Source: Coriobacterium glomerans PW2 | Lineage (GTDB): Bacteria; Actinomycetota; Coriobacteriia; Coriobacteriales; Coriobacteriaceae | NCBI RefSeq assembly: GCF_000195315.1 | Contig: NC_015389.1 | Span: 1,798,001-1,862,000, forward strand | DNA length: 64,000 nucleotides | Direction: 5' to 3' | Shown: positions 1 to 64,000 of the stretch, one piece after another | Layout of the letters: every line of letters begins with the position of its first letter | Position numbering within the stretch: the stretch's first letter is position 1 | The notes under the pieces: model-generated | What the model saw: only the letters and a program-made list of their open reading frames with translations | The model's database searches: none | What the model was told of the DNA's origin: nothing | Program-made: the position numbers and the translations under genes

Positions 1-201
1 ACGAGCATCGTGACGCTGGGTGCGGGCGTGTCCGCGGTCAACAAGGACTTCGCCGGCTCGTTCAACAACCTGTCGATGCTGACGATCGCGATCATCGGCC
101 TGGCGCTGTCGATCCTGTACTACAAGGGCAACCAGGCCGCTCGGCTCGCCGTTGCCGCAACCGCCGACTCGAACGAGGAGGTCGAAGACGATGAGCTCTG
201 A
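1..201 (+). CDS. PTS mannose/fructose/sorbose family IIC component (3' end only)
   Basis: The frame is open from the first base and ends at 199-201, so only the last 66 residues are present. They comprise a membrane segment (MLTIAIIGLALSILYY) followed by an acidic cytoplasmic tail. The call rests on position: the next gene, which overlaps it by 11 bases, is a clear IID component, and IIC-IID is the fixed order in mannose-family PTS operons. IIC forms the sugar channel with IID. The substrate cannot be told from this fragment. Confidence 0.8.
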   Translation, partial: TSIVTLGAGVSAVNKDFAGSFNNLSMLTIAIIGLALSILYYKGNQAARLAVAATADSNEEVEDDEL

Positions 202-1054
202 TGACATCCGCATCGGGCGGGACGACCCCGAGCCCGATTCGCACAAGACGACGGGCTACCGGCTCACGCAAGAGGATCTGCGGCAGATCAACCGCAGGAG
301 CCTGCCGCTGTTCCAGGTGGGCTGGAACTACGAGCGCATGCAGGGATCGGGCTACCTGTGGACCATCCTGCCGCAGCTGCGCAAGATCTACGGGGACGGC
401 ACGCCCGAGCTCAAGGAGGCCATGCGCACCCACGCGCAGTTCTTCAACACCTCGAACTTCCTGAACACCATCGTCACCGGCATCGATCTCGCCGTCGAGG
501 AGAAGGAGGGCCTGGAGGGCCTGCGGACCGCAGCCGGCATCAAGACCGGTCTCATGGGACCGTTCGCCTCGATCGGCGACTCGATCTTCGGATCGCTCCT
601 GCCGACGATCTTCGGTGCGCTTGCCGCCAACATGGCGATCAACGGCAATCCGATCGGCATCCTCATCTGGGTGGTCGTCAACATCTTCGTCGACTGGTTC
701 CGCTGCCGCCAGACCCGCTTCGCCTACGAGCAGGGGGTCAAGCTCGTGACCACGATGAGCGACAAGCTCAACGCGCTCACCGGCGCGGCGACCGTGCTCG
801 GCGTGTTCATGGTCGGCGCCCTGGTCGCCTCCAACGTGAACATCGTGCTGGCCGTAAAGCCCATGATCGGCGAGGTTCCCCTGAACCTGCAGAACATCTG
901 CGACATGATCATGCCCAAGCTCGTGCCGGTGGTGCTGGTGGGCTTCGTGTACTGGATGCTCGGCAAGAAGGGGGTGACCTCGACCAAGGCGATCTTCATC
1001 GTCTTGATCCTGGCCGTGATCCTGGGTGGCTTCGGTATCATCGCAAAGGGATGA
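191..1054 (+). CDS. PTS mannose/fructose/sorbose family IID component
   Basis: A 287-residue integral membrane subunit of a mannose-family PTS; with IIC it carries the sugar across the membrane for phosphorylation by IIB. Family features visible are the N-terminal NRRSLPLFQVGWNYERMQGSG block, the ELKEAMRTHAQFFNTSNFL block and the LMGPFASIGDSIFGSLLPT block, with hydrophobic segments in the second half. The ATG at 191 is preferred because GAGGAGG lies about 9 bases upstream; an upstream in-frame start at 152 would add 13 residues inside IIC. It overlaps IIC by 11 bases, implying translational coupling. A terminator follows 42 bases after the stop, so this closes the operon. Length is normal for the family. 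Confidence 0.93.
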   Translation: MSSDDIRIGRDDPEPDSHKTTGYRLTQEDLRQINRRSLPLFQVGWNYERMQGSGYLWTILPQLRKIYGDGTPELKEAMRTHAQFFNTSNFLNTIVTGIDLAVEEKEGLEGLRTAAGIKTGLMGPFASIGDSIFGSLLPTIFGALAANMAINGNPIGILIWVVVNIFVDWFRCRQTRFAYEQGVKLVTTMSDKLNALTGAATVLGVFMVGALVASNVNIVLAVKPMIGEVPLNLQNICDMIMPKLVPVVLVGFVYWMLGKKGVTSTKAIFIVLILAVILGGFGIIAKG

Positions 1055-1095
1055 TCCAAGCGACTCGTCGCATCTGGAACCTCGTTTCAGTTCCG

Positions 1096-1128
1096 AGCCC
1101 CGGCTGGCATGCACCCGTCGGGGCTTTT
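1096..1128 (+). terminator. Intrinsic terminator of the first PTS operon
   Basis: A 7-bp perfect stem, AGCCCCG (1096-1102) with CGGGGCT (1119-1125), encloses a 16-base loop and is followed by a short T run (1125-1128). It lies 42 bases after the IID stop. Confidence 0.75.
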
Positions 1129-1195
1129 CCATCCGCTCTATTATGAAAAAACAGATCCCACGTAGCGCCGCGATCATTCTGAAGGAGGCAATCAC

Positions 1196-1597
1196 ATGAA
1201 CACGCTCACGATCGGCTGCGTCATCCTTCTCGTAGTGTATTTCATCGGATCTGAGATGGCCAAACGCTATCTGTACCGCAGCTTCGAGGTCTCGTTCATG
1301 AGCGAGCGATACGATGAGTGCATCCATCTGCTCGACGGCGTGCCCATGCGCATCCTGTTCCCGCGATTCAATCTCTTTTTCATGCGCATGAACGTCTGCA
1401 TGGCGAAGGCCGAAATGAGCGACGTTGATTACATGATCGACCGTTTGCTAACGGCTCACTTCACACGAGCGCAGCGCCGCGCGGTGATCAGCCGGGCTCT
1501 AGTCTTCTTTGAGCAGAGCGGCTGCGCCGAGCGCGCGGCCGCCATGCGCAGAGAGCAGGAGAAGCTCGACATTGCCGACAAGAGCAAGCAACGGTGA
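1196..1597 (+). CDS. Small membrane-anchored protein of unknown function
   Basis: A 133-residue protein with one N-terminal membrane segment (about residues 4-19, TIGCVILLVVYFIGSE) and a soluble, helix-rich, basic remainder. The soluble part (SERYDECIHLLDG, then paired helices) is reminiscent of a short TPR-like fold, but I do not recognise a family. The start has a strong ribosome site, GAAGGAGG, about 8 bases before the ATG. It stands alone between the PTS terminator and the convergent GntR gene. Likely membrane-tethered with a cytoplasmic domain; no function is assigned. Confidence 0.7.
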   Translation: MNTLTIGCVILLVVYFIGSEMAKRYLYRSFEVSFMSERYDECIHLLDGVPMRILFPRFNLFFMRMNVCMAKAEMSDVDYMIDRLLTAHFTRAQRRAVISRALVFFEQSGCAERAAAMRREQEKLDIADKSKQR

Positions 1598-1718
1598 AAG
1601 GGCCGATTTGATCGGGGATGCGAACGGTCGAGCAGCATGGGATGAACGTGTGACGATGTGTGACTGCGAGCCGCGAGCAGCTAAAGATAAGACGCGCTGT
1701 ACACGATATCCGGCGCAG

Positions 1719-2444
1719 TTATCGGCTCGATGTACTTGATGTCGACCTCTTCAGCTCGATCTTGAAGAAATCCCAGCGCTTGTACCCCAATGTGTACTCC
1801 GCGATCTGACCATCACTCAATATCGTCGTCTTGTGCTGCAAGACGCAGGGCGCATCCTCAGCGTACTCAAGTGCCGCAGCGATTTTGGGTGGTGCGGGAA
1901 AGAGGACCTCATCGGTTTCCACGGAAGCCTCATCGAAAAGATGAATATCGAAATCGTCGCGAAAACGTTGATAGATTGAATGGTAATAGTCCGGACTGAT
2001 ATCACTTTTGATGTAGCGGCTTGGAATATGCGAGACCTGCACCATGTAGGCGATGCGGTCGATGCGACGAACGCGAATGATGCGGTGATAGGTCTCATCT
2101 TGCTCGAGCTTCAAGATATCGCAGATTTTCGAATCGTTGCAGCACTCGAACGAGACTATCTCAACCTGCTCGCGCACACCCCGATCGTTGAAGATCTCGA
2201 TATCGGAGAACTCCACCGTCTGCTGCTTGCGCGCGCGCGACACGAATGTGCCGCGTCCCTGCTCTCGAACGAGGAAACCGGCATTCACAAGATTCTTCAG
2301 CGCGTGAATGACTGTGATGGTGCTCACGTTGTAGCGTCTGATAAGATCTGATTCGCTGTAGAAGCGATCGCCGTATTCGAACTCACCGTTGAGGATCTGC
2401 TTTCTGAGATCCTCTTCGATCCGCCGGTACTTAGCGATACCCAT
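1719..2444 (-). CDS. GntR family regulator, HutC/UTRA subfamily
   Basis: A 241-residue transcription factor. Residues about 5-70 are the GntR winged helix (YRRIEEDLRKQILNGEFEYG, SESDLIRRYNVSTITVIHAL, GFLVREQGRGTFV). Residues about 85-235 form a UTRA effector domain of the kind that senses phosphorylated sugars or related metabolites. The ATG at 2444 has GGAG six bases upstream and starts directly at the HTH; an in-frame ATG 12 bases earlier lies on that ribosome site. The gene is convergent with the small membrane protein and separated from the histidine kinase gene by about 190 bases. No catabolic gene is adjacent in the same direction, so its target is unclear; the mannose-type PTS upstream or itself are candidates. 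Confidence 0.88.
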   Translation of the reverse strand: MGIAKYRRIEEDLRKQILNGEFEYGDRFYSESDLIRRYNVSTITVIHALKNLVNAGFLVREQGRGTFVSRARKQQTVEFSDIEIFNDRGVREQVEIVSFECCNDSKICDILKLEQDETYHRIIRVRRIDRIAYMVQVSHIPSRYIKSDISPDYYHSIYQRFRDDFDIHLFDEASVETDEVLFPAPPKIAAALEYAEDAPCVLQHKTTILSDGQIAEYTLGYKRWDFFKIELKRSTSSTSSR

Positions 2445-2528
2445 AGCTTTCTCCATGTGCTGAGAGCATTTTGGTACATGACGCTGACCATGATATCAGC
2501 CGCTTGCCGGTGCGACTCCTGCAGTTGA

Positions 2529-2576
2529 TGTATACAAGAAATGAGCGTTATAGGCAACATTCGCCCGTTGTATGAC
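2529..2576. promoter_or_regulatory. Separated ATACAA/TTGTAT inverted repeat upstream of the GntR gene
   Basis: TGTATACAA (2529-2537) and TTGTATGAC (2568-2576) form an inverted repeat spaced by about 30 bases in the 190-base region upstream of the GntR gene. TTGTAT/ATACAA half sites resemble operators of some HutC-type GntR regulators (TreR, from memory). Autoregulation is an inference. Confidence 0.3.
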
Positions 2577-2638
2577 ATGTCTTTTTAAAGACGGAGCTTC
2601 GGATTTGAGCGATACTCGCCTCTTTGCCGAAGCGCTCA

Positions 2639-4153
2639 TCAAGCCGACGGATTGCTTTTGGAAAGCCATACGGTGAAGCGCGTGCCGAGTCCCTCCCGGG
2701 AGGCAACCTCGATCTCGCCCCCGTGAGCGTCGACGATCCATTTGGCGATCGACAAACCGAGTCCGGTGCCCCCACGGTGGGTGGCGCGCGCATCATCAGC
2801 TCGATAGAATCGTTCGAAGATATGCCGAGCATCCGATGGTGTCATGCCCTGCCCCTCATCGGTCACCGCATAGCCGATGCGTCCGGAAGCAGAATCCACT
2901 TGAACCGACAGCGTGATAGAGGACCCGCTCGGAGAGTACCGTGCAGCGTTTTGAACCATGATGCGCAGAGACTGCTTTATCAGAGCACGGTCGGCATACA
3001 CCATGAGAGGTGCCGCAGCAGCTCTCATATGCTGGGTCGCACCTCCTGTCCGAGCGGCCCACCCCTTCTTTTGGGGATGTCCCGTGCCCTCGGCATGATC
3101 CTCTCTGCCGCATTCGGACCGGTCCGCACGCATCTCGTAGCGATGGTTTTCATCGATCATATGCGATTCCTCGGCCACATCGGCAACCAGATCGCCGAGG
3201 TCGAACACCGTGCGCTCGAGTGTGTTGCGACCTGAATCGCCGCGCGCGAGAAAGAGCAGCTGCTCGACAAGCTCACCCATATGCTCGGACTCCGCTTTGA
3301 GCGCGCTGATGGATTCCTCGAGCACCTCCGGATCGTCCTTGCCCCAACGGTCCAGCATGCCCACATAACCCTTGATGACAGCGAGTGGGGTCCTCAGCTC
3401 ATGCGAAGCATCTGAAACGAAACGCGCCTGCTGCGCCTTTGCCTCCTGCATGCGATGAAGCAGCCCGTTCAATGCAACCTCGATGCTGCGAAGATCCTTG
3501 TCCCCGGTGGAGATGCGCGGCGCCTCAACCGTCGCCTCGGATATCGCATGCTTCAGACTCTCGAATTTCTGCTTTGATGTGATCTTCGCACCCTGCAGGA
3601 GGCGGTCGCCAGCTCCGGGCTCATCGGCTCTGGTACCGATCGCCTCGGCGGTGAGGGCCAATTCGTTGAGCGGACGCAGCTTGCGACGTATGCGTCGCGC
3701 TTCTGAGAAACCCGAGAGCAGCGCGATGACCTCGGCTGCCACCACGACGCTGACAACGGAGACGGTAAAGGCGGCATGGTCTGAGAAGTGGAACTCGTGA
3801 ACGGTGCCTCCCGCCTCTGTGACGCTGAGAGTGAGCGCCGCAAGGTTCATGCGGGGGGAGGCGAGCACCCAAGAGCTGCCGGGTGCCAGCAGCTGGCCGG
3901 CGCGAGCGGAGGCCGGCAGCTGCTGGATGCTCTGGAACACGAACGCGCATACCAGCGCCGACAAGAGCAGCAGATCGAGCACGCAGAACCAGATCAGCCG
4001 ACGCACGAGAATAGACCGTGCGATGCTGCGCGCGATCGATGAAGTGGATGACCTTTCGGTCGCCGTGCATACAGGCGCGTCGCCTCGACGGAACACGTGA
4101 ATGCGCTGCGGGCCTTCTTCGGCGGATCGGCTCCTATGATTTGCGTATGACAT
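2639..4153 (-). CDS. Sensor histidine kinase (HisKA/HATPase)
   Basis: A 504-residue membrane sensor kinase paired with the OmpR-type regulator upstream. Membrane segments lie near residues 50-75 and 130-150 and bracket a short extracytoplasmic region. A linker and HAMP-like stretch follows, then the H-box (SDASHELRTPLAVIKGYVG) with the phosphorylatable His, the N-box (QNAARYSPSG), G1 (DEGQGM) and G2 (GGTGLGLSI). Between the H and N boxes is an unusually hydrophilic insert of about 40 residues (DRSECGREDHAEGTGHPQKK). The ATG at 4153 overlaps the response regulator end by 20 bases; a start at 4201 would overlap it by 68 bases. The order DUF4342, regulator, kinase indicates one operon. Confidence 0.92.
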   Translation of the reverse strand: MSYANHRSRSAEEGPQRIHVFRRGDAPVCTATERSSTSSIARSIARSILVRRLIWFCVLDLLLLSALVCAFVFQSIQQLPASARAGQLLAPGSSWVLASPRMNLAALTLSVTEAGGTVHEFHFSDHAAFTVSVVSVVVAAEVIALLSGFSEARRIRRKLRPLNELALTAEAIGTRADEPGAGDRLLQGAKITSKQKFESLKHAISEATVEAPRISTGDKDLRSIEVALNGLLHRMQEAKAQQARFVSDASHELRTPLAVIKGYVGMLDRWGKDDPEVLEESISALKAESEHMGELVEQLLFLARGDSGRNTLERTVFDLGDLVADVAEESHMIDENHRYEMRADRSECGREDHAEGTGHPQKKGWAARTGGATQHMRAAAAPLMVYADRALIKQSLRIMVQNAARYSPSGSSITLSVQVDSASGRIGYAVTDEGQGMTPSDARHIFERFYRADDARATHRGGTGLGLSIAKWIVDAHGGEIEVASREGLGTRFTVWLSKSNPSA

Positions 4154-4910
4154 AGCCGACCCCGCGCACGGTGGTGATGAGCTCGATACCGAAGGGCTCA
4201 TCGATCTTCATGCGAATATGACGCACGTAGACATCGATGACGTTCGTCTCACCGACATAGTCGTAACCGCACACCTCGCGTACGAGCTGATCGCGACACA
4301 TCACCCTGTTACGGTTCGACATGAGCGCGTGCAGAACCTCGAACTCCCGATTCGTCAGATCGACCGGCTCGACCCCGACGAGCACCTCATGTGAATCAGG
4401 ATCGAGAAGAACCGCCCCAGCTCTAAGAGCGCGTGGACGCCCGCCTGCATCCCGGGTCACGCCTCGAGAGGCCTCGTGGCTCGGCATCCCATCTCCGGTT
4501 TCGCCGGCGACACCGGCGTCGGCCTCTTGAGTTGGGAGCTCGCCTGCATCCGAAAGGTGCTTGAGCGCCACGCGAATACGTGCGAGCAGCTCCTCGATAG
4601 CAAAGGGCTTCGTGATGTAGTCATCAGCACCGGCGTCCAATCCAGCGACCTTATCGATGATGGCATCGCGAGCGGTGAGCAGGATCACGGGAGTTGACTT
4701 GATCCTGCGCACGCGACGCAGCACCTCCAGACCGCTCAGCTCGGGAAGCATGACATCGAGCAGAATCAGATCATAGTCGTTTATCACGGCGAGATCGGCA
4801 CCGATGCGTCCGTCAGCTGCCTTATCGACGTCATACCCCTCGTGCGAGAGTTCAAGCTCGACAAAGCGCGCGATCTTCTCCTCATCCTCCACGACCAGAA
4901 TCTTGGTCAT
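4134..4910 (-). CDS. OmpR/PhoB family response regulator
   Basis: A 258-residue regulator. The receiver domain spans residues 1-118 (TKILVVEDEEKIARFVELEL; phospho-acceptor Asp in LILLDVMLPE; TARD and KPF motifs). The C-terminal winged helix spans about 160-258 (LTNREFEVLHALMSNRNRVM; NVIDVYVRHIRMKID; TTVRGVGYVIR). The linker is long, about 40 residues rich in Gly, Ala and Asp, where most relatives have 10-20. The ATG at 4910 lies two bases after the DUF4342 stop; the in-frame TTG at 4916 is a weaker alternative. Regulon unknown. It is the only OmpR-type regulator in the window, so it is one candidate for the paired CTTACA/TGTAAG dyads near 45200 and 51370, though it is far from them. Confidence 0.94.
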   Translation of the reverse strand: MTKILVVEDEEKIARFVELELSHEGYDVDKAADGRIGADLAVINDYDLILLDVMLPELSGLEVLRRVRRIKSTPVILLTARDAIIDKVAGLDAGADDYITKPFAIEELLARIRVALKHLSDAGELPTQEADAGVAGETGDGMPSHEASRGVTRDAGGRPRALRAGAVLLDPDSHEVLVGVEPVDLTNREFEVLHALMSNRNRVMCRDQLVREVCGYDYVGETNVIDVYVRHIRMKIDEPFGIELITTVRGVGYVIRKS

Positions 4911-4912
4911 CT

Positions 4913-5584
4913 TCAAACGTCCTTGCGGTTCATGTCATCATCCTCATCAGCATCATCGTCGGAAACATCGCCAGGGCGGGCGGGCGCATCCTCCAGACAC
5001 TCGAAATGATACCGAAAATCAAAGAACAGGCTCGCGATCAGCAGGACCACTATGAACTGAAACGCCACTCCCGTCCAAAACATTGACGCAGCCAGCAAGA
5101 GAACAAGAAGCAGCGGCATCGAGAACACCTGGCGTCCACGGTGCTTTGCCACCAGGGTGATATCGATGCTTCTTTGCAGCACATGTCGCACCCATCGCAT
5201 GGCCCCGCCGAGGCGCTCCTCGAATCTGCCTTGCCTCGTATCCCTCTCATAATCGATCTGGGCCTGGGACATCTGCCGCGCCGTCTCGCTGCTCGACGCG
5301 GCGGCATCCCCGGCCCCTCCCGTGCTGATATGCACCGTCGAAGAGGAGGTCTTGCCCTGTCGCTCAAGCAGGATCACGGCATCGATCATGTCATAGGAAG
5401 TGAGCTCCAGCGCAGCACGGGCATCCTCAAAGGATACGCCGGCGTTCTCGCGAACAAGACCGGTCCTCCTCAGGCGCTCCTCTTCTGAAATCGATCCAGC
5501 GGAACCGCGATGCCCTGAATCCACGTCAGAGCACGCGTTGTCTTGATTCGCAACCTGCATCTTATTGTTCTGTGTCTCTTGCAT
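4913..5584 (-). CDS. DUF4342 membrane protein with UBA-like segment
   Basis: A 223-residue protein. After a polar N-terminus, residues about 35-80 (GLVRENAGVSFEDARAALEL, TSYDMIDAVILLERQGK) resemble the UBA/TS-N-like helical segment found in DUF4342 proteins. Residues about 135-200 form the DUF4342 core with two membrane segments (SMPLLLVLLLAASMFWTG and FQFIVVLLIASLFFDFRY). The tail is strongly acidic (SDDDADEDDDM). The ATG at 5584 has GGAAGG six bases upstream; upstream in-frame starts have none. It is the first gene of the regulator/kinase operon. DUF4342 has no established function; the linkage suggests envelope sensing, which is an inference. Confidence 0.8.
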   Translation of the reverse strand: MQETQNNKMQVANQDNACSDVDSGHRGSAGSISEEERLRRTGLVRENAGVSFEDARAALELTSYDMIDAVILLERQGKTSSSTVHISTGGAGDAAASSSETARQMSQAQIDYERDTRQGRFEERLGGAMRWVRHVLQRSIDITLVAKHRGRQVFSMPLLLVLLLAASMFWTGVAFQFIVVLLIASLFFDFRYHFECLEDAPARPGDVSDDDADEDDDMNRKDV

Positions 5585-5718
5585 CTCTGCCTTCCGCGGT
5601 AATCGATCCGATGTCCCCATCATGATGGGCCCCACAGATTAAGGCAAGCTGATGCAAAGATTAATAATCGATGCCTTTTGTTTCACGCCATCAGCAAGAC
5701 GACCCCCTCCACAGCGAT

Positions 5719-5758
5719 AAAAAAACACCCTGGTCGAGGTAAACGCGGTCTCGCCAGG
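5719..5758 (-). terminator. Intrinsic terminator of the aldolase/PTS operon
   Basis: On the minus strand, a CCTGGCGAG...CTCGACCAGG stem (5729-5758, one bulged base) is followed by GTG and a run of seven T (5719-5725). It lies about 150 bases after the KDPG-aldolase-like stop and ends the long operon that starts at 11858. Confidence 0.75.
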
Positions 5759-5798
5759 CGGGGGGCAATGATGCAGCAATGCGCACTGAACAGAACGG

Positions 5799-5847
5799 CC
5801 TCGCGGATAGGCGCGACCGATGTCAACCGGCGCTCTTATCCGCGAGG
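5799..5847. other. Stem-loop between operons
   Basis: Perfect 11-bp arms, CCTCGCGGATA (5799-5809) and TATCCGCGAGG (5837-5847), enclose a 27-base loop that has its own short GGCGC/GCGC pairing. It lies between the aldolase stop (5908) and the T-run terminator at 5719-5758, so it may be a first RNA hairpin of a double terminator or a 3' stabiliser. The remainder of 5585-5907 shows no supported gene. Confidence 0.5.
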
Positions 5848-5907
5848 TTGTAACCACCGACGAGCTGTATGCTCGCTCACTGATCCTGATGCGATCGATC
5901 ACATACC

Positions 5908-6546
5908 CTATCCGGCGCGTACCTCATCGATGATCCTGCGAACCTCGGCCGCGTTCGCTGCGATCTCAGCTGCGCTGCCTTCCGTGAGCAGGCCACCGAT
6001 GCCGCAGCAGTCGATTCCAGCGCGGACCCACTCAGCGAGGTTTTCGAGATTGATGCCCCCTGAAGCCATGAGCGGCATCCACGGCGTGGGGGTCTTGAAG
6101 ATCGAGGCGAGCTTGGGCCCATAGAAGTTCGAGATCGGGAAGCACTTGATAAACGCCGCGCCTATCTCAAGGGCATGCATGGCTTCGGTCACCGTTGTGC
6201 ATCCCGGTGCATAGGGAATCTGGTAGCGATTGCACAGAGTGGCGACTTCGTTGGAGAGACAATTTGCAACGACGAATTCTGCACCCGCGATGGTGGCGAG
6301 TCGTGCCGTTGGAGCATCCATGACGGTGCCGGCACCCACGACTATCTGCCTCCCAAACCGCTCTTTTACGCCTGCGATCACCTCACCGGCATTCGGCAGA
6401 GTGTAGCTTATTTCAAGAACATTCACACCACCTCGAAGACAGCCTTCGGCAATTTCGCAAGCGCGATCCACCGAAGGTGTTCGAACCACTGCAAATGCAC
6501 AGCACTCATATATGCTCTTTGAAATAACAGCTTTTTCCATAGCCAT
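5908..6546 (-). CDS. KDPG/KHG aldolase-like class I aldolase
   Basis: A 212-residue member of the 2-dehydro-3-deoxy-6-phosphogluconate aldolase family, which reversibly cleaves a 2-keto-3-deoxy acid to pyruvate and an aldehyde through a Schiff-base Lys. Seen: VLEIS near residue 40 (general-base Glu), GAGTVMDA, and AFIKCFPISNFYGPK with the expected Schiff-base Lys, then ASGGIN. The Eda segment TLRT, whose Arg contacts substrate, is here SYTLPN, and Eda's FFPAE is CFPIS, so the substrate probably differs from KDPG. The ATG at 6546 has GGAG eight bases upstream. It is the last gene of the operon, 31 bases after the DapA-like aldolase. Confidence 0.85.
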   Translation of the reverse strand: MAMEKAVISKSIYECCAFAVVRTPSVDRACEIAEGCLRGGVNVLEISYTLPNAGEVIAGVKERFGRQIVVGAGTVMDAPTARLATIAGAEFVVANCLSNEVATLCNRYQIPYAPGCTTVTEAMHALEIGAAFIKCFPISNFYGPKLASIFKTPTPWMPLMASGGINLENLAEWVRAGIDCCGIGGLLTEGSAAEIAANAAEVRRIIDEVRAG

Positions 6547-6577
6547 AGCAAAGACTCCAATCGAAATTGCCTCATAT

Positions 6578-7474
6578 TCAAATGTGTTCGATTCCATAGT
6601 GATCAAGCATTGACATGATGGATGCGTCAAGAAATCCGGAGAGATCGGAAACGGGTTCACGCGCTGGACCAACTGGAATACCGGCTAGCTCAAGCGATCT
6701 CTTTAGCACTGCCGGTGTGGATCCCTTATGCAAGATATCGCGCAAGGGCTCGATCTCAGCTTGAAGCATTTTTGCAGATTCAGTCTTACCGGACTCAAGT
6801 GCGCTAAACAATCCAACTACGACATCCGTGATCAGATTTGCTGTTCCAGCGATAGCCCCTGTCGCGCCCATCGCATAACCCTTGGAAATCTTCCCATCTG
6901 ATCCAACCAGCACATCCATGTCATTGCCATATGCAGCCTCTATATATCCTGCAAGGTTCTCCACATTTCCGGAGCTGTCCTTGATGCCTTTGATATTTTC
7001 GATCGGCGCAATTTTCGACACAACTTCAGCAGACAGGTTCATTCCGGTTGATTTAGGAATGTTATACAAAATGATAGGTATTTTGACACTTGCAGCCACC
7101 CGCTCATAATAACGCACGATTTCAGAATCGCTGATCTGTGTGAAATACGGATTGACCACGGAAAGCGCATCGGCTCCCAACGCCTCAGCCTCCCGTGAAA
7201 GATTGCATGCCTCGTTCGTCGAACATGCTCCGGTTCCTACATACACTGGCAGGCGACCACCAACTTTCTGAACTACATGCTTTGTGAATCGGATTCTTTC
7301 TTCATGGGAACAGAGATGAAATTCTCCATTGCTTCCAAAAATAAAAATCCCCGAAACACCTGATCCGATTAGCTTTTCTATGAGCTGATCAGCTGCGCAG
7401 AAATTGATGGACTGCGCACTGTCTCGTTTGAATGGCGTTACCATGGGAACGATTACACCGTGAAAGGTTGACAT
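6578..7474 (-). CDS. DapA/NAL superfamily aldolase (KDG-type or related)
   Basis: A 298-residue (beta/alpha)8 class I aldolase of the dihydrodipicolinate synthase / N-acetylneuraminate lyase family. Visible family elements are GVIVPMVTPF, the pyruvate carboxylate loop GSNGEF (GxxGE), the catalytic Tyr in ILYNIPKSTG, and the Schiff-base Lys in KGIKDSSG. True DapA would sit with lysine biosynthesis genes; here it is in a PTS catabolic operon next to a second pyruvate aldolase, so a role in cleaving a keto-deoxy sugar acid is more likely. The ATG at 7474 has GGAGGAG four bases upstream; an in-frame ATG at 7492 lacks one. It is 42 bases after IIA. Confidence 0.88.
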   Translation of the reverse strand: MSTFHGVIVPMVTPFKRDSAQSINFCAADQLIEKLIGSGVSGIFIFGSNGEFHLCSHEERIRFTKHVVQKVGGRLPVYVGTGACSTNEACNLSREAEALGADALSVVNPYFTQISDSEIVRYYERVAASVKIPIILYNIPKSTGMNLSAEVVSKIAPIENIKGIKDSSGNVENLAGYIEAAYGNDMDVLVGSDGKISKGYAMGATGAIAGTANLITDVVVGLFSALESGKTESAKMLQAEIEPLRDILHKGSTPAVLKRSLELAGIPVGPAREPVSDLSGFLDASIMSMLDHYGIEHI

Positions 7475-7516
7475 CGATCTCCTCCGATTCATTTTGGATG
7501 GTCCCCGCACCAGTTT

Positions 7517-7924
7517 CTACGAAGATGCGAGGACTCGATTTGTATGGACCCCGCTCTCGCGCAATACGCTAAGTGCATATTCTGCAAGTTCCCCAGCAGT
7601 GCGATCGTCTCGCCCGGATGAAACACTTGCATACAATTCAATTAACATGGGGAGATTAACTCCTGATACAACGCTGCACCCATACTGCCTGCTCAGCGCT
7701 GAGAATACATTGCAGGGAGTACCCCCGAAAAGATCGGTCAGCACAAGAATCTGATCGTCTTCGACTGATTTTAAAATCGATTCCGCATCGCGCTTGAAGT
7801 CCTCGAATGACATTCCGGGTAAAAGTGATACGTTGGAAACATCTTCAAGCGTGCCGAATATCATTTTCGCCGAGTTGATGAGCTCCCGGCCCAACCTTCC
7901 ATGGGCACCAATAATGATCTTCAC
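7517..7924 (-). CDS. PTS mannose/sorbose family IIA component
   Basis: A 135-residue cytoplasmic phosphocarrier. The phosphorylated His is in the N-terminal GAHGRLG, as in ManX-type IIA, and LVLTDLFGGTPCNVF is the second signature. It takes phosphate from HPr and passes it to the separately encoded IIB. The IIA gene is placed after the dehydrogenase rather than beside IIB, an unusual order for this family. The start coincides with the family N-terminus. Confidence 0.93.
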   Translation of the reverse strand: MKIIIGAHGRLGRELINSAKMIFGTLEDVSNVSLLPGMSFEDFKRDAESILKSVEDDQILVLTDLFGGTPCNVFSALSRQYGCSVVSGVNLPMLIELYASVSSGRDDRTAGELAEYALSVLRESGVHTNRVLASS

Positions 7925-8013
7925 TTCTTACCTCCAAATTAGGATAGTTGAAATGATCGATGAGCGCAGCTGGCCGACAGACGTGATAAGGTGTCTTGCA
8001 TTTCTCCCATCGA

Positions 8014-8949
8014 TCATTGCTGCAATCCGAGATGCTCCAAGATATAATTCGTCGAGATCAGACACGTGCGTCTTTCCGCTTCGCGTGTTCGCGAGGCGAT
8101 ATGAGAGGTAAGTAGAAAGTTGTCGAGCGCCAAAAGGGGGCTTTCCGGACGAGGAGGCTCTGAAGAGTAGACGTCAAAGCAAGCCGAGCGAATGGCACCA
8201 CGTTTCAAAGCTTCATAGAGGGCTGTCTCGTCTACAATCCCGCCTCGTGAGGCATTCAATAAGCATGCGTCACGTTTCATATGATCGAATTGCTGTGTTG
8301 AAATCATATCTCTTGTACTGTCCAAGAGCGGAACGTGAAGAGATACGTAATCTGACATCTCGAGTAGCTCATCTAGGCTGGCGATGGTGCATTCATTCTC
8401 CTGCGCTGTTTTCGGATCGATCGTAAACGCGTCATAGATTATGACGTGCATGCCAATCCCAGTCGCAATTTTGGCGAGAGATTTTCCAATAGCTCCGAAG
8501 CCTATGATTCCTAAGCTCTTTCCATGAAGTTCAGCACCGGTTGGCTTGCACCAACCACCCGCCTTGACGTCCCGAATAGTGGGATAGAGGTTTTTCGCAT
8601 CGGCAAACATCAAGGCAGCGACATGCTCTGCAACCGAAAGCGAGTTCGAGCCCACAGTGCGGCCAACATAGATACCTCGTTGCTTGGCATATGCGAGATC
8701 GATGTTATCGGTACCGACTCCAAATTTGCAGATTACTTTTAATTTCTGACATTGTTTCATAACCGCACGGTCACAGATGTCGACCCCTATGATGATCGCG
8801 TCCGAATCTTTGGCCATCTCAAGAAAATTGTCGGCACTGTAGGGATTTCCAGTTGTATTGCACTGCACACTCAACCCAAGAGATTCCATGCGAGCAATTT
8901 CATCCGTACCATATCTTGCGAATCCGCGCGGTGTGATGAGCACATTCAT
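8014..8949 (-). CDS. D-isomer-specific 2-hydroxyacid dehydrogenase
   Basis: A 311-residue NAD-dependent dehydrogenase of the phosphoglycerate/lactate dehydrogenase family. Seen: FGVGTDNIDL, the Rossmann loop GIIGFGAIGKSLA, the catalytic Arg in NASRGGIVDE, Glu in VYSSEPP and His in LTSHIASRTREA. It interconverts a 2-hydroxy acid and a 2-oxo acid. In this operon it may reduce or oxidise an acid intermediate before aldol cleavage; the substrate is not predictable from the sequence. The ATG at 8949 has GGAG about 7 bases upstream, and the upstream in-frame ATG overlaps that site. It lies between IID and IIA of the PTS, so it is probably pathway-specific. Confidence 0.9.
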   Translation of the reverse strand: MNVLITPRGFARYGTDEIARMESLGLSVQCNTTGNPYSADNFLEMAKDSDAIIIGVDICDRAVMKQCQKLKVICKFGVGTDNIDLAYAKQRGIYVGRTVGSNSLSVAEHVAALMFADAKNLYPTIRDVKAGGWCKPTGAELHGKSLGIIGFGAIGKSLAKIATGIGMHVIIYDAFTIDPKTAQENECTIASLDELLEMSDYVSLHVPLLDSTRDMISTQQFDHMKRDACLLNASRGGIVDETALYEALKRGAIRSACFDVYSSEPPRPESPLLALDNFLLTSHIASRTREAERRTCLISTNYILEHLGLQQ

Positions 8950-8967
8950 GTGTAAGCTCCTCATTAA

Positions 8968-9891
8968 TTAGATGATGCCGAGACCCGTCAGACAAATCGC
9001 GATAACCATTGTGTACGCGATCAAATTCAGATATTTGGGACCTCTCTTCGTTATATAGAGATACATCCCCATGACCACGCAGAACGGAAGCAAACATGGC
9101 AAAATGCCGTCAAGAATGCTCTGCACCGTTGTAAATTTTCCTCCACCGCTATCGAATTGCAGGACTGTGCTCACTTTGACATACGATGCGGAAAGGCAAC
9201 CGATCATGAAAATCGCCATGATGCTTGCAGCATCGATGACCTTTTTGATAGTCCCTGAATGCAGAATCTCGGTAACCGCACCTCGTCCGAGGGTATATCC
9301 TTGCCGGAACAAGAACCAAGACCATCCTGTTGACCACGCCAGATAAATCAGGCTCGGGATGAAGGCTGCGATAATGTTGCCCTGCAACGCCATTGGAACG
9401 AAAATTGCCAGAGGAATCGTGCCGACGATACCTTGGTCAACTGCATCGCCGATGCCAGCCAATGGCCCCATGAGTCCGAGTTTGATGGATTGGATCATCT
9501 CAGGCGAAATGCCTTCAGCACCATGTGCCCGCTGTTCCTCGAGTGATATAACAATACCGTGAATTACACTGCCCCAATCACAATTTGTATTAAACATCGA
9601 GGTATGCCGATGAAATGCTTCTTTGAGTTCTTTTGGATCATTCTTATATAGCTTGCGAATTATTTTGTTCATCGAGTAGCCGAAAGCAAGGGCTTGCATA
9701 CGATCGAAACTCACGGGCACCTCAACGGCAAGACACCATTTCCACCACGCTTTCAATAGATCTATTTTGGTGATAGCAGGCACACTTTCCGAATTTAGAA
9801 CCTGCTTGATCGTCTCCTGAGTCGCCTTCTGATTAAATCCTTCAGTTGTTTGGTTCTGCTCTTTATCTTCTGGGTCTCTACCCGTAACCAT
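8968..9891 (-). CDS. PTS mannose/sorbose family IID component
   Basis: A 307-residue integral membrane subunit. A polar N-terminus of about 40 residues precedes the family blocks FDRMQALAFGYSMNKIIRKL, ELKEAFHRHTSMFNTNCDWG, IKLGLMGPLAGIGDAVDQG and GYTLGRGAVTEIL. Several membrane segments follow, and the chain ends in a hydrophobic helix (YTMVIAICLTGLGII). Start and IIC stop overlap by one base (TAATG), so IIC and IID are translationally coupled. Confidence 0.94.
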   Translation of the reverse strand: MVTGRDPEDKEQNQTTEGFNQKATQETIKQVLNSESVPAITKIDLLKAWWKWCLAVEVPVSFDRMQALAFGYSMNKIIRKLYKNDPKELKEAFHRHTSMFNTNCDWGSVIHGIVISLEEQRAHGAEGISPEMIQSIKLGLMGPLAGIGDAVDQGIVGTIPLAIFVPMALQGNIIAAFIPSLIYLAWSTGWSWFLFRQGYTLGRGAVTEILHSGTIKKVIDAASIMAIFMIGCLSASYVKVSTVLQFDSGGGKFTTVQSILDGILPCLLPFCVVMGMYLYITKRGPKYLNLIAYTMVIAICLTGLGII

Positions 9892-10640
9892 TATTGTGCG
9901 ACCTCCTCATGCTGAACAAATAGATTGGCGATCAGCGCGAAACACAATGCGAAAATTGCACCAGTGAGCATTGAAAATCCTGTGATTGCAAACATAAAAA
10001 AGCCAACGACAAAAAAGGGCAGGTACTGTTTTTTCCCCATGATGACAAGGGTGAGTGCAAAGCCCAGAGCCGGAAGCATGTTTCCTGCATTGGCGAGTCC
10101 ATTCATAATCCAAGTTGGAATAACATTTATTACCGCCTGTACCGCAGAAGGGCCTAGAAGCGTTGCGATGAAAACGGGGACGAAATACACAATGAAGTTC
10201 ATAGCCCAAGGCAACGCGAAAGAGAACACGGAGACCAAGTCGTATTTCTCATCCTCGACCAATGCGTCGACACGAGTTGAGAATAATGAGTTGATCGTTC
10301 TGCGAATATTGTTGAGAAGTACTCCGAGTACACCAAACGGAACAGCGATCGCAACTGCGGTGCCAGCGTCAAGATGATTGATGATCGCAACCGGAATCGC
10401 GATGCAAGCTGCCAATCCCTGATCGGATGGAATGTTGCCCCCTGCCTCTATGCCACCCATATACATAAGTTGAATGGTGGCCCCCACGACCAGTCCAATC
10501 GGCACATCTCCGTAGATCAGACCGATGACAACTCCAATTACCACCGGCTTTCGGAACGCAAACGAAAAGTAGTAGAACGCACGACCCATAGAAATCCAAT
10601 ATGTAATACCAACGAGCGCAGCGCTGATAACGGAACCCAT
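9891..10640 (-). CDS. PTS mannose/sorbose family IIC component
   Basis: A 249-residue polytopic membrane protein forming the substrate channel with IID. Recognised by SMGRAFYYFSFAFRKPVVIG, GDVPIGLVVGATIQLMYMGG and GGNIPSDQGLAACIAIPVAI, all typical of sorbose/mannose IIC. It is 23 bases downstream of IIB. This region is more AT-rich than the window average, as is the whole operon, compatible with a transferred catabolic cassette. Confidence 0.94.
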   Translation of the reverse strand: MGSVISAALVGITYWISMGRAFYYFSFAFRKPVVIGVVIGLIYGDVPIGLVVGATIQLMYMGGIEAGGNIPSDQGLAACIAIPVAIINHLDAGTAVAIAVPFGVLGVLLNNIRRTINSLFSTRVDALVEDEKYDLVSVFSFALPWAMNFIVYFVPVFIATLLGPSAVQAVINVIPTWIMNGLANAGNMLPALGFALTLVIMGKKQYLPFFVVGFFMFAITGFSMLTGAIFALCFALIANLFVQHEEVAQ

Positions 10641-10663
10641 TTCCTTCCCTCCTTGAGAACGTC

Positions 10664-11146
10664 CTAGAACTTGGCTGAAATCTCTTCAAGTGTCGCCTTC
10701 GAGTAATCTGCGGTCGTCTGGAAATAGACTTCTATACCGGTACTTGCAATCGAAACCAGTGTGTCAAGATCGGCTTGGTCGAGCGTGATCGCGTGGTGCA
10801 CGACCTTCCTGTCTGCAGCTCCTCCCAAGCCTCCGACTTGGACGGAATCGAGTTTCACGCCGGCTTTGAGCGCGCGCTGGAGGGATTCCACGTTCTTGAA
10901 CAGCAGCATTACGCTACTTCTCTCAAATTCTCCTTGCTGTTGCGCCTGAGCAGCCTCTTCGCAGCTCAGAATTTTGATCCTGACACCCTTGGGTGCGGCC
11001 ATTTTAAAGACATCCTGCATGAACTCATCATGCCGTAACTCCTCGTCAATAGTGATAATCTCGTTGATGCCCAAGATGCGCGTCCAGTTTGTGATCACCT
11101 GCCCGTGAATTAACCGAAAATCAATTCGTGCCAGTTTTACACTCAT
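10664..11146 (-). CDS. PTS mannose/sorbose family IIB component
   Basis: A 160-residue cytoplasmic subunit that phosphorylates the incoming sugar. The active-site His lies in ARIDFRLIHGQVITNW at residue 14. The C-terminal half contains the usual VGGLGG loop. It is separated from IIA by the IIC, IID and dehydrogenase genes. Confidence 0.94.
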   Translation of the reverse strand: MSVKLARIDFRLIHGQVITNWTRILGINEIITIDEELRHDEFMQDVFKMAAPKGVRIKILSCEEAAQAQQQGEFERSSVMLLFKNVESLQRALKAGVKLDSVQVGGLGGAADRKVVHHAITLDQADLDTLVSIASTGIEVYFQTTADYSKATLEEISAKF

Positions 11147-11219
11147 AATTGCCTCCAGCTCATCGCTTGCTCATACGCACTGGTAAAACCTCGTGAACAA
11201 TCCAAGATGAGTGTTCAAT

Positions 11220-11858
11220 TCACGTGAGGGAGTCCTCCGTACTCCGTATCGATTGGCCGAGACTTCCACCTGGATGCCACGTGACATAGGATTGAGGGGT
11301 GAGGCCATAAGCCCTCTGCAGCAAAATAGACAGACACTGCAGCTCGATGATTTCAGCAAGAACTGAAACACGCGGAGGCTTGTTCATGTAATCACCCTCT
11401 TGTGAAACACTCGCTATAAGCTCGACCTCGCCAACACGTGCGAGCCACGAAGAAGGGTTGCCCGTCACGGATATGATGTGAGCACCGTTTGCAATTAGTG
11501 TTGAAACCGTTGCCTTGAGCTCAGCCGTTTCTCCGCTGTTCGAAATCGCTATTACTATGTCACCGGGTCGGACCTGTCCTGAACTGCCGTGCACCGCTTC
11601 TGTTCCATGAAGCTCGTAGGCTGGGGTACCAGTCGAGGAGAACAGCGATGCCACATATCCAGCTACATGCGCTGGTTTTCCGATGCCGGTCACGTGAACG
11701 CGACACCCTGCTCGCTCCGCCTCTCTGATTAGCAGTTTTGCACTCGAAAGCTGGTTATAGTCAATTCTTTCTGCAAACGCAGATATCTCTCGCCTCGCAA
11801 TGGATAGGAACTCTTCCACTTCATTTCGGTCCGTCGTGTTCAATTCCGTGTCTGACAT
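11220..11858 (-). CDS. SIS-domain phosphosugar isomerase-like protein
   Basis: A 212-residue single SIS-domain protein of the KpsF/GutQ or 6-phospho-3-hexuloisomerase type. Seen: VHVTGIGKPAHVAGYVASLF, SSTGTPAYELHGTEAVHG, the phosphosugar loop AISNSGETAEL and the C-terminal WHPGGSLGQS typical of KpsF-like isomerases. It probably interconverts ketose and aldose phosphates made by the PTS in this operon. It is the first gene, with AAGGA about 8 bases before the ATG. One of three operator-like palindromes ends 14 bases upstream of the start codon. Confidence 0.88.
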   Translation of the reverse strand: MSDTELNTTDRNEVEEFLSIARREISAFAERIDYNQLSSAKLLIREAERAGCRVHVTGIGKPAHVAGYVASLFSSTGTPAYELHGTEAVHGSSGQVRPGDIVIAISNSGETAELKATVSTLIANGAHIISVTGNPSSWLARVGEVELIASVSQEGDYMNKPPRVSVLAEIIELQCLSILLQRAYGLTPQSYVTWHPGGSLGQSIRSTEDSLT

Positions 11859-11871
11859 ATCATTCCTTTCA

Positions 11872-11889
11872 AGATTAAACGTTTTATCA
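11872..11889. promoter_or_regulatory. Operator copy 1 (proximal)
   Basis: An 18-bp imperfect palindrome centred on CG: AGATTAAA-CG-TTTTATCA. It shares the CGTTTTATCA half exactly with two further copies upstream, and lies in the leader just before the SIS gene ribosome site. Confidence 0.7.
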
Positions 11890-11952
11890 CATTTGCCTGA
11901 TGTCCTGCTGAAAGAGTCTGCCTGTCTGCATCAAACTGCGTCGATCCTGCAA

Positions 11953-11970
11953 TGATCAATCGTTTTATCA
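11953..11970. promoter_or_regulatory. Operator copy 2
   Basis: TGATCAAT-CG-TTTTATCA, 6 of 8 arm positions symmetric; its centre is 81 bases upstream of copy 1. A CG-centred AT-rich palindrome is the usual form of LacI-family sites, and a LacI-family gene is adjacent. Confidence 0.75.
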
Positions 11971-11993
11971 AACTTAATATTGATGAACTATAA

Positions 11994-12011
11994 TGATTTA
12001 ACGTTTTATCA
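11994..12011. promoter_or_regulatory. Operator copy 3 (distal)
   Basis: TGATTTAA-CG-TTTTATCA; its centre is 41 bases upstream of copy 2. Spacings of 81 and 41 are near whole numbers of helical turns, suggesting same-face binding and possible looping (inference). Confidence 0.75.
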
Positions 12012-12021
12012 TTAGCGAGAA

Positions 12022-12035
12022 ACCCGTGAGCGGGT
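12022..12035 (-). terminator. Weak hairpin after the LacI-type gene
   Basis: ACCCG/CGGGT with a 4-base loop, followed on the minus strand by TTCTC. It may end the regulator transcript before the operator region. Short, so uncertain. Confidence 0.35.
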
Positions 12036-12095
12036 GAAACGAATCGTTAAGCGGTTCTAATGTGTCGACAGGATCGAATTCCGATCGGCGAGCAA

Positions 12096-13142
12096 TCACT
12101 CAGTGAGAGTTTTCACGCTCTCGCCTTCTAGCAGTTCCGGCATGATAGCTTCATCGTTGAACTCGACTTGCAGATCTTTGTTCGTGTTTTCGATACGGTC
12201 GTGCAACATTGCAGTTGCGCGATGGCACAGATGCTCAATATCGCGTTTTATGATAGTCAATCGAGGTTTATAAATCTGATACGCAATCTCTTCGTCAAAG
12301 CCAACGACAGATATATCATCAGGAATCCGTCGATTGTGATCCTGTATACAACGCACAGCACCGAGCGCTATACTATCGCTTGTTGCAAGCACCGCGGAAA
12401 TGTCGGTCCTGATCAGCTTTTCCATTGCTTTATAGCTTTCACCGATATCATAATCACTCTCGGCGCAATACTCTGGGTTTGACGCTATCCCTGCCTCGGC
12501 GAGAGCACGGCGATAACCATCGTAGCGCAAGGCACCGCTTTCGGATGTGACCGTATTTACAATGCATCCGATCTTCGTGTGTCCACGTTCGATTAAACAG
12601 CAAGTTGCACGATGCGCACCAGCTTCCTCATCGAAACGGATTGAATCGCATTCTATTGCAGGGAGATAGCGGCCTACCAGCACATAGGGAACATGCAGAT
12701 CACAAAGCTGCCTGCCGACTTCAGAATCCCCCACCGCTTCGCTGCTGCTAACAAAAAAGAGCCCGTCAATACCACGTCGTGCAAGCATATTCAGTAAGCG
12801 ACAGTCATCTTCAGACCGATTTTTTGAACCAGTGATGAACAGAGCATATCCGAGTTCCCGACACTCCTCTTCCAAGTTCTTAGCAATCTTCGAGTAAAAG
12901 TGACTGGCGATATTCGGAACAATGAGACCCAGCGTCATCGTTTGTTGCGTCTTCAAACTTCTCGCACTGTAGTTTGGCGAGTAGTTGAGCTCGTGGGCTG
13001 CCTCCTTGATTCGCTTGCGATTCTCATCAGTGATTCGACAGGGTTTTTCGTTTAAGACCAGCGACACAGCAGTTACTGACATTCCAACTTTCGCAGCGAT
13101 ATCCTTGATGGTCGTACAGCTTTTCATGCTCGCCCTTGTCAT
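12096..13142 (-). CDS. LacI family transcriptional regulator
   Basis: A 348-residue repressor. The N-terminal HTH reads CTTIKDIAAKVGMSVTAVSL, with hinge NYSPNYSARSLKTQQT, followed by a periplasmic-binding-like effector domain (LGLIVPNIASHFYSKIAKNL; LLNMLARRGIDGLFFVSSSE; DISVVGFDEEIAYQIYKPRL). The ATG at 13142 has GAGGTG seven bases upstream; ATG 13127 directly before the HTH is an alternative. It lies immediately upstream of, and in the same direction as, the SIS/PTS/aldolase operon. Three similar palindromes fill the gap between them, so it is the probable repressor of that operon, responding to a phosphorylated intermediate. Confidence 0.93.
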   Translation of the reverse strand: MTRASMKSCTTIKDIAAKVGMSVTAVSLVLNEKPCRITDENRKRIKEAAHELNYSPNYSARSLKTQQTMTLGLIVPNIASHFYSKIAKNLEEECRELGYALFITGSKNRSEDDCRLLNMLARRGIDGLFFVSSSEAVGDSEVGRQLCDLHVPYVLVGRYLPAIECDSIRFDEEAGAHRATCCLIERGHTKIGCIVNTVTSESGALRYDGYRRALAEAGIASNPEYCAESDYDIGESYKAMEKLIRTDISAVLATSDSIALGAVRCIQDHNRRIPDDISVVGFDEEIAYQIYKPRLTIIKRDIEHLCHRATAMLHDRIENTNKDLQVEFNDEAIMPELLEGESVKTLTE

Positions 13143-13308
13143 CGACGGACACCTCGTTAGGCCTCCGAAGTATTCACTTATCTGTAGTTTAGCAGTTGGA
13201 ATCGATAAATCAGCCGAAAGCTCTGATGGTCCAATACACAAGAGTCATCGTTATGCACATACAATTCGAAGGTGTAACGTAACGAGACCCACTTTTTGAT
13301 GCACCGGC

Positions 13309-13899
13309 CTACAGACACGCCTGCGCGATGCGCTCCTTCAGAACATCTATACCAGTTCCGCTTCGCGCCGACGTCGTGATGATGTCGGCGGGATCAACGT
13401 CGATCTGCGAGGAGATGCTCGCCCGTTGACGAGCCTGCTGAGAGCGGTTGAGCTTGTCGGCCTTGGTAAGGGCAACGACGAAGTGCAGCTCGTTGTGTTG
13501 GAGAAACTCGATCATCTGATGATCGAGCGCACTTGGATCGTGCCGTATGTCCACGAGTGCGACGACCAGATTGAAACTGCGTTCAAGCGCAAAAAAATCA
13601 GCGATGAGTCCGGCCCACCGCGACCGTTCCGCTTTGGAACGCTGCGCATAACCATAGCCGGGCAGATCTATGAAGTGGATGCCATCCGCCTCGAACAGAT
13701 TGATGTTCGCTGTCTTCCCAGGGGTGTTCGAGACCTTCACCAGATTCTTGCGGCCGAACAGTTTGTTCATGATCGATGACTTGCCAACGTTCGACCTGCC
13801 TGCAAATGTGACCTCAGGACAGGTCGACAGCGGAATCTGTGATGCCTTGCCAAAGCTCGCCACGAACTTGGCTAGTTGGTAGTTGATGGAGTCGGCCAT
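13309..13899 (-). CDS. engB: Ribosome biogenesis GTPase EngB/YsxC
   Basis: A 196-residue TRAFAC GTPase needed for large-subunit assembly in the organisms studied. G motifs: G1 GRSNVGKSSIMN, G3 DLPGYG, G4 TKADK, with the family-typical switch II YGYAQRSKAERSRW. The ATG at 13899 has GGAGG five bases upstream; the ATG 12 bases earlier is on the far side of that site. It lies downstream of the nucleosidase gene in the same direction. Confidence 0.95.
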   Translation of the reverse strand: MADSINYQLAKFVASFGKASQIPLSTCPEVTFAGRSNVGKSSIMNKLFGRKNLVKVSNTPGKTANINLFEADGIHFIDLPGYGYAQRSKAERSRWAGLIADFFALERSFNLVVALVDIRHDPSALDHQMIEFLQHNELHFVVALTKADKLNRSQQARQRASISSQIDVDPADIITTSARSGTGIDVLKERIAQACL

Positions 13900-13977
13900 G
13901 GTATCCTCCACGGAATCGATAAGGTCAAAGAAGTTGTTGCGCGTTTAGGCGAAAGTGCATCGTTGCTGGTAACAATC

Positions 13978-14787
13978 CTATCTGCTTTTTGAGTTCGCCT
14001 CGACGTGGCGGGCATAGCGAGCCACGATATCGAGCACGAGCGAGCTGGCCCCGGCAGCATAGCTCTCCAGATCGAACGAACGCGAGCTGAGCTGCTCGTA
14101 GCTCTCATCGCAGCTATCGGAGATCGCTCGAAGCACCAAGCAGTCGCAGCCGTTCTTGACCGCGATATGCGCCACGGCAGCCCCTTCCATCTCAACGCAG
14201 TCCGCCTGGGTCTGCGCGCTCACCCGCGCTCGCGCATCCGCACCGACGATGAAGCGATTCCCCGTCGCGATGGTTCCTCTGAGGAACCGAGGCATCTCGG
14301 CATCGGCGACCGTATCGATGCGACGCCCGTCTGCGGCACCGAGAGGCAGGGCGCCTTCAATGTCAACATCGAGCTCTGCGTACCCCTCAGCCATAAGCGC
14401 CTGTCGCGCCATATCGACGAGATCATCGCTTGATGCGAACTCCTCGAGACAGGGAACGGATTCGGCCAGCAGAGCCGTGTCGGTGTCAAGATAGCGCAGC
14501 GTGCTTCCGATCACCACGTCACCGGGTCGCAGAACTGGATTGATCGCGCCTCCGATGCCGGAAAAGATCACGGCGCGCGCATCACAGCAACTGATGAGGT
14601 ACTGAGTCGCTGCAGCGGCATTGACCGTGCCCATTCCGGCGGTCACAGCGACCACGCGCGCGTCCTCGTACACGCCACGCACCGTCGAGAGCCCTGCGCC
14701 ATCGACGATCGTTCGTTCCTTGAGCCTGTCGTAGACGAGGCGCACCTCTTTCTCGAGAGCGCCGATGACCGCGATGGTTTCAGTCAT
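13978..14787 (-). CDS. mtnN: 5'-methylthioadenosine/S-adenosylhomocysteine nucleosidase
   Basis: A 269-residue nucleosidase that hydrolyses MTA and SAH to adenine and the thio-ribose moiety. Seen: IAVIGALEKEVRL, the phosphorylase-like GIGGAINPVLRPGDVVI, the substrate motif CVEMEGAAVAHIA with the catalytic Glu, and LRAISDSCDE with the catalytic Asp. It is longer than the typical 230 residues because of an insert near residues 115-160 (EEFASSDDLVDMARQALMAE). It starts 15 bases after the RpiR regulator and is probably cotranscribed with it. Confidence 0.92.
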   Translation of the reverse strand: MTETIAVIGALEKEVRLVYDRLKERTIVDGAGLSTVRGVYEDARVVAVTAGMGTVNAAAATQYLISCCDARAVIFSGIGGAINPVLRPGDVVIGSTLRYLDTDTALLAESVPCLEEFASSDDLVDMARQALMAEGYAELDVDIEGALPLGAADGRRIDTVADAEMPRFLRGTIATGNRFIVGADARARVSAQTQADCVEMEGAAVAHIAVKNGCDCLVLRAISDSCDESYEQLSSRSFDLESYAAGASSLVLDIVARYARHVEANSKSR

Positions 14788-14802
14788 GATGCAGTCCCCA
14801 TC

Positions 14803-15672
14803 CTAGAAGACCTCTTCTGATACGCCCTTATCCTCTCCCAGCGACTTCCACAAAAGACCGGCTCTCGCCTTGAAGTTGGGCACATCGGAGCATAGCAGCA
14901 AGAAGATGACCTCAACGATGAAGTTGATCGAGTTATGCGAAAACGGCAGATCTCCCGAGAGCACCTTATCGCGTGTCGCCGCATGCAGCACGCAGGACGA
15001 GCGACGCGCCAGCGGCGAATCGGGTACGTTCGTGATCACGATCGTGGGAGTCTCCGAATCAAGCGCATTGTCCATCATCTTGTTCAGCCGTTTCGAGTGG
15101 CCGGATTTCGAGATGAAAACCAGGACATCACGCCCGGTGAGCGACATAGAGGAAAGCATCATGGCCTCGGTGGTGGGGGCGCACTGCGCGCGAAGACCCA
15201 ACTCGGAAAGAAGAAATGACGCCGAGAGACCGGCGGGGATCGTGTTGCCCACAGCCGCGAACACGATGGAGACCGCGCCTTCGATGAGCCGAACCGCATG
15301 CACAAGCTCACCCTCATCGATGAGGTCGAGCGTGTCCAAAAGCTCCCGTTTCTTCGCCAAGAGGACCGTCTCCATGGCAGCACGCGGCGCATCCACAGAG
15401 ATGACCTGCGATGCCATCGAAGCGCCTGCGCCCGATCCGTTCTCGCGCAGCAGGGCATCGCGCAGATCAGAGAAGCTCTCGTATCCGAGATGGCGAACGA
15501 ACCGCGACACCGTCGCCGCAGATGTTCTGCTCTCGGACGCTATCTCGCGTGTCGTCATCGTCGGGACGTCGGTCTGCTTCGCGAGCACGAAATCCGCAAT
15601 ATGCCGTTCGCGATCGCTCAAGCGATCGTAGAGTGTGCAGATCTCGTTGATGACGCTGCCTTTTCGCTGCAT
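14803..15672 (-). CDS. RpiR family regulator (HTH plus SIS domain)
   Basis: A 289-residue regulator. Residues 1-80 are the HTH_6 domain (LSDRERHIADFVLAKQ, TTREIASESRTSAATVSRFV). Residues about 110-270 are a SIS phosphosugar-sensing domain (FAAVGNTIPAGLSASFLLSE; VLVFISKSGHSKRLNKMM). It is adjacent to the fructose-type PTS/aldolase operon, separated from it by a strong terminator, and is the nearest candidate regulator of that operon's paired dyads near 18931-19046. AAGGG precedes the ATG by about 8 bases. Confidence 0.92.
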   Translation of the reverse strand: MQRKGSVINEICTLYDRLSDRERHIADFVLAKQTDVPTMTTREIASESRTSAATVSRFVRHLGYESFSDLRDALLRENGSGAGASMASQVISVDAPRAAMETVLLAKKRELLDTLDLIDEGELVHAVRLIEGAVSIVFAAVGNTIPAGLSASFLLSELGLRAQCAPTTEAMMLSSMSLTGRDVLVFISKSGHSKRLNKMMDNALDSETPTIVITNVPDSPLARRSSCVLHAATRDKVLSGDLPFSHNSINFIVEVIFLLLCSDVPNFKARAGLLWKSLGEDKGVSEEVF

Positions 15673-15781
15673 GGCACAACCCTTTCAAGTTCTCCTACGT
15701 CATGATAGCAACGAACGCAGCTGTACGCCTCGCCGTTGGCAAAGCATGGGCATTCGGCGACAGAGACGCCAAAGAATGAGC

Positions 15782-15809
15782 GAAAAAGGGCTCCATGGAG
15801 CCCTTTTTC
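15782..15809. terminator. Perfect palindromic bidirectional terminator
   Basis: A 28-base perfect palindrome: GAAAAAGGGCTCC (15782-15794), AT centre, and GGAGCCCTTTTTC. Both strands give a GC-rich stem followed by T5. It lies downstream of the minus-strand aldolase gene and insulates it from the RpiR gene. Confidence 0.9.
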
Positions 15810-15870
15810 ATCTCGCATAGCATCCTATGAGCTAGGAGGGCGCGGGCCACAGCCCCACCGAATCACTCAG

Positions 15871-16773
15871 TCACTCCTGAGTCTGACGCCACTGAGGCAC
15901 CACCGGCTCACGGAAGAATCTGGCCGCGCCTACGCAACCGAATAGCTCCATCTTCTGCTTGATGACCGCTTTTCCGGCGTCGATGCATGCGGGGAAGATA
16001 TTGTTCGGATCCCAGCCGGAATTCTCCTGTGCAAGTACCTCGCGAGCTTTCAAGAAGAAGGCGCTCTTGTAGTCGGAGGAGATATTCACCTTTTGGATAC
16101 CGATGCGCACCGCCTCGGCGATCTCCGCATCTGGATTGCCCGAACCGCCATGCAAGACCAAGGGGATATCGATGACCTCGAGGATCGAGCGAAGCACATC
16201 CATGCGGAGCCTCGGTGTAACGCCTTTGGGATACAGGCCGTGGCAGGTGCCGATCGCGATCGCAAGCGTGTCAACGCCCGTGCGCTCCACAAAGGTCTTC
16301 GCATCCGTTGGATCAGTGTAGCTGACCTCGCTCATGCCGCCCTCTATCGTGGCTCCGGTGTTGCCGATGGTTCCCAGCTCACCTTCGACGGAGACGCCGA
16401 TCATATGACAGACGTCAACGACCTCGCGCGTCTTGGCGATGTTGTCCGCGAGCGGCAGCAGCGATCCGTCTATCATGACCGAGGTGAAGCCACAGTGGAC
16501 GGCCCTCATGATGCTCTCGATCGAGTCACCGTGGTCCATATGGATGACAAAGGGAACCGGACTGTTCGAGCAACGTGCGATCACGTATTTCAAGAACTCA
16601 TCGCGACAGTATTCTAACTCGGTGGGATGCAGCGCAACGATCGCCGGCGCATCCTGGGCCTCGGCCGTTTCGACGACGGTGCGCACGAGGTTGGATTCAG
16701 AGACGTTGAACGCCCCTACTGCGAAATGCTTCTCCTTGGCGACTCCAAGCATCTGCGTCATATTAACAAGCAT
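15871..16773 (-). CDS. Class II ketose-bisphosphate aldolase (FBA/tagatose-bisphosphate type)
   Basis: A 300-residue zinc-dependent aldolase that cleaves fructose- or tagatose-1,6-bisphosphate to DHAP and glyceraldehyde-3-phosphate. Seen: FAVGAFNVSESNLVRTVVET, the zinc/catalytic segment VIHMDHGDS, VEGELGTIG with the metal-binding Glu, a conserved His in GTCHGLYP, and the phosphate loop LVLHGGSG with NISSDYK. The family (GatY/KbaY versus FbaA) cannot be resolved by eye. It is the last gene of the PTS operon; no dedicated kinase is adjacent, so a housekeeping phosphofructokinase would have to supply the bisphosphate. AGGAG precedes the ATG. Confidence 0.9.
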   Translation of the reverse strand: MLVNMTQMLGVAKEKHFAVGAFNVSESNLVRTVVETAEAQDAPAIVALHPTELEYCRDEFLKYVIARCSNSPVPFVIHMDHGDSIESIMRAVHCGFTSVMIDGSLLPLADNIAKTREVVDVCHMIGVSVEGELGTIGNTGATIEGGMSEVSYTDPTDAKTFVERTGVDTLAIAIGTCHGLYPKGVTPRLRMDVLRSILEVIDIPLVLHGGSGNPDAEIAEAVRIGIQKVNISSDYKSAFFLKAREVLAQENSGWDPNNIFPACIDAGKAVIKQKMELFGCVGAARFFREPVVPQWRQTQE

Positions 16774-16876
16774 GCTAGATCACTCCTTTTTGCAAGATAC
16801 GTCTAATTGCCCATATTGAGCCGCGCGGATGATGCGCACCTCCGATGCGCAACCGCTGCGAGGTGAGCGCTTGAAC

Positions 16877-17971
16877 CTACGAGAGACTGAAGGACGACAG
16901 ATCCACCTCCTGCTCATCCGCATCGGGTTCTTCGAGATCATTGATCTCATGCGGATCGAGACGTTTTTTGACGAGCACGAGAAGCAGCGCGGACACAGCG
17001 GATCCGCAGAGCAGAGCAACGACGGCCATGATCGGATTCGTCATGGCGGGAATGACGAAGACTCCACCGGAGGGAACCATGGACTCGACACCTGAAGCGA
17101 ATGCGATCGCACCGCATATTCCGCAACCGATCGATGTGCTGAACACTGTTCGGATGATGTCGTTCATGGCGATCGGAATGACGCCTTCTGAGATCATGCA
17201 GACGCCCATCGGAAATGCAATGCCGATATTATCCTGTTCTGTCTTTTTGAAGATCGGCTTGCCGACAAACTTAGACAGCAACAGGGCGATCGCAACAGCA
17301 AACGGGGGAACCATCGCAGCGAGCACCTTGATTCCCTCTGGTCCGTACACCCCTTCGAGCATCAAACCATCGCAAATGAGATTGGGAACCTTCGATATCG
17401 GTCCGCCGTAATCGAGGCAGCCAAGCCAGCCGATGATGAATCCATATGCGACCTTGGCGTTCTGATCGAGTCCATTGATAAAACTCGTGAGCGCCTGGGT
17501 GAGCCATGTGATGGGCGTACCGAGCACGAAGTACATGAGCAATCCGCCAACGATCGCCGAAACCGTGGGGATGATCATCATAGGCATGAGAGCTTCTGCC
17601 CATTTGGGAACCTTTACATAGTTCTCGATCATGAGACAGATATAACCTACGAGATAACCTCCGATCATACCACCCAAAAACCCTGCGCCCAGAAATGATG
17701 CGATCTGACCCATGAGAAAGCCGGGAGCGATACCTGGGCGATCTGCAATGGAATAGGCGATGTAGCCCGCGATAAACGAGGGCAGCAGCCCCATGCCGAG
17801 CACGCCCAGCGAGGTGAGGGCACTTGGAATCGTCAGCTCGTCAACATCTTTGACCACCTGGCCACCGGTCAGGTTGCCGATCGCGATCAGAAGGCCGGAG
17901 GCGACCACAAGCGGCAGCATGTAAGAGATCGCTGTCAATGCATGCTTTTTGAGCTGCAGCTTTTTTAGCAT
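16877..17971 (-). CDS. PTS fructose family IIC component
   Basis: A 364-residue polytopic membrane permease of the fructose/mannitol PTS family. Family blocks: HALTAISYMLPLVVASGLLI near the N-terminus, IADRPGIAPGFLMGQIASFL-like loop, GFLGGMIGGYLVGYI and the re-entrant-loop region GCLDYGGPISKVPN. The acidic tail (EEPDADEQEVDLSS) is probably cytoplasmic. Unlike FruA, the IIB domain is a separate protein encoded 80 bases upstream; that gap shows nothing else. Confidence 0.93.
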   Translation of the reverse strand: MLKKLQLKKHALTAISYMLPLVVASGLLIAIGNLTGGQVVKDVDELTIPSALTSLGVLGMGLLPSFIAGYIAYSIADRPGIAPGFLMGQIASFLGAGFLGGMIGGYLVGYICLMIENYVKVPKWAEALMPMMIIPTVSAIVGGLLMYFVLGTPITWLTQALTSFINGLDQNAKVAYGFIIGWLGCLDYGGPISKVPNLICDGLMLEGVYGPEGIKVLAAMVPPFAVAIALLLSKFVGKPIFKKTEQDNIGIAFPMGVCMISEGVIPIAMNDIIRTVFSTSIGCGICGAIAFASGVESMVPSGGVFVIPAMTNPIMAVVALLCGSAVSALLLVLVKKRLDPHEINDLEEPDADEQEVDLSSFSLS

Positions 17972-18052
17972 GTTTTCCTTCTTTCCCTAATAGTTGCGAC
18001 GCGCACCACTGAGCAGAGCTTTCACGAACTCGGTCGCGGCAATCAGCACAGC

Positions 18053-18388
18053 CTAGTTCGAACCGCCTTGCTCAGGTGCATTCTCCACCTCGTCCGCGAT
18101 CTTGTTGATGATCTGCTTCGCCGCTTTGAGCACCAGACCGGTGGGCACCTCCATCACGCGCTTTCCTTTGAATCGCGACGTGTCGATCTTGATGTCGACA
18201 GCTAGGATAACTGCATCGGCTTTAGCGATCTCGTCAGCCGTCAGCTCATCTTCGACGCCGATGGTACCCTGAGTTTCGATCTTGATTTGGTGTCCCAGTG
18301 ACGCGGCGGCCTTGACCAGCTTTTCTTTTGCCATGTAGGTGTGCGCGATCCCAGATGTGCACGCGCAGACTCCAACCAGTTTCATCAT
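18053..18388 (-). CDS. PTS fructose family IIB component
   Basis: A 111-residue cytoplasmic subunit. The phosphorylated Cys is in VGVCACTSGIAHTYMAKE, the standard fructose IIB signature. It receives phosphate from IIA and gives it to the sugar carried by IIC. Two consecutive ATGs begin the ORF; the first has AAGGG about 6 bases upstream. It starts 15 bases after IIA, implying cotranscription. Confidence 0.94.
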   Translation of the reverse strand: MMKLVGVCACTSGIAHTYMAKEKLVKAAASLGHQIKIETQGTIGVEDELTADEIAKADAVILAVDIKIDTSRFKGKRVMEVPTGLVLKAAKQIINKIADEVENAPEQGGSN

Positions 18389-18403
18389 GTCCCGCCCTTC
18401 TCG

Positions 18404-18898
18404 TCAGCTGTCGTAGTCGTCTGGACTCGATTCAAGAAGCTCGATCATTTCGCATGCGCTTCTCGTCTTATGCAATCGCTCGACGAATGCCTCGTGCGCC
18501 AGCAGCATGGCGACGTGCTGGAGCAACTTCAGGTGCACGATATCCGAATCCCCTTCGGTCACTGCGAACAGAATCACCACGTGCACGGGTTCATCGTCGA
18601 GTGACTCCCAGGCAAGCGGGTGCTTGGTCGTCCCGATCGCAAGCGCGGTCCGTGTGACTCCCGAGGACTTACCGTGCGGTATCGCCACGCCCATGCCGAT
18701 ACCGGTTTTGCCCTCGCCCTCTCGCCACATGACGTCGTTGAGGAAGCCCTCGCGATCGCTGATCCTGCCGTGCTGCTCCAAGCGATCGACGAGCTCCTCG
18801 AGCATGCCCTCTTTGGTCGTAACATCCAGATCGAGCGCGATGAGACGCTCATCGATAACGTTCGCGATGTCGAACCCGCCACTGTTCGTTTTTGACAT
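18404..18898 (-). CDS. PTS fructose/nitrogen-type IIA component
   Basis: A 164-residue PTS_EIIA type-2 domain. The phosphorylated His is in GMGVAIPHGKSSGVTRTAL; other family parts are GFLNDVMWREGEGKTGIG and VHVVILFAVTEGDSDIVHLK. It is the first gene of the operon, with GGAGG just before the start, and it is a single-domain IIA rather than part of a fused FruA. Confidence 0.94.
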   Translation of the reverse strand: MSKTNSGGFDIANVIDERLIALDLDVTTKEGMLEELVDRLEQHGRISDREGFLNDVMWREGEGKTGIGMGVAIPHGKSSGVTRTALAIGTTKHPLAWESLDDEPVHVVILFAVTEGDSDIVHLKLLQHVAMLLAHEAFVERLHKTRSACEMIELLESSPDDYDS

Positions 18899-18930
18899 AC
18901 TTCCCTCCTTTCCAAATCGTGAAGGTACTT

Positions 18931-18962
18931 GTGTTTCATCAATATATCAATTTATGAAACAC
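18931..18962. promoter_or_regulatory. Inverted repeat 1 upstream of the fructose-type PTS operon
   Basis: GTGTTTCAT (18931-18939) and ATGAAACAC (18954-18962) form a perfect 9-bp dyad with a 14-base AT-rich spacer, about 35 bases upstream of the IIA start. It shares the TTTCAT...ATGAAA core with a second dyad 75 bases further upstream. Confidence 0.75.
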
Positions 18963-19013
18963 GATATTGCTAAGTATTTATTTATCTGGTAAGCGTATTA
19001 GATTAACTGGTAA

Positions 19014-19046
19014 ATGGTTTCATGTAATACTTATCTATGAAACCAT
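19014..19046. promoter_or_regulatory. Inverted repeat 2 upstream of the fructose-type PTS operon
   Basis: ATGGTTTCAT (19014-19023) and ATGAAACCAT (19037-19046) form a perfect 10-bp dyad with a 13-base spacer. The pair in an otherwise AT-rich 290-base gap looks like tandem operators; the nearby RpiR regulator is the natural candidate (inference). Confidence 0.75.
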
Positions 19047-19108
19047 GTTCCAATATTTCTGTTTTTCCCGAGCCGGTGGCTCGGCCCGCATGCGAGACAG
19101 AGCAAACA

Positions 19109-19147
19109 GCCCGCCGCCCGCATCTGCACGGAATGCGGGCGGCGGGC
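19109..19147 (-). terminator. Strong hairpin terminating the GH127 operon
   Basis: GCCCGCCGCCCGCAT (19109-19123) pairs perfectly over 15 bp with 19133-19147, with a 9-base loop. It lies 40 bases after the GH127 stop. The downstream T content on the minus strand is modest (GCTGTTTGCT). Confidence 0.75.
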
Positions 19148-19187
19148 GCTGTTGAAAAGCAGATGACCGAATGCGCTTCAGGTCACA

Positions 19188-21152
19188 TCATCTGAGACGG
19201 GAATCCTGCCGAAAGTAGACCTGCATCGCCCCGAGCGAACGATTGTAGCGCGTGTAGAACGGCACGAGCGTCAATGGAATAGATCTGATCTCGGGCTCAT
19301 CATAGCTGTACAGAGCTGGAGTGGTCGACGCGGCGTATCGGACCGTACCTGTGAGGCACCGCACGTCGGGGAACGTGGGATGCGCATTCTCAGACCAGAC
19401 GGCATCTGCGGGCACGACCACATTCCAGAAGTCGTCGATATGATTGTCAGCTTCCTCGGCGCAGTAGACCAACGGGCCCCGCATGAGGGCGACTTTGCCC
19501 GCATCGTATTTGACGCGTGAGTTCACGTGCACGGTCTTGACAGCCATATCAAGCTTGAGCTCCAGCTCGTCACCCGACTTCAGCTCTTCGAGCACCAGCG
19601 CATAACCTTGGCTCAGCACGAAGTCGATGCCGGCATGCAGCGGCCTGCCATTCAGCTCCAAGCGGAATCTCTGGCTCCATGCGGGGATGCGCACAGCGAG
19701 CTCATGGCCAGCTGCCCATGCCTCGACCATCAGCTTCACACAGCCGCTCTCAGGCATAGTGCTGCTCATCGACCAAGCCACCCCATCGCTGCGATAGGTG
19801 CTTCCGATGAACTGGTCGACATAGTGCGTAGCACCTACCTCGTGATAGAGATACCGATTGAGCGAGAGAATCAGACGCGCAAGATTCGGCGGACAGCACG
19901 CGCATGCATGCCAGCCGGGCCTTCCCGCCCGCGCGATCTTGGCGCCCCAGCGCTCGAGCTCGTTACGGTAGTAGAACCTCGTCGCATCCATCGACATGCT
20001 GCCGAGTGTGTTGTTGTAGAGATCCCGCTCGATCACATCGGCAAACTGGCTATCCGAAGAGAACATCTGAAGTCGGCGTGCGAACAGGATCAGCGAGATA
20101 CCTGCGCAGGTTTCACAGTAGTTGCTCTCGTTGGGCAGATCGTACTCATGGGTGAACCCTTCACACATATTCGTCGAACCGATGCCACCGGTCACATACA
20201 TCTGCGTATCTGCCAGATTGTGCCATAGTCGAAGAGCGGCGGCTTTGATCGCGTCATCTTGGCTCGCAGCGGCCACATCGGCCAAGCCGGCATAAAGATA
20301 GCCGGCGCGCACGGCGTGACCCTCGGCTATGTTCTGATCGATCAGAGGCTTAGACGCCACATAGTACGCGAGATCGACCGGTTCCTCCATGTCCACCTCG
20401 CCGTGATTGTAAGCGATATCAAGCCAGTTCGGGATCTTCTTCTCTCGCCGATCCGCGGTCTCTGCCTCGAAGTAGCTCGGCTTCTGGCCGCGGGAAAGCA
20501 CAAAATGCCGCGCAAGCCGGTAGTACGCATCTTTGCCCGTCAGGTGGTATAGCCGCATGAGCGCCAGCTCGATCTCCGGATGACCGGGTACCCCGGCGGT
20601 GCCATCGGTGAGAAAGCGCTTCACGAGCAAATCTGCGAGCTTTGTGATCACGTCGAACGCGATTTGACTACCGGTCGCCTGATGGTAGGCTACTCCAGCC
20701 TCGATCAGATGTCCCGCAGTGTAGAGCTCATGGTTATCCTGTAGCGATGTCCAGCGGTACTCTGGTGCCTTGATCTGAAAGTAGGTATCCACATATCCGT
20801 CGTCCATCTGAGCCTTGGCGATCAGGCGCCAAGCCTCATCGGCATGCGCTTTGAGCTCGGGATCTTGAGTCAGCTCCAACGCATAGGCGGCCGCTTCCAA
20901 CCACTTGTGCAGGTCGGTATCTTGAAACACCATGCCGTAGAACTCCCCGGTCGCCTCCCCTGCCGCGATCTTGAAATTCTGGATGGCCCCTGACTTGGGA
21001 ACATCCGGTTCGGCATCATTGAGCACGCGCCATTGAAACGGGAGCATCTGCGTCAGCACCAGATCGATGCGCTTGCTCCAGAAGGCATCCTTGATTGTCA
21101 CGTGAGCGCTCGTTTTGTTTTGCGTGGTCGACGTGGCTTTTGAATCACTCAT
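19188..21152 (-). CDS. GH127 beta-L-arabinofuranosidase (HypBA1-like)
   Basis: A 654-residue protein, close to the length of Bifidobacterium longum HypBA1, which releases L-arabinose from beta-1,2-linked arabinobiose on hydroxyproline. An (alpha/alpha)6 barrel occupies about residues 20-430. The zinc and nucleophile residues of the family are present: Glu347 and Cys349 in NYCETCAGIS, Cys419 and Cys420 in HACACCPPN. A beta-sandwich tail follows. There is no signal peptide, so the enzyme acts on imported substrate. It is the last gene of a three-gene minus-strand operon with a POT-like transporter and a second DUF1680-clan protein. The start has only AAGG at a long spacing. Confidence 0.92.
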   Translation of the reverse strand: MSDSKATSTTQNKTSAHVTIKDAFWSKRIDLVLTQMLPFQWRVLNDAEPDVPKSGAIQNFKIAAGEATGEFYGMVFQDTDLHKWLEAAAYALELTQDPELKAHADEAWRLIAKAQMDDGYVDTYFQIKAPEYRWTSLQDNHELYTAGHLIEAGVAYHQATGSQIAFDVITKLADLLVKRFLTDGTAGVPGHPEIELALMRLYHLTGKDAYYRLARHFVLSRGQKPSYFEAETADRREKKIPNWLDIAYNHGEVDMEEPVDLAYYVASKPLIDQNIAEGHAVRAGYLYAGLADVAAASQDDAIKAAALRLWHNLADTQMYVTGGIGSTNMCEGFTHEYDLPNESNYCETCAGISLILFARRLQMFSSDSQFADVIERDLYNNTLGSMSMDATRFYYRNELERWGAKIARAGRPGWHACACCPPNLARLILSLNRYLYHEVGATHYVDQFIGSTYRSDGVAWSMSSTMPESGCVKLMVEAWAAGHELAVRIPAWSQRFRLELNGRPLHAGIDFVLSQGYALVLEELKSGDELELKLDMAVKTVHVNSRVKYDAGKVALMRGPLVYCAEEADNHIDDFWNVVVPADAVWSENAHPTFPDVRCLTGTVRYAASTTPALYSYDEPEIRSIPLTLVPFYTRYNRSLGAMQVYFRQDSRLR

Positions 21153-21209
21153 GGATTATCAGACCTTTCTTGAAATTGGCAATAATTATAGACTTATCGA
21201 AGCGCTTCC

Positions 21210-22721
21210 CTATGCAATCGCAGCCTCAAGATTCTTCTGGTCATAGCGCAGATAAAGACCAATGAGAATCGTCCCGACCCCAAGCCACGGGAAGAGAGCG
21301 ATCTGCTGCTGAGCGGTCGTGGCGAACATGAAAACCACCATACCGATGCCGTTTCCTATAGTGGTGCACTGGCCGAACGCCGTCTGGATCTGCGTGTCAT
21401 AGGACTTGGGTGCCATCTTCGCGATGAGAGACGTTCCGGCGGGCCCGCCGACAGCTCCCGTGAACGTGTCGACTACCATGGTCAGAATGTACCAAAGCGG
21501 ATTTATCTTTCCGGTGGCAAGGGTGACCGTCAGCGGGATAACGAACAGGGTCACAGAGCCCAAAGCGTAGCTGAGTGCCATCTTGCTCAGACTCCGTATG
21601 CTGGCACCGGTCTTTGTAGCGGTCCAGAGATACGTTGCGATCGGATTGAAGATAAGAGCGAAGACGGCGGTAATGGAGACGAAGGTAGCCGGCGCGAACG
21701 TGAATCCCATGAAGTCCCGATTGAGATATTGATCCATGTAGATCAGAGTCGCCGGACCGGTGACCGCCCAGATAACGGCTTGATACACCTGAATCGTCAG
21801 CAGCTTGCCCATCGGTTTGAAGACCCTGCGCTCCTTCTTTGAGATGTCCTTGCTTGTGAAGAGCTTGAAGAAGAAGGCGAGGGGGATCAGAATTCCCGCA
21901 GTGCTGATCACACTGAGCAGATTGTCGAAGGTCATCACCCCCGCTACAATCGATACGGCCATAGCGATCGCGACGATCGCAATCGAAACTGCAGAGATAA
22001 GCGCGACCTTCCGCAGACCAGCTGGTGGCAACGGCTTGACCGGTTTTCTGCCCAGCTCACCGAAGCAGCGATGACTGAACAGCAAGATCGTCAAACTATA
22101 AGCGAGCGCTGCGACCCCTGCGATCGCAAAGCCGATGTGATAGTTCAGCATCGAGATGTTGCCCACGATGATCGGGGCGAGCAGACCGCCGACGCTATTG
22201 AAGATGTTGTGGAATGTAAAAGCGGCGTCTCGTTTGGCGTCATCGGACTTGCGATAGAGCTGGGCCGTCAGCGAGTTGTTCGACTGGCCCATCAGCTGTA
22301 CCGAAAGGAAAATCAGACCGAGGAACATACAGATCCTGCCCTGTTCCAGCGTGAAATCCGGAATGGCCACCAACGCGAACCCGATAGCCTTGGTGATGTT
22401 GCCCAACACGAGCGCCGTGCGCATCCCAAAAACCCGATCGGCCAGCCAGCTTCCGACCATATTGAGAACGCTGGTCGCCACGCCCTGCGCTGCGATGATC
22501 GATGCCGCTTCACCCTGAGTGAAACCGAGTCCTTTTGAGAAAGGTGAGTACAAATAATAGATGAAGATCGCATTGAACGAGGCCCACGCGATTGAGTTGA
22601 ATAGGTTACCGGTGCCGAGCACCGCGAGCCCACGAGGGTGTCCGAAAAAACCTGTGTCGTTGTAGATTTCCTCCATTTTGTCATCAACGGGAGCGGGAAC
22701 CGCAATAGCGTCGCTTGCCAT
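21210..22721 (-). CDS. POT/PTR2-like major facilitator transporter
   Basis: A 503-residue membrane protein with about 12-14 hydrophobic helices. The N-terminus GFFGHPRGLAVLGTGNLFNS matches the start of proton-dependent oligopeptide transporters, and FAPATFVSITAVFALIFNPI matches their later loop. However, the family ExxERFxYY motif of helix 1 is replaced by NLFNSIAWASFNAIF, so proton or substrate handling must differ. It sits between two arabinofuranosidase genes (57 and 93 bases) and likely imports their substrate: free arabinosides or arabinosylated peptides. ATG 22721 has GGAG six bases upstream; ATG 22733 lies too close to AAAGG. Confidence 0.8.
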   Translation of the reverse strand: MASDAIAVPAPVDDKMEEIYNDTGFFGHPRGLAVLGTGNLFNSIAWASFNAIFIYYLYSPFSKGLGFTQGEAASIIAAQGVATSVLNMVGSWLADRVFGMRTALVLGNITKAIGFALVAIPDFTLEQGRICMFLGLIFLSVQLMGQSNNSLTAQLYRKSDDAKRDAAFTFHNIFNSVGGLLAPIIVGNISMLNYHIGFAIAGVAALAYSLTILLFSHRCFGELGRKPVKPLPPAGLRKVALISAVSIAIVAIAMAVSIVAGVMTFDNLLSVISTAGILIPLAFFFKLFTSKDISKKERRVFKPMGKLLTIQVYQAVIWAVTGPATLIYMDQYLNRDFMGFTFAPATFVSITAVFALIFNPIATYLWTATKTGASIRSLSKMALSYALGSVTLFVIPLTVTLATGKINPLWYILTMVVDTFTGAVGGPAGTSLIAKMAPKSYDTQIQTAFGQCTTIGNGIGMVVFMFATTAQQQIALFPWLGVGTILIGLYLRYDQKNLEAAIA

Positions 22722-22814
22722 CTGACTCTCCATCCTTTCTAATTGACAGAAATATCCAACCAGGGGCGTTTCTAATTCCCCTGGTACCGTACCTACCTGA
22801 TGAACGCAGAGGGG

Positions 22815-25070
22815 TTATCTCTGATTGAAATAGATCTCGTATGATTCGTCGTCGATCGTGTAGAGCGGAACGAATATCTCGCTGCCCGCCGAAAAGCGCA
22901 CCGAATCCGCATCCTTGACCAGCAGCGACTTGAGTGCCGCGTCATCGCTCACGTCGAGCGTCTGATAGGAGGTCTCGTCTCTCAACGCCGCCAGAACAAA
23001 GGGGCCGTAGCCGATCGCAACTCGATTCGGATCGTCTGGCGTCGGGATGAGCCTGAGCTCGGGATTGAGCCTCACGGTGATCTCATCGCCGGGCGCGAGG
23101 GAATCCTCAACGGTGACATACCCGTCTTTCTCTGCGATCCGAGCAGCTGCTCCATTGATCGACACCGTCATGCGATCGCTCCAGTCGGGGTGCCTGAGCA
23201 CGAGCTTTCCTTCGAGTCTGCCGATCGCGATCCGCACCGTCTCAGGATGGTTGAAATCGCAATCGATGGTGACATCGGTATCGTCGGTCTTGAGATGCGA
23301 CGCGAGGTAGAGCGCCACGATCAGCTGACCCTCGCCCTGATAATAGATGCTCTGACCGTACATGAACTGGCTTTCCAACCCGGTTCCATGGCAGCACGAA
23401 TTCTCGGTGTCAAAGCCCTTCCTGGCACCCGGCTGCGTTTCCATGAAATAGGTCGAGCCGCCTGTGCCCTCATGGTCGGTCGAAGAGAGAATATGGTTGA
23501 TGAGCACGTTCTCGCAGTACGCCATCTTGTCTGCCGTGGGCTCGTATTCGTACAGATCGCGCGTCAACTTGATCATGTTGTACGATGCACAGGACTCTGC
23601 GGAGAACTCATCTATCTTAGCGGCGATCTCACAGGGCTGCTGGAACATCTCGCCGTCACCGGTGCCGCCGAACGCATAGATATGGTGAGCGACTACCGAG
23701 TGCCAGAAGAACTCTGCGACCTGATAGTAGCTCTCCTCATGGGTGACCCCGTAGAGGGACAGTGCACCGATCACTTGAGGTATGTGCTGGTTGGCATGAA
23801 GCGTGCCCAGCGCGTCCACCTTCTGCAGCGCAGGGAAGATCAGCTTATCGTTGTCGAAGAACCTGGCCGCCTTGACGAAGGATTCCTCGCCGGTGATGGC
23901 TCCGAGCATTGCGAGAGACTCGTTCATGCCGCCGAACTCTCCGGCGATGTACATCGCCCACATCTTCTTCAGCTGGATCGGATCGAGCTGAGAAAGACGA
24001 TTGTAAACCCAGTGCCCCACTCCGATCGCGATCTCGAGCGCCTGACGGTTTCCCGCATACCGATAGGAATCGAGCAGGCCAGCAAGTATCTTATGGAGCG
24101 TGTAGTACGGTGCCCAGATCTCGGGATAGGGAGTGTAACGTTCCAAGAGGTCGAACTGTGACTCATCATAGGCGCTGAGAAACCCTTCGTGGATACCCGG
24201 CTGCCCTCGAAATGCAGCTTGAACCTCCCCGAGGCTGTGCACCATGTAACTCAATTTGGAATGCACCGTCTCGTCTCCTGTTGCCGCCCATGCGAGTGCG
24301 AGCGCCGAGAGATAGTGGCCCGTGGTGTGGCCGCGCAGATTCGAATCGGGTGTGTCCCAGCCGATCATCTCCGGAGCACCTTTGGTGTCCATGTGGGCGG
24401 CCCGTCGAAAGTTGATGAGCATCTGATCGTCGTCAACCTGCTTGAGGAAGCTCAGCCGCCGTTGCTGTGCGGCGGCTGCCGGCGTACCGGGTGCGAGGCG
24501 CACACATGTCAAGTTGATCGGACGCATTTTTTTGCTGCGCATCGAAGTGATGGTGACGCCGGGCTCGACCACGACGCTGCCGCGCACCGGAACATCTGAG
24601 GCGTCGATGTGACCGGTGATCTCGTAGAGACCCGGAACCTCATAGTGGCGTTTCTCGCCGCCATCCCAGACGACGTATTGCGGCAGCAACTCACCGAGCG
24701 CGGTTTCGACCGCAACAGCCTGTGGCATGTAGAACGTTTCACCCGGCTCGTGGTGAAGTTCGATCGGGAAGACCGTCTTCACGTCGATCTTGTTGCGCTC
24801 CTCGAGAATCTTGACCTCGAATGTCTTGTTCTCACGGTGGGAACCGCGTGTGAGAGTCCCCGTCAGCCGCACGACGCGATCACCTCGGCCGTAGCTGGGG
24901 CGCACGACCGTTCCATCCGGCTTCAGAAACCGATCGTCGTCGACGGTCCACTCGATTCTCGAGCCATTCTTCCCCTCACTCGGTAAATCGAGATCGAATT
25001 CCACGGTTCGCAGATTGCCCAGGTACAGGCTGGCGATGTCCTCTTGAACCAGTTCCTCATCTGTTTTCAT
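22815..25070 (-). CDS. DUF1680-clan (GH127/GH146-like) beta-L-arabinofuranosidase with N-terminal Ig-like domain
   Basis: A 751-residue protein. Residues about 1-92 are an atypical bacterial Ig-like domain (LPSEGKNGSRIEWTVDDDRF, VVRPSYGRGDRVVRLTGTL). A second beta region follows, then the (alpha/alpha)6 barrel from about residue 185 (HTTGHYLSALALAWAATGDE, HKILAGLLDSYRYAGN, HANQHIPQVIGALSLYG). The catalytic/zinc set is present: Glu492 and Cys494 in SAESCASYNM, Cys559 and Cys560 in ENSCCHGTGLE. The CCxGTGxE form resembles GH146-type members more than HypBA1; the family is not settled by eye. No signal peptide. ATG 25070 has GGAAGGAG eight bases upstream. It is the first gene of the operon. Confidence 0.88.
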   Translation of the reverse strand: MKTDEELVQEDIASLYLGNLRTVEFDLDLPSEGKNGSRIEWTVDDDRFLKPDGTVVRPSYGRGDRVVRLTGTLTRGSHRENKTFEVKILEERNKIDVKTVFPIELHHEPGETFYMPQAVAVETALGELLPQYVVWDGGEKRHYEVPGLYEITGHIDASDVPVRGSVVVEPGVTITSMRSKKMRPINLTCVRLAPGTPAAAAQQRRLSFLKQVDDDQMLINFRRAAHMDTKGAPEMIGWDTPDSNLRGHTTGHYLSALALAWAATGDETVHSKLSYMVHSLGEVQAAFRGQPGIHEGFLSAYDESQFDLLERYTPYPEIWAPYYTLHKILAGLLDSYRYAGNRQALEIAIGVGHWVYNRLSQLDPIQLKKMWAMYIAGEFGGMNESLAMLGAITGEESFVKAARFFDNDKLIFPALQKVDALGTLHANQHIPQVIGALSLYGVTHEESYYQVAEFFWHSVVAHHIYAFGGTGDGEMFQQPCEIAAKIDEFSAESCASYNMIKLTRDLYEYEPTADKMAYCENVLINHILSSTDHEGTGGSTYFMETQPGARKGFDTENSCCHGTGLESQFMYGQSIYYQGEGQLIVALYLASHLKTDDTDVTIDCDFNHPETVRIAIGRLEGKLVLRHPDWSDRMTVSINGAAARIAEKDGYVTVEDSLAPGDEITVRLNPELRLIPTPDDPNRVAIGYGPFVLAALRDETSYQTLDVSDDAALKSLLVKDADSVRFSAGSEIFVPLYTIDDESYEIYFNQR

Positions 25071-25228
25071 GCACGCACTCCTTCCGGTCCGCAGCAAACA
25101 GATTCGCGCGATCGACGTCGATTTCAAGCGCATGCTCAGGATATTCCTTTCACATTTATCCGTCAGTGGACTAATATTCAGAATAGATCAAAGATTTTTA
25201 CCAGGTCATAGGGGTGGGGATGGGGTAA
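25071..25228. promoter_or_regulatory. Divergent intergenic region between the DUF1680 operon and the AraC gene
   Basis: 158 bases, AT-rich in the middle, that must hold the promoters of both divergent units. I see no convincing -35/-10 pair or direct repeats by eye. AraC-family regulators usually bind here. Confidence 0.5.
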
Positions 25229-26077
25229 TTGACACTTTATGTCGCCATTGATGCAGCTCCCGCGCCCAGTTTCATCTCTGCGGGGACCTTCATGGGAAAA
25301 AAGGGATGGTGCCATGAACGACGCGTGATCGACAGTTACGAGATCATCTGTCCGATCTGCGGTGCGCTGCCGCTCCAGATCGGAAACTCGCGCTATCTCG
25401 CAGGGCAAGGATCATTTCTGATCGTACCCCCCGGCATAGAGCACAGTGGATTCCAACCGATCGAGACCACGCTGCGCTTCGATTGGTTCCATTTCATACT
25501 TGCCGATCTCCACGCACTGCACGATGAGGCCGATATCGCACGACAGGCCGCCTACACGCTCGTGCTGCCCGAATACAGCGACGAGCTTCTGATTGATCGG
25601 GTGTCCGTTCTGACGAATCAGCTGCTTGATATCTATCAGCGCAAAGTCCCTCAACTCTATCTGGATAGCATCTTGTCGTGCATTCTGCATGAGGTGAGCG
25701 TCCAGACAAAGCAGCTCGCCTGGTCCCAAGCGATGCAACAACATGAGCTGCAGCCGGTTCGCGAGTGGATCCGCATCAACGCGCTCGGTCAGATCACACT
25801 CGACCAGATCGCCGACTATTTCAATTACAACAAGAGCTACCTGTCACGAGCATACAAGAAGAAATTCGGCATCAACATCACCAAAGAGATCGAACGCTTT
25901 CGCATGGATGCCGCCAAAGCGATGCTCGTTGAAAGCGATGACAACATCAAAGCTGTCAGCAAGGCGGTCGGGTATTCGGATGCGCGCTATTTTATGAAAG
26001 TGTTCAAACGAAGCTGCGGCATGACGCCGACCAGGTACCGCTCGACATTCCACCAGCGGCATTTCAATCGAACCTAG
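25229..26077 (+). CDS. AraC family transcriptional regulator
   Basis: A 282-residue regulator. The N-terminal cupin-like sensing domain includes YLAGQGSFLIVPPGIEHSGF. The two C-terminal HTH motifs are at about 180-280 (ITLDQIADYFNYNKSYLSRA; IKAVSKAVGYSDARYFMKVF; GMTPTRYR). The start is a TTG whose only ribosome site is a G-rich stretch; the next in-frame ATG (25292) would cut into the conserved N-terminus, so TTG is preferred with moderate confidence. It is divergent from the DUF1680/POT/GH127 operon and followed by the zincin and GH51 genes, and probably activates both sides in response to arabinosides. Confidence 0.9.
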   Translation: MTLYVAIDAAPAPSFISAGTFMGKKGWCHERRVIDSYEIICPICGALPLQIGNSRYLAGQGSFLIVPPGIEHSGFQPIETTLRFDWFHFILADLHALHDEADIARQAAYTLVLPEYSDELLIDRVSVLTNQLLDIYQRKVPQLYLDSILSCILHEVSVQTKQLAWSQAMQQHELQPVREWIRINALGQITLDQIADYFNYNKSYLSRAYKKKFGINITKEIERFRMDAAKAMLVESDDNIKAVSKAVGYSDARYFMKVFKRSCGMTPTRYRSTFHQRHFNRT

Positions 26078-26211
26078 GTGGACAGAACCTAATCTTTGGT
26101 GGCTGCAATTTACAAACAATCTCGATACCCCCTTTGCACTCGAGACAATCGCTACGATGAGGTCGAAGACGAAGTTGCGGCTGTCACTCTAGACAGTAGG
26201 AGGTTCTCCAG

Positions 26212-27291
26212 ATGTCAGACAGCATGAGTCCGAAGGTCATCTTCAGCCAGATCATCGATCCGCAACGGATCGAGCTGTATTGGGATGAAGAGGTTGAAAA
26301 CGCTGCCGATCCTGAGAACTTCATGCTCACACGCAACCGCAAGAAGCTGCACCTCGTCGATGATGTCAAGGCGGAATGGAACATGCTCAATGTGTATGAG
26401 CCGAACAAGAAACGCACCACCTTGATCGTCAGGGAACCGCTGAGCTTGGCAGACCTCGGAACCGTCGAGATCCAGCTCAGCGTTCGTATCGAGAGCCAAA
26501 GCCATCATCAGGCAGACCCGCATAGCTCGATCGTAGTCAGCAACTGGCATGGTCGCTATACGAAATTCACCAAAACGCGCTGCGGTATCCTGATCAAGTC
26601 CTCAGATGACGTTTCGTACCACACACACACGCTCGCAGCCGCGATCATCGACCTCATGCTCGGCAAGCGATCTGACATTGCCGCCGCGCTCGTGGAAAGC
26701 AACGCCGATGTTGCTGTCTACGGCATACATGAGGATGTATATGATATCCCCGAGCACCGCGGCGGCGCACAGATCATGGACCGACCCGTCGAAGGGTACG
26801 GTGGCATGCCAACAGACACGACCACCTCGATTTCTGCCAGAAACATCCTGCGCATCACCGATGGGATCCATCGAACACGCTATCCCGATGAGTCCATTCT
26901 CGCCCATGAGTTCGGACACGCTATCCATCTGCTCGGGATCGATCTACTTCAAGACCGGACATTGGCTCAAGATCTGATCAACGCCTATAAGCATGCCAGG
27001 GACGCAGCTCTATGGCCGAGAACATACCTCATGCTCAATGCAGAGGAGTACTTTGCAACGTTGACAGCCATGTGGTTCAATGTCATGGCTGAATCGCACA
27101 CCGGTGGCTGGGACGGTGTCCGCGGACCCCTTAACACCCGTGCCGAACTTCGGGAATACGATCCAGTGGGCCACTCGCTGCTCTCCAGAATCTATCCGGA
27201 TCAGAATCTGCCTCGCCCTTGGGATGCGACACCGGTCCATCACAGCTACGCCGGTCATATTCAAGATGTTCCACGAGTTGCTGCCATCTAA
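26212..27291 (+). CDS. Putative cytoplasmic gluzincin metallopeptidase with Ig-like N-terminus
   Basis: A 359-residue protein that I cannot assign to a named family. Residues about 8-95 (IIDPQRIELYWDEEVENAAD) look like an SbsA-type Ig-like domain. A zincin core follows with HEFGH at 232-236 (LAHEFGHAIHLLG) and a downstream helix LNAEEYFATLTAMWF (277-290) whose Glu278 or Glu279 could be the third zinc ligand of a gluzincin. No signal peptide or membrane segment is seen, so it should act in the cytoplasm. AGGAGG lies eight bases before the ATG. It sits between the AraC and GH51 genes, 107 bases upstream of the latter. A peptidase or amidase acting on deglycosylated peptide is the inference; activity is unproven. 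Confidence 0.7.
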   Translation: MSDSMSPKVIFSQIIDPQRIELYWDEEVENAADPENFMLTRNRKKLHLVDDVKAEWNMLNVYEPNKKRTTLIVREPLSLADLGTVEIQLSVRIESQSHHQADPHSSIVVSNWHGRYTKFTKTRCGILIKSSDDVSYHTHTLAAAIIDLMLGKRSDIAAALVESNADVAVYGIHEDVYDIPEHRGGAQIMDRPVEGYGGMPTDTTTSISARNILRITDGIHRTRYPDESILAHEFGHAIHLLGIDLLQDRTLAQDLINAYKHARDAALWPRTYLMLNAEEYFATLTAMWFNVMAESHTGGWDGVRGPLNTRAELREYDPVGHSLLSRIYPDQNLPRPWDATPVHHSYAGHIQDVPRVAAI

Positions 27292-27398
27292 CTCAGAGAG
27301 GTGCAGGGCATCCGCTCACCCATCCTTCTCGCATCTCCTCTTGTTGTGCGTCTGTCAAGCCAAGTTCTGACATCCTGTCAGAAAAGGAGGCCGAAATA

Positions 27399-28913
27399 AT
27401 GAAGAGAGCAGAGATCTTCATCAACCAGCACTATCAGATCGCCACTGTTGACAGAAGGATATTCGGCTCCTTCATCGAGCATCTTGGAAGGGCCGTGTAC
27501 GGTGGCATCTATCAGAAAGGGAACCCGAACTCCGATGAGCATGGCTTTCGAAAAGACACATTGAACCTGGTCAGAGAGCTGAGGGTACCGATCGTCCGCT
27601 ATCCTGGAGGCAATTTCGTATCGGGGTTTTCTTGGGAGGACAGCGTAGGGCCTAAAGATCGAAGACCAGCAAAGATCGATCTAGCATGGCAGGCAATCGA
27701 AACGAACCAGTTTGGTCTGAATGAGTTCACAGAGTGGTCCGACAAGGCGGGGTGCGACATCATGATGGCGGTCAATCTTGGCACCAAGGGTCCCCAAGAT
27801 GCCAAAAACTTGCTTGAGTACTGCAATTTTGTCGGGGGGACTGATTACAGCGATCTTCGCAGGGCTCACGGCTATGCAAAACCACACGACATAAAGCTTT
27901 GGTGCCTCGGTAATGAGATGGATGGAAGCTGGCAGATAGGCCATAAGACGGCAAGGGAATATGGAAGGCTCGCATCGAATACCGCACAGATTATGAAATC
28001 GCTGGATCAAACCATTGAAACCGTAGTATGCGGCAGCTCTGGTCTGACGATGCCCACCTTCGGAGAATGGGAATATCAGGTTCTGGATGAGTGCTATGAC
28101 GAGGTCGACTATATTTCCCTGCATCTGTATCTCGCAAACAGAAACAACGATACCACTGATTTTCTTGCAGGCTCGCAGTGCATGGACGACTACATCTCAG
28201 GAGTCGCATCCATCTGCGATGCGGTCAAGGCGAAAAAACACCGAAAGAAAGAGATCGAACTATCATTTGACGAATGGAACGTCTGGTATCACAGCGAAGA
28301 GCAGGACGAGCAGATCAGACCATGGAGTGAAGCGCCCCACCAGCTGGAAGATGTATACAACTTCGAGGACGCTCTGCTGGTCGGAAGTATGCTCATAACG
28401 CTGCTGAGACACGCTGATCGCGTAAAGATCGCGTGCCTTGCGCAGTTGGTGAACGCAATAGCCCCGATAATGACTTCCGACACAAGAGCTTGGCGTCAGA
28501 CGATATTCTATCCCTATCTGCATGCCAGCACCTATGGAAGGGGGACTGTTCTGCTCACTCAGACCAACGCTCCGCGGTATGAAAGCAGAACCTATGGGAC
28601 CGTGTCGGTCTTGGACAGTGTATGCATATGGGATCAGGCGGCTCAATCCCTTACGATCTTTGCCGTGAACAAGGATCTGAACGACGATGTTGAGATAACC
28701 TGCGATTTGCGTCAATTTTGCGGTTATCGGGTAAAAGAGCATTTAGTGCTGGCATGCAACGACATGAAGGCGATCAATACGGAAACAGCGCCAAACACCG
28801 TTCGCCCCATACGCTCTCATGCCTCTAGGGTGGAGGAGAGTGTACTAAGAGGCATTCTCGGCAAACATAGCTGGAATGTGATTCGATTGGAACGATATGC
28901 TGACAAAAGGTAA
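27399..28913 (+). CDS. GH51 alpha-L-arabinofuranosidase
   Basis: A 504-residue intracellular alpha-L-arabinofuranosidase. Family blocks: FGSFIEHLGRAVYGGIYQKG, the arabinose-binding loop RYPGGNFVSGF, the acid/base Glu in CLGNEMDGSWQIGH and the nucleophile Glu in LSFDEWNVWY. The C-terminal beta-sandwich is normal. ATG 27399 has AAAAGGAGG eight bases upstream and starts at the family N-terminus; the longer frame from 27219 overlaps the previous gene and is not credible. It would trim alpha-linked arabinose caps that block the beta-specific GH127 enzymes. Confidence 0.95.
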   Translation: MKRAEIFINQHYQIATVDRRIFGSFIEHLGRAVYGGIYQKGNPNSDEHGFRKDTLNLVRELRVPIVRYPGGNFVSGFSWEDSVGPKDRRPAKIDLAWQAIETNQFGLNEFTEWSDKAGCDIMMAVNLGTKGPQDAKNLLEYCNFVGGTDYSDLRRAHGYAKPHDIKLWCLGNEMDGSWQIGHKTAREYGRLASNTAQIMKSLDQTIETVVCGSSGLTMPTFGEWEYQVLDECYDEVDYISLHLYLANRNNDTTDFLAGSQCMDDYISGVASICDAVKAKKHRKKEIELSFDEWNVWYHSEEQDEQIRPWSEAPHQLEDVYNFEDALLVGSMLITLLRHADRVKIACLAQLVNAIAPIMTSDTRAWRQTIFYPYLHASTYGRGTVLLTQTNAPRYESRTYGTVSVLDSVCIWDQAAQSLTIFAVNKDLNDDVEITCDLRQFCGYRVKEHLVLACNDMKAINTETAPNTVRPIRSHASRVEESVLRGILGKHSWNVIRLERYADKR

Positions 28914-29008
28914 GGCGCATGGAACCATGTACCTCCTCCCAGCTCGATGACTGCGCATCGATGCGGTTTACTTATCAGATCAGCGAGATGTCGCGGGCAG
29001 AACGCATA

Positions 29009-29029
29009 TGAAACAGTTCACCCGTTTCA
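29009..29029. promoter_or_regulatory. Inverted repeat upstream of the ROK kinase gene
   Basis: TGAAAC (29009-29014) and GTTTCA (29024-29029) with a 9-base spacer lie about 80 bases before the kinase start, in the 194-base gap after GH51. They may be an operator; the regulator is unknown. Confidence 0.4.
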
Positions 29030-29107
29030 CGCTGTTGCAATCCAAGTTACAAGGCTATACTTGCCTCAGCCGCCTGTTCGTTCTCAACGATCTGGAAGGA
29101 GTTCGAG

Positions 29108-30013
29108 ATGAGTAAGACACTGCTCGGCGCCTTGGAGGCGGGCGGAACAAAGATGGTCGTCGCAACCGGATACGCAGACGGCACCGTAGTCGAGTGCGAG
29201 GAGATTCCCACCGGCGACCCCGTCAAGACGATGGAGGCCGTGGCGGACTGGTTCCGCGATAAGGGAATCGCAGCGCTCGGCATCGGCGCGTTCGGTCCCA
29301 CAGCCGTGAATCCGGCGTCTCCGCGCTACGGCCAGATCCTAGAAACCCCGAAGACCGCTTGGCGCTACTTTGACCTGCTCGGTTCGCTCAAAAGCGAACT
29401 TGATGTCCCCTGTGGTTACGACACGGACGTAAACTCCGCTTGCCTGGGCGAGGCGACCCATGGATGCGCGCGGGGTTTGGACACCGCAGTGTATCTCACC
29501 ATCGGTACCGGCGTGGGAGCCGGCGTGATGATCGATGGGGAGCTGCTCCACGGCATGATGCATCCCGAAGCCGGCCATATCCTTCTGCAGCTCGATCCTC
29601 GCGATACCATCGGGTCCGAGAGCGGTTGTCCCTATCATCCGAACTGCCTCGAGGGTCTGATCGCCGGACCCGCTATCAAACGACGGTGGAACAACAAGCA
29701 GGCCGATGAACTGGCAGATGATGGCGAAGCCATGGATCTGCTGGCGGGTTATCTCGCACAGGCACTCGTCATCTACACGCTGTGCTACTCTCCGCAGCGC
29801 ATCATCATCGGAGGCGGCGTGGCCGACCACACGCCTATCGTGAGTCTCGCGCGGAAGAAAGTCGTAGCTCTGTTGAACGGATACATCGTGACGCCCGAGA
29901 TCAGCGATATCGATACCTACATCGTCGAGAACAGCCTCGATGGAAAGCAGGGCATCCTCGGTTGCCTGGAACTCGCGCGCCGCGCACAGCAGAGAAGCGT
30001 CTCAGGCCGCTGA
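29108..30013 (+). CDS. ROK family sugar kinase (fructokinase type)
   Basis: A 301-residue ATP-dependent sugar kinase. Seen: the N-terminal phosphate-1 loop GALEAGGTKMVVATG, the catalytic Asp in PCGYDTDVNSACLGE, YLTIGTGVGAGVM, and the ROK zinc site HPEAGHILLQ with the Cys-containing SGCPYHPNCLEGL. The GxGxFGP (IGAFGPTAVNP) form is typical of Gmu/ScrK-type fructokinases. It is downstream of GH51 but separated by 194 bases and its own possible operator, so it may be an independent unit. GGAAGGAG precedes the ATG. Confidence 0.92.
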   Translation: MSKTLLGALEAGGTKMVVATGYADGTVVECEEIPTGDPVKTMEAVADWFRDKGIAALGIGAFGPTAVNPASPRYGQILETPKTAWRYFDLLGSLKSELDVPCGYDTDVNSACLGEATHGCARGLDTAVYLTIGTGVGAGVMIDGELLHGMMHPEAGHILLQLDPRDTIGSESGCPYHPNCLEGLIAGPAIKRRWNNKQADELADDGEAMDLLAGYLAQALVIYTLCYSPQRIIIGGGVADHTPIVSLARKKVVALLNGYIVTPEISDIDTYIVENSLDGKQGILGCLELARRAQQRSVSGR

Positions 30014-30018
30014 GTTCG

Positions 30019-30055
30019 CGCTCTGCGGACGGGGCCCATACCCGCCCGCAGAGCG
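30019..30055. terminator. Bidirectional terminator between convergent genes
   Basis: CGCTCTGCGGACGGG (30019-30033) pairs with CCCGCCCGCAGAGCG (30041-30055), one mismatch in 15, with a 7-base loop. It sits between the convergent ROK kinase and GH4 stops. Confidence 0.75.
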
Positions 30056-30085
30056 ATCTCGGAGATCTTCCCGCGAGATGCAAGC

Positions 30086-31489
30086 TCAGTGACCTTGAGC
30101 CACAAGCCGTGCCGCCGTCTCGTCTCTCACCTGTACGCCAGCGGACTTCAGCTCGACGATCTTTGCAGCGAACCGGGGCAGATAGCGCTCATGCGCAATC
30201 AGAAGCTCATCGAGCACGTGCTGAGCGGCCGCCCCGTTTTCAATCAGAGGATTCAGACAGAACGCCTCGAGCGCTCGTCCGTAATCACCGGTTATGGCGG
30301 CGTCGATCACGCATTCCTCCATAGCCTTCATCATCTGCAGCCAGCCGCGCTCCTGCGCCGGCATCTCACCCCAGGCAATCGGCTCGGCTCCCTTCGAGGA
30401 AATGAGCGCCGAGACCTCGACGATCGAGTCAGATGCCAGATCGCTGAGGGCGCCGCGGTTCTCGCAGGATACGACCATGTGCTCGTGCTTGTCGTTCCAG
30501 ATCGCGTTCACGCACTCGCAGGCGGCATCTGAGTAGTGCGCCCCGCCACGACGCGCAAGCTGTTCGGGTTTGTGATCGAGAGCGGGATCGCGGTAGAGTT
30601 CGAACAGCTCTTCCTCTGTTTTTTTGACCTGCTCGGCGCGACTCTCACCACGTGCGAACTCCTCGAGCGCGTGAGCGAGCATCTCCGCGTGCAGGTAGTA
30701 GTAACGATGGTAGGCACATGGCAGCATGCCGATTGCGCGAATGAGATCGAGTGGGAAGGGGATATCGGCGATGTTGACGGGCATGCCGTTGTCGGGGTCG
30801 TTCAGCCGCTCGATGACCCTCGCGGTGATGTCTGCGCCTCTTCGATCGAACACCCTATGCCAATGAAAATGGTTGAGTCCCGCGAAGCGAAATGTCAGAT
30901 CCTCTGCGCCCTCGGGATAGCCGACGATCTTGGGTTCCATGAGCATAGCGTTCACCGGAACATTGCACAGCCCGATCGTGCGCCTCCATCCGAACTGTTT
31001 GATGGCGGCCTCGGTCACCATGCCCGAGGGATTCGTGAAGTTGACAAGCCAGGCCTCTGGACACAGCTCGCGCATATCGTCGATGATCTCGCCGATCACC
31101 GGAATCGTCCGGAACGCTTTGAAGATGCCCCCGGCGCCGTTGGTCTCCTGTCCGAGCATTCCCCAAGAAAGCGGTATGCGCTCATCTTTGATGCGCGCGT
31201 AAAGCAGGCCCACGCGGAACTGCGTGGTGACGAAGTCCGCATCGGGGAGCGCCGCGCGGCGGTCGAGCGTTGTGTGCACTTGGGTGGGGTACCCGCTGGC
31301 CTCCCACATGCGCCGCGCCATGGCACCGACGATCTCGAGTTTCTCGCGGCCCTCCTCGATGTCGACGAGCCAGATCTCGCGAATCGGCATCTCCTCGAAA
31401 CGCTTGATGAAGCCTTCCATCAGCTCGGGCGTATAACTGCTGCCACCGCCGATGGTCACGATCTTGACGCCGCGATTCTCCTGTGCCAT
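30086..31489 (-). CDS. GH4 6-phospho-beta-glucosidase
   Basis: A 467-residue NAD- and metal-dependent glycosidase that hydrolyses phosphorylated beta-glucosides delivered by the PTS. Seen: Rossmann start VKIVTIGGGSSYTPELMEGF, DFVTTQFRVGLLYARIKDE, the metal-binding LCNVPVNAM with its Cys, and FTNPSGMVTEA. Length is typical. It is the last gene of the beta-glucoside PTS operon, which also has a GH1 enzyme; GH4 and GH1 differ in mechanism and probably in aglycone or linkage preference. GGA-type ribosome site before the ATG. Confidence 0.95.
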   Translation of the reverse strand: MAQENRGVKIVTIGGGSSYTPELMEGFIKRFEEMPIREIWLVDIEEGREKLEIVGAMARRMWEASGYPTQVHTTLDRRAALPDADFVTTQFRVGLLYARIKDERIPLSWGMLGQETNGAGGIFKAFRTIPVIGEIIDDMRELCPEAWLVNFTNPSGMVTEAAIKQFGWRRTIGLCNVPVNAMLMEPKIVGYPEGAEDLTFRFAGLNHFHWHRVFDRRGADITARVIERLNDPDNGMPVNIADIPFPLDLIRAIGMLPCAYHRYYYLHAEMLAHALEEFARGESRAEQVKKTEEELFELYRDPALDHKPEQLARRGGAHYSDAACECVNAIWNDKHEHMVVSCENRGALSDLASDSIVEVSALISSKGAEPIAWGEMPAQERGWLQMMKAMEECVIDAAITGDYGRALEAFCLNPLIENGAAAQHVLDELLIAHERYLPRFAAKIVELKSAGVQVRDETAARLVAQGH

Positions 31490-31554
31490 ATCGCATCCTT
31501 TCCCCGTAGCCAGCTTCTTGCGAGCACCGGCTTGCGTCTGAAGCGCGAGCGATC

Positions 31555-32085
31555 TCAGCGTTTTCGCTCGATGAGCATGTCGCGCAATCTTCGACCGGGC
31601 CGAGCGGAGCCGAAACGAGAGGGGCCTGATGAGGCCCCTCTCGATGAAGTGACAGGCACCCCATCGCGCGCATCCAAGATCGCATCTTGGATTGCCATGA
31701 GGGATTGCGCCATGCGGCTCAGATAGACCGCCTGAGAAAAACCTCTCATGAGCGGACCCTGCGAGCTTGTGAGATCGCTCCCGATCTCTTGCGTATAAGT
31801 GACCTCGATGCCGCCCGCATGCGGCTCGATCCTATAGCCTATCGTAACATCATCGGTTGCGGTCACGCTGCTCAGGCGGTATTCGATTCCGCGAACGTAA
31901 GCGAGAATTCTCACCTCGGCTCTCCGATATCGATCGTCCGGATCGCTGACATAGCGAAAGCCCGCCTTGAGCACCGAAGGCGCATGTCGCTCGCCTGTCG
32001 CGTGCTCGATCTCGGTGAGCAGACGCTGCTCGAGGTAGTCGAAGAACTCATCAGAGGTGATGTCGAGCGTCCGGACGATTCTCAT
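31555..32085 (-). CDS. DUF3284 domain protein
   Basis: A 176-residue protein of the DUF3284 family, small START-like proteins repeatedly found with lactose/cellobiose PTS genes; the role is unknown. The family part covers about residues 1-140 (MRIVRTLDITSDEFFDYLEQ; YRIEPHAGGIEVTYTQEIGS). The last 35 residues (GVPVTSSRGASSGPSRFGSA and a basic end) are beyond the family and coincide with a terminator-like hairpin at 31616-31643. A lost stop codon may therefore have extended the frame. ATG 32085 lies four bases after the GH1 stop. Confidence 0.75.
   Translation of the reverse strand: MRIVRTLDITSDEFFDYLEQRLLTEIEHATGERHAPSVLKAGFRYVSDPDDRYRRAEVRILAYVRGIEYRLSSVTATDDVTIGYRIEPHAGGIEVTYTQEIGSDLTSSQGPLMRGFSQAVYLSRMAQSLMAIQDAILDARDGVPVTSSRGASSGPSRFGSARPGRRLRDMLIERKR
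31616..31643 (-). terminator. Terminator-like hairpin inside the DUF3284 frame
   Basis: CGAGAGGGGCCT (31616-31627) and AGGCCCCTCTCG (31632-31643) form a perfect 12-bp stem with a 4-base loop, followed on the minus strand by TTTCGG. It falls inside the 3' end of the open frame, between GH1 and GH4, where it could attenuate expression of GH4. Confidence 0.55.
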
Positions 32086-32089
32086 TGCG

Positions 32090-33583
<1,494 letters not shown>

Positions 33584-33688
33584 TCATCTTGTGCAAAAAT
33601 GCCCTGTTCAAAAACTGCGTGCATCCATATCATATCGAGAAGATCCAATCGTCGCGAGCGGAAATCAGACCATCTCGAAGAATCGGCC

Positions 33689-34996
33689 TCACGCGGCTGC
33701 AGACGTGAGCTCTGCCTCCTTCGCAGCCTGCTCCTTTGCGACCAGCTGCCGCTCATAGGCCTTGAAGAACGGAAACCAGACGATGCCCGCCGGTATTATG
33801 GAAAGGTAATCCCAGACGGCGTTCATCGGATTCAGCGTCGTAAGGTAGCTACCGAAGCCCATGGGGAGCACCGCGCCGACCGAGATCCACCTGGGTATGA
33901 TGATGCCGGTCGCATATCCTATGTACCAGAACAGCATCACAAGAGGAATATTGAGCACATAGGGGATACAGAGCACCGGGTTGTACATGATGGGCATACC
34001 GAAGGTGACCGGCTCGTTGATGTTGAACCACCCGGGGATAAGCCCGGCCTTGGCGACGGCGCGCATCTGCTCGGACTTCGACCTCAGGCTCATGAGCACA
34101 AGCGGGAGCGTGTTGCCCGTACCGCCTGCGATCGACATGCCGTAGAATAAGGCAACCGGATAAAAAACCAATGCTTGCCCTGCAGCATGAGCGGCACCGT
34201 TGGCTACGGCAGCCTGAAGGCTAAGCGGCATGATGACCGACACGAGAATCATGGTTCCATGGATGCCGAAACACCACAGCAGACCAGCAAAGATGCAGAG
34301 TACGAACATTCCCGGAACCGAGGTGAGCGTGTTCAGAGGCGCGCTGAACACGAACATGAATCCGGAGCACACAGAATATGCTCCTCCGGTTCCAACGGTG
34401 ACGAGAGTCTGGACCCCTAGGAATATCGCGATGATGACGAGCATCGGCACGATGCCCGCGAATCCATCCTGCAGGAACTGCGGTACGATATCGGGCATCT
34501 TGATATAGATGTTTCTGTCGACGCAGATCTTGTCCACGCGAACGGATGCAAATGCCACGATGAAGCCGACGAACATGCCCTGTGCGCCGAGATAGGTCGT
34601 GTCCATGACCGTGTTGCCCGATTCTGTGACGGACAGCGTGCCCGCGCACAGCAGAAACGCCGCCAGGGCTTCGACCGCGCTGATGATGGGGGACTTGATC
34701 CCTACATTGCGCGCATAGTTGTAGGCGAGCATGCCGGTGATCCACAGCGACAGCATGTTCATCGTATAGTTGTACGGGGAATACAAGATGTTGTACACAT
34801 TGTCGCCGGTGGTGAACAGACCGAGCATCCTCTCGCCGCCGACCGAGCAGATGATCTGGAACAGCGCACCCACCATGATCACACCCATCGAGGACATCAT
34901 CGCGCCCTGCAGCCCCGAGAGGAACTTGTTGCGACCGAGCATCTGGCCGAACTTCTGAAGCTTGATCATCACCGGGCTGTTAAACAGATCTTCCAT
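33689..34996 (-). CDS. PTS lactose/cellobiose family IIC component
   Basis: A 435-residue polytopic permease. Seen: LQKFGQMLGRNKFLSGLQGA, family loops VPQFLQDGFAGIVPMLVIIA and FGIHGTMILVSVIMPLSLQA, and the substrate-binding GWFNINEPVTFGMPIMYNP with the conserved NEP. It imports beta-glucosides such as cellobiose with phosphorylation at the 6 position. ATG 34996 has AGGAG about nine bases upstream; the longer frame is not conserved. Confidence 0.95.
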   Translation of the reverse strand: MEDLFNSPVMIKLQKFGQMLGRNKFLSGLQGAMMSSMGVIMVGALFQIICSVGGERMLGLFTTGDNVYNILYSPYNYTMNMLSLWITGMLAYNYARNVGIKSPIISAVEALAAFLLCAGTLSVTESGNTVMDTTYLGAQGMFVGFIVAFASVRVDKICVDRNIYIKMPDIVPQFLQDGFAGIVPMLVIIAIFLGVQTLVTVGTGGAYSVCSGFMFVFSAPLNTLTSVPGMFVLCIFAGLLWCFGIHGTMILVSVIMPLSLQAAVANGAAHAAGQALVFYPVALFYGMSIAGGTGNTLPLVLMSLRSKSEQMRAVAKAGLIPGWFNINEPVTFGMPIMYNPVLCIPYVLNIPLVMLFWYIGYATGIIIPRWISVGAVLPMGFGSYLTTLNPMNAVWDYLSIIPAGIVWFPFFKAYERQLVAKEQAAKEAELTSAAA

Positions 34997-35021
34997 AGCG
35001 TCTCTCCTTTGCCCTGGAAAC

Positions 35022-35318
35022 TTATTTCGCCAGCGTCTTATCGATGAGCTTGAAAATGTTCTCGCAGCGCGCCAAGCCGTAATCTTGTGGTGGAATGACC
35101 TCGACATTGAGACCGCTCTCCTTGGCGATGATGTCGCTTTGGTAGCCCACCTGGGGACCCACGAGTATGCAGTCGTAGTCTTGAGCGATGTCCTTGTATG
35201 CGCTCAGGCCGACGGCGGCAATCTCGAAATCGATGTCGTTGGCAGCTGCATATGATTCAAGCTTCTTCATCAGGATGCTTGTGGACATGCCACCCGCGCA
35301 AACCAGCAATACCTTCAT
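35022..35318 (-). CDS. PTS lactose/cellobiose family IIB component
   Basis: A 98-residue cytoplasmic subunit with the phosphorylated Cys at position 7 in MKVLLVCAGGMSTSILMKKL and the VGPQVGYQ loop. It is 25 bases upstream of IIC and 58 bases downstream of IIA. Confidence 0.95.
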   Translation of the reverse strand: MKVLLVCAGGMSTSILMKKLESYAAANDIDFEIAAVGLSAYKDIAQDYDCILVGPQVGYQSDIIAKESGLNVEVIPPQDYGLARCENIFKLIDKTLAK

Positions 35319-35376
35319 GACCGTTTCCCTCCATCTCGCCTGTGCGCTCAGCGCTCGGGCGACCCTGTGATCCTGC

Positions 35377-35754
35377 TTAATCCTGCTCCCTCACGCGTTC
35401 CTCTCTAACCTTTCGATCCTGTTTCGCTCGATGCAGATAGATCAGCTCCGCGATGAGCTCTTGAGCGAGCATCGAGGTCATGAGATGATCCTGTGCGTGC
35501 ACCAGAAGCACGTCGACCGGCGTATGGTCGCCGTCGGCCTCCCGGCTGAGTAGGGCCGTCTGCGCTCTGTGCGCGCCGAGAGCGGCCTTTTTCGAGCGGG
35601 CGAGCAGCTCATCGGCCATATCGAAATCATGGTCTCTCGCCGCTTTGAGCGCCTCGAACGCCAAGCTGCGGGCTTCTCCTGCCGATGCGACGATCCCGAA
35701 GGAGATCATCTCCTGACTCTCCGCGTCAACCGCTGCGCTTTGTTGCTCTTCCAT
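35377..35754 (-). CDS. PTS lactose/cellobiose family IIA component
   Basis: A 125-residue helical subunit. The phosphorylated His is in VLLVHAQDHLMTSMLAQELI, and the N-terminal half carries the family GIVASAGEARSLAFEALKAA. ATG 35754 has GAGGAGG eight bases upstream; the in-frame start at 35793 has no ribosome site. It lies 57 bases after the LicR-type regulator. Confidence 0.94.
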   Translation of the reverse strand: MEEQQSAAVDAESQEMISFGIVASAGEARSLAFEALKAARDHDFDMADELLARSKKAALGAHRAQTALLSREADGDHTPVDVLLVHAQDHLMTSMLAQELIAELIYLHRAKQDRKVREERVREQD

Positions 35755-35811
35755 GCCATTCACCTCCTCAGCAGACCATCCGAGTTTTCTCATACGAGCG
35801 ATATCTCCACG

Positions 35812-37779
35812 TCATGCTCCTCGAGCATCGACGAAAGAAGGCGGGTCGGGCTGCTCCCTCAGTAGATTCTCAAGCGTCTCCCAGCGCTGATCTGTCACGA
35901 GCTCTGTGATCGCGTGTGCGCTCACAAGCAGATCTGCAAGGCGGCTGTACAGTCCCTGCAGCTCAATGCCGCTGTCTGCGGAAAACGAAGAGAGAAATAT
36001 CACCTGAACGACATGACCGAACTCATCCCAGGGCACTGGTTTATCGAGTACGCCGACGCATACGAACGTCTCCGCACTCGCCGGCTCGAGCGGATGGGGC
36101 ATGGCGACGCTGTTGCCGAATGCGCTCGCGGCGGTCATCTCGCGCTTCCATACGAGCTCTCGAAACCGATCTTCGACGGTCTTCCTCTCGCAGACGCGAT
36201 CGATCAGATGATCAAGTGCCTCCTGCTTGGAATCAAAGCTCAGATGCGCGAAAAACAGGTCTCGGCTGAAATACCGACGCACCCAGTCGCTGTCGATGCG
36301 ATCTGTGCGCAGGAGCTTTTTAACCTGCTCAACTTCGTCGGAACCCAGAAAGTACCTCATCTCGAGCACGGGAACCGGCAACGTCTCGGCGATGTGCACG
36401 GTCGTGAACACGTAATCGATCTCAGCGAAGTCAACTTTGGAGAGATTGAGCGCGTCACAGGATATGATCTTGTCGATATAGGCGCCGAACTCCTGTCGAC
36501 AGCGGTACTCGAGCAACCGTGAGCTGCCCGCACCCGAAGCGCAGACCATGAGAATGTTCTTCTTGGAACCCGCGCTCTTCTGGCGTTCGAGCGCGAGCGC
36601 GAACGCGAGCGCGATGTAGCCGGTCTCATCGGCAGAGAGCGTCGAGCCGTAGCGATCCATGAGAATCGTTGATGCATCGGTCGCCATGGAATACGCCAGC
36701 GGATAACGGGTCTGGATATCTGAGAGGAGCGGGTTTTTGAGGCGCATTTTATAGCGCATTCGGACAGCGAGGGGGACGATGTGACGAGCCAGGTTGAACC
36801 GAAGCTCGATATCGTTTCTGAAGTCGAACCGAAACACCTTCCATACGCACTCGAGCATCTCGGAGACCACGCCCCAGACCTCATCCGATATGACCAGACC
36901 GTGATCGTCTGCCTCGATGCTGAGCGTCTGCTTGCCGGCAAGATGGATGGCGATATAGGCGATCTCCTCCTCGGGAAGCTCCACTCCGATCTTCGTAAGA
37001 ATGTTGCAGGCGATTTCGCAGGCAGGCGGATACTCACGTGATCCCCTGATGGCGGCGATGTCCTCCGGCATCATGGGGACCCGACAACTCTCCTTGATGC
37101 GCATGAGCGCGACCGCGATATGCACGAGCAGGTTTTGATACGAGACGGAGTTGATTTGGAACCGATATCGTTCCAACACCTCGCCGACGCACGAGGCGAT
37201 CATGCTGAGCTTGGGTTCTCCTTCAGCGGGCGCCTCATCGGCACCGAGGAAAAAGGAGGACCCCTGCTTGGTTTGACCATAGGCCTCCATGATGATGCTC
37301 GCCAGACACAGGCGCCGCGCCATCTCGGAGCCGACGACGCAAATGCCATAGTGCGGTCGGCGCCTCAGCCTGAGTCCGAAGCATTCGAGCGCGCGCTCCA
37401 CTTCTTTCATATCGTTGCAGATCGCCGTTCGCGAAACAAACAGGATGCCGGCGAGCTCCTCGAGGGTAATCCAGCCGCTTCTCATCAGAAGATCGTTCAG
37501 CAGATATGTGACGCGCCCATGCGGTGTCTGGGGCAGTTCGGTGCTCGACATGATTCGCGTGTCGCGCATCCATGCGGCAAATTGATCGCGACATTCGATC
37601 TCGAGCTTGTAACCGTGGCCGCGGATGAGTCGGATCTTGGCGAAACCGTTCATCGCGGCGTTGACGCGCTTCACATATGTGCGAACCGTCCGAATGCTCA
37701 CCTGAAGATGCGTCGCGATCTCGGCAGGGGTCTTTCCGCGCGCCGAAGCGATATACGCAGCAAACGCAGTATCCTGCAT
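35812..37779 (-). CDS. LicR/BglG-type PTS-controlled transcriptional activator
   Basis: A 655-residue multidomain activator. Order: N-terminal HTH (GKTPAEIATHLQVSIRTVRT), second HTH (LLMRSGWITLEELAGILFVS), two PRD modules (HIAVALMRIKESCR; EEEIAYIAIHLAGK; RFNLARHIVPLAVRM), an EIIB-like domain with Cys in ILMVCASGAGSSRLLEYRC, and an EIIA-like domain with His in FGNSVAMPHPLEPAS. These let PTS components control it by phosphorylation. It is the first gene of the beta-glucoside operon. ATG 37779 has GAGGAG nine bases upstream; the longer frame is rejected. Confidence 0.93.
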   Translation of the reverse strand: MQDTAFAAYIASARGKTPAEIATHLQVSIRTVRTYVKRVNAAMNGFAKIRLIRGHGYKLEIECRDQFAAWMRDTRIMSSTELPQTPHGRVTYLLNDLLMRSGWITLEELAGILFVSRTAICNDMKEVERALECFGLRLRRRPHYGICVVGSEMARRLCLASIIMEAYGQTKQGSSFFLGADEAPAEGEPKLSMIASCVGEVLERYRFQINSVSYQNLLVHIAVALMRIKESCRVPMMPEDIAAIRGSREYPPACEIACNILTKIGVELPEEEIAYIAIHLAGKQTLSIEADDHGLVISDEVWGVVSEMLECVWKVFRFDFRNDIELRFNLARHIVPLAVRMRYKMRLKNPLLSDIQTRYPLAYSMATDASTILMDRYGSTLSADETGYIALAFALALERQKSAGSKKNILMVCASGAGSSRLLEYRCRQEFGAYIDKIISCDALNLSKVDFAEIDYVFTTVHIAETLPVPVLEMRYFLGSDEVEQVKKLLRTDRIDSDWVRRYFSRDLFFAHLSFDSKQEALDHLIDRVCERKTVEDRFRELVWKREMTAASAFGNSVAMPHPLEPASAETFVCVGVLDKPVPWDEFGHVVQVIFLSSFSADSGIELQGLYSRLADLLVSAHAITELVTDQRWETLENLLREQPDPPSFVDARGA

Positions 37780-38014
37780 GGCCCCTGACTCCTCTCTCAC
37801 AGCTTGTATGCTATGGGCACTGAACAGGGCTTTCCATGCTTTCAGCTTCCGCATGAATCGGAAAGATCTATGAACGAAGTCTGTTTTAGCAGGTGGGACT
37901 CGAAGTTCGCGGTTCGAGCGACGCGGCGAGGGCCGCATATCCGCTCAGAAGATACCTGCGATATCCCCTTCAGCGCTGCATCGGGGCCGCTCGCAAGTTT
38001 GACGGGCAGCTGTA

Positions 38015-38812
38015 TTACCCAGCTCGCCCCTCCTTCATTCCCCTCAAGACGGCACGGCGCAGCTCCGGCAGGTGTCTTGAATCCATCTGAGGCACGCCCG
38101 CAAGTCGATACGGGATGCCGAGTTGCTCGTATTTGGACACACCCAAGGTGTGGTAGGCAAGCAGCTCGAGGCCGACCACATTGCGCCAGCTGGCGATCAG
38201 CCTACCCACCCGCGTGCACTCCTCGACCGTATCGGTCAAGCCGGGTACGATCACATGCCGGATGACCGTCGCGATCTTGCGGCGTGAAAGCTCCTCACCG
38301 AATGCCAGAATCGAATCCATGTCGCACCCGCACAGGGAGCGATGCTCCTCGGGATCAGCATGCTTGATATCAAGCAGCACGAGATCGCATTCGTCAAACA
38401 GGTGCTCGAACCGATCGGGCCGCCTGGGATCATACGCGTAGCCGCAGCTGTCAAGGCACGTATGTACGCGGCCGGACGGGCTGTCGTGCATAGCACCGAA
38501 CAGATCGCCGACGAAGTCGGGCTGCAGCAGCGGCTCTCCACCCGAAACCGTGATCCCGCCCGTCTTATAGAATGATCGGTTGCTCTCGAACTCCTCCACG
38601 AGATGCTCGACAGTCACGGACGCGCCCGAATCGACGCGCCAGGTATCCGGGTTGTGGCAGTATGCGCAACGCATGGGGCAACCCTGGCAGAAGACGACGA
38701 AGCGGATTCCCGGTCCATCGACCGTGCCCATGGTCTCGATCGAATGGATCGATCCGCGTGCGAACGCCGACGGCCTATCGGATCCGGATAGCTCTCTTGC
38801 CTCCATTGACAT
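38015..38812 (-). CDS. pflA: Pyruvate formate-lyase activating enzyme
   Basis: A 265-residue radical SAM activase that installs the glycyl radical. The cluster motif CQGCPMRCAYC is followed by HNPDTW; GGITVSGGEPLLQP and the later VIRHVIVPGLTDT are also typical. In this genome its target glycine is on a separate 83-residue protein encoded just upstream. ATG 38812 has GGAG six bases upstream. A terminator lies between it and the glycyl-radical gene, so it may have its own promoter or depend on read-through. Confidence 0.95.
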   Translation of the reverse strand: MSMEARELSGSDRPSAFARGSIHSIETMGTVDGPGIRFVVFCQGCPMRCAYCHNPDTWRVDSGASVTVEHLVEEFESNRSFYKTGGITVSGGEPLLQPDFVGDLFGAMHDSPSGRVHTCLDSCGYAYDPRRPDRFEHLFDECDLVLLDIKHADPEEHRSLCGCDMDSILAFGEELSRRKIATVIRHVIVPGLTDTVEECTRVGRLIASWRNVVGLELLAYHTLGVSKYEQLGIPYRLAGVPQMDSRHLPELRRAVLRGMKEGRAG

Positions 38813-38884
38813 GCATCGCTCCTCGTGTCTGCTTGACGCAGCCTCTTCCTCGCATCCATTATCCATCGCTTATGCGGTAAAGAA

Positions 38885-38915
38885 AAGACGACCCGACTGC
38901 TTGTCGGATCGTCTT
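38885..38915 (-). terminator. Terminator after the split pyruvate formate-lyase genes
   Basis: AAGACGACCCGAC (38885-38897) pairs with GTCGGATCGTCTT (38903-38915), one G-T-type mismatch, with a 5-base loop. On the minus strand it is followed by TTTTCTTT. Confidence 0.85.
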
Positions 38916-39018
38916 CACACTGAAGTGATGCGCTCCCCACGTCTGCACGCCAACCGCGTGAGCAACCGAGGGGTTCGAGAATCACTCGTATAGTCGCGAA
39001 GAGCTGTGCGCCGCCTCG

Positions 39019-39270
39019 CTACATTCCCTCGTGGAACGTGCGGGAGATAACCTCATCCTGCTGTTCCCTCGTGAGATTGTTGAAATTGACCGCGTAACCG
39101 GAGACCCTGATCGTGAGCTGCGGGTACTTCTCCGGATGCTGCTGCGCGTCGAGGAGCGTATCACGATCGAACACGTTGACATTCAGATGGTGCCCGCCCT
39201 TCTCCGTATAGGCATCGAGCATGCCAACCAGATTGTCAGCCTGTGCCTCGGCTACATCTTTGACTTTCAT
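39019..39270 (-). CDS. Separate glycyl-radical domain of pyruvate formate-lyase (GrcA-like)
   Basis: An 83-residue protein equivalent to the last ~75 residues of E. coli Pfl[41 protein letters not shown] and the [17 protein letters not shown] end. The radical Gly is residue 58 in RVSGYAV. E. coli GrcA (YfiD) is a rescue spare for an intact PflB; here the large subunit lacks this domain, so this protein should be essential for activity. ATG 39270 has GGGAG six bases upstream, confirming independent translation. It lies 91 bases after the large-subunit stop, in another frame. Confidence 0.93.
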
Positions 39271-39361
39271 CTTCCACTCCCTTGATCGAATCAAACAGAG
39301 ATCAATTGCTGCTTTAACCATATCACTTATGCATCGCGGTCGTGTGCGCAGACGTCGCCGG

Positions 39362-41488
39362 CTACCGGTCGAGATCGATCGCATCCTCGGGTGCTGATGG
39401 GTCATCGGCGCAGGCGCCGCACGCTGCGTTCTCAAGCGATATCTCCACGCCATCGAGATCGATATCACCGAAGAACACCTGATCGGGCTTGCCGAGCGCG
39501 GCCGGCACGATCGAGAACGTGTTCGATATGCCATCTTGCGCGTCATGGAACGGCAGCTTGGATACCGAACTCAGAGAGGCGATGGCACCGTGACTGTCGC
39601 GCTTGTGCATGGGGTTCGCACCGGGGGCGAACGGCACGCCGGCCTCGCGGCCATCCGGTGTCGAACCGGTCTTCTTTCCGTATACCACGTTCGAGGTGAT
39701 GGTAAGCACCGAGGTCGTGGGAACCGAATTTCGATACGTGTCGTTCATGCGAACGAACTCCATGAACTGGTGCACGACATCGTGAGCCATCCTGTCCACC
39801 CGGTCATCATCGTTTCCGAATTTGGGGAAATCCCCCTCGATCTTGAAGTCGACGATGATGCCGTCGGAATCGCGCACAGGATGAACTTTGGCGTACTTGA
39901 TGGCGGAAAGCGAGTCAGCGACCACGGAGAGCCCCGCGATGCCGGTTGCGAACCAACGATGGACGTGCTTGTCGTGCAGCGCCATCTGGATTCGCTCATA
40001 GCAGTACTTGTCATGCATGTAATGGATGATGTTGAGCGAGTTGACATACACGCTCGCGAGCCACTCCATCATGTCGTCGAACTTGTCGATCACATCATCA
40101 TAATCGAGCGTATCACCGCTGACCGGGCGATACTTCGGACCGACCTGTTTTTTCGATACCTCATCGACACCGCCGTTCAAAGCGTATAGCAGGCACTTCG
40201 CGAGATTAGCTCGAGCACCGAAGAACTGCATCTCCTTCCCGATGCGCATCGATGAGACGCAGCACGCGATCGCATAGTCATCACCGTGGTAGACCCGCAT
40301 GAGATCATCGTTCTCGTATTGGATCGACGAGCTGGCGATCGAGGTCCTCGCGCAGAATTCCTTGAATGGCTGAGGCAGCCGCGTCGACCACAGCACCGTG
40401 AGGTTGGGCTCCGGCGAGGTACCCATGTTCTCGAGGGTATGCAGATAGCGGAAGGCCGTCTTCGTCACAAGCGTTCGGCCGTCCACGCCCATGCCGCCGA
40501 TGGACTCCGTGACCCATTGCGGGTCGCCGGAGAACAGATTCTGGTATTCGGGCGTGCGCGCGAACTTGACCATGCGCAGCTTCATGATGAAATGATCGAC
40601 GAGCTCCTGAATCTGCTCCTCGCTGAGACTGCCGGCAGCCAGGTCGCGCTCGGCGTAGATGTCAATGAATGAGGACGTGCGCCCCATCGACATCGCTGCA
40701 CCGTTCTGCTCCTTGACGGCGGCCAGGTAGGCGAAGTACGTCCATTGGATGGCTTCTTGCGTATTCGCCGCAGGCCGTGAGATGTCGAAGCCGTAGAAGT
40801 CCGCCATCATCTTGAGCTCGCCGAGTGCGCGGATCTGCTCTTGGAGCTCCTCGCGGTCTCGAATGTTCTCCTCGGTCATGACAACAGGCGTCGAAGCCTT
40901 CTGCGCCTTCTTGTCCTCGATCAGAAAATCGACCCCGTAGAGAGCCACGCGCCGATAGTCTCCGATGATGCGGCCGCGTCCGTAGCCGTCGGGCAGGCCC
41001 GTTATGATATGCGCACTGCGGCAGGCGCGCATCTCGGGCGTGTAGACATCGAAGACACCGGCGTTATGGGTCTTGCGATGATACGTGTAGGTCTCGACGA
41101 TCTCCGGATCGATATGATATCCGTGCTGCTCGGCAGCCTGCATCGAGATGCGGACGCCACCATTGACATGAAGTGCCCGCTTGAGAGGCTTATCGGTCTG
41201 CAGACCGACGATCGCCTCGCGCTCCGGATGAGCGTTGTCGATGTATCCGGCCGGATGGCTCACGATGCCGGTCACGACATCGGTATCCATATCGAGCGCT
41301 CCTCCGCGCTCGCGTTCTTGGATCAGCAGATCGAGAACCGTGTTCCAAAGTTCTGTCGTCCGCTTCGTCGGACCAGAGAGAAACGATGCATCGCCCTCGT
41401 AGGGCCTGTAGTTCTTCTGGATGAAGTCGCGGACATCGACCTCATGCTCCCAGTTTCCACCTGTAAAACCTCGCCATTCCTCTTTCAT
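39362..41488 (-). CDS. pflB: Pyruvate formate-lyase catalytic subunit lacking the glycyl-radical domain
   Basis: A 708-residue PFL (EC 2.3.1.54) converting pyruvate and CoA to formate and acetyl-CoA. The N-terminus is [20 protein letters not shown]; the adjacent catalytic Cys pair is in [40 protein letters not shown] and [17 protein letters not shown] follow. At the point where E. coli PflB continues into the glycyl-radical segment (about its residue 683), this protein instead ends in a short acidic Cys-containing tail ([19 protein letters not shown]). The radical domain is encoded separately downstream. ATG 41488 matches the family start; GAGGAG lies 12 bases upstream. Confidence 0.95.
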
Positions 41489-41858
41489 AGCGCAACCACG
41501 CTCCTCAATGACTCGTGCGCGCAGACATAAGCGCGTGCGCGCTCCTATCTGGTCTCTTTCGACGGCGAGCTGCGCGTTAGGCGTGTTGTCAGGTGCTTCC
41601 CGCTCATTACTCAAAAGATACCGTTCACCGAGAAAACCATAAGCGAAGGATACCATAGCGATACGCCTGCGCGACGCATGGAGCGGACTAATCTTTGCAG
41701 GGGATGCGCGCCTTGAATCGCAACGTCAGCGCAACGCATCTCACGCTCAGCGCAACGCGTGGCGCTGAGCGGATGCGCGCGGTTCGGTACAGGCTGACTC
41801 GATCTGCGAACGCAGACGACACGACCCCGCCACAGCGGGGTCGCACGTCTTCACGGCG
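41489..41858. other. Intergenic region upstream of pflB
   Basis: 370 bases with no supported gene. It holds a perfect 10-bp hairpin, CGCTCAGCGC (41744-41753) with GCGCTGAGCG (41762-41771), and a direct repeat of CAGCGCAACGC around 41727-41757. Both may be regulatory for pflB. The terminator of the ABC operon is at its upper edge. Confidence 0.5.
41822..41843 (-). terminator. Terminator of the BceAB-like operon
   Basis: CGACCCCGC (41822-41830) and GCGGGGTCG (41835-41843) with a 4-base loop, 15 bases after the permease stop. There is no T run, so efficiency is uncertain. Confidence 0.6.
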
Positions 41859-44078
41859 CTACTCGGTGTGCCGCACCCGGATCGCATCACGCACGATGCT
41901 TTTGCTCATCGCATAGGTGACAAGGAAGTATCCCCCGTAGGCGAGCACGAAGATCGCCACGACCACCCCCACGGTGTCGGCGATGGTCAGACCTCCCAGC
42001 AGCTTGACGAGCTGGATCACCACGCTGAGCGCCACGAGCGAGTGGGCGCCGGCCACGATGAGCGGAAAAGCGAAGTAGACGATCTGCTGCCCGAGCACCG
42101 AGTGCATGATCTCGCGGCGCGCCGTGCCGAGCTCCGAGAGGATGCGGACGCTTCTGCTCGAATCTGCGACGCTCGAGAGCTGCTGAATCGTCAGAATGGA
42201 GGCGCAGGCCACCACGAGCACGAAGCCGATGTAGATCGACAGATAGCTGATGATGCCGCGTGTCGAGTTGGCGGTGAGGTTCACGTCGGTGCGCGAATCG
42301 GCACCGAACCATTGCGCGATATTGATGTCATCGGAGTTCTCGATGGGGCCGTTCGGCATCACCTTTCCGGCGATGCGATCGCCCTGCTCGACGGAAACAC
42401 CTGATTTGTAGTCGAGCAGCAGATAGCTTGTCGCGAGCGGCAGATCAGCGTCGCGGATCACGGCGTCGGGCACGACAACCGTGCCCCCGCCGCCGCCGGT
42501 TTCCCCGTTTCCGAAGCTGCTCGCGGTGCGTTCCAGCTGCTTCTGTCTCGGATGAAGACTGTGCCCGGCGATATCGATCTCCATGCCCGATCCCAGAGCG
42601 CGATTGTAGACGCCGGTCACCGTGTCACCGGCGATCGCAAGCAGCGTGTACCCGTCGTCTCCCAGATCGACCGGTTCCATGCCGCGGAACTCGCGATACC
42701 GATTCCAGTCGCTGGCCGACACCATGGTGAGCCCGACGAGATCGGCATCGGAGCCCTTCATGCCTGCGGGCATGTTCTCCCCGAGAGATCTCACGATGGT
42801 TCCGAGTGAGAGCACGCTCTTATCGGAGCCAACCGGCTTTGGGCTGTAGAGGTTCACCTGCACATGTCTGCCGAGGATCGAATCGAGCTCGCGCGCCGCA
42901 GCCGAGGAGCTGCCCCTACCGGCCCGCCAGTTGCTTCCAGCCTGCTTGTGCGCCTGATCAAGCATGTCGATCGGTTCACGCCGCAGCGCGGCGGCGACCT
43001 CGTCGGTATCTTGCGCGGCTTGCCCGTCTCTCGGATTCAGCTGCGCGCTGAGACGCATCGGGTAGGTATACATCAAGCCGATGGTGAAATCAGCGGGCGT
43101 CGACTCCTCGAGCATCGAGGTCATAGCGCTCGCGATCGACATACCGCAGCTCACTGACGTGATCGCGAGAAATAGGATCATCGAGATGACGGCCATGGAG
43201 AACGATACCGTGTTCACCTTGGCCGCGAGCTGCCGCAACGTGAACATGTTGAGGCCACGCCAATAAATGACCCGAGCGCGCTGCAGCACCTCGATCAGAA
43301 ATCCCGAGAGCCCGAAGAACAGCAGGATCGTGCCGAGGATCACCATGATCGTCGTGATGAGAAACTTCATGAGCGACTCGGGGTAGCCGTCCAGGGGCAT
43401 CCCGTCATGGATAAGACGCGCGTAGGCGACCCCGATCAGCACGGCGCCGATAAGGAAGATGACCGCGGAGATGCGCGGACTGCGCGTTCTCACCGTCTCG
43501 CTATGCCGTCCGGCGCTGATGAGATCGATGACCTTTGCCCGAGCGACGACGCGCAGGTTGAACACGAGCGTGACGAGAAAGATCGCGGCCAGGCACTCGA
43601 CGGTGATCAGCAGCGCCTCCATCGAGAAGAAGAAGTGGAAGCTCGAGATCTGCGCCTTGAACAGCGACGCGGTGAAGAACACCATGAGCTGGGAGAGGCC
43701 CACGCCCATAGCGACGCCGAGCACGAGCGCCGCGATCGAGACGAACAGGGTCTCCATCGTCATGATACGCGCGACCTGCGTGCGCCTCATTCCGAGGATC
43801 TGATAGAGCCCGAACTGCTTCTTGCGGCGCTTCATGATGAAGTTATTGGCATACACCATGAGAAAGCCGAGAACGAAGGCGAGAAAGATCGTGAGACCGA
43901 AGATCATGCCGCCGAGCGAGGTCGATATGCTGTCATCGCCGAGCCCCGCGTAGTCGATCTGTATCGAGATGGTGTTGAACGCATAGAAGACGGTGACGCC
44001 GAACGCCAGGGTGAGCAGGTAGACCAAGTAGTCGCGGCCCGCTCGGCGCACGTTGCCCCAAGCGAGTCTACAGAGCAT
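41859..44078 (-). CDS. BceB/FtsX-type ABC transporter permease
   Basis: A 739-residue permease of the FtsX family with the BceB architecture: one N-terminal helix (DYLVYLLTLAFGVTVFYAF), further helices to about residue 330, a large extracytoplasmic region of about 250 residues, then three C-terminal helices (LSIYIGFVLVVACASILTIQ; IVYFAFPLIVAGAHSLVALS; TVGVVVAIFVLAYGGYFLVT). BceAB-type exporters confer resistance to cell-wall-active peptides or signal their presence. ATG 44078 overlaps the ATPase stop and has GGGAGG about six bases upstream. No BceS-type intramembrane kinase gene is adjacent. Confidence 0.9.
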   Translation of the reverse strand: MLCRLAWGNVRRAGRDYLVYLLTLAFGVTVFYAFNTISIQIDYAGLGDDSISTSLGGMIFGLTIFLAFVLGFLMVYANNFIMKRRKKQFGLYQILGMRRTQVARIMTMETLFVSIAALVLGVAMGVGLSQLMVFFTASLFKAQISSFHFFFSMEALLITVECLAAIFLVTLVFNLRVVARAKVIDLISAGRHSETVRTRSPRISAVIFLIGAVLIGVAYARLIHDGMPLDGYPESLMKFLITTIMVILGTILLFFGLSGFLIEVLQRARVIYWRGLNMFTLRQLAAKVNTVSFSMAVISMILFLAITSVSCGMSIASAMTSMLEESTPADFTIGLMYTYPMRLSAQLNPRDGQAAQDTDEVAAALRREPIDMLDQAHKQAGSNWRAGRGSSSAAARELDSILGRHVQVNLYSPKPVGSDKSVLSLGTIVRSLGENMPAGMKGSDADLVGLTMVSASDWNRYREFRGMEPVDLGDDGYTLLAIAGDTVTGVYNRALGSGMEIDIAGHSLHPRQKQLERTASSFGNGETGGGGGTVVVPDAVIRDADLPLATSYLLLDYKSGVSVEQGDRIAGKVMPNGPIENSDDINIAQWFGADSRTDVNLTANSTRGIISYLSIYIGFVLVVACASILTIQQLSSVADSSRSVRILSELGTARREIMHSVLGQQIVYFAFPLIVAGAHSLVALSVVIQLVKLLGGLTIADTVGVVVAIFVLAYGGYFLVTYAMSKSIVRDAIRVRHTE

Positions 44079-44919
44079 CGGAGCCCTCCCCACCCATCAT
44101 CGCGACGATCTCCATGATCCGGCTGAAGAACTCATGCCGGGAGGTGTCACCGCGGTACAGCTCGGTGAAGATCCGCCCGTCGCGGATGAACAGCACGCGA
44201 TGGGTGTAGCTTGCCGCGAAGCTGTCATGGGTGACCATGAGCACGGTCGCCCGATACCGCTCGTTCATGGTCTCGAAGCTCTCGAGCAGCAGCTTGGCGT
44301 TCTTCGAGTCGAGCGCACCGGTGGGCTCGTCGGCCATGATGACAGCCGGATCGGTCACCAGCGCACGCGCGGCGGCGACGCGCTGCTGCTGGCCACCGGA
44401 GAGCTGGTAGGGATACTTGTTGAGCGACTCGGCGATACCGAGCCGCCCGGCGACCTCATCGACGCGCCGCAGCGTCTCCTTGGCGGGAACGCGCGAGATC
44501 GTGAGCGGCAGCGCGATGTTCTCACGTGCCGTCAGCGTGTCAAGCAGGTTCGAGTCTTGAAAGATGAAGCCGAGCTGCTCGCGGCGAAAGCGCGTGAGTC
44601 CGTCGGACTTCAGCTTCGTGACGTCCGCTCCGTTGATGAGCACCGAGCCGCTCGTCGCCGAATCGATCGTGGATACGCAGTTGAGCAATGTCGACTTGCC
44701 CGAACCGGAGGGCCCCATGATCCCGACGAACTCACCTTGGCTCACGCTGAACGAGACGTCGGCCAGCGCACGCGTCACATTGCCGCGCGATCCGTACACC
44801 TTCTCGATATGCACCGCCTCGAGCACGGTCTGAGCTTCTGATACGTCAGAGCCCCAGCTCCTTTGCGCGCCGGCGCGCTCGCCTGTCATGGTCGCGAAGC
44901 CATCCGCCGTATTTTTCAT
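44068..44919 (-). CDS. BceA/MacB-type ABC transporter ATPase
   Basis: A 283-residue ATPase. Walker [15 protein letters not shown]-loop [13 protein letters not shown], signature [17 protein letters not shown], Walker [14 protein letters not shown] and switch His in VMVTHDS. The 30-residue N-terminal extension is unconserved. ATG 44919 follows GGAGAGG and lies 32 bases after the 59-residue peptide gene; its end overlaps the permease start by 11 bases. These three genes form one operon. Confidence 0.95.
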
Positions 44920-44951
44920 CGCGTATCCTCTCCTTTGATAGCTCTTCTGCA

Positions 44952-45131
44952 TCAATGCGACGTCTTCCATAGAAGCCAGATCATGGCAGCGGCAAGCAGC
45001 ATCATGATGACAAGCCAAGCGACTGCCTCGATATGTGACATACCGGCGCAACCGCGCCGTCGCCGCTGGCGCGTTGATTGCGGTATTTCATACGGACTTC
45101 GCCTTGAATCGCTTTCGTTCGTGTTCTCCAT
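44952..45131 (-). CDS. 59-residue single-pass membrane peptide A
   Basis: A small protein with a basic, Arg-rich cytoplasmic half (SPYEIPQSTRQRRRRGCAGM) and one C-terminal membrane helix (AVAWLVIMMLLAAAMIWLLW). It is paralogous to peptide B at 51120-51299: same length, SPY at 12-14, GM at 30-31, Glu35, WL at 39-40 and IWLL near the end. AGGAGG precedes the ATG by eight bases. It is the first gene of the BceAB-like operon. No known family recognised; a regulatory or accessory subunit of the exporter is an inference. Confidence 0.8.
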   Translation of the reverse strand: MENTNESDSRRSPYEIPQSTRQRRRRGCAGMSHIEAVAWLVIMMLLAAAMIWLLWKTSH

Positions 45132-45155
45132 GATCTCAACCTCCTGCACCCATCT

Positions 45156-45180
45156 TGGCAGGTGCGCAGGCCGGCTGCCA
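45156..45180 (-). promoter_or_regulatory. Leader hairpin of peptide A
   Basis: TGGCAG (45156-45161) and CTGCCA (45175-45180) form a 6-bp stem in the leader between the dyad and the ribosome site. A hairpin in the same place, with a 7-bp stem, occurs before peptide B. Confidence 0.5.
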
Positions 45181-45189
45181 TCGATTTAG

Positions 45190-45216
45190 CTTACAGCTCC
45201 CTTTCAGTTTTGTAAG
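45190..45216 (-). promoter_or_regulatory. CTTACA-N15-TGTAAG operator of the peptide A / BceAB operon
   Basis: On the minus strand CTTACAAAACTGAAA is followed by six bases and TGTAAG, an inverted repeat 59 bases upstream of the peptide ATG. The same 15-base string, spacing and distance occur before peptide B. TTACA-AAAC-TGAAA resembles the TnACA-N4-TGTAA boxes reported for BceR-type response regulators (from memory). Confidence 0.75.
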
Positions 45217-45420
45217 GTGCGAAGATCGTTGAAGTCCTTTTGCCTCGCAGCTGAAAAATCCGCCGATATCCCCAGGCTTTTTCTTGACGTGATTCCATGG
45301 TGATATCACAATGACCTCAACGAGATGCGCATCGCATTCGTCGGGCTCGCCCCCGCCCCGATCGGGGGGAACCACTCTGACAGGCCGAAGAGCCGCAGGG
45401 TGCACATGGAGGGATCGTCT

Positions 45421-46422
45421 ATGAGCGCGGAAAAGAAGGTCACGTCAGCTTCGGGCTGGGCCATGGTCGGAGTGCTCGGGGTTGTTCTGATGGCAGATGT
45501 AGCCATGTTCATCTGGTCGACGATGCGCATCGCAGCCCACGAGGGTAGCCATGGGGGTTCATCCGGGATGCATACGATGGTTCTGATCATCTCGATCATC
45601 CTGTTCTGCGTGTGGACCATCGCCACCAAGGGCTTCTTCACCGTCCAGCCCGGCCAGGCGCGCGTGTGCGTGCTGTTCGGCAAGTACATGGGGACGGTGC
45701 GCGATGAGGGCCTGCGCTGGGCCAATCCGTTCTTCAGCCGCAACCTCGGCGAGGGATCCGGCACCAAACTCGGCGAGGCGCTCGCCACCGGGCATCTCTT
45801 CGGAGGCTCCGACGGCCGCTCGACGCTCGTCTCGGTGCGCATGCAGACCTTGAACGGCGAGCGCCTGAAGGTCAACGATCGCATGGGCAACCCCATAGAG
45901 ATCGCCAACGTCGTGGTCTGGCATGTCGCCGACACCGCAAAGGCCCTGTTCGACGTTGATGACTACGAGAGCTACGTCGCCATGCAGGCCGAGACCGCGC
46001 TGCGCCACGTCGCGAGCATCTACGCCTACGACCACGCCGAGGACTCCTCGGACGCCACCGATACCATCACACTGCGCGCCAATGTCGAGGAGGTCTCCGG
46101 CGCGCTCAAGCGTGAGCTCACCGACCGTCTGGCTGCCGCGGGCGTCGTCGTGGACGACGCGCGTCTCACCCATCTGGCCTACGCGGCCGAGATCGCCCAG
46201 GCGATGCTGCGCCGGCAGCAGGCGGAGGCCGTCATCGCCGCCAGGCGCAAGATCGTCGAGGGCGCCGTATCCATGGTGGACATGGCCGTCAAGCAGCTGT
46301 CACAGGGCGGCACGATCGATCTTGATGAGGAACGAAAGGCCGCCATGGCCTCAAACCTGATGGTGGTGCTGTGCGGCGAGTCCGAGGCGCACCCGGTTGT
46401 GAACACCGGCTCGCTGTACTAG
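45421..46422 (+). CDS. SPFH/band 7 domain membrane protein
   Basis: A 333-residue stomatin/flotillin-like protein. Two N-terminal membrane segments (WAMVGVLGVVLMADVAMFIW; VLIISIILFCVWTIATKGF) precede the SPFH domain (FTVQPGQARVCVLFGKYMGT; LRWANPFF; GNPIEIANVVVWHVADTAKA) and a helical region (AAEIAQAMLRRQQAEAVIAA). Such proteins organise membrane microdomains or protease complexes. ATG 45421 has GGAGGG seven bases upstream. It heads a plus-strand operon with an RHH-like protein and an ABC exporter. Confidence 0.9.
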   Translation: MSAEKKVTSASGWAMVGVLGVVLMADVAMFIWSTMRIAAHEGSHGGSSGMHTMVLIISIILFCVWTIATKGFFTVQPGQARVCVLFGKYMGTVRDEGLRWANPFFSRNLGEGSGTKLGEALATGHLFGGSDGRSTLVSVRMQTLNGERLKVNDRMGNPIEIANVVVWHVADTAKALFDVDDYESYVAMQAETALRHVASIYAYDHAEDSSDATDTITLRANVEEVSGALKRELTDRLAAAGVVVDDARLTHLAYAAEIAQAMLRRQQAEAVIAARRKIVEGAVSMVDMAVKQLSQGGTIDLDEERKAAMASNLMVVLCGESEAHPVVNTGSLY

Positions 46423-46487
46423 CGCGCTTCCGCCCCCGCTACGCCCGCGGGCCTGGCGCATGCATCCTATGACGATCGAGGTCTGCT

Positions 46488-46733
46488 ATGGCTCGCAAGC
46501 AATATCCGCTTCGAATAGATCCCGCGATCTGGGAGTCCGTGCAGGCTTGGGCAGATGATGAGATGCGCAGCGCGAACGGCCAAATCGAGTGGATCGTGCG
46601 CGACGCGCTCAGACGGGCCGGTCGTCTACCGATACGTCGCGGCGGCGACGGAGCCGACGCTGGAGATCGCGCCCCACGCGATGCCGAGAGCGCCGCGCGC
46701 AGCGAGCACGCGCCGCCCGAGAGCCCGAGCTGA
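46488..46733 (+). CDS. Small ribbon-helix-helix (Arc-like) protein
   Basis: An 81-residue protein. Residues 1-45 (KQYPLRIDPAIWESVQAWAD, GQIEWIVRDALRRAGR) fit an Arc-type ribbon-helix-helix; the last 35 residues are low-complexity, charged and Ala/Arg rich. GAGG precedes the ATG by six bases. It lies between the SPFH and ABC genes. It may be a local DNA-binding regulator; antitoxin function is not supported, as no toxin partner is visible. Confidence 0.7.
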   Translation: MARKQYPLRIDPAIWESVQAWADDEMRSANGQIEWIVRDALRRAGRLPIRRGGDGADAGDRAPRDAESAARSEHAPPESPS

Positions 46734-46786
46734 GCGCGCACCGAATACGTCGCCTGAAGTTCATCATCGTCACAACGGAGGAAATC

Positions 46787-47566
46787 ATGGACGAAACCGT
46801 ACGCGATCCTGTCGGCAGCTATTCTTGCGTCGCACGTCGCGACCCGGTGCTCGAGGTATCGGACTACATGAAGCGATACGGTGCCAAGATCGCGGTCTCG
46901 GGCATCTCGCTCGAGGTCGAGCCGGGAGACATCTACGGGTTCATCGGCCATAACGGAGCCGGCAAGACCACGCTCATCCGCTCGATCGTCGGTGTCCAAG
47001 GAGTGGACGCCGGCACCATCCGCGTTGGCGGCATCGATGTCACCACCGATCCGGTCGCCACCAAACGGCTCATATCCTATGTGCCTGACAATCCGGATAT
47101 CTACGAGTACATGACCGGCATCAGCTACATCACCTACGTCGCCGACATCTTCGGCGTTCCGGTCGATGTGCGCTCCGAGCGCATCGCCGATCTGGCGAAG
47201 CGCCTTGAGATCACCGATGCGCTCGGCGATGCGATCTCCTCCTACTCCCACGGCATGAAGCAGAAGGTGGTCCTTATCTCCGCGCTCGTCCACGAGCCGA
47301 AGCTCCTCGTGCTCGACGAGCCCTTCGTCGGACTCGACCCGGAAGCTTCCTTTGAACTGAAGAAGCTGCTGCGGGAGCTGGCGGAGCGCGGGTCGGCCGT
47401 GTTCTTCTCCTCGCACGTGCTGGAGGTGGTCGAGAAGCTCTGCAACAAGGTCGCCGTCATCAGACAGGGCAAGCTGCTCGCGAGCGGGCCCATCGACGAG
47501 GTGCGCGGCAACGAATCGCTCGAAGAGGTCTTCATGGAACTCGTCAAGGAGAAGGAGGCGAGATAG
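46787..47566 (+). CDS. ABC transporter ATPase
   Basis: A 259-residue ATPase of the ABC-2 exporter type. Walker A GHNGAGKTTLIRSI, signature YSHGMKQKVVLISAL, Walker B LLVLDEPFVGLDPE, H-loop SSHVLEVV. ATG 46787 has CGGAGG six bases upstream, at the family start. The next gene, beginning immediately after its stop, is the membrane partner. The substrate is unknown. Confidence 0.93.
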   Translation: MDETVRDPVGSYSCVARRDPVLEVSDYMKRYGAKIAVSGISLEVEPGDIYGFIGHNGAGKTTLIRSIVGVQGVDAGTIRVGGIDVTTDPVATKRLISYVPDNPDIYEYMTGISYITYVADIFGVPVDVRSERIADLAKRLEITDALGDAISSYSHGMKQKVVLISALVHEPKLLVLDEPFVGLDPEASFELKKLLRELAERGSAVFFSSHVLEVVEKLCNKVAVIRQGKLLASGPIDEVRGNESLEEVFMELVKEKEAR

Positions 47567-49222
47567 ATGCGCGATCTCGTGCTGCTGTACCGCGTCCAGT
47601 TCCTCTCGCTGCTGAACTCCTTGGCACCCCGCGGTCGCGACGGCATGACGAAGGGTGCGCGAACTCGCCGCCTCGTGCTCATCGTCGCGGGGGTCTGTCT
47701 GATCATCGCGATTTTCGAATCCTATCTGGTGGCCTTCGGCATCTCATTCGCCGCGGTGGGACTCGCCGGCGCGATCCCGGCGCTCGCCATGGTTATAGGG
47801 TCGCTCGCCGGCGTCTGGTTTGCATTCATGAAAGCGAACGGGAACCTGTTCGGACTGCATGACTTCGATTTGGTCATGTCGCTGCCGGTATCGCGGCGCA
47901 GCGTGGTCGCCACCCGCCTGGGTGCGCTGTTCTCCATGGCGATCCTGACGGCGCTCATCTTCATGATCCCTCTCTACATCATCTACTTTCTCAACGTCGG
48001 CGCCGATCCGTGGACGGTGCTCGTCGCCATCGCCAGCATCGTGCTCGCGCCGATGGCTCCTACGAGCATCGGCGTCTTTCTCGCATTCGGCATCACGGCG
48101 ATCGCCTCGCGATTTCGCCACGCCAGCCTCGCCTACATCGTGATCGCGCTGGCCTGCATACTCGCTTTGTTCTGGGGCTCGCTTTGGTTCTCGAGCTTTT
48201 CGTACTCTATGTCAAGCGAGCAGACCGCCGGTGCGGTGTCAGGCATCGCCACCATGATACGTGACAGCGCAACCTCGTTCTGGCCGCCGGCGGCATGGGT
48301 GAGCGCGGCGCTCGACAGCGGTCATGTCCTGCCGTTTCTCTACTTCGCGGTCTTCTCCATCGCAGTGAGCGCGCTGTGCCTTGAGATCATGCAGCGCTGC
48401 TACCTCCAGATCAACGGTCTGCTGGCAGCCCGCGCAAGCTCGCATATGAGCGCCAAGAAGCTGAGACTGGCGACCGGGACGCAGGCCGCGCCCGTCAAGG
48501 CGATGGCGATAAAGGAGATCCGCTGCATCATCGGCATCCCCTATTATGCGTTCCAGTGCCTGTCCGGCTACCTGTTCATGATCGCCTTGTCCGTAGCGAT
48601 CGCCGTCCTCGGGGTGCGCGGCACGATTGTGATGATCGCTCCCTCAACGAACGGTGCCGATCAGATGCTCGACCTGTTCTTCTCGTTCGTGCCCTGGGTG
48701 TTCGCGTTCTTATCGATCACGTGCTGCAGCGCCGCGTGCGCGGTGTCGATGGAGGGCCGATCGGCGTGGGTCATGTCCAGCGCACCGGTGCCGGTGAGCA
48801 CCGTGCTCGCATCGAAGCTGGTGGCTGGAGCGGTTCCGCTGATCGCAACCCTGCTCATCGGCGCGCTGACGCTCCTCATCACCGGTCAGGAGAACCCCTT
48901 CGGCGCTCTGCAGGTCCCCGTGCTGGGATTTGGCCTGTTCTATACCGCCGTCAACGTAGCGATGGCCCTGGACGCGAGGCGACCCAACTACGCTTGGAGC
49001 GCCCCGGCGGAGGTCGTGAAGCGGGGCCTGCCCATCATGGTGTGCACGCTCGGCGGTATGGTCCTGGTGTTCGGCGGCGCCTTTCTCGCATGGGTGCTCA
49101 TGAGCACCTTTGGCGTCTGGACCGGCGGCGTGTACAACCTCGTGGTCGGTATCCTCGGGATGGCGGTCGGCCAAGCGATCTTCACGCACACCTCACGGCA
49201 TGCGAGGCTCTATATCTCTTAA
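47567..49222 (+). CDS. ABC-2 type exporter permease
   Basis: A 551-residue integral membrane protein with about twelve hydrophobic segments (for example LVLIVAGVCLIIAIFESYLV, GLAGAIPALAMVIGSLAGVW and AGAVPLIATLLIGALTLLI). The cytoplasmic loop FGLHDFDLVMSLPVSRRSVV is typical of bacterial ABC-2 permeases of the YhaP/ABC2-like class. It starts directly after the ATPase stop, with AAGGAGG upstream inside the ATPase gene. Last gene of the operon; the 199 bases after it show only a weak AAGGAAG/CTTCCTT hairpin. Confidence 0.9.
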   Translation: MRDLVLLYRVQFLSLLNSLAPRGRDGMTKGARTRRLVLIVAGVCLIIAIFESYLVAFGISFAAVGLAGAIPALAMVIGSLAGVWFAFMKANGNLFGLHDFDLVMSLPVSRRSVVATRLGALFSMAILTALIFMIPLYIIYFLNVGADPWTVLVAIASIVLAPMAPTSIGVFLAFGITAIASRFRHASLAYIVIALACILALFWGSLWFSSFSYSMSSEQTAGAVSGIATMIRDSATSFWPPAAWVSAALDSGHVLPFLYFAVFSIAVSALCLEIMQRCYLQINGLLAARASSHMSAKKLRLATGTQAAPVKAMAIKEIRCIIGIPYYAFQCLSGYLFMIALSVAIAVLGVRGTIVMIAPSTNGADQMLDLFFSFVPWVFAFLSITCCSAACAVSMEGRSAWVMSSAPVPVSTVLASKLVAGAVPLIATLLIGALTLLITGQENPFGALQVPVLGFGLFYTAVNVAMALDARRPNYAWSAPAEVVKRGLPIMVCTLGGMVLVFGGAFLAWVLMSTFGVWTGGVYNLVVGILGMAVGQAIFTHTSRHARLYIS

Positions 49223-49421
49223 GGGGGTTATACTTCGAATTATAGTGGATTTGACCTGCAGTTTTCTGCTCAAGAATACTTGAGGATCATCTAAGGAAGT
49301 ATTAAGCCTTCCTTCAGGGGCGCCTACATGCGGTTGCGCTATATTGCTTTTGACACGGATTGGTCAGGCGCATCTCGAGGATGAGCCGCGCCCGGCTCCA
49401 TCAGGCAGAGGAGGAGATCTC
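49223..49421. other. Intergenic region with possible promoter
   Basis: No gene. An AAGGAAG/CTTCCTT 7-bp hairpin lies near 49294-49315, and TTGACA occurs near 49349. This may be the promoter region of the small frame at 49422. Confidence 0.4.
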
Positions 49422-49730
49422 ATGCACTGCGCAACACGCATGGTCAGGCACGGGAGCGCTTCGAGGGATGCGAGCAAAGTCCGTCCGAGACCGGCCGTTC
49501 ACGTTCAAACAACAGCGGTCGGAATGCGAGCAACCGGAAGCTCATCAGAAACTCGACGACGCGGTCGCGTGATCAGCTTCAAGAGCCCTCGCGGTCGGTC
49601 GGATGATCAGCGCATCAACATGAGACGAGCCTACAGGGCGTTCATGCGCGCCGTTCGAAATGTAGGTGCCGCTGCCGCGATCTCACCGTTCGACGCTTGG
49701 CCGATACGCCCATACGCCGCATCGGTCTGA
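49422..49730 (+). CDS. Small basic hypothetical protein
   Basis: A 102-residue, strongly basic, Arg/Ser-rich frame (MHCATRMVRHGSASRDASKV; NMRRAYRAFMRAVRNVGAAA). Support is contextual: GAGGAGGAG ends five bases before the ATG, and a long hairpin follows the stop by 30 bases. Composition is not convincing for a folded protein and I recognise no family. It could be a non-coding transcript instead. Confidence 0.4.
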   Translation: MHCATRMVRHGSASRDASKVRPRPAVHVQTTAVGMRATGSSSETRRRGRVISFKSPRGRSDDQRINMRRAYRAFMRAVRNVGAAAAISPFDAWPIRPYAASV

Positions 49731-49760
49731 CGGCTCTCCCCGACCGTTGCTGCGTGATCC

Positions 49761-49810
49761 ACGCGAGGCGCCCCGTCCGCACAACCCCGTGTGGGCGGGG
49801 CGCCTCGCGT
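49761..49810. terminator. Long GC-rich hairpin
   Basis: ACGCGAGGCGCCCCG (from 49761) pairs with CGGGGCGCCTCGCGT (to 49810); the stem continues through a G-T pair and a one-base bulge to ACA/TGT. It lies between the plus-strand small frame and the convergent carbamoyltransferase gene and has no T run. Confidence 0.55.
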
Positions 49811-49893
49811 ACGCGCAGGATTCCCGAGATTCTCGATGGACACCATGCGAAGCGCGTTCTGGATGTCGCCGGCGAGTCCGCGCCGTCGGGGAC

Positions 49894-50943
49894 TCACGCC
49901 TGAAGTACATCGATCTTGTCGAGCGCCCGGTGCAGCTCTTCCCTGCCCGCGTATTCGATGATCTCGTCTCTGAGCGCCGTGCGCGGCCCAAATGTTGCGA
50001 GCAGCGCTCGGATGGCATGTTTGCGGTTCTCTGCCTGCACCCAGCACAGACTCTTCGGTCCATCGATGACCTCATCGACAACCTCCTCGCCGCGACATGC
50101 CGGCAGGCAATGCATGAATTTCGCCTCACTGCCAGCGAGCGCCATGAGAGCGGGTGTCACCTGATACTTCGAAGGAAAAGCTCTCAGATGGTCATCTGAG
50201 GAGGTTTCATCGCGAACCGCTCTGTGCCATGCATCCGTATAGATGTAGTCCGCATCCCGAACGGACTCGAGATCATCCGATACGGTCACGGAAGCGCCCG
50301 AGATCTCACAATTCCTCCGGCCGATCGCGAGCAGATCGAAATCGGAATCGATCTGGCGGGCTCCATCGCTGAGCTGATGGCCGCTGGGGGCGAACTGAAC
50401 GAAATCCATTCCCATCTTGGAGCAGATGAACATGAGCGACGCACAAACCTGCGTCGCACCCCCGACATAGACGATCCTGCACTCGTCGATGCGCTTGCCT
50501 GATGGCAGATGCTCGAGCATGGTGAGCAGATCGGTGATCTCCTGCGTGGGGTGATTGTAATCGCTCATCGCGTTCAACACGGGAGCTGCAGAGCTCGCAG
50601 CCAGTGCGATGACGTCTCGATGGCATCTGACATGCGCTGCCAGGATATCCAATAGAGCGCCCATGACCCGCGCGGAGTCACCGAGTGTCTCGCAGCCCTC
50701 CGACGCTGTGCACCGCGCATCGAGAAACGCACTGTGCCCGCCCAGGTCGCACATCGCCACCTCGAGGGGGATGCGCGTCAGCGCTGGGATCTGGAAGGAG
50801 ATCACGCCGAGACTTTTGTCTCGCAACAGATGCGGATGGAACAAGCCCTGCTTGATGCTTGTCTTCAGAGCTGCTGCGAGCTCCACGATCGCACGGATCT
50901 CCTCACTGCTGAAATCGTTCGTGTCGATGAAATCCTTGACCAT
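49894..50943 (-). CDS. Putrescine/ornithine carbamoyltransferase-like protein with altered carbamoyl-phosphate loop
   Basis: A 349-residue protein most like putrescine carbamoyltransferase of the agmatine deiminase pathway: LNAMSDYNHPTQEITDLLTM, VGGATQVCASLMFICSKMGM, SKYQVTPALMALAGSEAKFM, HCLPACRGEEVVDEVIDGPK. The carbamoyl-phosphate loop, normally SSTRTR, reads IPALTR: the first Arg, a phosphate ligand, is Leu and the Ser is Pro. The YTDVWYG segment is YTDAWHR. The enzyme may be inactive or act on another substrate. No agmatine deiminase, carbamate kinase or antiporter gene is adjacent, unlike in true agmatine operons. Confidence 0.85.
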   Translation of the reverse strand: MVKDFIDTNDFSSEEIRAIVELAAALKTSIKQGLFHPHLLRDKSLGVISFQIPALTRIPLEVAMCDLGGHSAFLDARCTASEGCETLGDSARVMGALLDILAAHVRCHRDVIALAASSAAPVLNAMSDYNHPTQEITDLLTMLEHLPSGKRIDECRIVYVGGATQVCASLMFICSKMGMDFVQFAPSGHQLSDGARQIDSDFDLLAIGRRNCEISGASVTVSDDLESVRDADYIYTDAWHRAVRDETSSDDHLRAFPSKYQVTPALMALAGSEAKFMHCLPACRGEEVVDEVIDGPKSLCWVQAENRKHAIRALLATFGPRTALRDEIIEYAGREELHRALDKIDVLQA

Positions 50944-51119
50944 GGCTGCTCCCTCGGTGCACGCGGATAGCTGCCATCATCATTCCCCGAATGTGCATCG
51001 ACACGTGGTCTATATCGGATTTCCGCTCAACAGATGGCTATCGGCATGCGATAACCACATACACAACGAGAGGCGAGTTTTGCACATATCCGAAAACATG
51101 CGGCAAATCCTGTGACAGA

Positions 51120-51299
51120 TCAACGAGATGAGCTGCACAGAAGCCAGATCACACCGATGGAGAGCAGCGCCATGACGGCAAGCCAGATCACCATCTCGGC
51201 GATGGTCATGCCGATGCGCACAACCGGATTGCGTCTCGCGCGCACGTCTCTCGGAGTATACGGGCTCGACTCGCAGACGTTTAGGTTTCTTGATGGCAT
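51120..51299 (-). CDS. 59-residue single-pass membrane peptide B
   Basis: Paralogue of peptide A (44952-45131): the same 59 residues, SPY at 12-14, an Arg-rich centre, GM at 30-31, Glu35, and a C-terminal helix (MVIWLAVMALLSIGVIWLL). ATG 51299 has AGGAGG eight bases upstream, as for A. It has no exporter genes behind it; the next minus-strand gene is the altered carbamoyltransferase 176 bases on. Candidate for co-regulation with the BceAB-like operon through the shared dyad. Confidence 0.8.
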   Translation of the reverse strand: MPSRNLNVCESSPYTPRDVRARRNPVVRIGMTIAEMVIWLAVMALLSIGVIWLLCSSSR

Positions 51300-51323
51300 C
51301 ACGAACACCTCCTGACGCTATCC

Positions 51324-51348
51324 TGGCAGGACGGGCGAGCGCCTGCCA
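51324..51348 (-). promoter_or_regulatory. Leader hairpin of peptide B
   Basis: TGGCAGG (51324-51330) and CCTGCCA (51342-51348), a 7-bp stem with an 11-base loop. It corresponds to the peptide A leader hairpin at the same distance from the gene. Confidence 0.5.
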
Positions 51349-51357
51349 TCGATTTGT

Positions 51358-51384
51358 CTTACATGGTTATTTCAGTTTTGTAAG
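51358..51384 (-). promoter_or_regulatory. CTTACA-N15-TGTAAG operator of peptide B
   Basis: On the minus strand CTTACAAAACTGAAA, six bases, TGTAAG, 59 bases upstream of the ATG. It is identical in layout to the site at 45190-45216. Confidence 0.75.
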
Positions 51385-51603
51385 ATTCGGCTCAGGCGAC
51401 CAGATGCGCGCACAGCAGTCGCACTCAACTTCGTCGCGTGCGGCGCCCAGAGGTGCCGTCAGTCACCGGGGCCATGTTTCTATCAGGTTGTCTGCAACCC
51501 TTGTCGCGGCTCGTCGAAGAGTCTTGCTTGCAGCTATCTGAGCCGCCTATACTTGGCAACTGTGCTCGAAGATGGAGTTGAGAGGCTAAGAGGAGACAAC
51601 CCG

Positions 51604-52500
51604 TTGAGAACGGTTCGGGTAGCGATAGGGATTATCTGCGAGTCAGCCGATACCGACCGCGTACTCGCAGTGAGGCGAAAGCGGTGCGGGTCGCACGACT
51701 TGTGGGAGTTTCCCGGTGGCAAGATCGAGCGCGGCGAAACCGCCGAGCAGGCATGTGTGAGGGAACTCGAGGAAGAGCTGCATGTGCACGTCGGCGACCT
51801 GCGCGACATATACACCGTTGAATACAGCTATCCCAAGTACCATCTCTCGATGAGGTGCTTTTTGTGCACGATCAAATCCGGGTGTCTCGCGATGACCGAG
51901 CAGATCGAGATTCGTTGGGTGGAGAGAGCGTCGCTTTCCGAGCTCTGCTGGCTTGCTGCGAACTCCGACCTTATCGAAGTGCTTCAAAGCTGCTCATTGA
52001 AATCACGCAAATCCGCGACGGGACAGGTTGAGCACTATGAAGATGGAGAGGTTCGCGGGAACCTTCAGGACGAGATGATCCGAAGACGCGCTGCCACGAG
52101 AAAGACCATGCAGGCCAACAAACGCTCCGACACCAAGCCGGAGCTTCTCGTACGAAAGCGCCTTCGAAAAGCCGGTCTCACTGGCTATCGACTTCAATGG
52201 CGAGATGCGCCCGGCAGACCCGATATCGCATTCCCTGGTCGTCGGATCGCGATCTTTGTCAATGGCTGCTTCTGGCACCGATGCCCGCACTGCAACCCCG
52301 GCGTGCCGAAGCACAACGTTGAGTTCTGGCAGGCGAAATTCCGCAGGAATATCGAGCGGGACGCCCGAGCGATCACCGAGCTGCGCGCACTGGGCTGGCA
52401 GGCAATCACGATCTGGGAGTGCGAGCTTGCAGATGCGCGCATCGAAGCGACGATGGCTCGCGTCATCGATACGATACGAAATGCGAGACGTTCAAGTTAG
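51604..52500 (+). CDS. Nudix (MutT-like) hydrolase fused to Vsr-type endonuclease
   Basis: A 298-residue two-domain protein. Residues about 1-130 are a MutT-like Nudix hydrolase with a full Nudix box at 38-60 (GGKIERGETAEQACVRELEE, then EL) preceded by LWEFPG, as in 8-oxo-dGTP hydrolases. Residues about 157-298 are a very-short-patch-repair endonuclease: TMQANKRSDTKPELLVRKRL, catalytic-type Asp in GRPDIAFPGRRIAIFVNGCF, then WHRCPHC, and WECEL at the end. The TTG at 51604 has AGGAG eight bases upstream and begins the Nudix strand; an earlier TTG at 51553 has no ribosome site. No cytosine methyltransferase gene, the usual Vsr partner, is visible in the window. Confidence 0.88.
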   Translation: MRTVRVAIGIICESADTDRVLAVRRKRCGSHDLWEFPGGKIERGETAEQACVRELEEELHVHVGDLRDIYTVEYSYPKYHLSMRCFLCTIKSGCLAMTEQIEIRWVERASLSELCWLAANSDLIEVLQSCSLKSRKSATGQVEHYEDGEVRGNLQDEMIRRRAATRKTMQANKRSDTKPELLVRKRLRKAGLTGYRLQWRDAPGRPDIAFPGRRIAIFVNGCFWHRCPHCNPGVPKHNVEFWQAKFRRNIERDARAITELRALGWQAITIWECELADARIEATMARVIDTIRNARRSS

Positions 52501-53192
52501 AGGTGTTATTGGTTGTCGTTTTCGTCACAAACGATATCAAGTTGCTACCTATAACGGATCGTTTCACGTCTTCACGAAATCTCAACATTTTATAGCACCC
52601 CATTTTTTCATCAGGATCAGCAGGAAAACGATGGTATATAATTGCTATCCATCTGGTATCCTTCTGCAAAAATAACACTCTCGGGCTCTCTCGGTATATT
52701 TTCAATTGAACTTGCCAATAATGTAAACGGCGTATCGGATCAGCAGCAGCTCCGGACGCTACGGTACTGGTGGTAGAACGAGGAGGCCGTGCATGCATTC
52801 TTCCAGAAGCGCAGCCTGCACATGGTCGCTACAGCGGCCATCCCAACGTGCAAACCATTTCTCCTTCCCCCCGATACAGAGATCAGGTCTCCTCGGTTCT
52901 ACCACAGCATCTCCTGTCCGTTCGAACAGACAGCACGAGAATCTTAGGAATTCTTGTCGCGATCTGCTCGAAGATCTCAGCGCTGCGCCCTTTCGCCGCA
53001 CTGAGCGTCTATAAGCTTAATACCGGATAACGAGTATTTCTCAAATATATGTGTGACTGATTGGGTTGATTGGAACTCTACGCCAATCTTTGCGTCACGC
53101 ACGCTTTGAAACCGCATGTCCAGGACATCGTCATTCTTGATATCGCGACATAGAGCTGGGCACCTTGGCATGTGGCTTTGATATGTACGTGA
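52501..53192. other. AT-richer gene-free stretch, possibly a decayed gene
   Basis: About 690 bases without a supported intact gene, visibly more AT-rich around 52500-52760 than its surroundings. On the minus strand, short frames with protein-like composition lie in different phases: AKIGVEFQSTQSVTHIFEKY (near 53080), EIFEQIATRIPKILVLSVRT (near 52960) and RWIAIIYHRFPADPDEKMGC (near 52620). They could be pieces of one frameshifted gene, perhaps an effector lost next to the Vsr gene, but I cannot name it. Confidence 0.35.
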
Positions 53193-55385
53193 TCACATGA
53201 GCTTTGTCGACTCGATCTTCTCGATGACCCACGTGTTGGCTCTGATTATCGGCCGACGCAACAGCAAACCCAGTGCAAGCGATGGAAGCAAATAAATCGC
53301 GAGCTTGCTCATCTCGGCGAGATACTCGGCACCGTAGCTTCCCGCCATGGCGGCGTGCATCGCGTTGATAGCGTGGGTGAACGGCAGCCACGGATACACA
53401 GCTTGGAAGAAGTCGGCGGTCATCTGAATGGGAAACGTTCCGCCCGAGCCGGCTACCTGCATGACAAGCAGAACGACTGCAAGCGCCTTGCCGACATCGC
53501 CGAATGACACCGTGAGTGCGTAGATGATATTGCAGAAGACGAAACCGGCAAGCCAGCCGGTCGCGATAAATGCGAGAGGGCTGTCGCACTGAATGCCGAA
53601 GAACAAGATGTCTCCGGCGCACACGAGTGTGCTTTGGCATAAGGCCAACGTTGCGAACAGCAGAAAGCGTCCGAGATACAGCTCATGCAGGCGCACGGGC
53701 ATGAGACGCTTGACCAGATCCGTGTCGACGACGACCTTGAGCATGGCGGCGAGTACGATATTTCCCACCCACATCGAAAGGACGGTGTAGAACGGAGCCA
53801 TAGCCGAGCCGTAGTTGGCAATCGGGTAGACAGCATGCCGGCTGAGTCCGACCGGTGCCGCGAGCGCGCTGGCCAGTGCGGCGGGATCCTCGCCGATGAT
53901 TGAGCGAATCTTAACCAGATCATGCGAGTTGGTGGCACCTTCGAGCTCGCCCTTGAGTTTGGCGAGCCACTCCGCTGAAGAGTCCAAAGTATCCGTAACC
54001 CCACCGAGCACGCCCTGTGCGCCCGCAAGTTCGCTTGCGAGTGATTCCGAGGAAGAGGAGAGCTTCTTGACGGTCGCATCCAGATCGCGCGCCGTGTCCC
54101 GACTTCCGCTTACGGTATCTTCCACCGTTTTCTCGAGCTGTGCGGCGTTCTGCTTGAGCGTGGTCTCGTAATCGGCTTTGACTTGAGTGATGCCTGCTTT
54201 CGCTTCCGCAACAAGCGCCTGGATATCCTTGCGATTCTGTTCGATGGCAGATGCGCTGCCGCCGATGTCACTTGCCGCGGCATTGAGACGCGCCTCCAGA
54301 TCGCGCTGCTTTTTCGCAACTGCGTCTAGTCGTGAAATCACCCCATCGAGGGGAGCTTTCACCCGTGGGTCGAGATCGGGAAGATCCCGTTCGATCTTCT
54401 CGATATCGCCCTTGATTTTCTCGGTTCGAGCGGCCTGCTCGCCCACACGAGACGCAATAGACTTGAGCTGGCTCTGAGTGTCACCCGCCTGCGTGCCTGC
54501 AGCGGAAAACGCCTTGCCGACCGCGCTGGACACCGCGTCATAGCTCGCTGCTGTGTCACCGAGAGCGTGGTTGATGGTGTCCGCCGCACCCTCGATCGAG
54601 GCCTGAGTGTCTCCGAGTCCCTGCTTCGCATCCGCCAAGAGCTTGCGCATCTGCGCGGATGTGCCGCCGGTATCGCCCATGAGTCTGCCGGTCGACCCTA
54701 CGAGGCCCGAAGTGGAGCCCAGGAGTCCCGACAACGACTTCGTACCCGCGTGCGCATCGCGAAGCCCAGAGATGCTCGCGTCGAGTGTGGAGTTCAGATT
54801 GGAAACGTAGGCGCCGATCTGATCGCTGTTCATGAAATCGAGAAGGTTCGCCGAAGTCGATAGTCCGATGCTGCCGATCGTCTCGGTAAATGTCTCATCG
54901 ATCTGCTTGCGCACCGTGGTCGCACCCTTGTCTGTGACGCGCGGCGCGATCGCGTTCGCCTTCTGATTCTCGTAGTAGATGATATTCGAATGCTTCACCT
55001 GGGTGGAGAAAAGCGTCATCATGTCCGAGGAGAAGTCCTCTGGAATCACGACCGCGGCGTAGTACTCACCTGAGCGCACACCTTCGACAGCCTGATCCCT
55101 GTCCACGAACACCCAATCCAAATCTTTGTTTTCGCGAAGCGCCGAAGTCACCGAGTTGCCGATGTTCACCTTGATCGGGATGAGATCGCTGCGGTAACCG
55201 CGATCGGTATTGGCCACCGCGACCTTGAGATTGCCGGTGTTGCCATAGGGGTCCCAGCTGCCCGCGATGTTGAACCAAGCATAGAGCACCGGAACGATGA
55301 TGAGACCGACCACGACGATCAGCGCGATAACGCTGCGCCGGATGCGCGCGAGATCACAGCGGAACAGATGCAAGATGTTTCTCAC
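53193..55385 (-). CDS. YhgE/Pip family membrane protein 1
   Basis: A 730-residue protein. One N-terminal helix (VIALIVVVGLIIVPVLYAWF) followed by the hallmark NIAGSWDPYGNTGNLKVAVA, an extracytoplasmic region of about 470 residues dominated by coiled-coil-like Ala/Ser/Asp heptads (residues 180-480), then five or six C-terminal helices of the ABC-2 membrane type. Related proteins are Pip (phage infection protein) and YhgE, some linked to type VII secretion. The start is GTG, overlapping the previous gene's TGA (GTGA). No WXG100 or EssC gene is nearby. Confidence 0.92.
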   Translation of the reverse strand: MRNILHLFRCDLARIRRSVIALIVVVGLIIVPVLYAWFNIAGSWDPYGNTGNLKVAVANTDRGYRSDLIPIKVNIGNSVTSALRENKDLDWVFVDRDQAVEGVRSGEYYAAVVIPEDFSSDMMTLFSTQVKHSNIIYYENQKANAIAPRVTDKGATTVRKQIDETFTETIGSIGLSTSANLLDFMNSDQIGAYVSNLNSTLDASISGLRDAHAGTKSLSGLLGSTSGLVGSTGRLMGDTGGTSAQMRKLLADAKQGLGDTQASIEGAADTINHALGDTAASYDAVSSAVGKAFSAAGTQAGDTQSQLKSIASRVGEQAARTEKIKGDIEKIERDLPDLDPRVKAPLDGVISRLDAVAKKQRDLEARLNAAASDIGGSASAIEQNRKDIQALVAEAKAGITQVKADYETTLKQNAAQLEKTVEDTVSGSRDTARDLDATVKKLSSSSESLASELAGAQGVLGGVTDTLDSSAEWLAKLKGELEGATNSHDLVKIRSIIGEDPAALASALAAPVGLSRHAVYPIANYGSAMAPFYTVLSMWVGNIVLAAMLKVVVDTDLVKRLMPVRLHELYLGRFLLFATLALCQSTLVCAGDILFFGIQCDSPLAFIATGWLAGFVFCNIIYALTVSFGDVGKALAVVLLVMQVAGSGGTFPIQMTADFFQAVYPWLPFTHAINAMHAAMAGSYGAEYLAEMSKLAIYLLPSLALGLLLRRPIIRANTWVIEKIESTKLM

Positions 55386-58048
55386 AGCGTCTCGTCCTTC
55401 CCCTTATCGAAAGCACGCGAAGATGAGCCCGAGTTCTCTCTCGTGGCCTTGCCCGCTTGAATATCGTCGTCGGTTGCAGCAGATCGATCCCGGCCGCCCA
55501 AGATGCCAGCGGCTCGCGCAGCAAGCGGGGAGTCGTCCATATGTCCGCGAATCTGCGCACGCAGGCCCTCATCGGATAGCGCCGATATCCTCAGCTGCAG
55601 CCGCATGCTCTCATGCGCGTATTCCACAGCGATCATATACGCATCGGCAACGATAATGGAAACGACCCAGAGCACGAGCATCCCGATCTTGCCATCTATG
55701 CTTACATCAAGAACGGCGGTGAGCACGAACAGAACGGTCGGCAAACCGAACACGAGGAGAAAGCCCGCGCGGATGAGTCGAGGATAGCGACGCTCGAAAC
55801 GGTCTGCTCTGACTATGACGCGCTCTCGATATGCTGCGGTATCAAACATGACCCGCAGAGCTTGGCGCAGCGAGTAGTGCTCGCGAGAGCGGCTGTTCTT
55901 CTCGGAGATCATGACGCCGGTACGCGAAAGCTCGCGATCGAACAGAAGATTCATGTTCAGCAACCACGGGCGAAGCCCCACGCCCACGACAAGCGCTGCG
56001 ACGAGAAATGCAAAAAGCGAGGCGAGATCGCTGAGATAGTGCGAGCCGTAGAGGCCGCCGACGGTCTCGCGCAGCGCATTGATACCATAGGTAAACGGCA
56101 GCAACGGATGCAGCCACTGAAAGAAAGCCGGCATCATCTCTATAGGATAGGTTCCAGAGGAACCAGGAATCTGGACGATCACCAATATGACAGCGATCGC
56201 CTTGCCGATATGCTTGAAAGCGCTTGCGAGCGCGAAGATGATGTTGACGTAAACAAATGAGATCGCGACGCCTGCAACGAGGAACAGCGCCGGAGAGCTG
56301 CATTGCATCCCGAGCACCAGATCACCCGAGCATACAATGAGCGCCTGAACGACACCGAGGAGCACGAACAGCAGCCATCTGCCAAAATATCCCTGCGTTG
56401 GCGAGAACGCCGGAAGCCCCTCGCGATCGACTTCGAGCTTGAGGATCGCGATGAGCACGAAGCCTCCGACCCATAAAGCCAGATTCGTATAGAACGGCGC
56501 GACGCCCGAACCGTAGGTCGCAACCGGATACACCGTGTTCGTGACAAGCGAGACCGGTGAGGACATGAAGTCAGCAAGGTCCTCGGGCTTGGCGTCCAGC
56601 AGATCCGCGAGCCTGCCGACCACCTCAGAGCTTCGAAGCGCAGCGACATCGTCGCGTGTTCGTTTGAGCATGTTTTGAACGGAACCGATTGCGCTGTCAC
56701 CATGTGCGATCGTTTCCTTCGCCTGATCGAGAGTCCCCGAAAGCTCTCCTAGCATCCCGCGCGCCTGCTCTATAAGCGGGACCATGCCGCCGAGCGCTCC
56801 GGAAAGATCTCCTGAGACACTCGAGAACGAGTCCAGTCCGCGATCCAGCTGGGGTAGCACACTCGAGGAGAAACGGGACTGCACGTTCGCCACACCGGAG
56901 ACACCGTTTTGCACGGCAGTGTTCATCTCTGAGGATGCGGCAGCGATCGAGGTCGCAGAATTCTTGATGTCATCGCTTTGCGTCTTGAGACCATCCTTCA
57001 CCGTCTGAAGACGATCGTTCTCGTTCTGCAGAGCGCCTATGATGGCGCTCGTATCCACTGTCTTATCTGTGATCTGCTTGAGCACGTCGATAGCGCGCTG
57101 GTTGTCATCAATGAGCGCTTGGACGTCGGCGAGCATGCCGTCGACCTTGCCCTGTACGGAGATGATGGCCCCGCTCGCGGAGCCGATGCCGACGCTGGCC
57201 CGAGAGGAGGCGCGACCCAATTGCATGGATCCGCTTGAAAGGGCACCGGACAGCGATGTCGTGAACGCACGGGTCGAGGTGCGCGTGGTGGTCAGAAGAT
57301 CATTGCCCTGTGCGAGCGCAGCGGAAAGTCCGGGAGCACGGTCCGAGAGGCTCTTGAGTGATGTGTCGGCGGACGCGATGGCCCTCTTTGTCGCGTCGAT
57401 CGTGCCCGTCATTCCATCTAATGAAGCTCTCCCCTGATCAAGGGCATCGTTTGCCTCTCGAATGGTTCCGATGAGTCCGCTCTGCGCGGTGGCTCCCTTT
57501 TCGACGACGTCGGCTCCGGCTTCCTTGGCGCGTTCCATGATCGTCTTGCTCACCGTGGCGACAAACGTGTCATTGATTTGCTCTTCGATCGTCTCCGCTC
57601 CCGTGTCGGTGACCTTCGGCGCGATCGCGTTGTTCTTCTCGTTCACATAATATGTCAGCTTCGGCTGTGTGTACTCGTCGGTGAACATGCTCAGGAGATT
57701 TTTGCTGAAGTCCTTCGGTATGATGACGGCAGCATAGTACTCACCCGACTCAACACCCGCTTTGGCTTGAGCTGCGGACGTGAAGACCCATCCGAGCTGA
57801 TGGTTTTCCTTGAGCCGGCTGATCGTCTGCTCCCCCGCGTTCAGACCGCCGACGTAATCGCTACTGGCTTCGACATCTTCATTCGCCACTGCGACATGGA
57901 CGTTGGCCGTGTTGCCATACGGATCCCAGTTGGCCACGATGTTGTACCATGCGTATAGAGAAGGTATGACGCACACGCCGGCGATGAGCACCAGGGCCAC
58001 CGGATTGCGAAGGAGACGCATGAGATCGCGTCGAAAGATTTTGATCAC
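55382..58048 (-). CDS. YhgE/Pip family membrane protein 2
   Basis: A paralogue of the downstream gene, about 888 residues. It has N-terminal helix ALVLIAGVCVIPSLYAWYNI, then VANWDPYGNTANVHVAVANE, a coiled-coil extracytoplasmic region, and a membrane half. It differs by a C-terminal extension of about 170 residues with two more helices (LIRAGFLLVFGLPTVLFVLT; IGMLVLWVVSIIVADAYMIA) and a charged tail. The start is uncertain: GTG at 58048 matches the paralogue's N-terminus but has a poor ribosome site; ATG 58099 and GTG 58138 are in-frame alternatives. Cotranscribed with its paralogue. Confidence 0.88.
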   Translation of the reverse strand: MIKIFRRDLMRLLRNPVALVLIAGVCVIPSLYAWYNIVANWDPYGNTANVHVAVANEDVEASSDYVGGLNAGEQTISRLKENHQLGWVFTSAAQAKAGVESGEYYAAVIIPKDFSKNLLSMFTDEYTQPKLTYYVNEKNNAIAPKVTDTGAETIEEQINDTFVATVSKTIMERAKEAGADVVEKGATAQSGLIGTIREANDALDQGRASLDGMTGTIDATKRAIASADTSLKSLSDRAPGLSAALAQGNDLLTTTRTSTRAFTTSLSGALSSGSMQLGRASSRASVGIGSASGAIISVQGKVDGMLADVQALIDDNQRAIDVLKQITDKTVDTSAIIGALQNENDRLQTVKDGLKTQSDDIKNSATSIAAASSEMNTAVQNGVSGVANVQSRFSSSVLPQLDRGLDSFSSVSGDLSGALGGMVPLIEQARGMLGELSGTLDQAKETIAHGDSAIGSVQNMLKRTRDDVAALRSSEVVGRLADLLDAKPEDLADFMSSPVSLVTNTVYPVATYGSGVAPFYTNLALWVGGFVLIAILKLEVDREGLPAFSPTQGYFGRWLLFVLLGVVQALIVCSGDLVLGMQCSSPALFLVAGVAISFVYVNIIFALASAFKHIGKAIAVILVIVQIPGSSGTYPIEMMPAFFQWLHPLLPFTYGINALRETVGGLYGSHYLSDLASLFAFLVAALVVGVGLRPWLLNMNLLFDRELSRTGVMISEKNSRSREHYSLRQALRVMFDTAAYRERVIVRADRFERRYPRLIRAGFLLVFGLPTVLFVLTAVLDVSIDGKIGMLVLWVVSIIVADAYMIAVEYAHESMRLQLRISALSDEGLRAQIRGHMDDSPLAARAAGILGGRDRSAATDDDIQAGKATRENSGSSSRAFDKGKDETL

Positions 58049-58169
58049 ACAGGACACGACAAACCATCCGATCACACCGATCCGCTCATCGCAGTACATG
58101 CGCGATGAGCGGAACCCTCTGCCTTGATTCGGAAACACACTACTACAAACCCGCTGAGCGGGCCAGATG

Positions 58170-60194
58170 CTACATCAGCTCGCAGACAGCCTGCGCAAAC
58201 GCAACCGGGTCCTCAGGGAGCATCCCCTCGACGAGCAGCGCTTGATCGTAGAGCAGGCCCGCATAGCGAGAGACCTTTTCAGTGTCACCGGATTGCTGGG
58301 CGGATACGAGCTTCTCGAAAACGGGGTGCTTCGGATTGACCTCCAGCACGCGCTGTGACTTGGGCATATTCTCCTGGGTTGCTTCCGGCCCTTTCGAGAG
58401 AACCTTTTCCATCTCAAGGGACATCGGTCCCTCCGTGGTTATGAAAGCGGGCGCGTCGGTTGCGCGAGCCGACGCCGCGACCCGTTCGACTTTGCCCTCG
58501 AGCGCCTTTTTCATGGTCTCGAACAGATCCTTATGGCCTTCGGTCGCCTTGGCGGCGTCCTTCTTCTCCTCTTCGGTCTCCAGATCGACATCGTCGGAGG
58601 CAACATTTTTAAGCTCCAGGTTGCGATTCTCGCGCGCGGGCTCGGCACCGTCGGCTGCGGCGGCCTGCGCCGCCTCCCGAGCGGCATCGTCCTCAAACAC
58701 CTTGAGCATGTCCTTTGCCTCATAGGTGCGCATAGCTTGGAACGTGAACTCATCAACGTCCTGCGTGAGGAGCAAGACATCAAAGCCGCGCGACAGCACG
58801 CCGCACACGATGGGCATCTTTGAGAGCCTCTCGCGCGAGTCTCCGGCCGCGTAATAGATTGCCTTCTGCTCGCTTGGCATCGCATGGGCATACTCAGCGA
58901 GCGTGACCATCTTCTGATCGCGCGCGCTCCAAAAGAGCAGCAGATCGGCAAGACCGGCGGCTTTCATGCCGTAGCTTGAGTAGATCCCATATTTGAGACC
59001 GCGTCCGAAGTTCTCGAAAAACGCCTCGAACGATTCGCGATCGTTGTCACGCATGTCCTCGAGCTCGGCCGTGATCTTCTTCTCGACACGATTGGCGATC
59101 GCATGAAGCTGACGGTCGTGCTGCAGCGTTTCGCGAGAGATGTTCAAGGAGACATCAGCCGAGTCGATGACACCGCGCACGAAGCTGAAGTAGTCCGGCA
59201 CCAGATCTGCGCATTTCTCCATGATCATGACATTTGAGCTGTAGAGGGCGAGTCCCTTTTCATAATCCTTGCTGTACAGGTCAAACGGGGCGCGGCCCGG
59301 TATGAACAGCAGTGCATCGTACTCCAGAGTTCCCTCTGCGTGAAATGAAATGGTACGCGCAGGGTCCTCGAAGTCATGGAACGTGGACTTGTAGAACTCA
59401 TTGTAATCCTCGGGCTTCACGTCTGAGGACCGCTTCTTCCAGATCGGCGTCATCGAGTTCACCGTCTCGAGTTCGGTGTAGCTCTCGTATTCGGGTTTGT
59501 AGTCGTCTCCCGCATCGTCGGGCTTGGGCTTCTCGCGACTCTTTGTGACCATCATCTGAATGGGATGGTGCACGTAGTTGCTGTACCGCGTGACAAGGTC
59601 CTTGAGCGCCCACTCGGAAAGATAGCGATCGTAGTCCTCACCGGGCTCGCCGTCGACAGCTTCCTCGTTCTCGCGCAGAGTCAAAACGATATCGGTCCCA
59701 TGGCGCTCGCGTTCGGCGTCGCCGATCGTGTAGCCCTCGAGTCCGTCGCTCTCCCATACGTGGGCGTCATCTTCGCCGAACGCACGCGAGATCACCCGAA
59801 CGCTGTGCGCGACCATGAACGCTGAGTAGAATCCGACCCCGAACTGACCGATGATATCGATGGCGTCAGTCGCATCCTTTTCGGTCTCGTCTTTGAACTC
59901 CTGGCTGCCCGAGTGCGCAATCGTACCAAGGTTCTTTTCCAGCTCCGCCGCCGTCATTCCGATGCCGTTGTCTGAAACTGTGATCGTCCGGGCATCTTTG
60001 TCATACGATACGCGAATCGAAAGATCCTCATCCTCCAGTTTGAGGTCGTGATCGGTCAAGCTTTTGAAGTACAGCTTGTCCACTGCATCGGATGCGTTGG
60101 AAATCAGCTCCCTCAGAAATATCTCGCGATTCGTGTATATCGAATTGATCATCAGATCGAGCAGCTTCTTGCTTTCAGTCTTGAATTTGCGCAT
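58170..60194 (-). CDS. htpG: Hsp90-family chaperone HtpG
   Basis: A 674-residue ATP-dependent chaperone. GHKL ATPase motifs: SIYTNREIFLRELISNASDA, VSDNGIGMTAAELEKNLGTI, IGQFGVGFYSAFMVA. The middle domain has NISRETLQHDRQLHAIANRV. A linker near residue 515-530 is rich in Ala. ATG 60194 has GAGG eight bases upstream and is the family start; the longer frame from 60278 is not conserved. Confidence 0.96.
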   Translation of the reverse strand: MRKFKTESKKLLDLMINSIYTNREIFLRELISNASDAVDKLYFKSLTDHDLKLEDEDLSIRVSYDKDARTITVSDNGIGMTAAELEKNLGTIAHSGSQEFKDETEKDATDAIDIIGQFGVGFYSAFMVAHSVRVISRAFGEDDAHVWESDGLEGYTIGDAERERHGTDIVLTLRENEEAVDGEPGEDYDRYLSEWALKDLVTRYSNYVHHPIQMMVTKSREKPKPDDAGDDYKPEYESYTELETVNSMTPIWKKRSSDVKPEDYNEFYKSTFHDFEDPARTISFHAEGTLEYDALLFIPGRAPFDLYSKDYEKGLALYSSNVMIMEKCADLVPDYFSFVRGVIDSADVSLNISRETLQHDRQLHAIANRVEKKITAELEDMRDNDRESFEAFFENFGRGLKYGIYSSYGMKAAGLADLLLFWSARDQKMVTLAEYAHAMPSEQKAIYYAAGDSRERLSKMPIVCGVLSRGFDVLLLTQDVDEFTFQAMRTYEAKDMLKVFEDDAAREAAQAAAADGAEPARENRNLELKNVASDDVDLETEEEKKDAAKATEGHKDLFETMKKALEGKVERVAASARATDAPAFITTEGPMSLEMEKVLSKGPEATQENMPKSQRVLEVNPKHPVFEKLVSAQQSGDTEKVSRYAGLLYDQALLVEGMLPEDPVAFAQAVCELM

Positions 60195-60731
60195 GCGTGC
60201 GTCCTCTCCATATAGGGCAATTCCGTCGCCTGGTGGCTTCAGCTTGAGGCCTCGTCTGCTCAGACGATCTGCCGCCAACAGACCTTATACGTTCGGACTT
60301 AGATTTTATATCCTTGCACCTTGCATATTTGCGGATTCTCATATTATTCATGAGACGCACGGGTCCCGGTTTGCAGAATCTGATTGCTAGACCACGTGCC
60401 AGTCTGCGCAACATCGGATAGATGGATTCATACATGCGCGATCAAGGGGGCTCGATTTACGTGCCGAACGCGATTGCGACTTCTTCGAAGTCCGCCTCGC
60501 TCATCTGGTCTCCGTGCCATCATCATGGTTCTGATCAGGGGAGAAAACAAGTATTTCATGTCAATGGGCAGATCTGCTCCTCAGGTCTGATGCGTCCCCG
60601 TGTTGTCCGGAATATGATTCGAACAGTGCCTTTTGGACAAACTTCTAGATCATCGGCCCTTCACAACCACATCTGAGCACATGGCAGCTATAATGTTGCA
60701 AGCGGAAACACTGTTTTGGGGGAGGGTGTGT
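60195..60731. other. Divergent intergenic region htpG/rmuC
   Basis: 537 bases with no supported gene. An AT-rich part around 60300-60350 holds TCTCAT (60337-60342) and ATGAGA (60350-60355), a 6-bp dyad with 7-base spacer that could be an htpG operator. No CIRCE (TTAGCACTC/GAGTGCTAA) or HAIR (CTTGAGT/ACTCAAG) element is present. Short plus-strand frames here lack ribosome sites and protein-like composition. Confidence 0.45.
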
Positions 60732-62327
60732 ATGGACGGTCCGGCGGCCTCGGCGATACTTATCATTGCCGCAGCGGCATCGATATGCGCTGTAGCCTTG
60801 GGTGTTGCCTGCACCGTGCTCATCTGCCGGGCGAACCGATCCGTGAGAGATCAGACTCAGCGCTCGAAGAAGATCGTGCCTGCGCTCTATCAGATCAAGG
60901 GCATCTTTGACACGGTCTCCTCGTCGCTCGCCGACACGCAGAACACACTTGACGCTGTGTCAAAGCAGGTGGCGAGCGAAAACTCCATCGAACAGCAGCG
61001 CTTCGATTACATCGCAAAGCGTCTGAACCTGACTGACGTTCGTGAGCGCGATCAGCGCCGTCCGACGATGCGGTCCTCCGAGCAAGCGAACGGCTATGTG
61101 GAGGAGCATCTGGAGAAGATACTCCTGAACATCAACCGGCAGCTGCGAATGTTTCGAGAGGACACCGAGAACCAGCTTGATCAGATGCGCTCCACCCTCG
61201 ATGAGCGGCTCGCGCGAGTTGTGAGCAATCGGCTGCAGAAACCGTTTGAACGCGTCGGGACACAGCTTGAGAGGCTCTATGGCAGTCTCGATGACATGCG
61301 CGGGATCGCCTCGGGCGCAGGCGACCTCGAGCGCGTACTCAGATATGTCAAGACTCAGGGCATCTTGGGAGAGGTAGACCTCGAGACCCTCATGTCAGAC
61401 ATACTCACCGCAGATCAGTTCTGCAAAGACGTTCCCACGAAACCGGGAAGCCCGGATTGCGTGAGCTACGCTGTGAGGCTGCCGATCTCACAGGGTGCAC
61501 CGGTTCTGCTCCCCATCGATGTGCGCTTCCCGATCGATGAATACGAGTATCTGTCCGAAGCTCTCGAAAGCGGCAACTCCGAGGACATCACGGCTGCGCG
61601 CGAGGAGCTGGCGCACCGGATACGCAAGGAAGCGAAGGGGATCTCCAGAAAGTTCATCGCCGAACCTGCTACAACGGACTTCGGCATCCTGTTCCTGCCA
61701 TCCGAGGGACTCTACGCCGAGGTGGTCGGACTTCCCGGTCTTCTTGAAAAGCTGCAGGGGGTCTATCACGTGAACGTCGCGGGACCCTCGACGATGGCAG
61801 CGATTCTCAACAGTCTTCAGATGAGCTATCAGAGCGTGCGGCTCGAGGAGCACACGGATTCCGTGCTCAAGGTCCTCACCGCCGTGAGATCGGAGCTTCC
61901 CAGCTACCAGAAGGCACTGCGTCGCGCTCGCCGAGAGGTCAACGTGGCGTCCAGAAATGTCAGCAGCGCCATTTCTGCAGGTGCAGACCAGCTGAAAAAC
62001 GAGATAGGAGATAGTATGTGCTCAAACCAAGACGAGACCCCGACGCGCATAGGCGGCGCACACATGAAGCAGTCCATAGACGACATGGATGACATGACGT
62101 CAGACGAATATGAGGAGGACGGTATGAAGAAAGATAAGAAGAAGGATAAGAAGAAGGACAAGAAAGAGAAAAAGAAGAAGGAAGAGAAGAAGAAGGACAA
62201 GAAGAAAAAGGACAAGAAGAAGAAAAAGAAGGACAAACAGAAAAAGGACAAAAAGAAGAAAAAGGACGTCGAGGAAGACACCGAGTTCGAAGAGGAACTC
62301 GAGTACGAGACCGAAGACGAGAGCTAA
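60732..62327 (+). CDS. rmuC: RmuC family protein with lysine-rich C-terminal tail
   Basis: A 531-residue protein. One N-terminal membrane helix (AILIIAAAASICAVALGVAC), a coiled coil (about 60-185), and the RmuC nuclease-like domain (about 200-420): LRYVKTQGILGEVDLETLMS, VLLPIDVRFPIDEYEYLSEA, TTDFGILFLPSEGLYAEVVG. RmuC limits DNA rearrangement and shares a PD-(D/E)XK-like fold. After residue 428, where relatives end, an acidic linker, a tail of KKDK/KKKDK repeats and a Glu-rich end follow. Strong internal ribosome sites precede in-frame ATGs at 62016 and 62124. ATG 60732 has GGGAGGG upstream. Confidence 0.9.
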   Translation: MDGPAASAILIIAAAASICAVALGVACTVLICRANRSVRDQTQRSKKIVPALYQIKGIFDTVSSSLADTQNTLDAVSKQVASENSIEQQRFDYIAKRLNLTDVRERDQRRPTMRSSEQANGYVEEHLEKILLNINRQLRMFREDTENQLDQMRSTLDERLARVVSNRLQKPFERVGTQLERLYGSLDDMRGIASGAGDLERVLRYVKTQGILGEVDLETLMSDILTADQFCKDVPTKPGSPDCVSYAVRLPISQGAPVLLPIDVRFPIDEYEYLSEALESGNSEDITAAREELAHRIRKEAKGISRKFIAEPATTDFGILFLPSEGLYAEVVGLPGLLEKLQGVYHVNVAGPSTMAAILNSLQMSYQSVRLEEHTDSVLKVLTAVRSELPSYQKALRRARREVNVASRNVSSAISAGADQLKNEIGDSMCSNQDETPTRIGGAHMKQSIDDMDDMTSDEYEEDGMKKDKKKDKKKDKKEKKKKEEKKKDKKKKDKKKKKKDKQKKDKKKKKDVEEDTEFEEELEYETEDES

Positions 62328-62354
62328 TCTCGCCTTATCAGATATACAGGCGGC

Positions 62355-62390
62355 ATCCCCGGAACGAAGTCTCGTCCCGGGGATTTCTCT
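62355..62390 (+). terminator. Terminator between rmuC and nth
   Basis: ATCCCCGG (62355-62362) and CCGGGGAT (62377-62384) with a 14-base loop, followed by TTCTCTT. It lies 28 bases after the rmuC stop. Confidence 0.75.
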
Positions 62391-62410
62391 TACATCCCAA
62401 AGGAGAGCGC

Positions 62411-63073
62411 ATGCCACGAGAGAGCAACGCAATCAAGAGGACGCGAGCGATCGAAGTCTGCAAGCGCTTGGAAGCCCGCTACGGTTCGGTCGAATGCTTC
62501 CTCGATCATGAGAATCCGTATCGTCTCGTAATCTCCGTCCTGCTCTCTGCGCAGACAACTGATGCTCAGGTGAACAGAGTCACTCCCGAGCTGTTCGCCC
62601 GCTGGCCCACAGCAGAGGCACTCGCCTCGGCATCTCCCGAGGAGGTCGCCGACGTCATTCGCTCACTGGGGTTTTACAAGACCAAGGCAAAGCACGCCGT
62701 CGAGGCTGCGCAGATGATCGTCTCCGACTTCGGAGGCGAGGTCCCCGCCGACATGAAGCAACTCATGCGCCTGCCCGGCGTGGGTCGCAAGACCGCGAAC
62801 ATCGTCCTCAACGTGAGTTTCAACATCGTCGAAGGCATCGCCGTCGACACCCATGTGAACCGCATCGCCCACCGTCTCGGCCTCTCACCCCGAACGCATC
62901 TGAACGATCCGCTTAAGACCGAGCAGGACCTGCTCGGTCTTCTGCCATCGCAATGGTGGGGATCAGTGAACCATCAATGGATCAAACTCGGTCGGGAGAT
63001 CTGCATAGCCAGGAACCCGCGATGCAACCTGTGTCCGCTCGCTGATATCTGTCCCAGCGCCGACCTCGCCTGA
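62411..63073 (+). CDS. nth: Endonuclease III
   Basis: A 220-residue DNA glycosylase/AP lyase for oxidised pyrimidines. Seen: LLSAQTTDAQVNRVTPELFA, the helix-hairpin-helix LPGVGRKTANIVLN with the catalytic Lys, the catalytic Asp in VDTHVNRIAHRLGL, and the 4Fe-4S loop CIARNPRCNLCPLADIC (C-X6-C-X2-C-X5-C). AAAGGAG lies about seven bases before the ATG. Length typical. Confidence 0.97.
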   Translation: MPRESNAIKRTRAIEVCKRLEARYGSVECFLDHENPYRLVISVLLSAQTTDAQVNRVTPELFARWPTAEALASASPEEVADVIRSLGFYKTKAKHAVEAAQMIVSDFGGEVPADMKQLMRLPGVGRKTANIVLNVSFNIVEGIAVDTHVNRIAHRLGLSPRTHLNDPLKTEQDLLGLLPSQWWGSVNHQWIKLGREICIARNPRCNLCPLADICPSADLA

Positions 63074-63113
63074 GGCGGCTTCGTCTCACGACGCGGGCGG
63101 GGGCGAAGGGCTG

Positions 63114-63626
63114 TCAGGTCGCCGCTCTGATGAAACCGGTGATCCGGTTGAACAAACCGGAGAGCAGCTCGACGACCTCTGAAGGCGTAGCGCCGTTCAG
63201 AATACAGGTGAGCGCGTACGATGCTGTGAATACCAAGCAAAGCGCCATGGGTATGCCGATGAGAAGCAACAGCGCTCTGCAGATGCGGGCGGCCCGTCGG
63301 CATCGTGCGCGATGCCGGTCATATGCCAGCTCCTCGCGATAAGACTCCTGAGCGACCGAGTACAGCTCCCCGTCACGCATCTCAGCCTGTTCAGGTGCCT
63401 GAGCCTCGCGATGCGCCCGCTCGTGCGGGGGCACTCGCACCCCCGCACGTCCGAAGAGCCGGGAGCGCAGCGATCGGTGGTCCCCGGACCGATCTGGTGC
63501 AGGACCGGCTATCTCATCGCACCAACCGGGGACGGCCCGCTCGCTGACGGTCTCGCAGGCGCACTCAGACTGAGCCCATCGGCGACGATCGGCTGTTCGC
63601 TGCGGAGTTTCGATAAACAGATTCAT
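63114..63626 (-). CDS. Small membrane protein of unknown function
   Basis: A 170-residue frame: a polar, Arg- and Glu-rich N-terminal 100 residues, a predicted amphipathic stretch (LYSVAQESYREELAYDRHRA), one long membrane segment (ALLLLIGIPMALCLVFTASY) and a short tail (ATPSEVVELLSGLFNRITGF). The second half is protein-like; the first is doubtful. ATG 63626 has GGGGGC upstream; a GTG at 63650 is the alternative. No family recognised. Convergent with nth. Confidence 0.55.
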   Translation of the reverse strand: MNLFIETPQRTADRRRWAQSECACETVSERAVPGWCDEIAGPAPDRSGDHRSLRSRLFGRAGVRVPPHERAHREAQAPEQAEMRDGELYSVAQESYREELAYDRHRARCRRAARICRALLLLIGIPMALCLVFTASYALTCILNGATPSEVVELLSGLFNRITGFIRAAT

Positions 63627-63862
63627 GCGGAGCCCCCGTTTCAAGGGCACGCGCAGAGAAGAGGGGCCCCTACAGCATGGGTGATGAGCTGCGCGAGCGC
63701 AAGGACGATTCTTTGCGATTTCGGCGAGCGGTCATCGCTCCCAGAGGGTCCATGCGACACCGCGACGTGGATCCGCGTGGCCGCGCGTGCGTGTCGGAGA
63801 CGCCATCCGGTTGATCAGCGTGACCGCGTCCGAGGCGAGATGACGATCAGCGCATCGTGCTC

Positions 63863-63902
63863 AAAGGGGTGTTGCGCTATGCGTGCGCAACACCCCTTTT
63901 TA
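63863..63902 (+). terminator. Strong intrinsic terminator
   Basis: AAAGGGGTGTTGCGC (63863-63877) pairs perfectly over 15 bp with GCGCAACACCCCTTT (63884-63898), 6-base loop, then T5 in all with the stem end. On the plus strand no recognised gene precedes it (63651-63862); on the minus strand it may end a gene entering from beyond the window. Confidence 0.75.
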
Positions 63903-63905
63903 TCA

Positions 63906-64000
63906 TCACTCGAAAACGGGAGCCGGGCGACCCTTCGATTCTCGAGAGCGATTGCCTGGACGTTGCAGCCCGCCAGCGATGAGCGAATCGCGATCGAGGT
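63906..64000 (-). CDS. Possible 3' end of a minus-strand gene
   Basis: The minus frame entering from the window edge reads LDRDSLIAGGLQRPGNRSRE and stops at 63906-63908, just before the hairpin at 63863-63898. The length (about 30 residues) is too short to identify. Support is only the frame and the terminator position. Confidence 0.3.
   Translation of the reverse strand, partial: LDRDSLIAGGLQRPGNRSRESKGRPAPVFE

Follow-up and report, generated by a model that had tools for sequence, protein, structure and literature searches.

What does a phosphotransferase system (PTS) operon degrade when it encodes a phosphosugar isomerase, a D-2-hydroxyacid dehydrogenase (HADH) and two pyruvate aldolases, with neither a kinase nor a dehydratase? 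Such an operon lies on the minus strand at 5908-11858 of the window, a 64-kb stretch of Coriobacterium glomerans PW2 DNA. A preliminary description matched it to no described route and proposed a new pathway for a sugar acid or an amino-sugar derivative. The present analysis points to a 3-deoxy-2-ulosonic acid as the imported compound, with KDO (3-deoxy-D-manno-octulosonate) the likeliest candidate, to its cleavage to pyruvate and D-arabinose 5-phosphate (A5P), and to onward conversion by the isomerase, a reading held with nearly as much belief as doubt.

The operon and its regulator

An ORF check of the window recovered eight co-directional genes, all at the coordinates previously described, and the Pfam assignments of all eight proteins exceed the gathering cut-offs. 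This bears out the described gene set. The features are as follows.

12096..13241 (likely start 13127-13142), minus strand: LacI-family regulator (PF00356/PF13377), directly upstream of the operon
11873..12010, minus strand: three operator-like direct repeats, GATAAAACGWTWRATC, at 11873-11888, 11954-11969 and 11995-12010
11220..11858, minus strand: SIS-domain sugar-phosphate isomerase, KpsF/GutQ-like, without CBS domains (PF01380); predicted A5P isomerase
10664..11146, minus strand: mannose-type PTS IIB (PF03830, PTSIIB_sorb, E 3.6e-42)
9891..10640, minus strand: mannose-type PTS IIC (PF03609, EII-Sor, E 9.5e-71)
8968..9891, minus strand: mannose-type PTS IID (PF03613, EIID-AGA, E 5.2e-84)
8014..8964 (likely start ~8949), minus strand: HADH (PF02826/PF00389, 2-Hacid_dh)
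7517..7924, minus strand: mannose-type PTS IIA (PF03610, EIIA-man, E 2.4e-22)
6578..7510 (likely start ~7474), minus strand: DapA-family pyruvate aldolase (PF00701, DHDPS, E 7.8e-70)
5908..6672 (likely start ~6546), minus strand: KDPG/KHG-family aldolase (PF01081, Aldolase, E 2.4e-31)

The mannose-type PTS is complete, its IIA, IIB, IIC and IID domains each scoring above the gathering threshold of one of four Pfam families. The KDPG-type aldolase, the DapA-type aldolase and HADH probably begin at internal starts (~6546, ~7474 and ~8949). Rfam and tRNA scans of the 64-kb window were empty. Judged from its domains and position, the LacI-family protein is a probable local repressor, which would regulate the eight genes by way of the three operators in front of them. 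No perfect copy of the repeat occurs elsewhere in the genome, so a wider LacI regulon was not borne out. One site with a single mismatch lies within a coding frame, and no linked function was indicated there or at one of the two-mismatch sites.

The described lack of a kinase and a dehydratase also holds. The ILVD/EDD family, which includes phosphogluconate dehydratase, has no match in the one genome searched (positive controls, 14 of 14 genomes), and this rules out the Entner-Doudoroff pathway. The Salmonella D-glucosaminate (Dga) pathway likewise combines a mannose-type PTS with a KDPG-family aldolase, and it requires a PLP-dependent ammonia-lyase. By Pfam, the eight operon proteins include no member of a PLP-enzyme family, which sets this pathway aside.

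The SIS isomerase and its relatives

The SIS protein is 212 residues long, matches PF01380 only and lacks tandem CBS domains. Its closest solved structure is 5uqi, which we take to be c3406, a demonstrated and comparably short (198 residues) A5P isomerase. In an alignment with KdsD and c3406, K59, H88, E111, E152 and H193 of KdsD, presumably its catalytic residues, are identical in the window protein (5/5). The score against TIGR00393 counts against the favored explanation: it is 117.6 bits where the curated cut-off is 203.7, and the match spans model positions 2-152 of 268.

Relatives of the same subfamily also occur without the DapA- and KDPG-type aldolases, beside a ribokinase-like kinase or fused to it, as in locus L022. 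The kinase scores 294.0 bits against TIGR02152, just under the cut-off of 299.65, and some of these loci carry an RbsD/FucU-type protein. A GH116 protein, examined in L022 and L110 only because it was noticed there, resembles the exo-beta-D-arabinofuranosidase 8ic6 (536 bits in L110, 392 bits in L022; next structures 83 and 45 bits), and a GH172/DUF2961 protein shares the locus with GH116. PMC10509167 describes a Microbacterium D-arabinan locus in which a putative isomerase and kinase accompany GH172 and GH116. This locus, from M. arabinogalactanolyticum (GH183, GH172, GH116), resembles the surroundings of two SIS relatives of the kinase-type clade. It differs from the window architecture in that free D-arabinose is released from a polysaccharide and handled by a kinase and an isomerase, without an aldolase. 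The kinase contexts, two of them beside GH116, together with the conserved KdsD residues and the nearest structure, make the window protein most likely an A5P isomerase. The predicted step from A5P to ribulose 5-phosphate is strongly supported by comparative context.

Among the nearest known systems is the c3405-c3410 operon of E. coli CFT073 (PAI-metV). It too combines a PTS with a KpsF-type isomerase that lacks CBS domains (c3406, 35.5% identical to the window SIS) and with a D-2-hydroxyacid dehydrogenase. In contrast, its PTS is an EIIC with a PRD antiterminator, it has a MalY/PatB protein, and it has no aldolase. The A5P isomerase activity of c3406 was reportedly demonstrated, while the carbohydrate of the operon is said not to have been identified.

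Conserved aldolases and a proposed route through KDO

The survey covered 50 SIS loci, the window and duplicates left out (L105 was dropped as a repeat of L020). The class search gave 18 SIS matches outside the C. glomerans genome, 15 of which were extended, and three of eight plasmid records were fetched (L047-L049). The gene set proved not to be a chance cluster: it recurs in mannose-PTS form (type A) at seven other loci, and SIS with both aldolases accompanies another PTS at most of 27 further loci (type B). This triad is spread over Bacillota and Coriobacteriia, where it pairs with either of two unrelated PTS types. Of the 34 PTS loci, 33 have the DapA-type aldolase (a contig end truncates the one exception) and 31 have the KDPG-type aldolase. 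For the window operon, the SIS, DapA and KDPG aldolase trees are mutually congruent, which together with the constancy of the DapA-type gene argues that aldolases and SIS share a pathway. The window operon appears to be a mosaic of a coriobacterial triad and a PTS/HADH cassette like that of Bacillota. At three loci (L061, L063, L065) neither aldolase type lies near SIS, a point against the favored explanation.

A search for a PfkB kinase on the same strand, with a threshold of 150 bits and a reach of 8 kb (less where a contig ended sooner), found none at the 34 PTS loci. Such a kinase is present in 11 of 13 loci of other SIS context, which lack the DapA and KDPG aldolases. The kinase and the PTS with aldolase thus seem to be alternative sources of one intermediate, A5P.

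The DapA-type protein reads YNIPKSTG where E. coli DapA reads YNVPSRTG, and GSNGE in place of GTTGE. The Schiff-base lysine is retained and the arginine, Arg138, is missing; this arginine and the GTTGE motif are presumably marks of DHDPS. Its score against TIGR00674 is 189.4 bits (cut-off 206.15). The Arg138 position and the score rule out a DHDPS role in lysine synthesis, and the genome has two other DapA-family genes. The protein also falls below the N-acetylneuraminate lyase cut-offs (TIGR00683, 119.3 against 382 bits; PRK04147, 153.2 against 281). The KDPG-type protein matches PF01081 at 109.1 bits (cut-off 27.8) and keeps the catalytic Glu and the Schiff-base Lys of E. coli Eda in alignment. 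It stays under all named NCBIfam equivalog and subfamily cut-offs (best PRK06552, 196 of 238 bits). Its SYTLPN loop, earlier called altered, is not unusual: solved Thermotoga-type KDPG aldolases have ITFTVPDA there, and the loop was dropped as a sign of a new substrate. The triad fits none of the routes considered, namely glucosaminate, Entner-Doudoroff and lysine biosynthesis. With the triad conserved and no such operon described in the literature searched, a new sugar-acid route is supported; an amino-sugar derivative is not, no deacetylase, deaminase or ammonia-lyase being among the operon genes.

In the proposed pathway the mannose-type PTS would import KDO and phosphorylate it on uptake, presumably to KDO-8-phosphate. 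The DapA-type or the KDPG-type aldolase would cleave this to pyruvate and A5P, and SIS would convert A5P to D-ribulose 5-phosphate for the pentose phosphate pathway. A kinase would be unnecessary because the PTS phosphorylates the substrate, and so would a dehydratase, since the compound taken up is a 2-keto-3-deoxy acid from the start. That the substrate is KDO is what we infer; to our knowledge KDO-8-phosphate is the sole natural phosphorylated 2-keto-3-deoxy acid giving A5P and pyruvate.

Two neighborhood features count for this reading. First, the PTS of type B is of the ascorbate family (446.8 bits, curated cut-off 380); ascorbate is an acidic sugar, and its PTS family on the same triad speaks for an acidic one such as KDO. 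Second, in Megamonas (L009) a YhcH/NanQ-family protein directly follows SIS, pointing to an ulosonic acid. PMC8141875 describes a NanQ-family sialate anomerase that opens the ring of an ulosonic acid for its aldolase. Sialic acid catabolism (NanA/NanQ/NanK/NanE) is similar in that its DapA-family aldolase cleaves a 3-deoxy-ulosonic acid to pyruvate and an aldose, and differs in using a symporter, a separate kinase and an epimerase where the window operon has a PTS and SIS. No KDO-specific neighbor genes were found in the loci, a point against KDO. The literature searched yielded nothing relevant on a KDO catabolic pathway, a PTS route included, and gave no account of a homologous operon, C. 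difficile included.

The dehydrogenase and alternative substrates

HADH carries the nucleotide motif GFGAIG with an Asp directly after it, and Arg, Glu and His align at positions with presumed catalytic roles. It probably would convert a 2-hydroxy acid to the 2-keto acid or back, acting on the imported compound or on a cleavage product. HADH is dispensable for KDO cleavage, and related pairings of HADH with KDPG aldolase are found where SIS is missing (L095, L100-L104 and, in the C. glomerans genome, L129), which is a point against KDO. An unlikely alternative gives it a step. A 3-deoxy-aldonic acid, such as a metasaccharinic acid or a reduced ulosonate, would enter through the PTS; HADH would oxidize C2 of the phosphorylated acid to give a 2-keto-3-deoxy acid phosphate, the KDPG- or DapA-type aldolase would split this, and SIS would take the aldose phosphate. 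Here too a dehydratase is unneeded. The mannose-type PTS accompanies the SIS-less pair in L095, L102, L103 and L129, more loosely in L100, and HADH is confined to the mannose-PTS form of the triad, missing from the other. However, these pairs have varied extra genes (YdjC-like, MtlD-like, transketolase-like), so a shared role may differ, and we know of no natural 3-deoxy-octonate yielding A5P. HADH was the query that retrieved L094 and L096-L098, four of the seven type A loci besides the window, so that selection accounts for part of its linkage in this form.

Two, at times three, pyruvate aldolases exceed the needs of one substrate, which also counts against KDO alone. Slightly less likely than an aldonic acid as substrate is a different ulosonic acid, or several together (KDG, KDN, DHA, Ko), with aldolases differing in substrate and SIS acting on another aldose phosphate too or instead. 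The presence of two or three aldolase families in one operon would suit this; 8 of the 27 type B loci have an HpaI-type aldolase. So would the nearest families of HADH, the phosphoglycerate, glyoxylate and hydroxypyruvate reductases: Ko would release hydroxypyruvate on cleavage, and HADH could reduce this to glycerate. The D-arabinose contexts of the nearest kinase-type SIS relatives, however, favor A5P over hexose or triose phosphates.

Those contexts lend themselves to an improbable third reading, in which the PTS takes up free D-arabinose or an arabinoside as A5P, SIS forms ribulose 5-phosphate and the aldolases serve another function. The DapA-SIS association across two PTS families and the congruent trees speak against it. 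Supply of A5P for a KDO-like or arabinose-containing glycan, the role of KpsF, KdsD and GutQ-type enzymes in Gram-negatives, is largely refuted and most improbable, since SIS is encoded alongside a PTS, aldolases and a LacI regulator, and the one genome searched has no KDO8P synthase, so that its A5P is not destined for LPS synthesis.

KDO joins lipid A to the remainder of LPS and is also found in plant rhamnogalacturonan II, which makes it a plausible gut nutrient. Clostridium tetani, a Gram-positive bacterium without LPS, reportedly has an A5P isomerase whose role there is unexplained. Somewhat more tentatively than uptake of an ulosonic acid as such, we propose PTS-fed KDO catabolism through KDO-8-phosphate, with SIS channeling A5P, as a recurrent core that would explain such enzymes. 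The KDO reading offers a testable rationale for A5P isomerases in LPS-less bacteria, the carbohydrate that the related operon of uropathogenic E. coli handles would be worth retesting in its light, and the conserved triad of SIS, DapA and KDPG aldolase provides a trackable genome marker.

Gene order and control region of the operon

The operon and the gene directly upstream of it are arranged as follows.

5908-11858, minus strand: eight genes, in transcription order a KpsF/GutQ-like sugar-phosphate isomerase (SIS), PTS IIB, IIC and IID, a D-2-hydroxyacid dehydrogenase (HADH), PTS IIA, a DapA-family protein and a KDPG/KHG-family aldolase
12096-13241: LacI-family gene, directly upstream of the operon

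The gap between the LacI-family gene and SIS contains three copies of GATAAAACGWTWRATC. At up to three mismatches on both strands the window has six matches, against a mean of 0.34 in shuffled copies, and in a search of the 2.1-Mb genome, which is a single contig, perfect matches were confined to this gap. The operon is probably regulated from this region. Nearby, the translated ORFs at 14803-17971 (minus strand) form a second sugar cluster: an RpiR-type regulator that includes a SIS domain, a fructose-type PTS IIC and an aldolase of the class II FBP/TBP type. Near the window edge, translation of 152-1054 (plus strand) gives a mannose-type PTS IID, apparently a member of a separate PTS operon.

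The SIS protein scores 117.6 bits against TIGR00393, below the cut-off of 203.7. KpsF, GutQ and KdsD are its nearest families and 5uqi its nearest solved structure. In the alignment it is identical to KdsD at all five of K59, H88, E111, E152 and H193, which we take to be the catalytic residues of KdsD. Within the class, this SIS was found in 19 of 296 genomes: that of C. glomerans and 18 more, every one of the 18 belonging to a different family (f2) within the same order.

Genomic contexts of the isomerase

Fifty SIS loci outside the window (L numbers; L105, a repeat of L020, was left out) were sorted into classes of our own. The seven type A loci combine a mannose-type PTS (man-PTS), HADH, SIS and DapA with a PucR-type regulator (PF13556 match in L026) and a second IIB-like gene; the KDPG aldolase is near in 6/7, divergent in L094 and L097. 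Type B (27 loci) has an ascorbate-family PTS (IIC of L013, 446.8 bits against the family cut-off of 380) with SIS, DapA and KDPG aldolase, often a BglG/PRD or DeoR-like regulator and, in eight loci, an additional HpaI-type aldolase. An HADH of the window kind was not found on the same strand in type B, except for a 30% match 4 kb off in L106. Among the members are records of one Clostridioides difficile plasmid and of Enterococcus plasmids, as well as Propionispira, Pectinatus, Megamonas and coriobacterial relatives. Clostridium intestinale carries a type A (L026) and a type B (L106) operon in one genome. Directly upstream of SIS, coriobacterial type B operons encode a conserved protein of about 200 residues (L051 9243-9917, without a Pfam match; similar in L055-L057).

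Type C (13 loci) has a ribokinase-like kinase in 11, an RbsD/FucU-type protein or GH172/DUF2961, and often ABC transporters. The operon-type aldolases were found in none of the 13; L015, L016, L021 and L107 encode distant members of the DapA family (25-31% identity). Three loci fall outside these types. In L061 (9715-10611) and L065 SIS is joined in frame to a PTS IIB domain, and neither a DapA- nor a KDPG-type aldolase gene was found nearby. In L063 SIS adjoins a transaldolase-like protein. The triad of SIS, DapA and KDPG aldolase is conserved and the contexts are nearly mutually exclusive: across types A and B a kinase is present in 0/34 loci, the DapA-type aldolase in 33 and the KDPG-type in 31. 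In a tree of 48 SIS rows the kinase-associated proteins form one clade (support 100/99, one further locus inside). The PTS-associated proteins make up several lineages, within which the two PTS types are interspersed.

Arabinose 5-phosphate and the proposed substrate

In L022 a ribokinase-like kinase is fused to SIS (8918-10570), a candidate bifunctional D-arabinose kinase/D-arabinose 5-phosphate (A5P) isomerase; in L110 ABC transporter genes precede SIS. Both loci have GH172/DUF2961 proteins and one GH116 protein, whose best solved relative is an exo-beta-D-arabinofuranosidase (L022, 392 bits, next about 45; L110, 536 bits, next about 83). The window-type SIS subfamily is linked to D-arabinofuranosidase loci, and because of these GH172 and GH116 relatives it is best read as a predicted A5P isomerase. 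The GH172 of L018 is by itself non-discriminating: its scores for a fructofuranosidase (259.5 bits) and for 8ah3, a Dysgonomonas-type entry (257.5 bits), are close to equal. In the kinase loci, the kinase would turn free D-arabinose into A5P and SIS would turn A5P into ribulose 5-phosphate.

In types A and B the pyruvate aldolases take the place of the missing kinase. An aldolase giving A5P and pyruvate is one that cleaves KDO-8-phosphate (KDO, 3-deoxy-D-manno-octulosonate); the C4 epimer would yield the same products. We infer that KDO is the substrate, and the likely order of steps is import by the PTS, which would supply the phosphate, then cleavage to pyruvate and A5P. Such a route would make a kinase and a dehydratase dispensable, the gap that had puzzled the preliminary description; ILVD/EDD was not found in the C. 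glomerans genome. In Megamonas L009 a YhcH/NanQ-family protein (PF04074, 149.9 bits) directly follows SIS and scores 123.2 bits against the sialate anomerase equivalog, under the cut-off of 160. According to PMC8141875 an anomerase that opens sialic acid for its aldolase is a member of this family, so the L009 protein is in keeping with an ulosonic acid in cyclic form.

For the sialate, glucosaminate, Entner-Doudoroff and lysine pathways alike, a defining feature was tested and found missing. A5P supply for LPS is rejected, because the C. glomerans genome has no KDO8P synthase.

The dehydrogenase, a related operon and an apparent mosaic origin

HADH belongs to the man-PTS form of the SIS loci. 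Related HADH and KDPG aldolase pairs without SIS occur in L095, L100, L101, L102, L103 and L104, and a second operon of C. glomerans (L129 4707-9814) has a man-PTS, HADH, KDPG aldolase and HAD-type hydrolase without SIS or DapA. These pairs suggest that HADH acts beside the aldolase step, for example in oxidation of a 3-deoxy-aldonate phosphate. ChbG/YdjC-like proteins adjoin the man-PTS, KDPG aldolase and HADH in L095 (PF04794) and L102 (by eye); perhaps they are deacetylases for an acylated substrate.

E. coli CFT073 c3405-c3410 resembles the window operon in its PTS, HADH and KpsF-type isomerase (c3406, 35.5% identical), and has a MalY/PatB protein of its own. c3406 was reportedly shown to be an A5P isomerase, the carbohydrate of its operon being unknown at that time. 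Unlike the window operon, c3405-c3410 has no aldolases, and it is therefore a relative in kind with a different pathway.

In the trees, SIS, DapA and KDPG aldolase of the window each join their coriobacterial type B counterparts (support 97/81, 100 and 99), whereas its PTS and HADH resemble Bacillota type A (IIC 69-74%, HADH about 57-63%). In the SIS tree the type B locus L017 is placed with type A rows, and in the KDPG tree the same holds for L047, L106 and L109, also of type B. These patterns are most simply explained by exchange of the PTS type around a conserved enzyme triad, an argument for related chemistry downstream of both PTS forms.

Follow-up and report, generated by a model that had tools for sequence, protein, structure and literature searches.

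The window analysed here is a 64,000-nucleotide stretch of the Coriobacterium glomerans PW2 genome. Its sequence contains, between positions 51604 and 52500 of the forward strand, a single open frame of 298 codons plus a stop that encodes a Nudix domain followed by a Vsr domain. The features of the locus are listed below in window coordinates.

51120..51299, minus strand: small membrane protein of 59 aa, divergent from the fusion gene; a neighbour kept in part of the family and not part of the enzyme
51358..51384, no strand assigned: dyad CTTACA-N15-TGTAAG, located in the divergent intergenic region and retained by many relatives
51590..51595, plus strand: ribosome-binding site GAGGAG, read from the sequence, 8 bases 5' of the TTG start at 51604
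51604..52500, plus strand: Nudix-Vsr fusion gene, 298 aa, TTG start
51604..51993, plus strand: Nudix domain, residues 1-130, with the Nudix box from G39 to E58 (E45, R53, E54, E57, E58); metal-binding glutamates invariant
51994..52083, plus strand: linker, residues 131-160, of low model confidence and with a length that differs widely among species
52084..52497, plus strand: Vsr domain, residues 161-298, with M169, E180, D207, H225 and W242 and the zinc ligands C222, C227, C230 and C273

The site is syntenic in relatives, where the gene lies beside a BceB-like ABC transporter and HtpG and does not adjoin restriction genes. The dyad lies between the fusion and the divergent small membrane protein beside the BceB-like transporter; it resembles a regulator site and probably belongs to the divergent transcript. 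Downstream and convergent with the fusion lie two adjacent large membrane proteins of 730 and 918 aa (53193-58138, minus strand), whose N-termini we take to be YhgE/Pip-like.

The earlier note had placed two complete domains, Nudix and Vsr, in one frame, and this description stands with its coordinates exact. On the window protein, the Pfam NUDIX model scores 63.5 bits (cut-off 21.1), Pfam Vsr (PF03852) scores 70.7 bits (cut-off 27) and the NCBIfam vsr model TIGR00632 scores 117 bits (cut-off 97.85). In a sequence comparison with solved structures, E. coli Vsr chains (1cw0, 1vsr, 1odg) rank first and MutT-like enzymes next. Moreover, the fusion is one frame in all 58 sequences read (56 genomes and two named duplicates), which rules out chance and frameshift as its origin. 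The start of the relatives falls at the same residue, as ATG, GTG or TTG followed by Lys-Thr-Val, usually with a G/A-rich stretch upstream. Separate production of the two halves from the fused gene, which the earlier note had named as evidence against a true fusion, finds no conserved basis, in that an internal start for a separate Vsr is unconserved and an SD-like start near the Vsr border is present in just 7 of 55 fused genes.

The genome that holds the window (2.12 Mb, single contig) carries the fusion in one copy as its sole Vsr, alongside two other Nudix proteins detected with PF00293. A close-relative pattern search with the single protein returned no match in genome or viral contigs; whole-genome searches and an alignment query succeeded. 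An alignment-based scan of genome contigs located the fusion in two Collinsella aerofaciens genomes (L039 and L040), and because the proteins of these two are the same as those of the family members G025 and G046, the family sampled here (f1) is that of Collinsella. The domain-architecture search proposed in the earlier note gave a clear result: the single-frame fusion is present in 56 of the 61 family genomes, and a Vsr, fused or not, in 60 of them. Outside the family, the search took in 39 genomes of the order plus additional genomes from the phylum, 296 in total, and yielded only separate Nudix and Vsr matches. Within the family, separate genes do occur. In genus g6, four genomes carry Vsr as an unfused gene, and two of these (G005 and G019) have separate MutT genes; the genome G051 is without Vsr and retains a Nudix gene at the syntenic place between the ABC transporter and HtpG (L180, G051:C1:1362000-1378000). 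G051 is a natural loss of one head, and its retained Nudix gene indicates that the pairing is not indispensable.

In trees, all fused Nudix domains form one clade (98/83) and all fused Vsr domains form one clade (100/97), and since each half is a single clade, the fusion has a single origin. The simplest history would be one fusion near the base of the family, with the Vsr lost later in G051. No description of a Nudix-Vsr architecture was found in the literature searched, and sequence databases may already list it; the components belong to known families.

Among the 58 fusion sequences 93 alignment columns are invariant. These include G39, E45, R53, E54, E57 and E58 of the Nudix domain, where the final Gly of the Nudix box is variable and usually replaced, and M169, E180, D207, C222, W224, H225, C227, C230, W242 and C273 of the Vsr domain, where position 223 is Phe or Tyr. 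Alignment to 1cw0 makes E180, D207 and H225 of the fusion equivalent to E25, D51 and H69 of E. coli Vsr, and the E. coli counterparts of the invariant residues are presumably those with catalytic, DNA-intercalating and zinc-binding roles. The fusion thus shares with E. coli Vsr its fold, the catalytic E/D/H, the zinc ligands and the intercalating aromatics, but differs in having a Nudix domain, no methylase linkage and an Asn at one active-site position. The latter residue, N220, is invariant in all fusions and aligns with the active-site His64 of E. coli Vsr, which is not taken here as defining the family. Unfused relatives have His or Asn here, even inside one genus (His in G080, Asn in G097), and in viral Vsr homologues His predominates, with Asn, Asp or Arg in some; because Asn is also present in unfused Vsr relatives, its replacement of His64 in the fusions is probably tolerated. 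A dead active site, the other finding that would have counted against the fusion, was looked for in the 58 copies and in none of them was one seen, every testable catalytic and zinc-binding position being invariant. Mean identity across the family is 73% for the Nudix half and 82% for the Vsr half.

Separate structure models were built for the Nudix domain and for the full protein. The Nudix model (mean pLDDT 87.5) has 3gwy as its top fold match, followed by 3hhj, 3r03, MutT2 and MutT, and among its further matches are E. coli Orf135 and a MutT2 crystal structure containing 5m-dCTP. In the full-length model, the Vsr block has a pLDDT of about 90-98 from residue 181, and a Foldseek search with this part returned 1cw0, the Vsr-DNA complex, as top match (E 2.4e-9, TMt 0.70), as well as 1vsr. 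The Nudix half of the full-length model is of low confidence, with an alignment 3 rows deep. The linker between the two halves is predicted by the model to be disordered. Measured from the Nudix WMPAD to the Vsr TKPE landmarks, its length runs from about 37 to 140 aa in 57 of the 58 copies and is shorter in G059. This variation in length between fixed landmarks, together with the low model confidence, argues for independent heads that are tethered rather than locked together.

One question is whether the fused Vsr serves a cytosine methylase. The earlier note had reported that the methylase partner is absent nearby, which is correct for the 64-kb window and not for the genome, in which two C5-methylase genes lie elsewhere: one at 0.529 Mb and a nearer one at 1.788 Mb, which lies some 10 kb beyond the window and ~60 kb away from the fusion. 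A PF00145 gene is present in 39 of the 56 fusion genomes, leaving 17 with no C5 methylase. In a motif search, whose locus counts are lower bounds, none of 22 fusion loci (10-21 kb) contained the C5-methylase motif, against 40 of 80 viral loci that had it within 2.5 kb of the Vsr; such an adjacent methylase is usual for Vsr without being a defining feature. For the rest of the order, Vsr does accompany methylases, a methylase being present in 11 of 16 genomes with Vsr and 6 of 23 without (Fisher p = 0.011, for a small sample uncorrected for relatedness). The methylase-free fusion genomes and the motif-free loci show the fused Vsr to be decoupled from any given methylase, and at the level of the family the presence of the fusion is independent of C5 methylases.

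We hypothesize, at a probability of roughly 55%, that the fusion is a housekeeping protein for mutation avoidance, passed on by vertical descent, in which a flexible tether connects two active heads that work independently. We infer its substrates, catalysis and biological role as follows. The N-terminal Nudix head would hydrolyse a mutagenic nucleoside triphosphate, either 8-oxo-dGTP or 5-methyl or oxidised dCTP, ahead of its incorporation into DNA. The C-terminal Vsr head would open DNA at T:G mismatches and nick 5' of the T, and repair synthesis would restore C:G. Such mismatches would arise mainly by deamination of 5-methylcytosine, itself derived from whichever transient methylase or other supply is at hand. 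The benefit of joining the heads would lie in one promoter and a fixed 1:1 dosage, not in substrate channelling.

What does the Nudix head act on? The earlier note had called it MutT-type and assigned it oxidised nucleotides, which suits the window's own copy, whose best sequence matches are MutT proteins, and is less secure for the typical family member, whose best PDB sequence match is 3GWY, the 5-methyl-(d)CTP pyrophosphohydrolase of Bacteroides fragilis. Position 120 is Asp in 57 of the 58 copies, as in NudG, MutT2 and 3GWY, and Asn in the window copy (D120N), the state of the E. coli MutT residue that we take to correspond, Asn119. The window Nudix half is the most divergent of the family (its mean identity is 52%, where the other copies average 73%) and departs from it in and around the likely substrate pocket at residues 24-32, 75-79 and 117-120, with QRGYG changed to RRKRC and WMPAD to WLAAN; its substrate may therefore differ from that of its relatives. 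With MutT, 3hhj and 3r03 the fusion shares the Nudix fold, the catalytic residues of the Nudix box and a family-level match to the MutT equivalog model TIGR00586 (best relative E 3.1e-32), to which the MutT-like N120 adds in the window copy. Against MutT, however, the window copy scores 84.6 bits on that model, below its curated cut-off of 97.9, the last Gly of the box is usually replaced and most relatives have Asp at the Asn119 position. The NudG-type pyrimidine dNTP hydrolase model PRK10546 reaches 48 bits, below its curated cut-off of 156. The W..AD base-recognition segment is common to the relatives of the window copy and to 3GWY, NudG/Orf135 and mycobacterial MutT2, which, unlike the fusion, are stand-alone proteins whose deep relationship to it is poorly supported in the tree. 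The typical Nudix half of the family is about as close to a 5-methyl-dCTP hydrolase as to MutT. Given these divergent sequence and profile matches, the weakly supported tree and the MutT-like Asn of the window copy, the substrate may be either 8-oxo-dGTP or 5-methyl-dCTP.

An alternative hypothesis follows the second of these substrates and has both heads serve 5-methylcytosine hygiene, such that the Nudix head destroys 5-methyl-dCTP, which could for instance stem from salvaged methylated DNA, and the Vsr head mends the T:G pairs left by 5-methylcytosine deamination. Values of 4-7e6 per M per s were measured for the 3GWY enzyme on 5-Me-CTP, 5-Me-dCTP and 5-hydroxymethyl-dCTP, with a k_cat/K_m for 5-Me-dCTP of 4.8e6 per M per s (PMC5158307). 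This enzyme is both the best sequence match of the typical half and the structure closest in fold to the window's Nudix domain, and the matches to Orf135 and to MutT2 with its 5m-dCTP, as well as the near-universal D120, point the same way. Such a role would give the two heads a single theme, is in keeping with the independence of the fusion from methylases and would explain its retention in methylase-free genomes. However, the Nudix half groups with 3GWY in the tree at weak support (50/78), the same Asp occurs in 3hhj and 3r03, which are alphaproteobacterial proteins annotated as MutT, the window's own copy has Asn, and NCBIfam ranks MutT over the pyrimidine hydrolase model. We consider this reading possible and on balance unlikely.

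The lineage also appears to be without conventional mismatch repair. No MutS1 over cut-off was found in the window's genome or in 100 relatives, with one partial sub-threshold match, and no MutL over cut-off in any genome scored, comprising this genome and its relatives in the order; the fusion's lineage also differs from that of E. coli Vsr in having no canonical MutL, the usual stimulator of Vsr. Matches to NucS_C are short and partial (38-68 residues), with five marginally over the 24-bit cut-off and none of the five in the window's genome, and would represent unrelated nuclease folds. Similarly, all analysed Coriobacteriia lack both NucS and MutS-MutL, and further pathways may await discovery (PMC5290159). 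With MutS and MutL missing over cut-off from the order, the T:G endonuclease is without known back-up. The fusion resembles NucS/EndoMS of other Actinobacteria in being a mismatch-cutting endonuclease in a phylum largely without MutS-MutL (PMC5290159), but it is an unrelated protein, Vsr enzymes are T:G-specific and there is no credible NucS in its lineage.

Two observations on mismatch-repair-like proteins were made in these genomes. One is a GHKL ATPase, conserved and ~360 aa long (L303:316-1431, minus strand; G000:C1:1127508; L305:552-1640), which adjoins an RNase Y-like gene in the window's genome and accounts for weak sub-threshold MutL matches in 99 of 100 Coriobacteriales relatives without canonical MutL. 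Its PDB sequence matches are all N-terminal domains of MutL, MLH1 or PMS2 (E 1e-5 to 4e-3), and it is possibly an orphan MutL-like ATPase and hence a candidate partner of the Vsr head. In addition, a frame of >3,200 codons in G025, a genome without MutS, contains two segments similar to the N-terminal, mismatch-recognising domain of MutS (G025:C11:111346-113178; E 2.8e-16 and 1e-4).

Could the fusion itself fill this gap? In one form of the idea, a dNTP-sanitising domain and a T:G endonuclease that acts independently of methylation would together constitute the lineage's own mutation-avoidance system in a class without known mismatch repair, which we regard as rather doubtful. In a stronger form, the Vsr head would stand in for mismatch repair by correcting T:G replication errors generally. 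The lack of MutS1 and MutL, the short and weak NucS_C matches, the published survey and the occurrence of Vsr in nearly every family genome agree with this proposal, and there is a precedent in V.NgoAXIII, a Vsr that cuts T:G in every sequence context (PMC6116569). However, Vsr always removes the T, such that half of replication T:G errors would become mutations if strands were not discriminated, and a simple pattern search of the fusion for a clamp-binding-like motif that could provide such discrimination returned none. Moreover, Vsr is blind to other mismatches and to indels, and both Vsr and MutS are missing from many genomes of the order. Since the T is always removed and strand information was not found, general mismatch repair is kept at a low probability.

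Alternatively, the fusion could be a chance joining without functional coupling, in which the Nudix alone or the Vsr alone is strongly selected in a given species. The syntenic Nudix gene of G051, the unfused state in genus g6 and the greater variability of the Nudix half would all fit, yet both halves keep all their catalytic residues unchanged across the 58 copies and no second loss was seen among 61 genomes, which makes this account improbable. Finally, a defence or restriction-linked nuclease, as suggested by matches to the PADLOC models PDC-S07 (Nudix) and Vsr (Type II nicking endonuclease), was rejected as highly improbable on gene context, given the syntenic housekeeping site with no C5-methylase motif in the 22 fusion loci, the near-universal presence in the family and the finding of a Nudix-Vsr frame in 0 of 80 viral Vsr loci.

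The favored reading, that of a housekeeping mutation-avoidance protein, brings nucleotide-pool sanitation and mismatch nicking together in one protein that was fixed once and has been kept across a family of gut bacteria. Interest in the fusion is raised by its fixation in a lineage without known mismatch repair, whose class was surveyed earlier without the matter of its mismatch repair being settled (PMC5290159). Its Vsr is maintained without dependence on cytosine methylases, in contrast to the usual view of Vsr as serving a Dcm-like enzyme. With the fusion, the control of T:G mutations in Coriobacteria becomes accessible to experiment, as does the idea of a 5-methylcytosine theme common to both heads.
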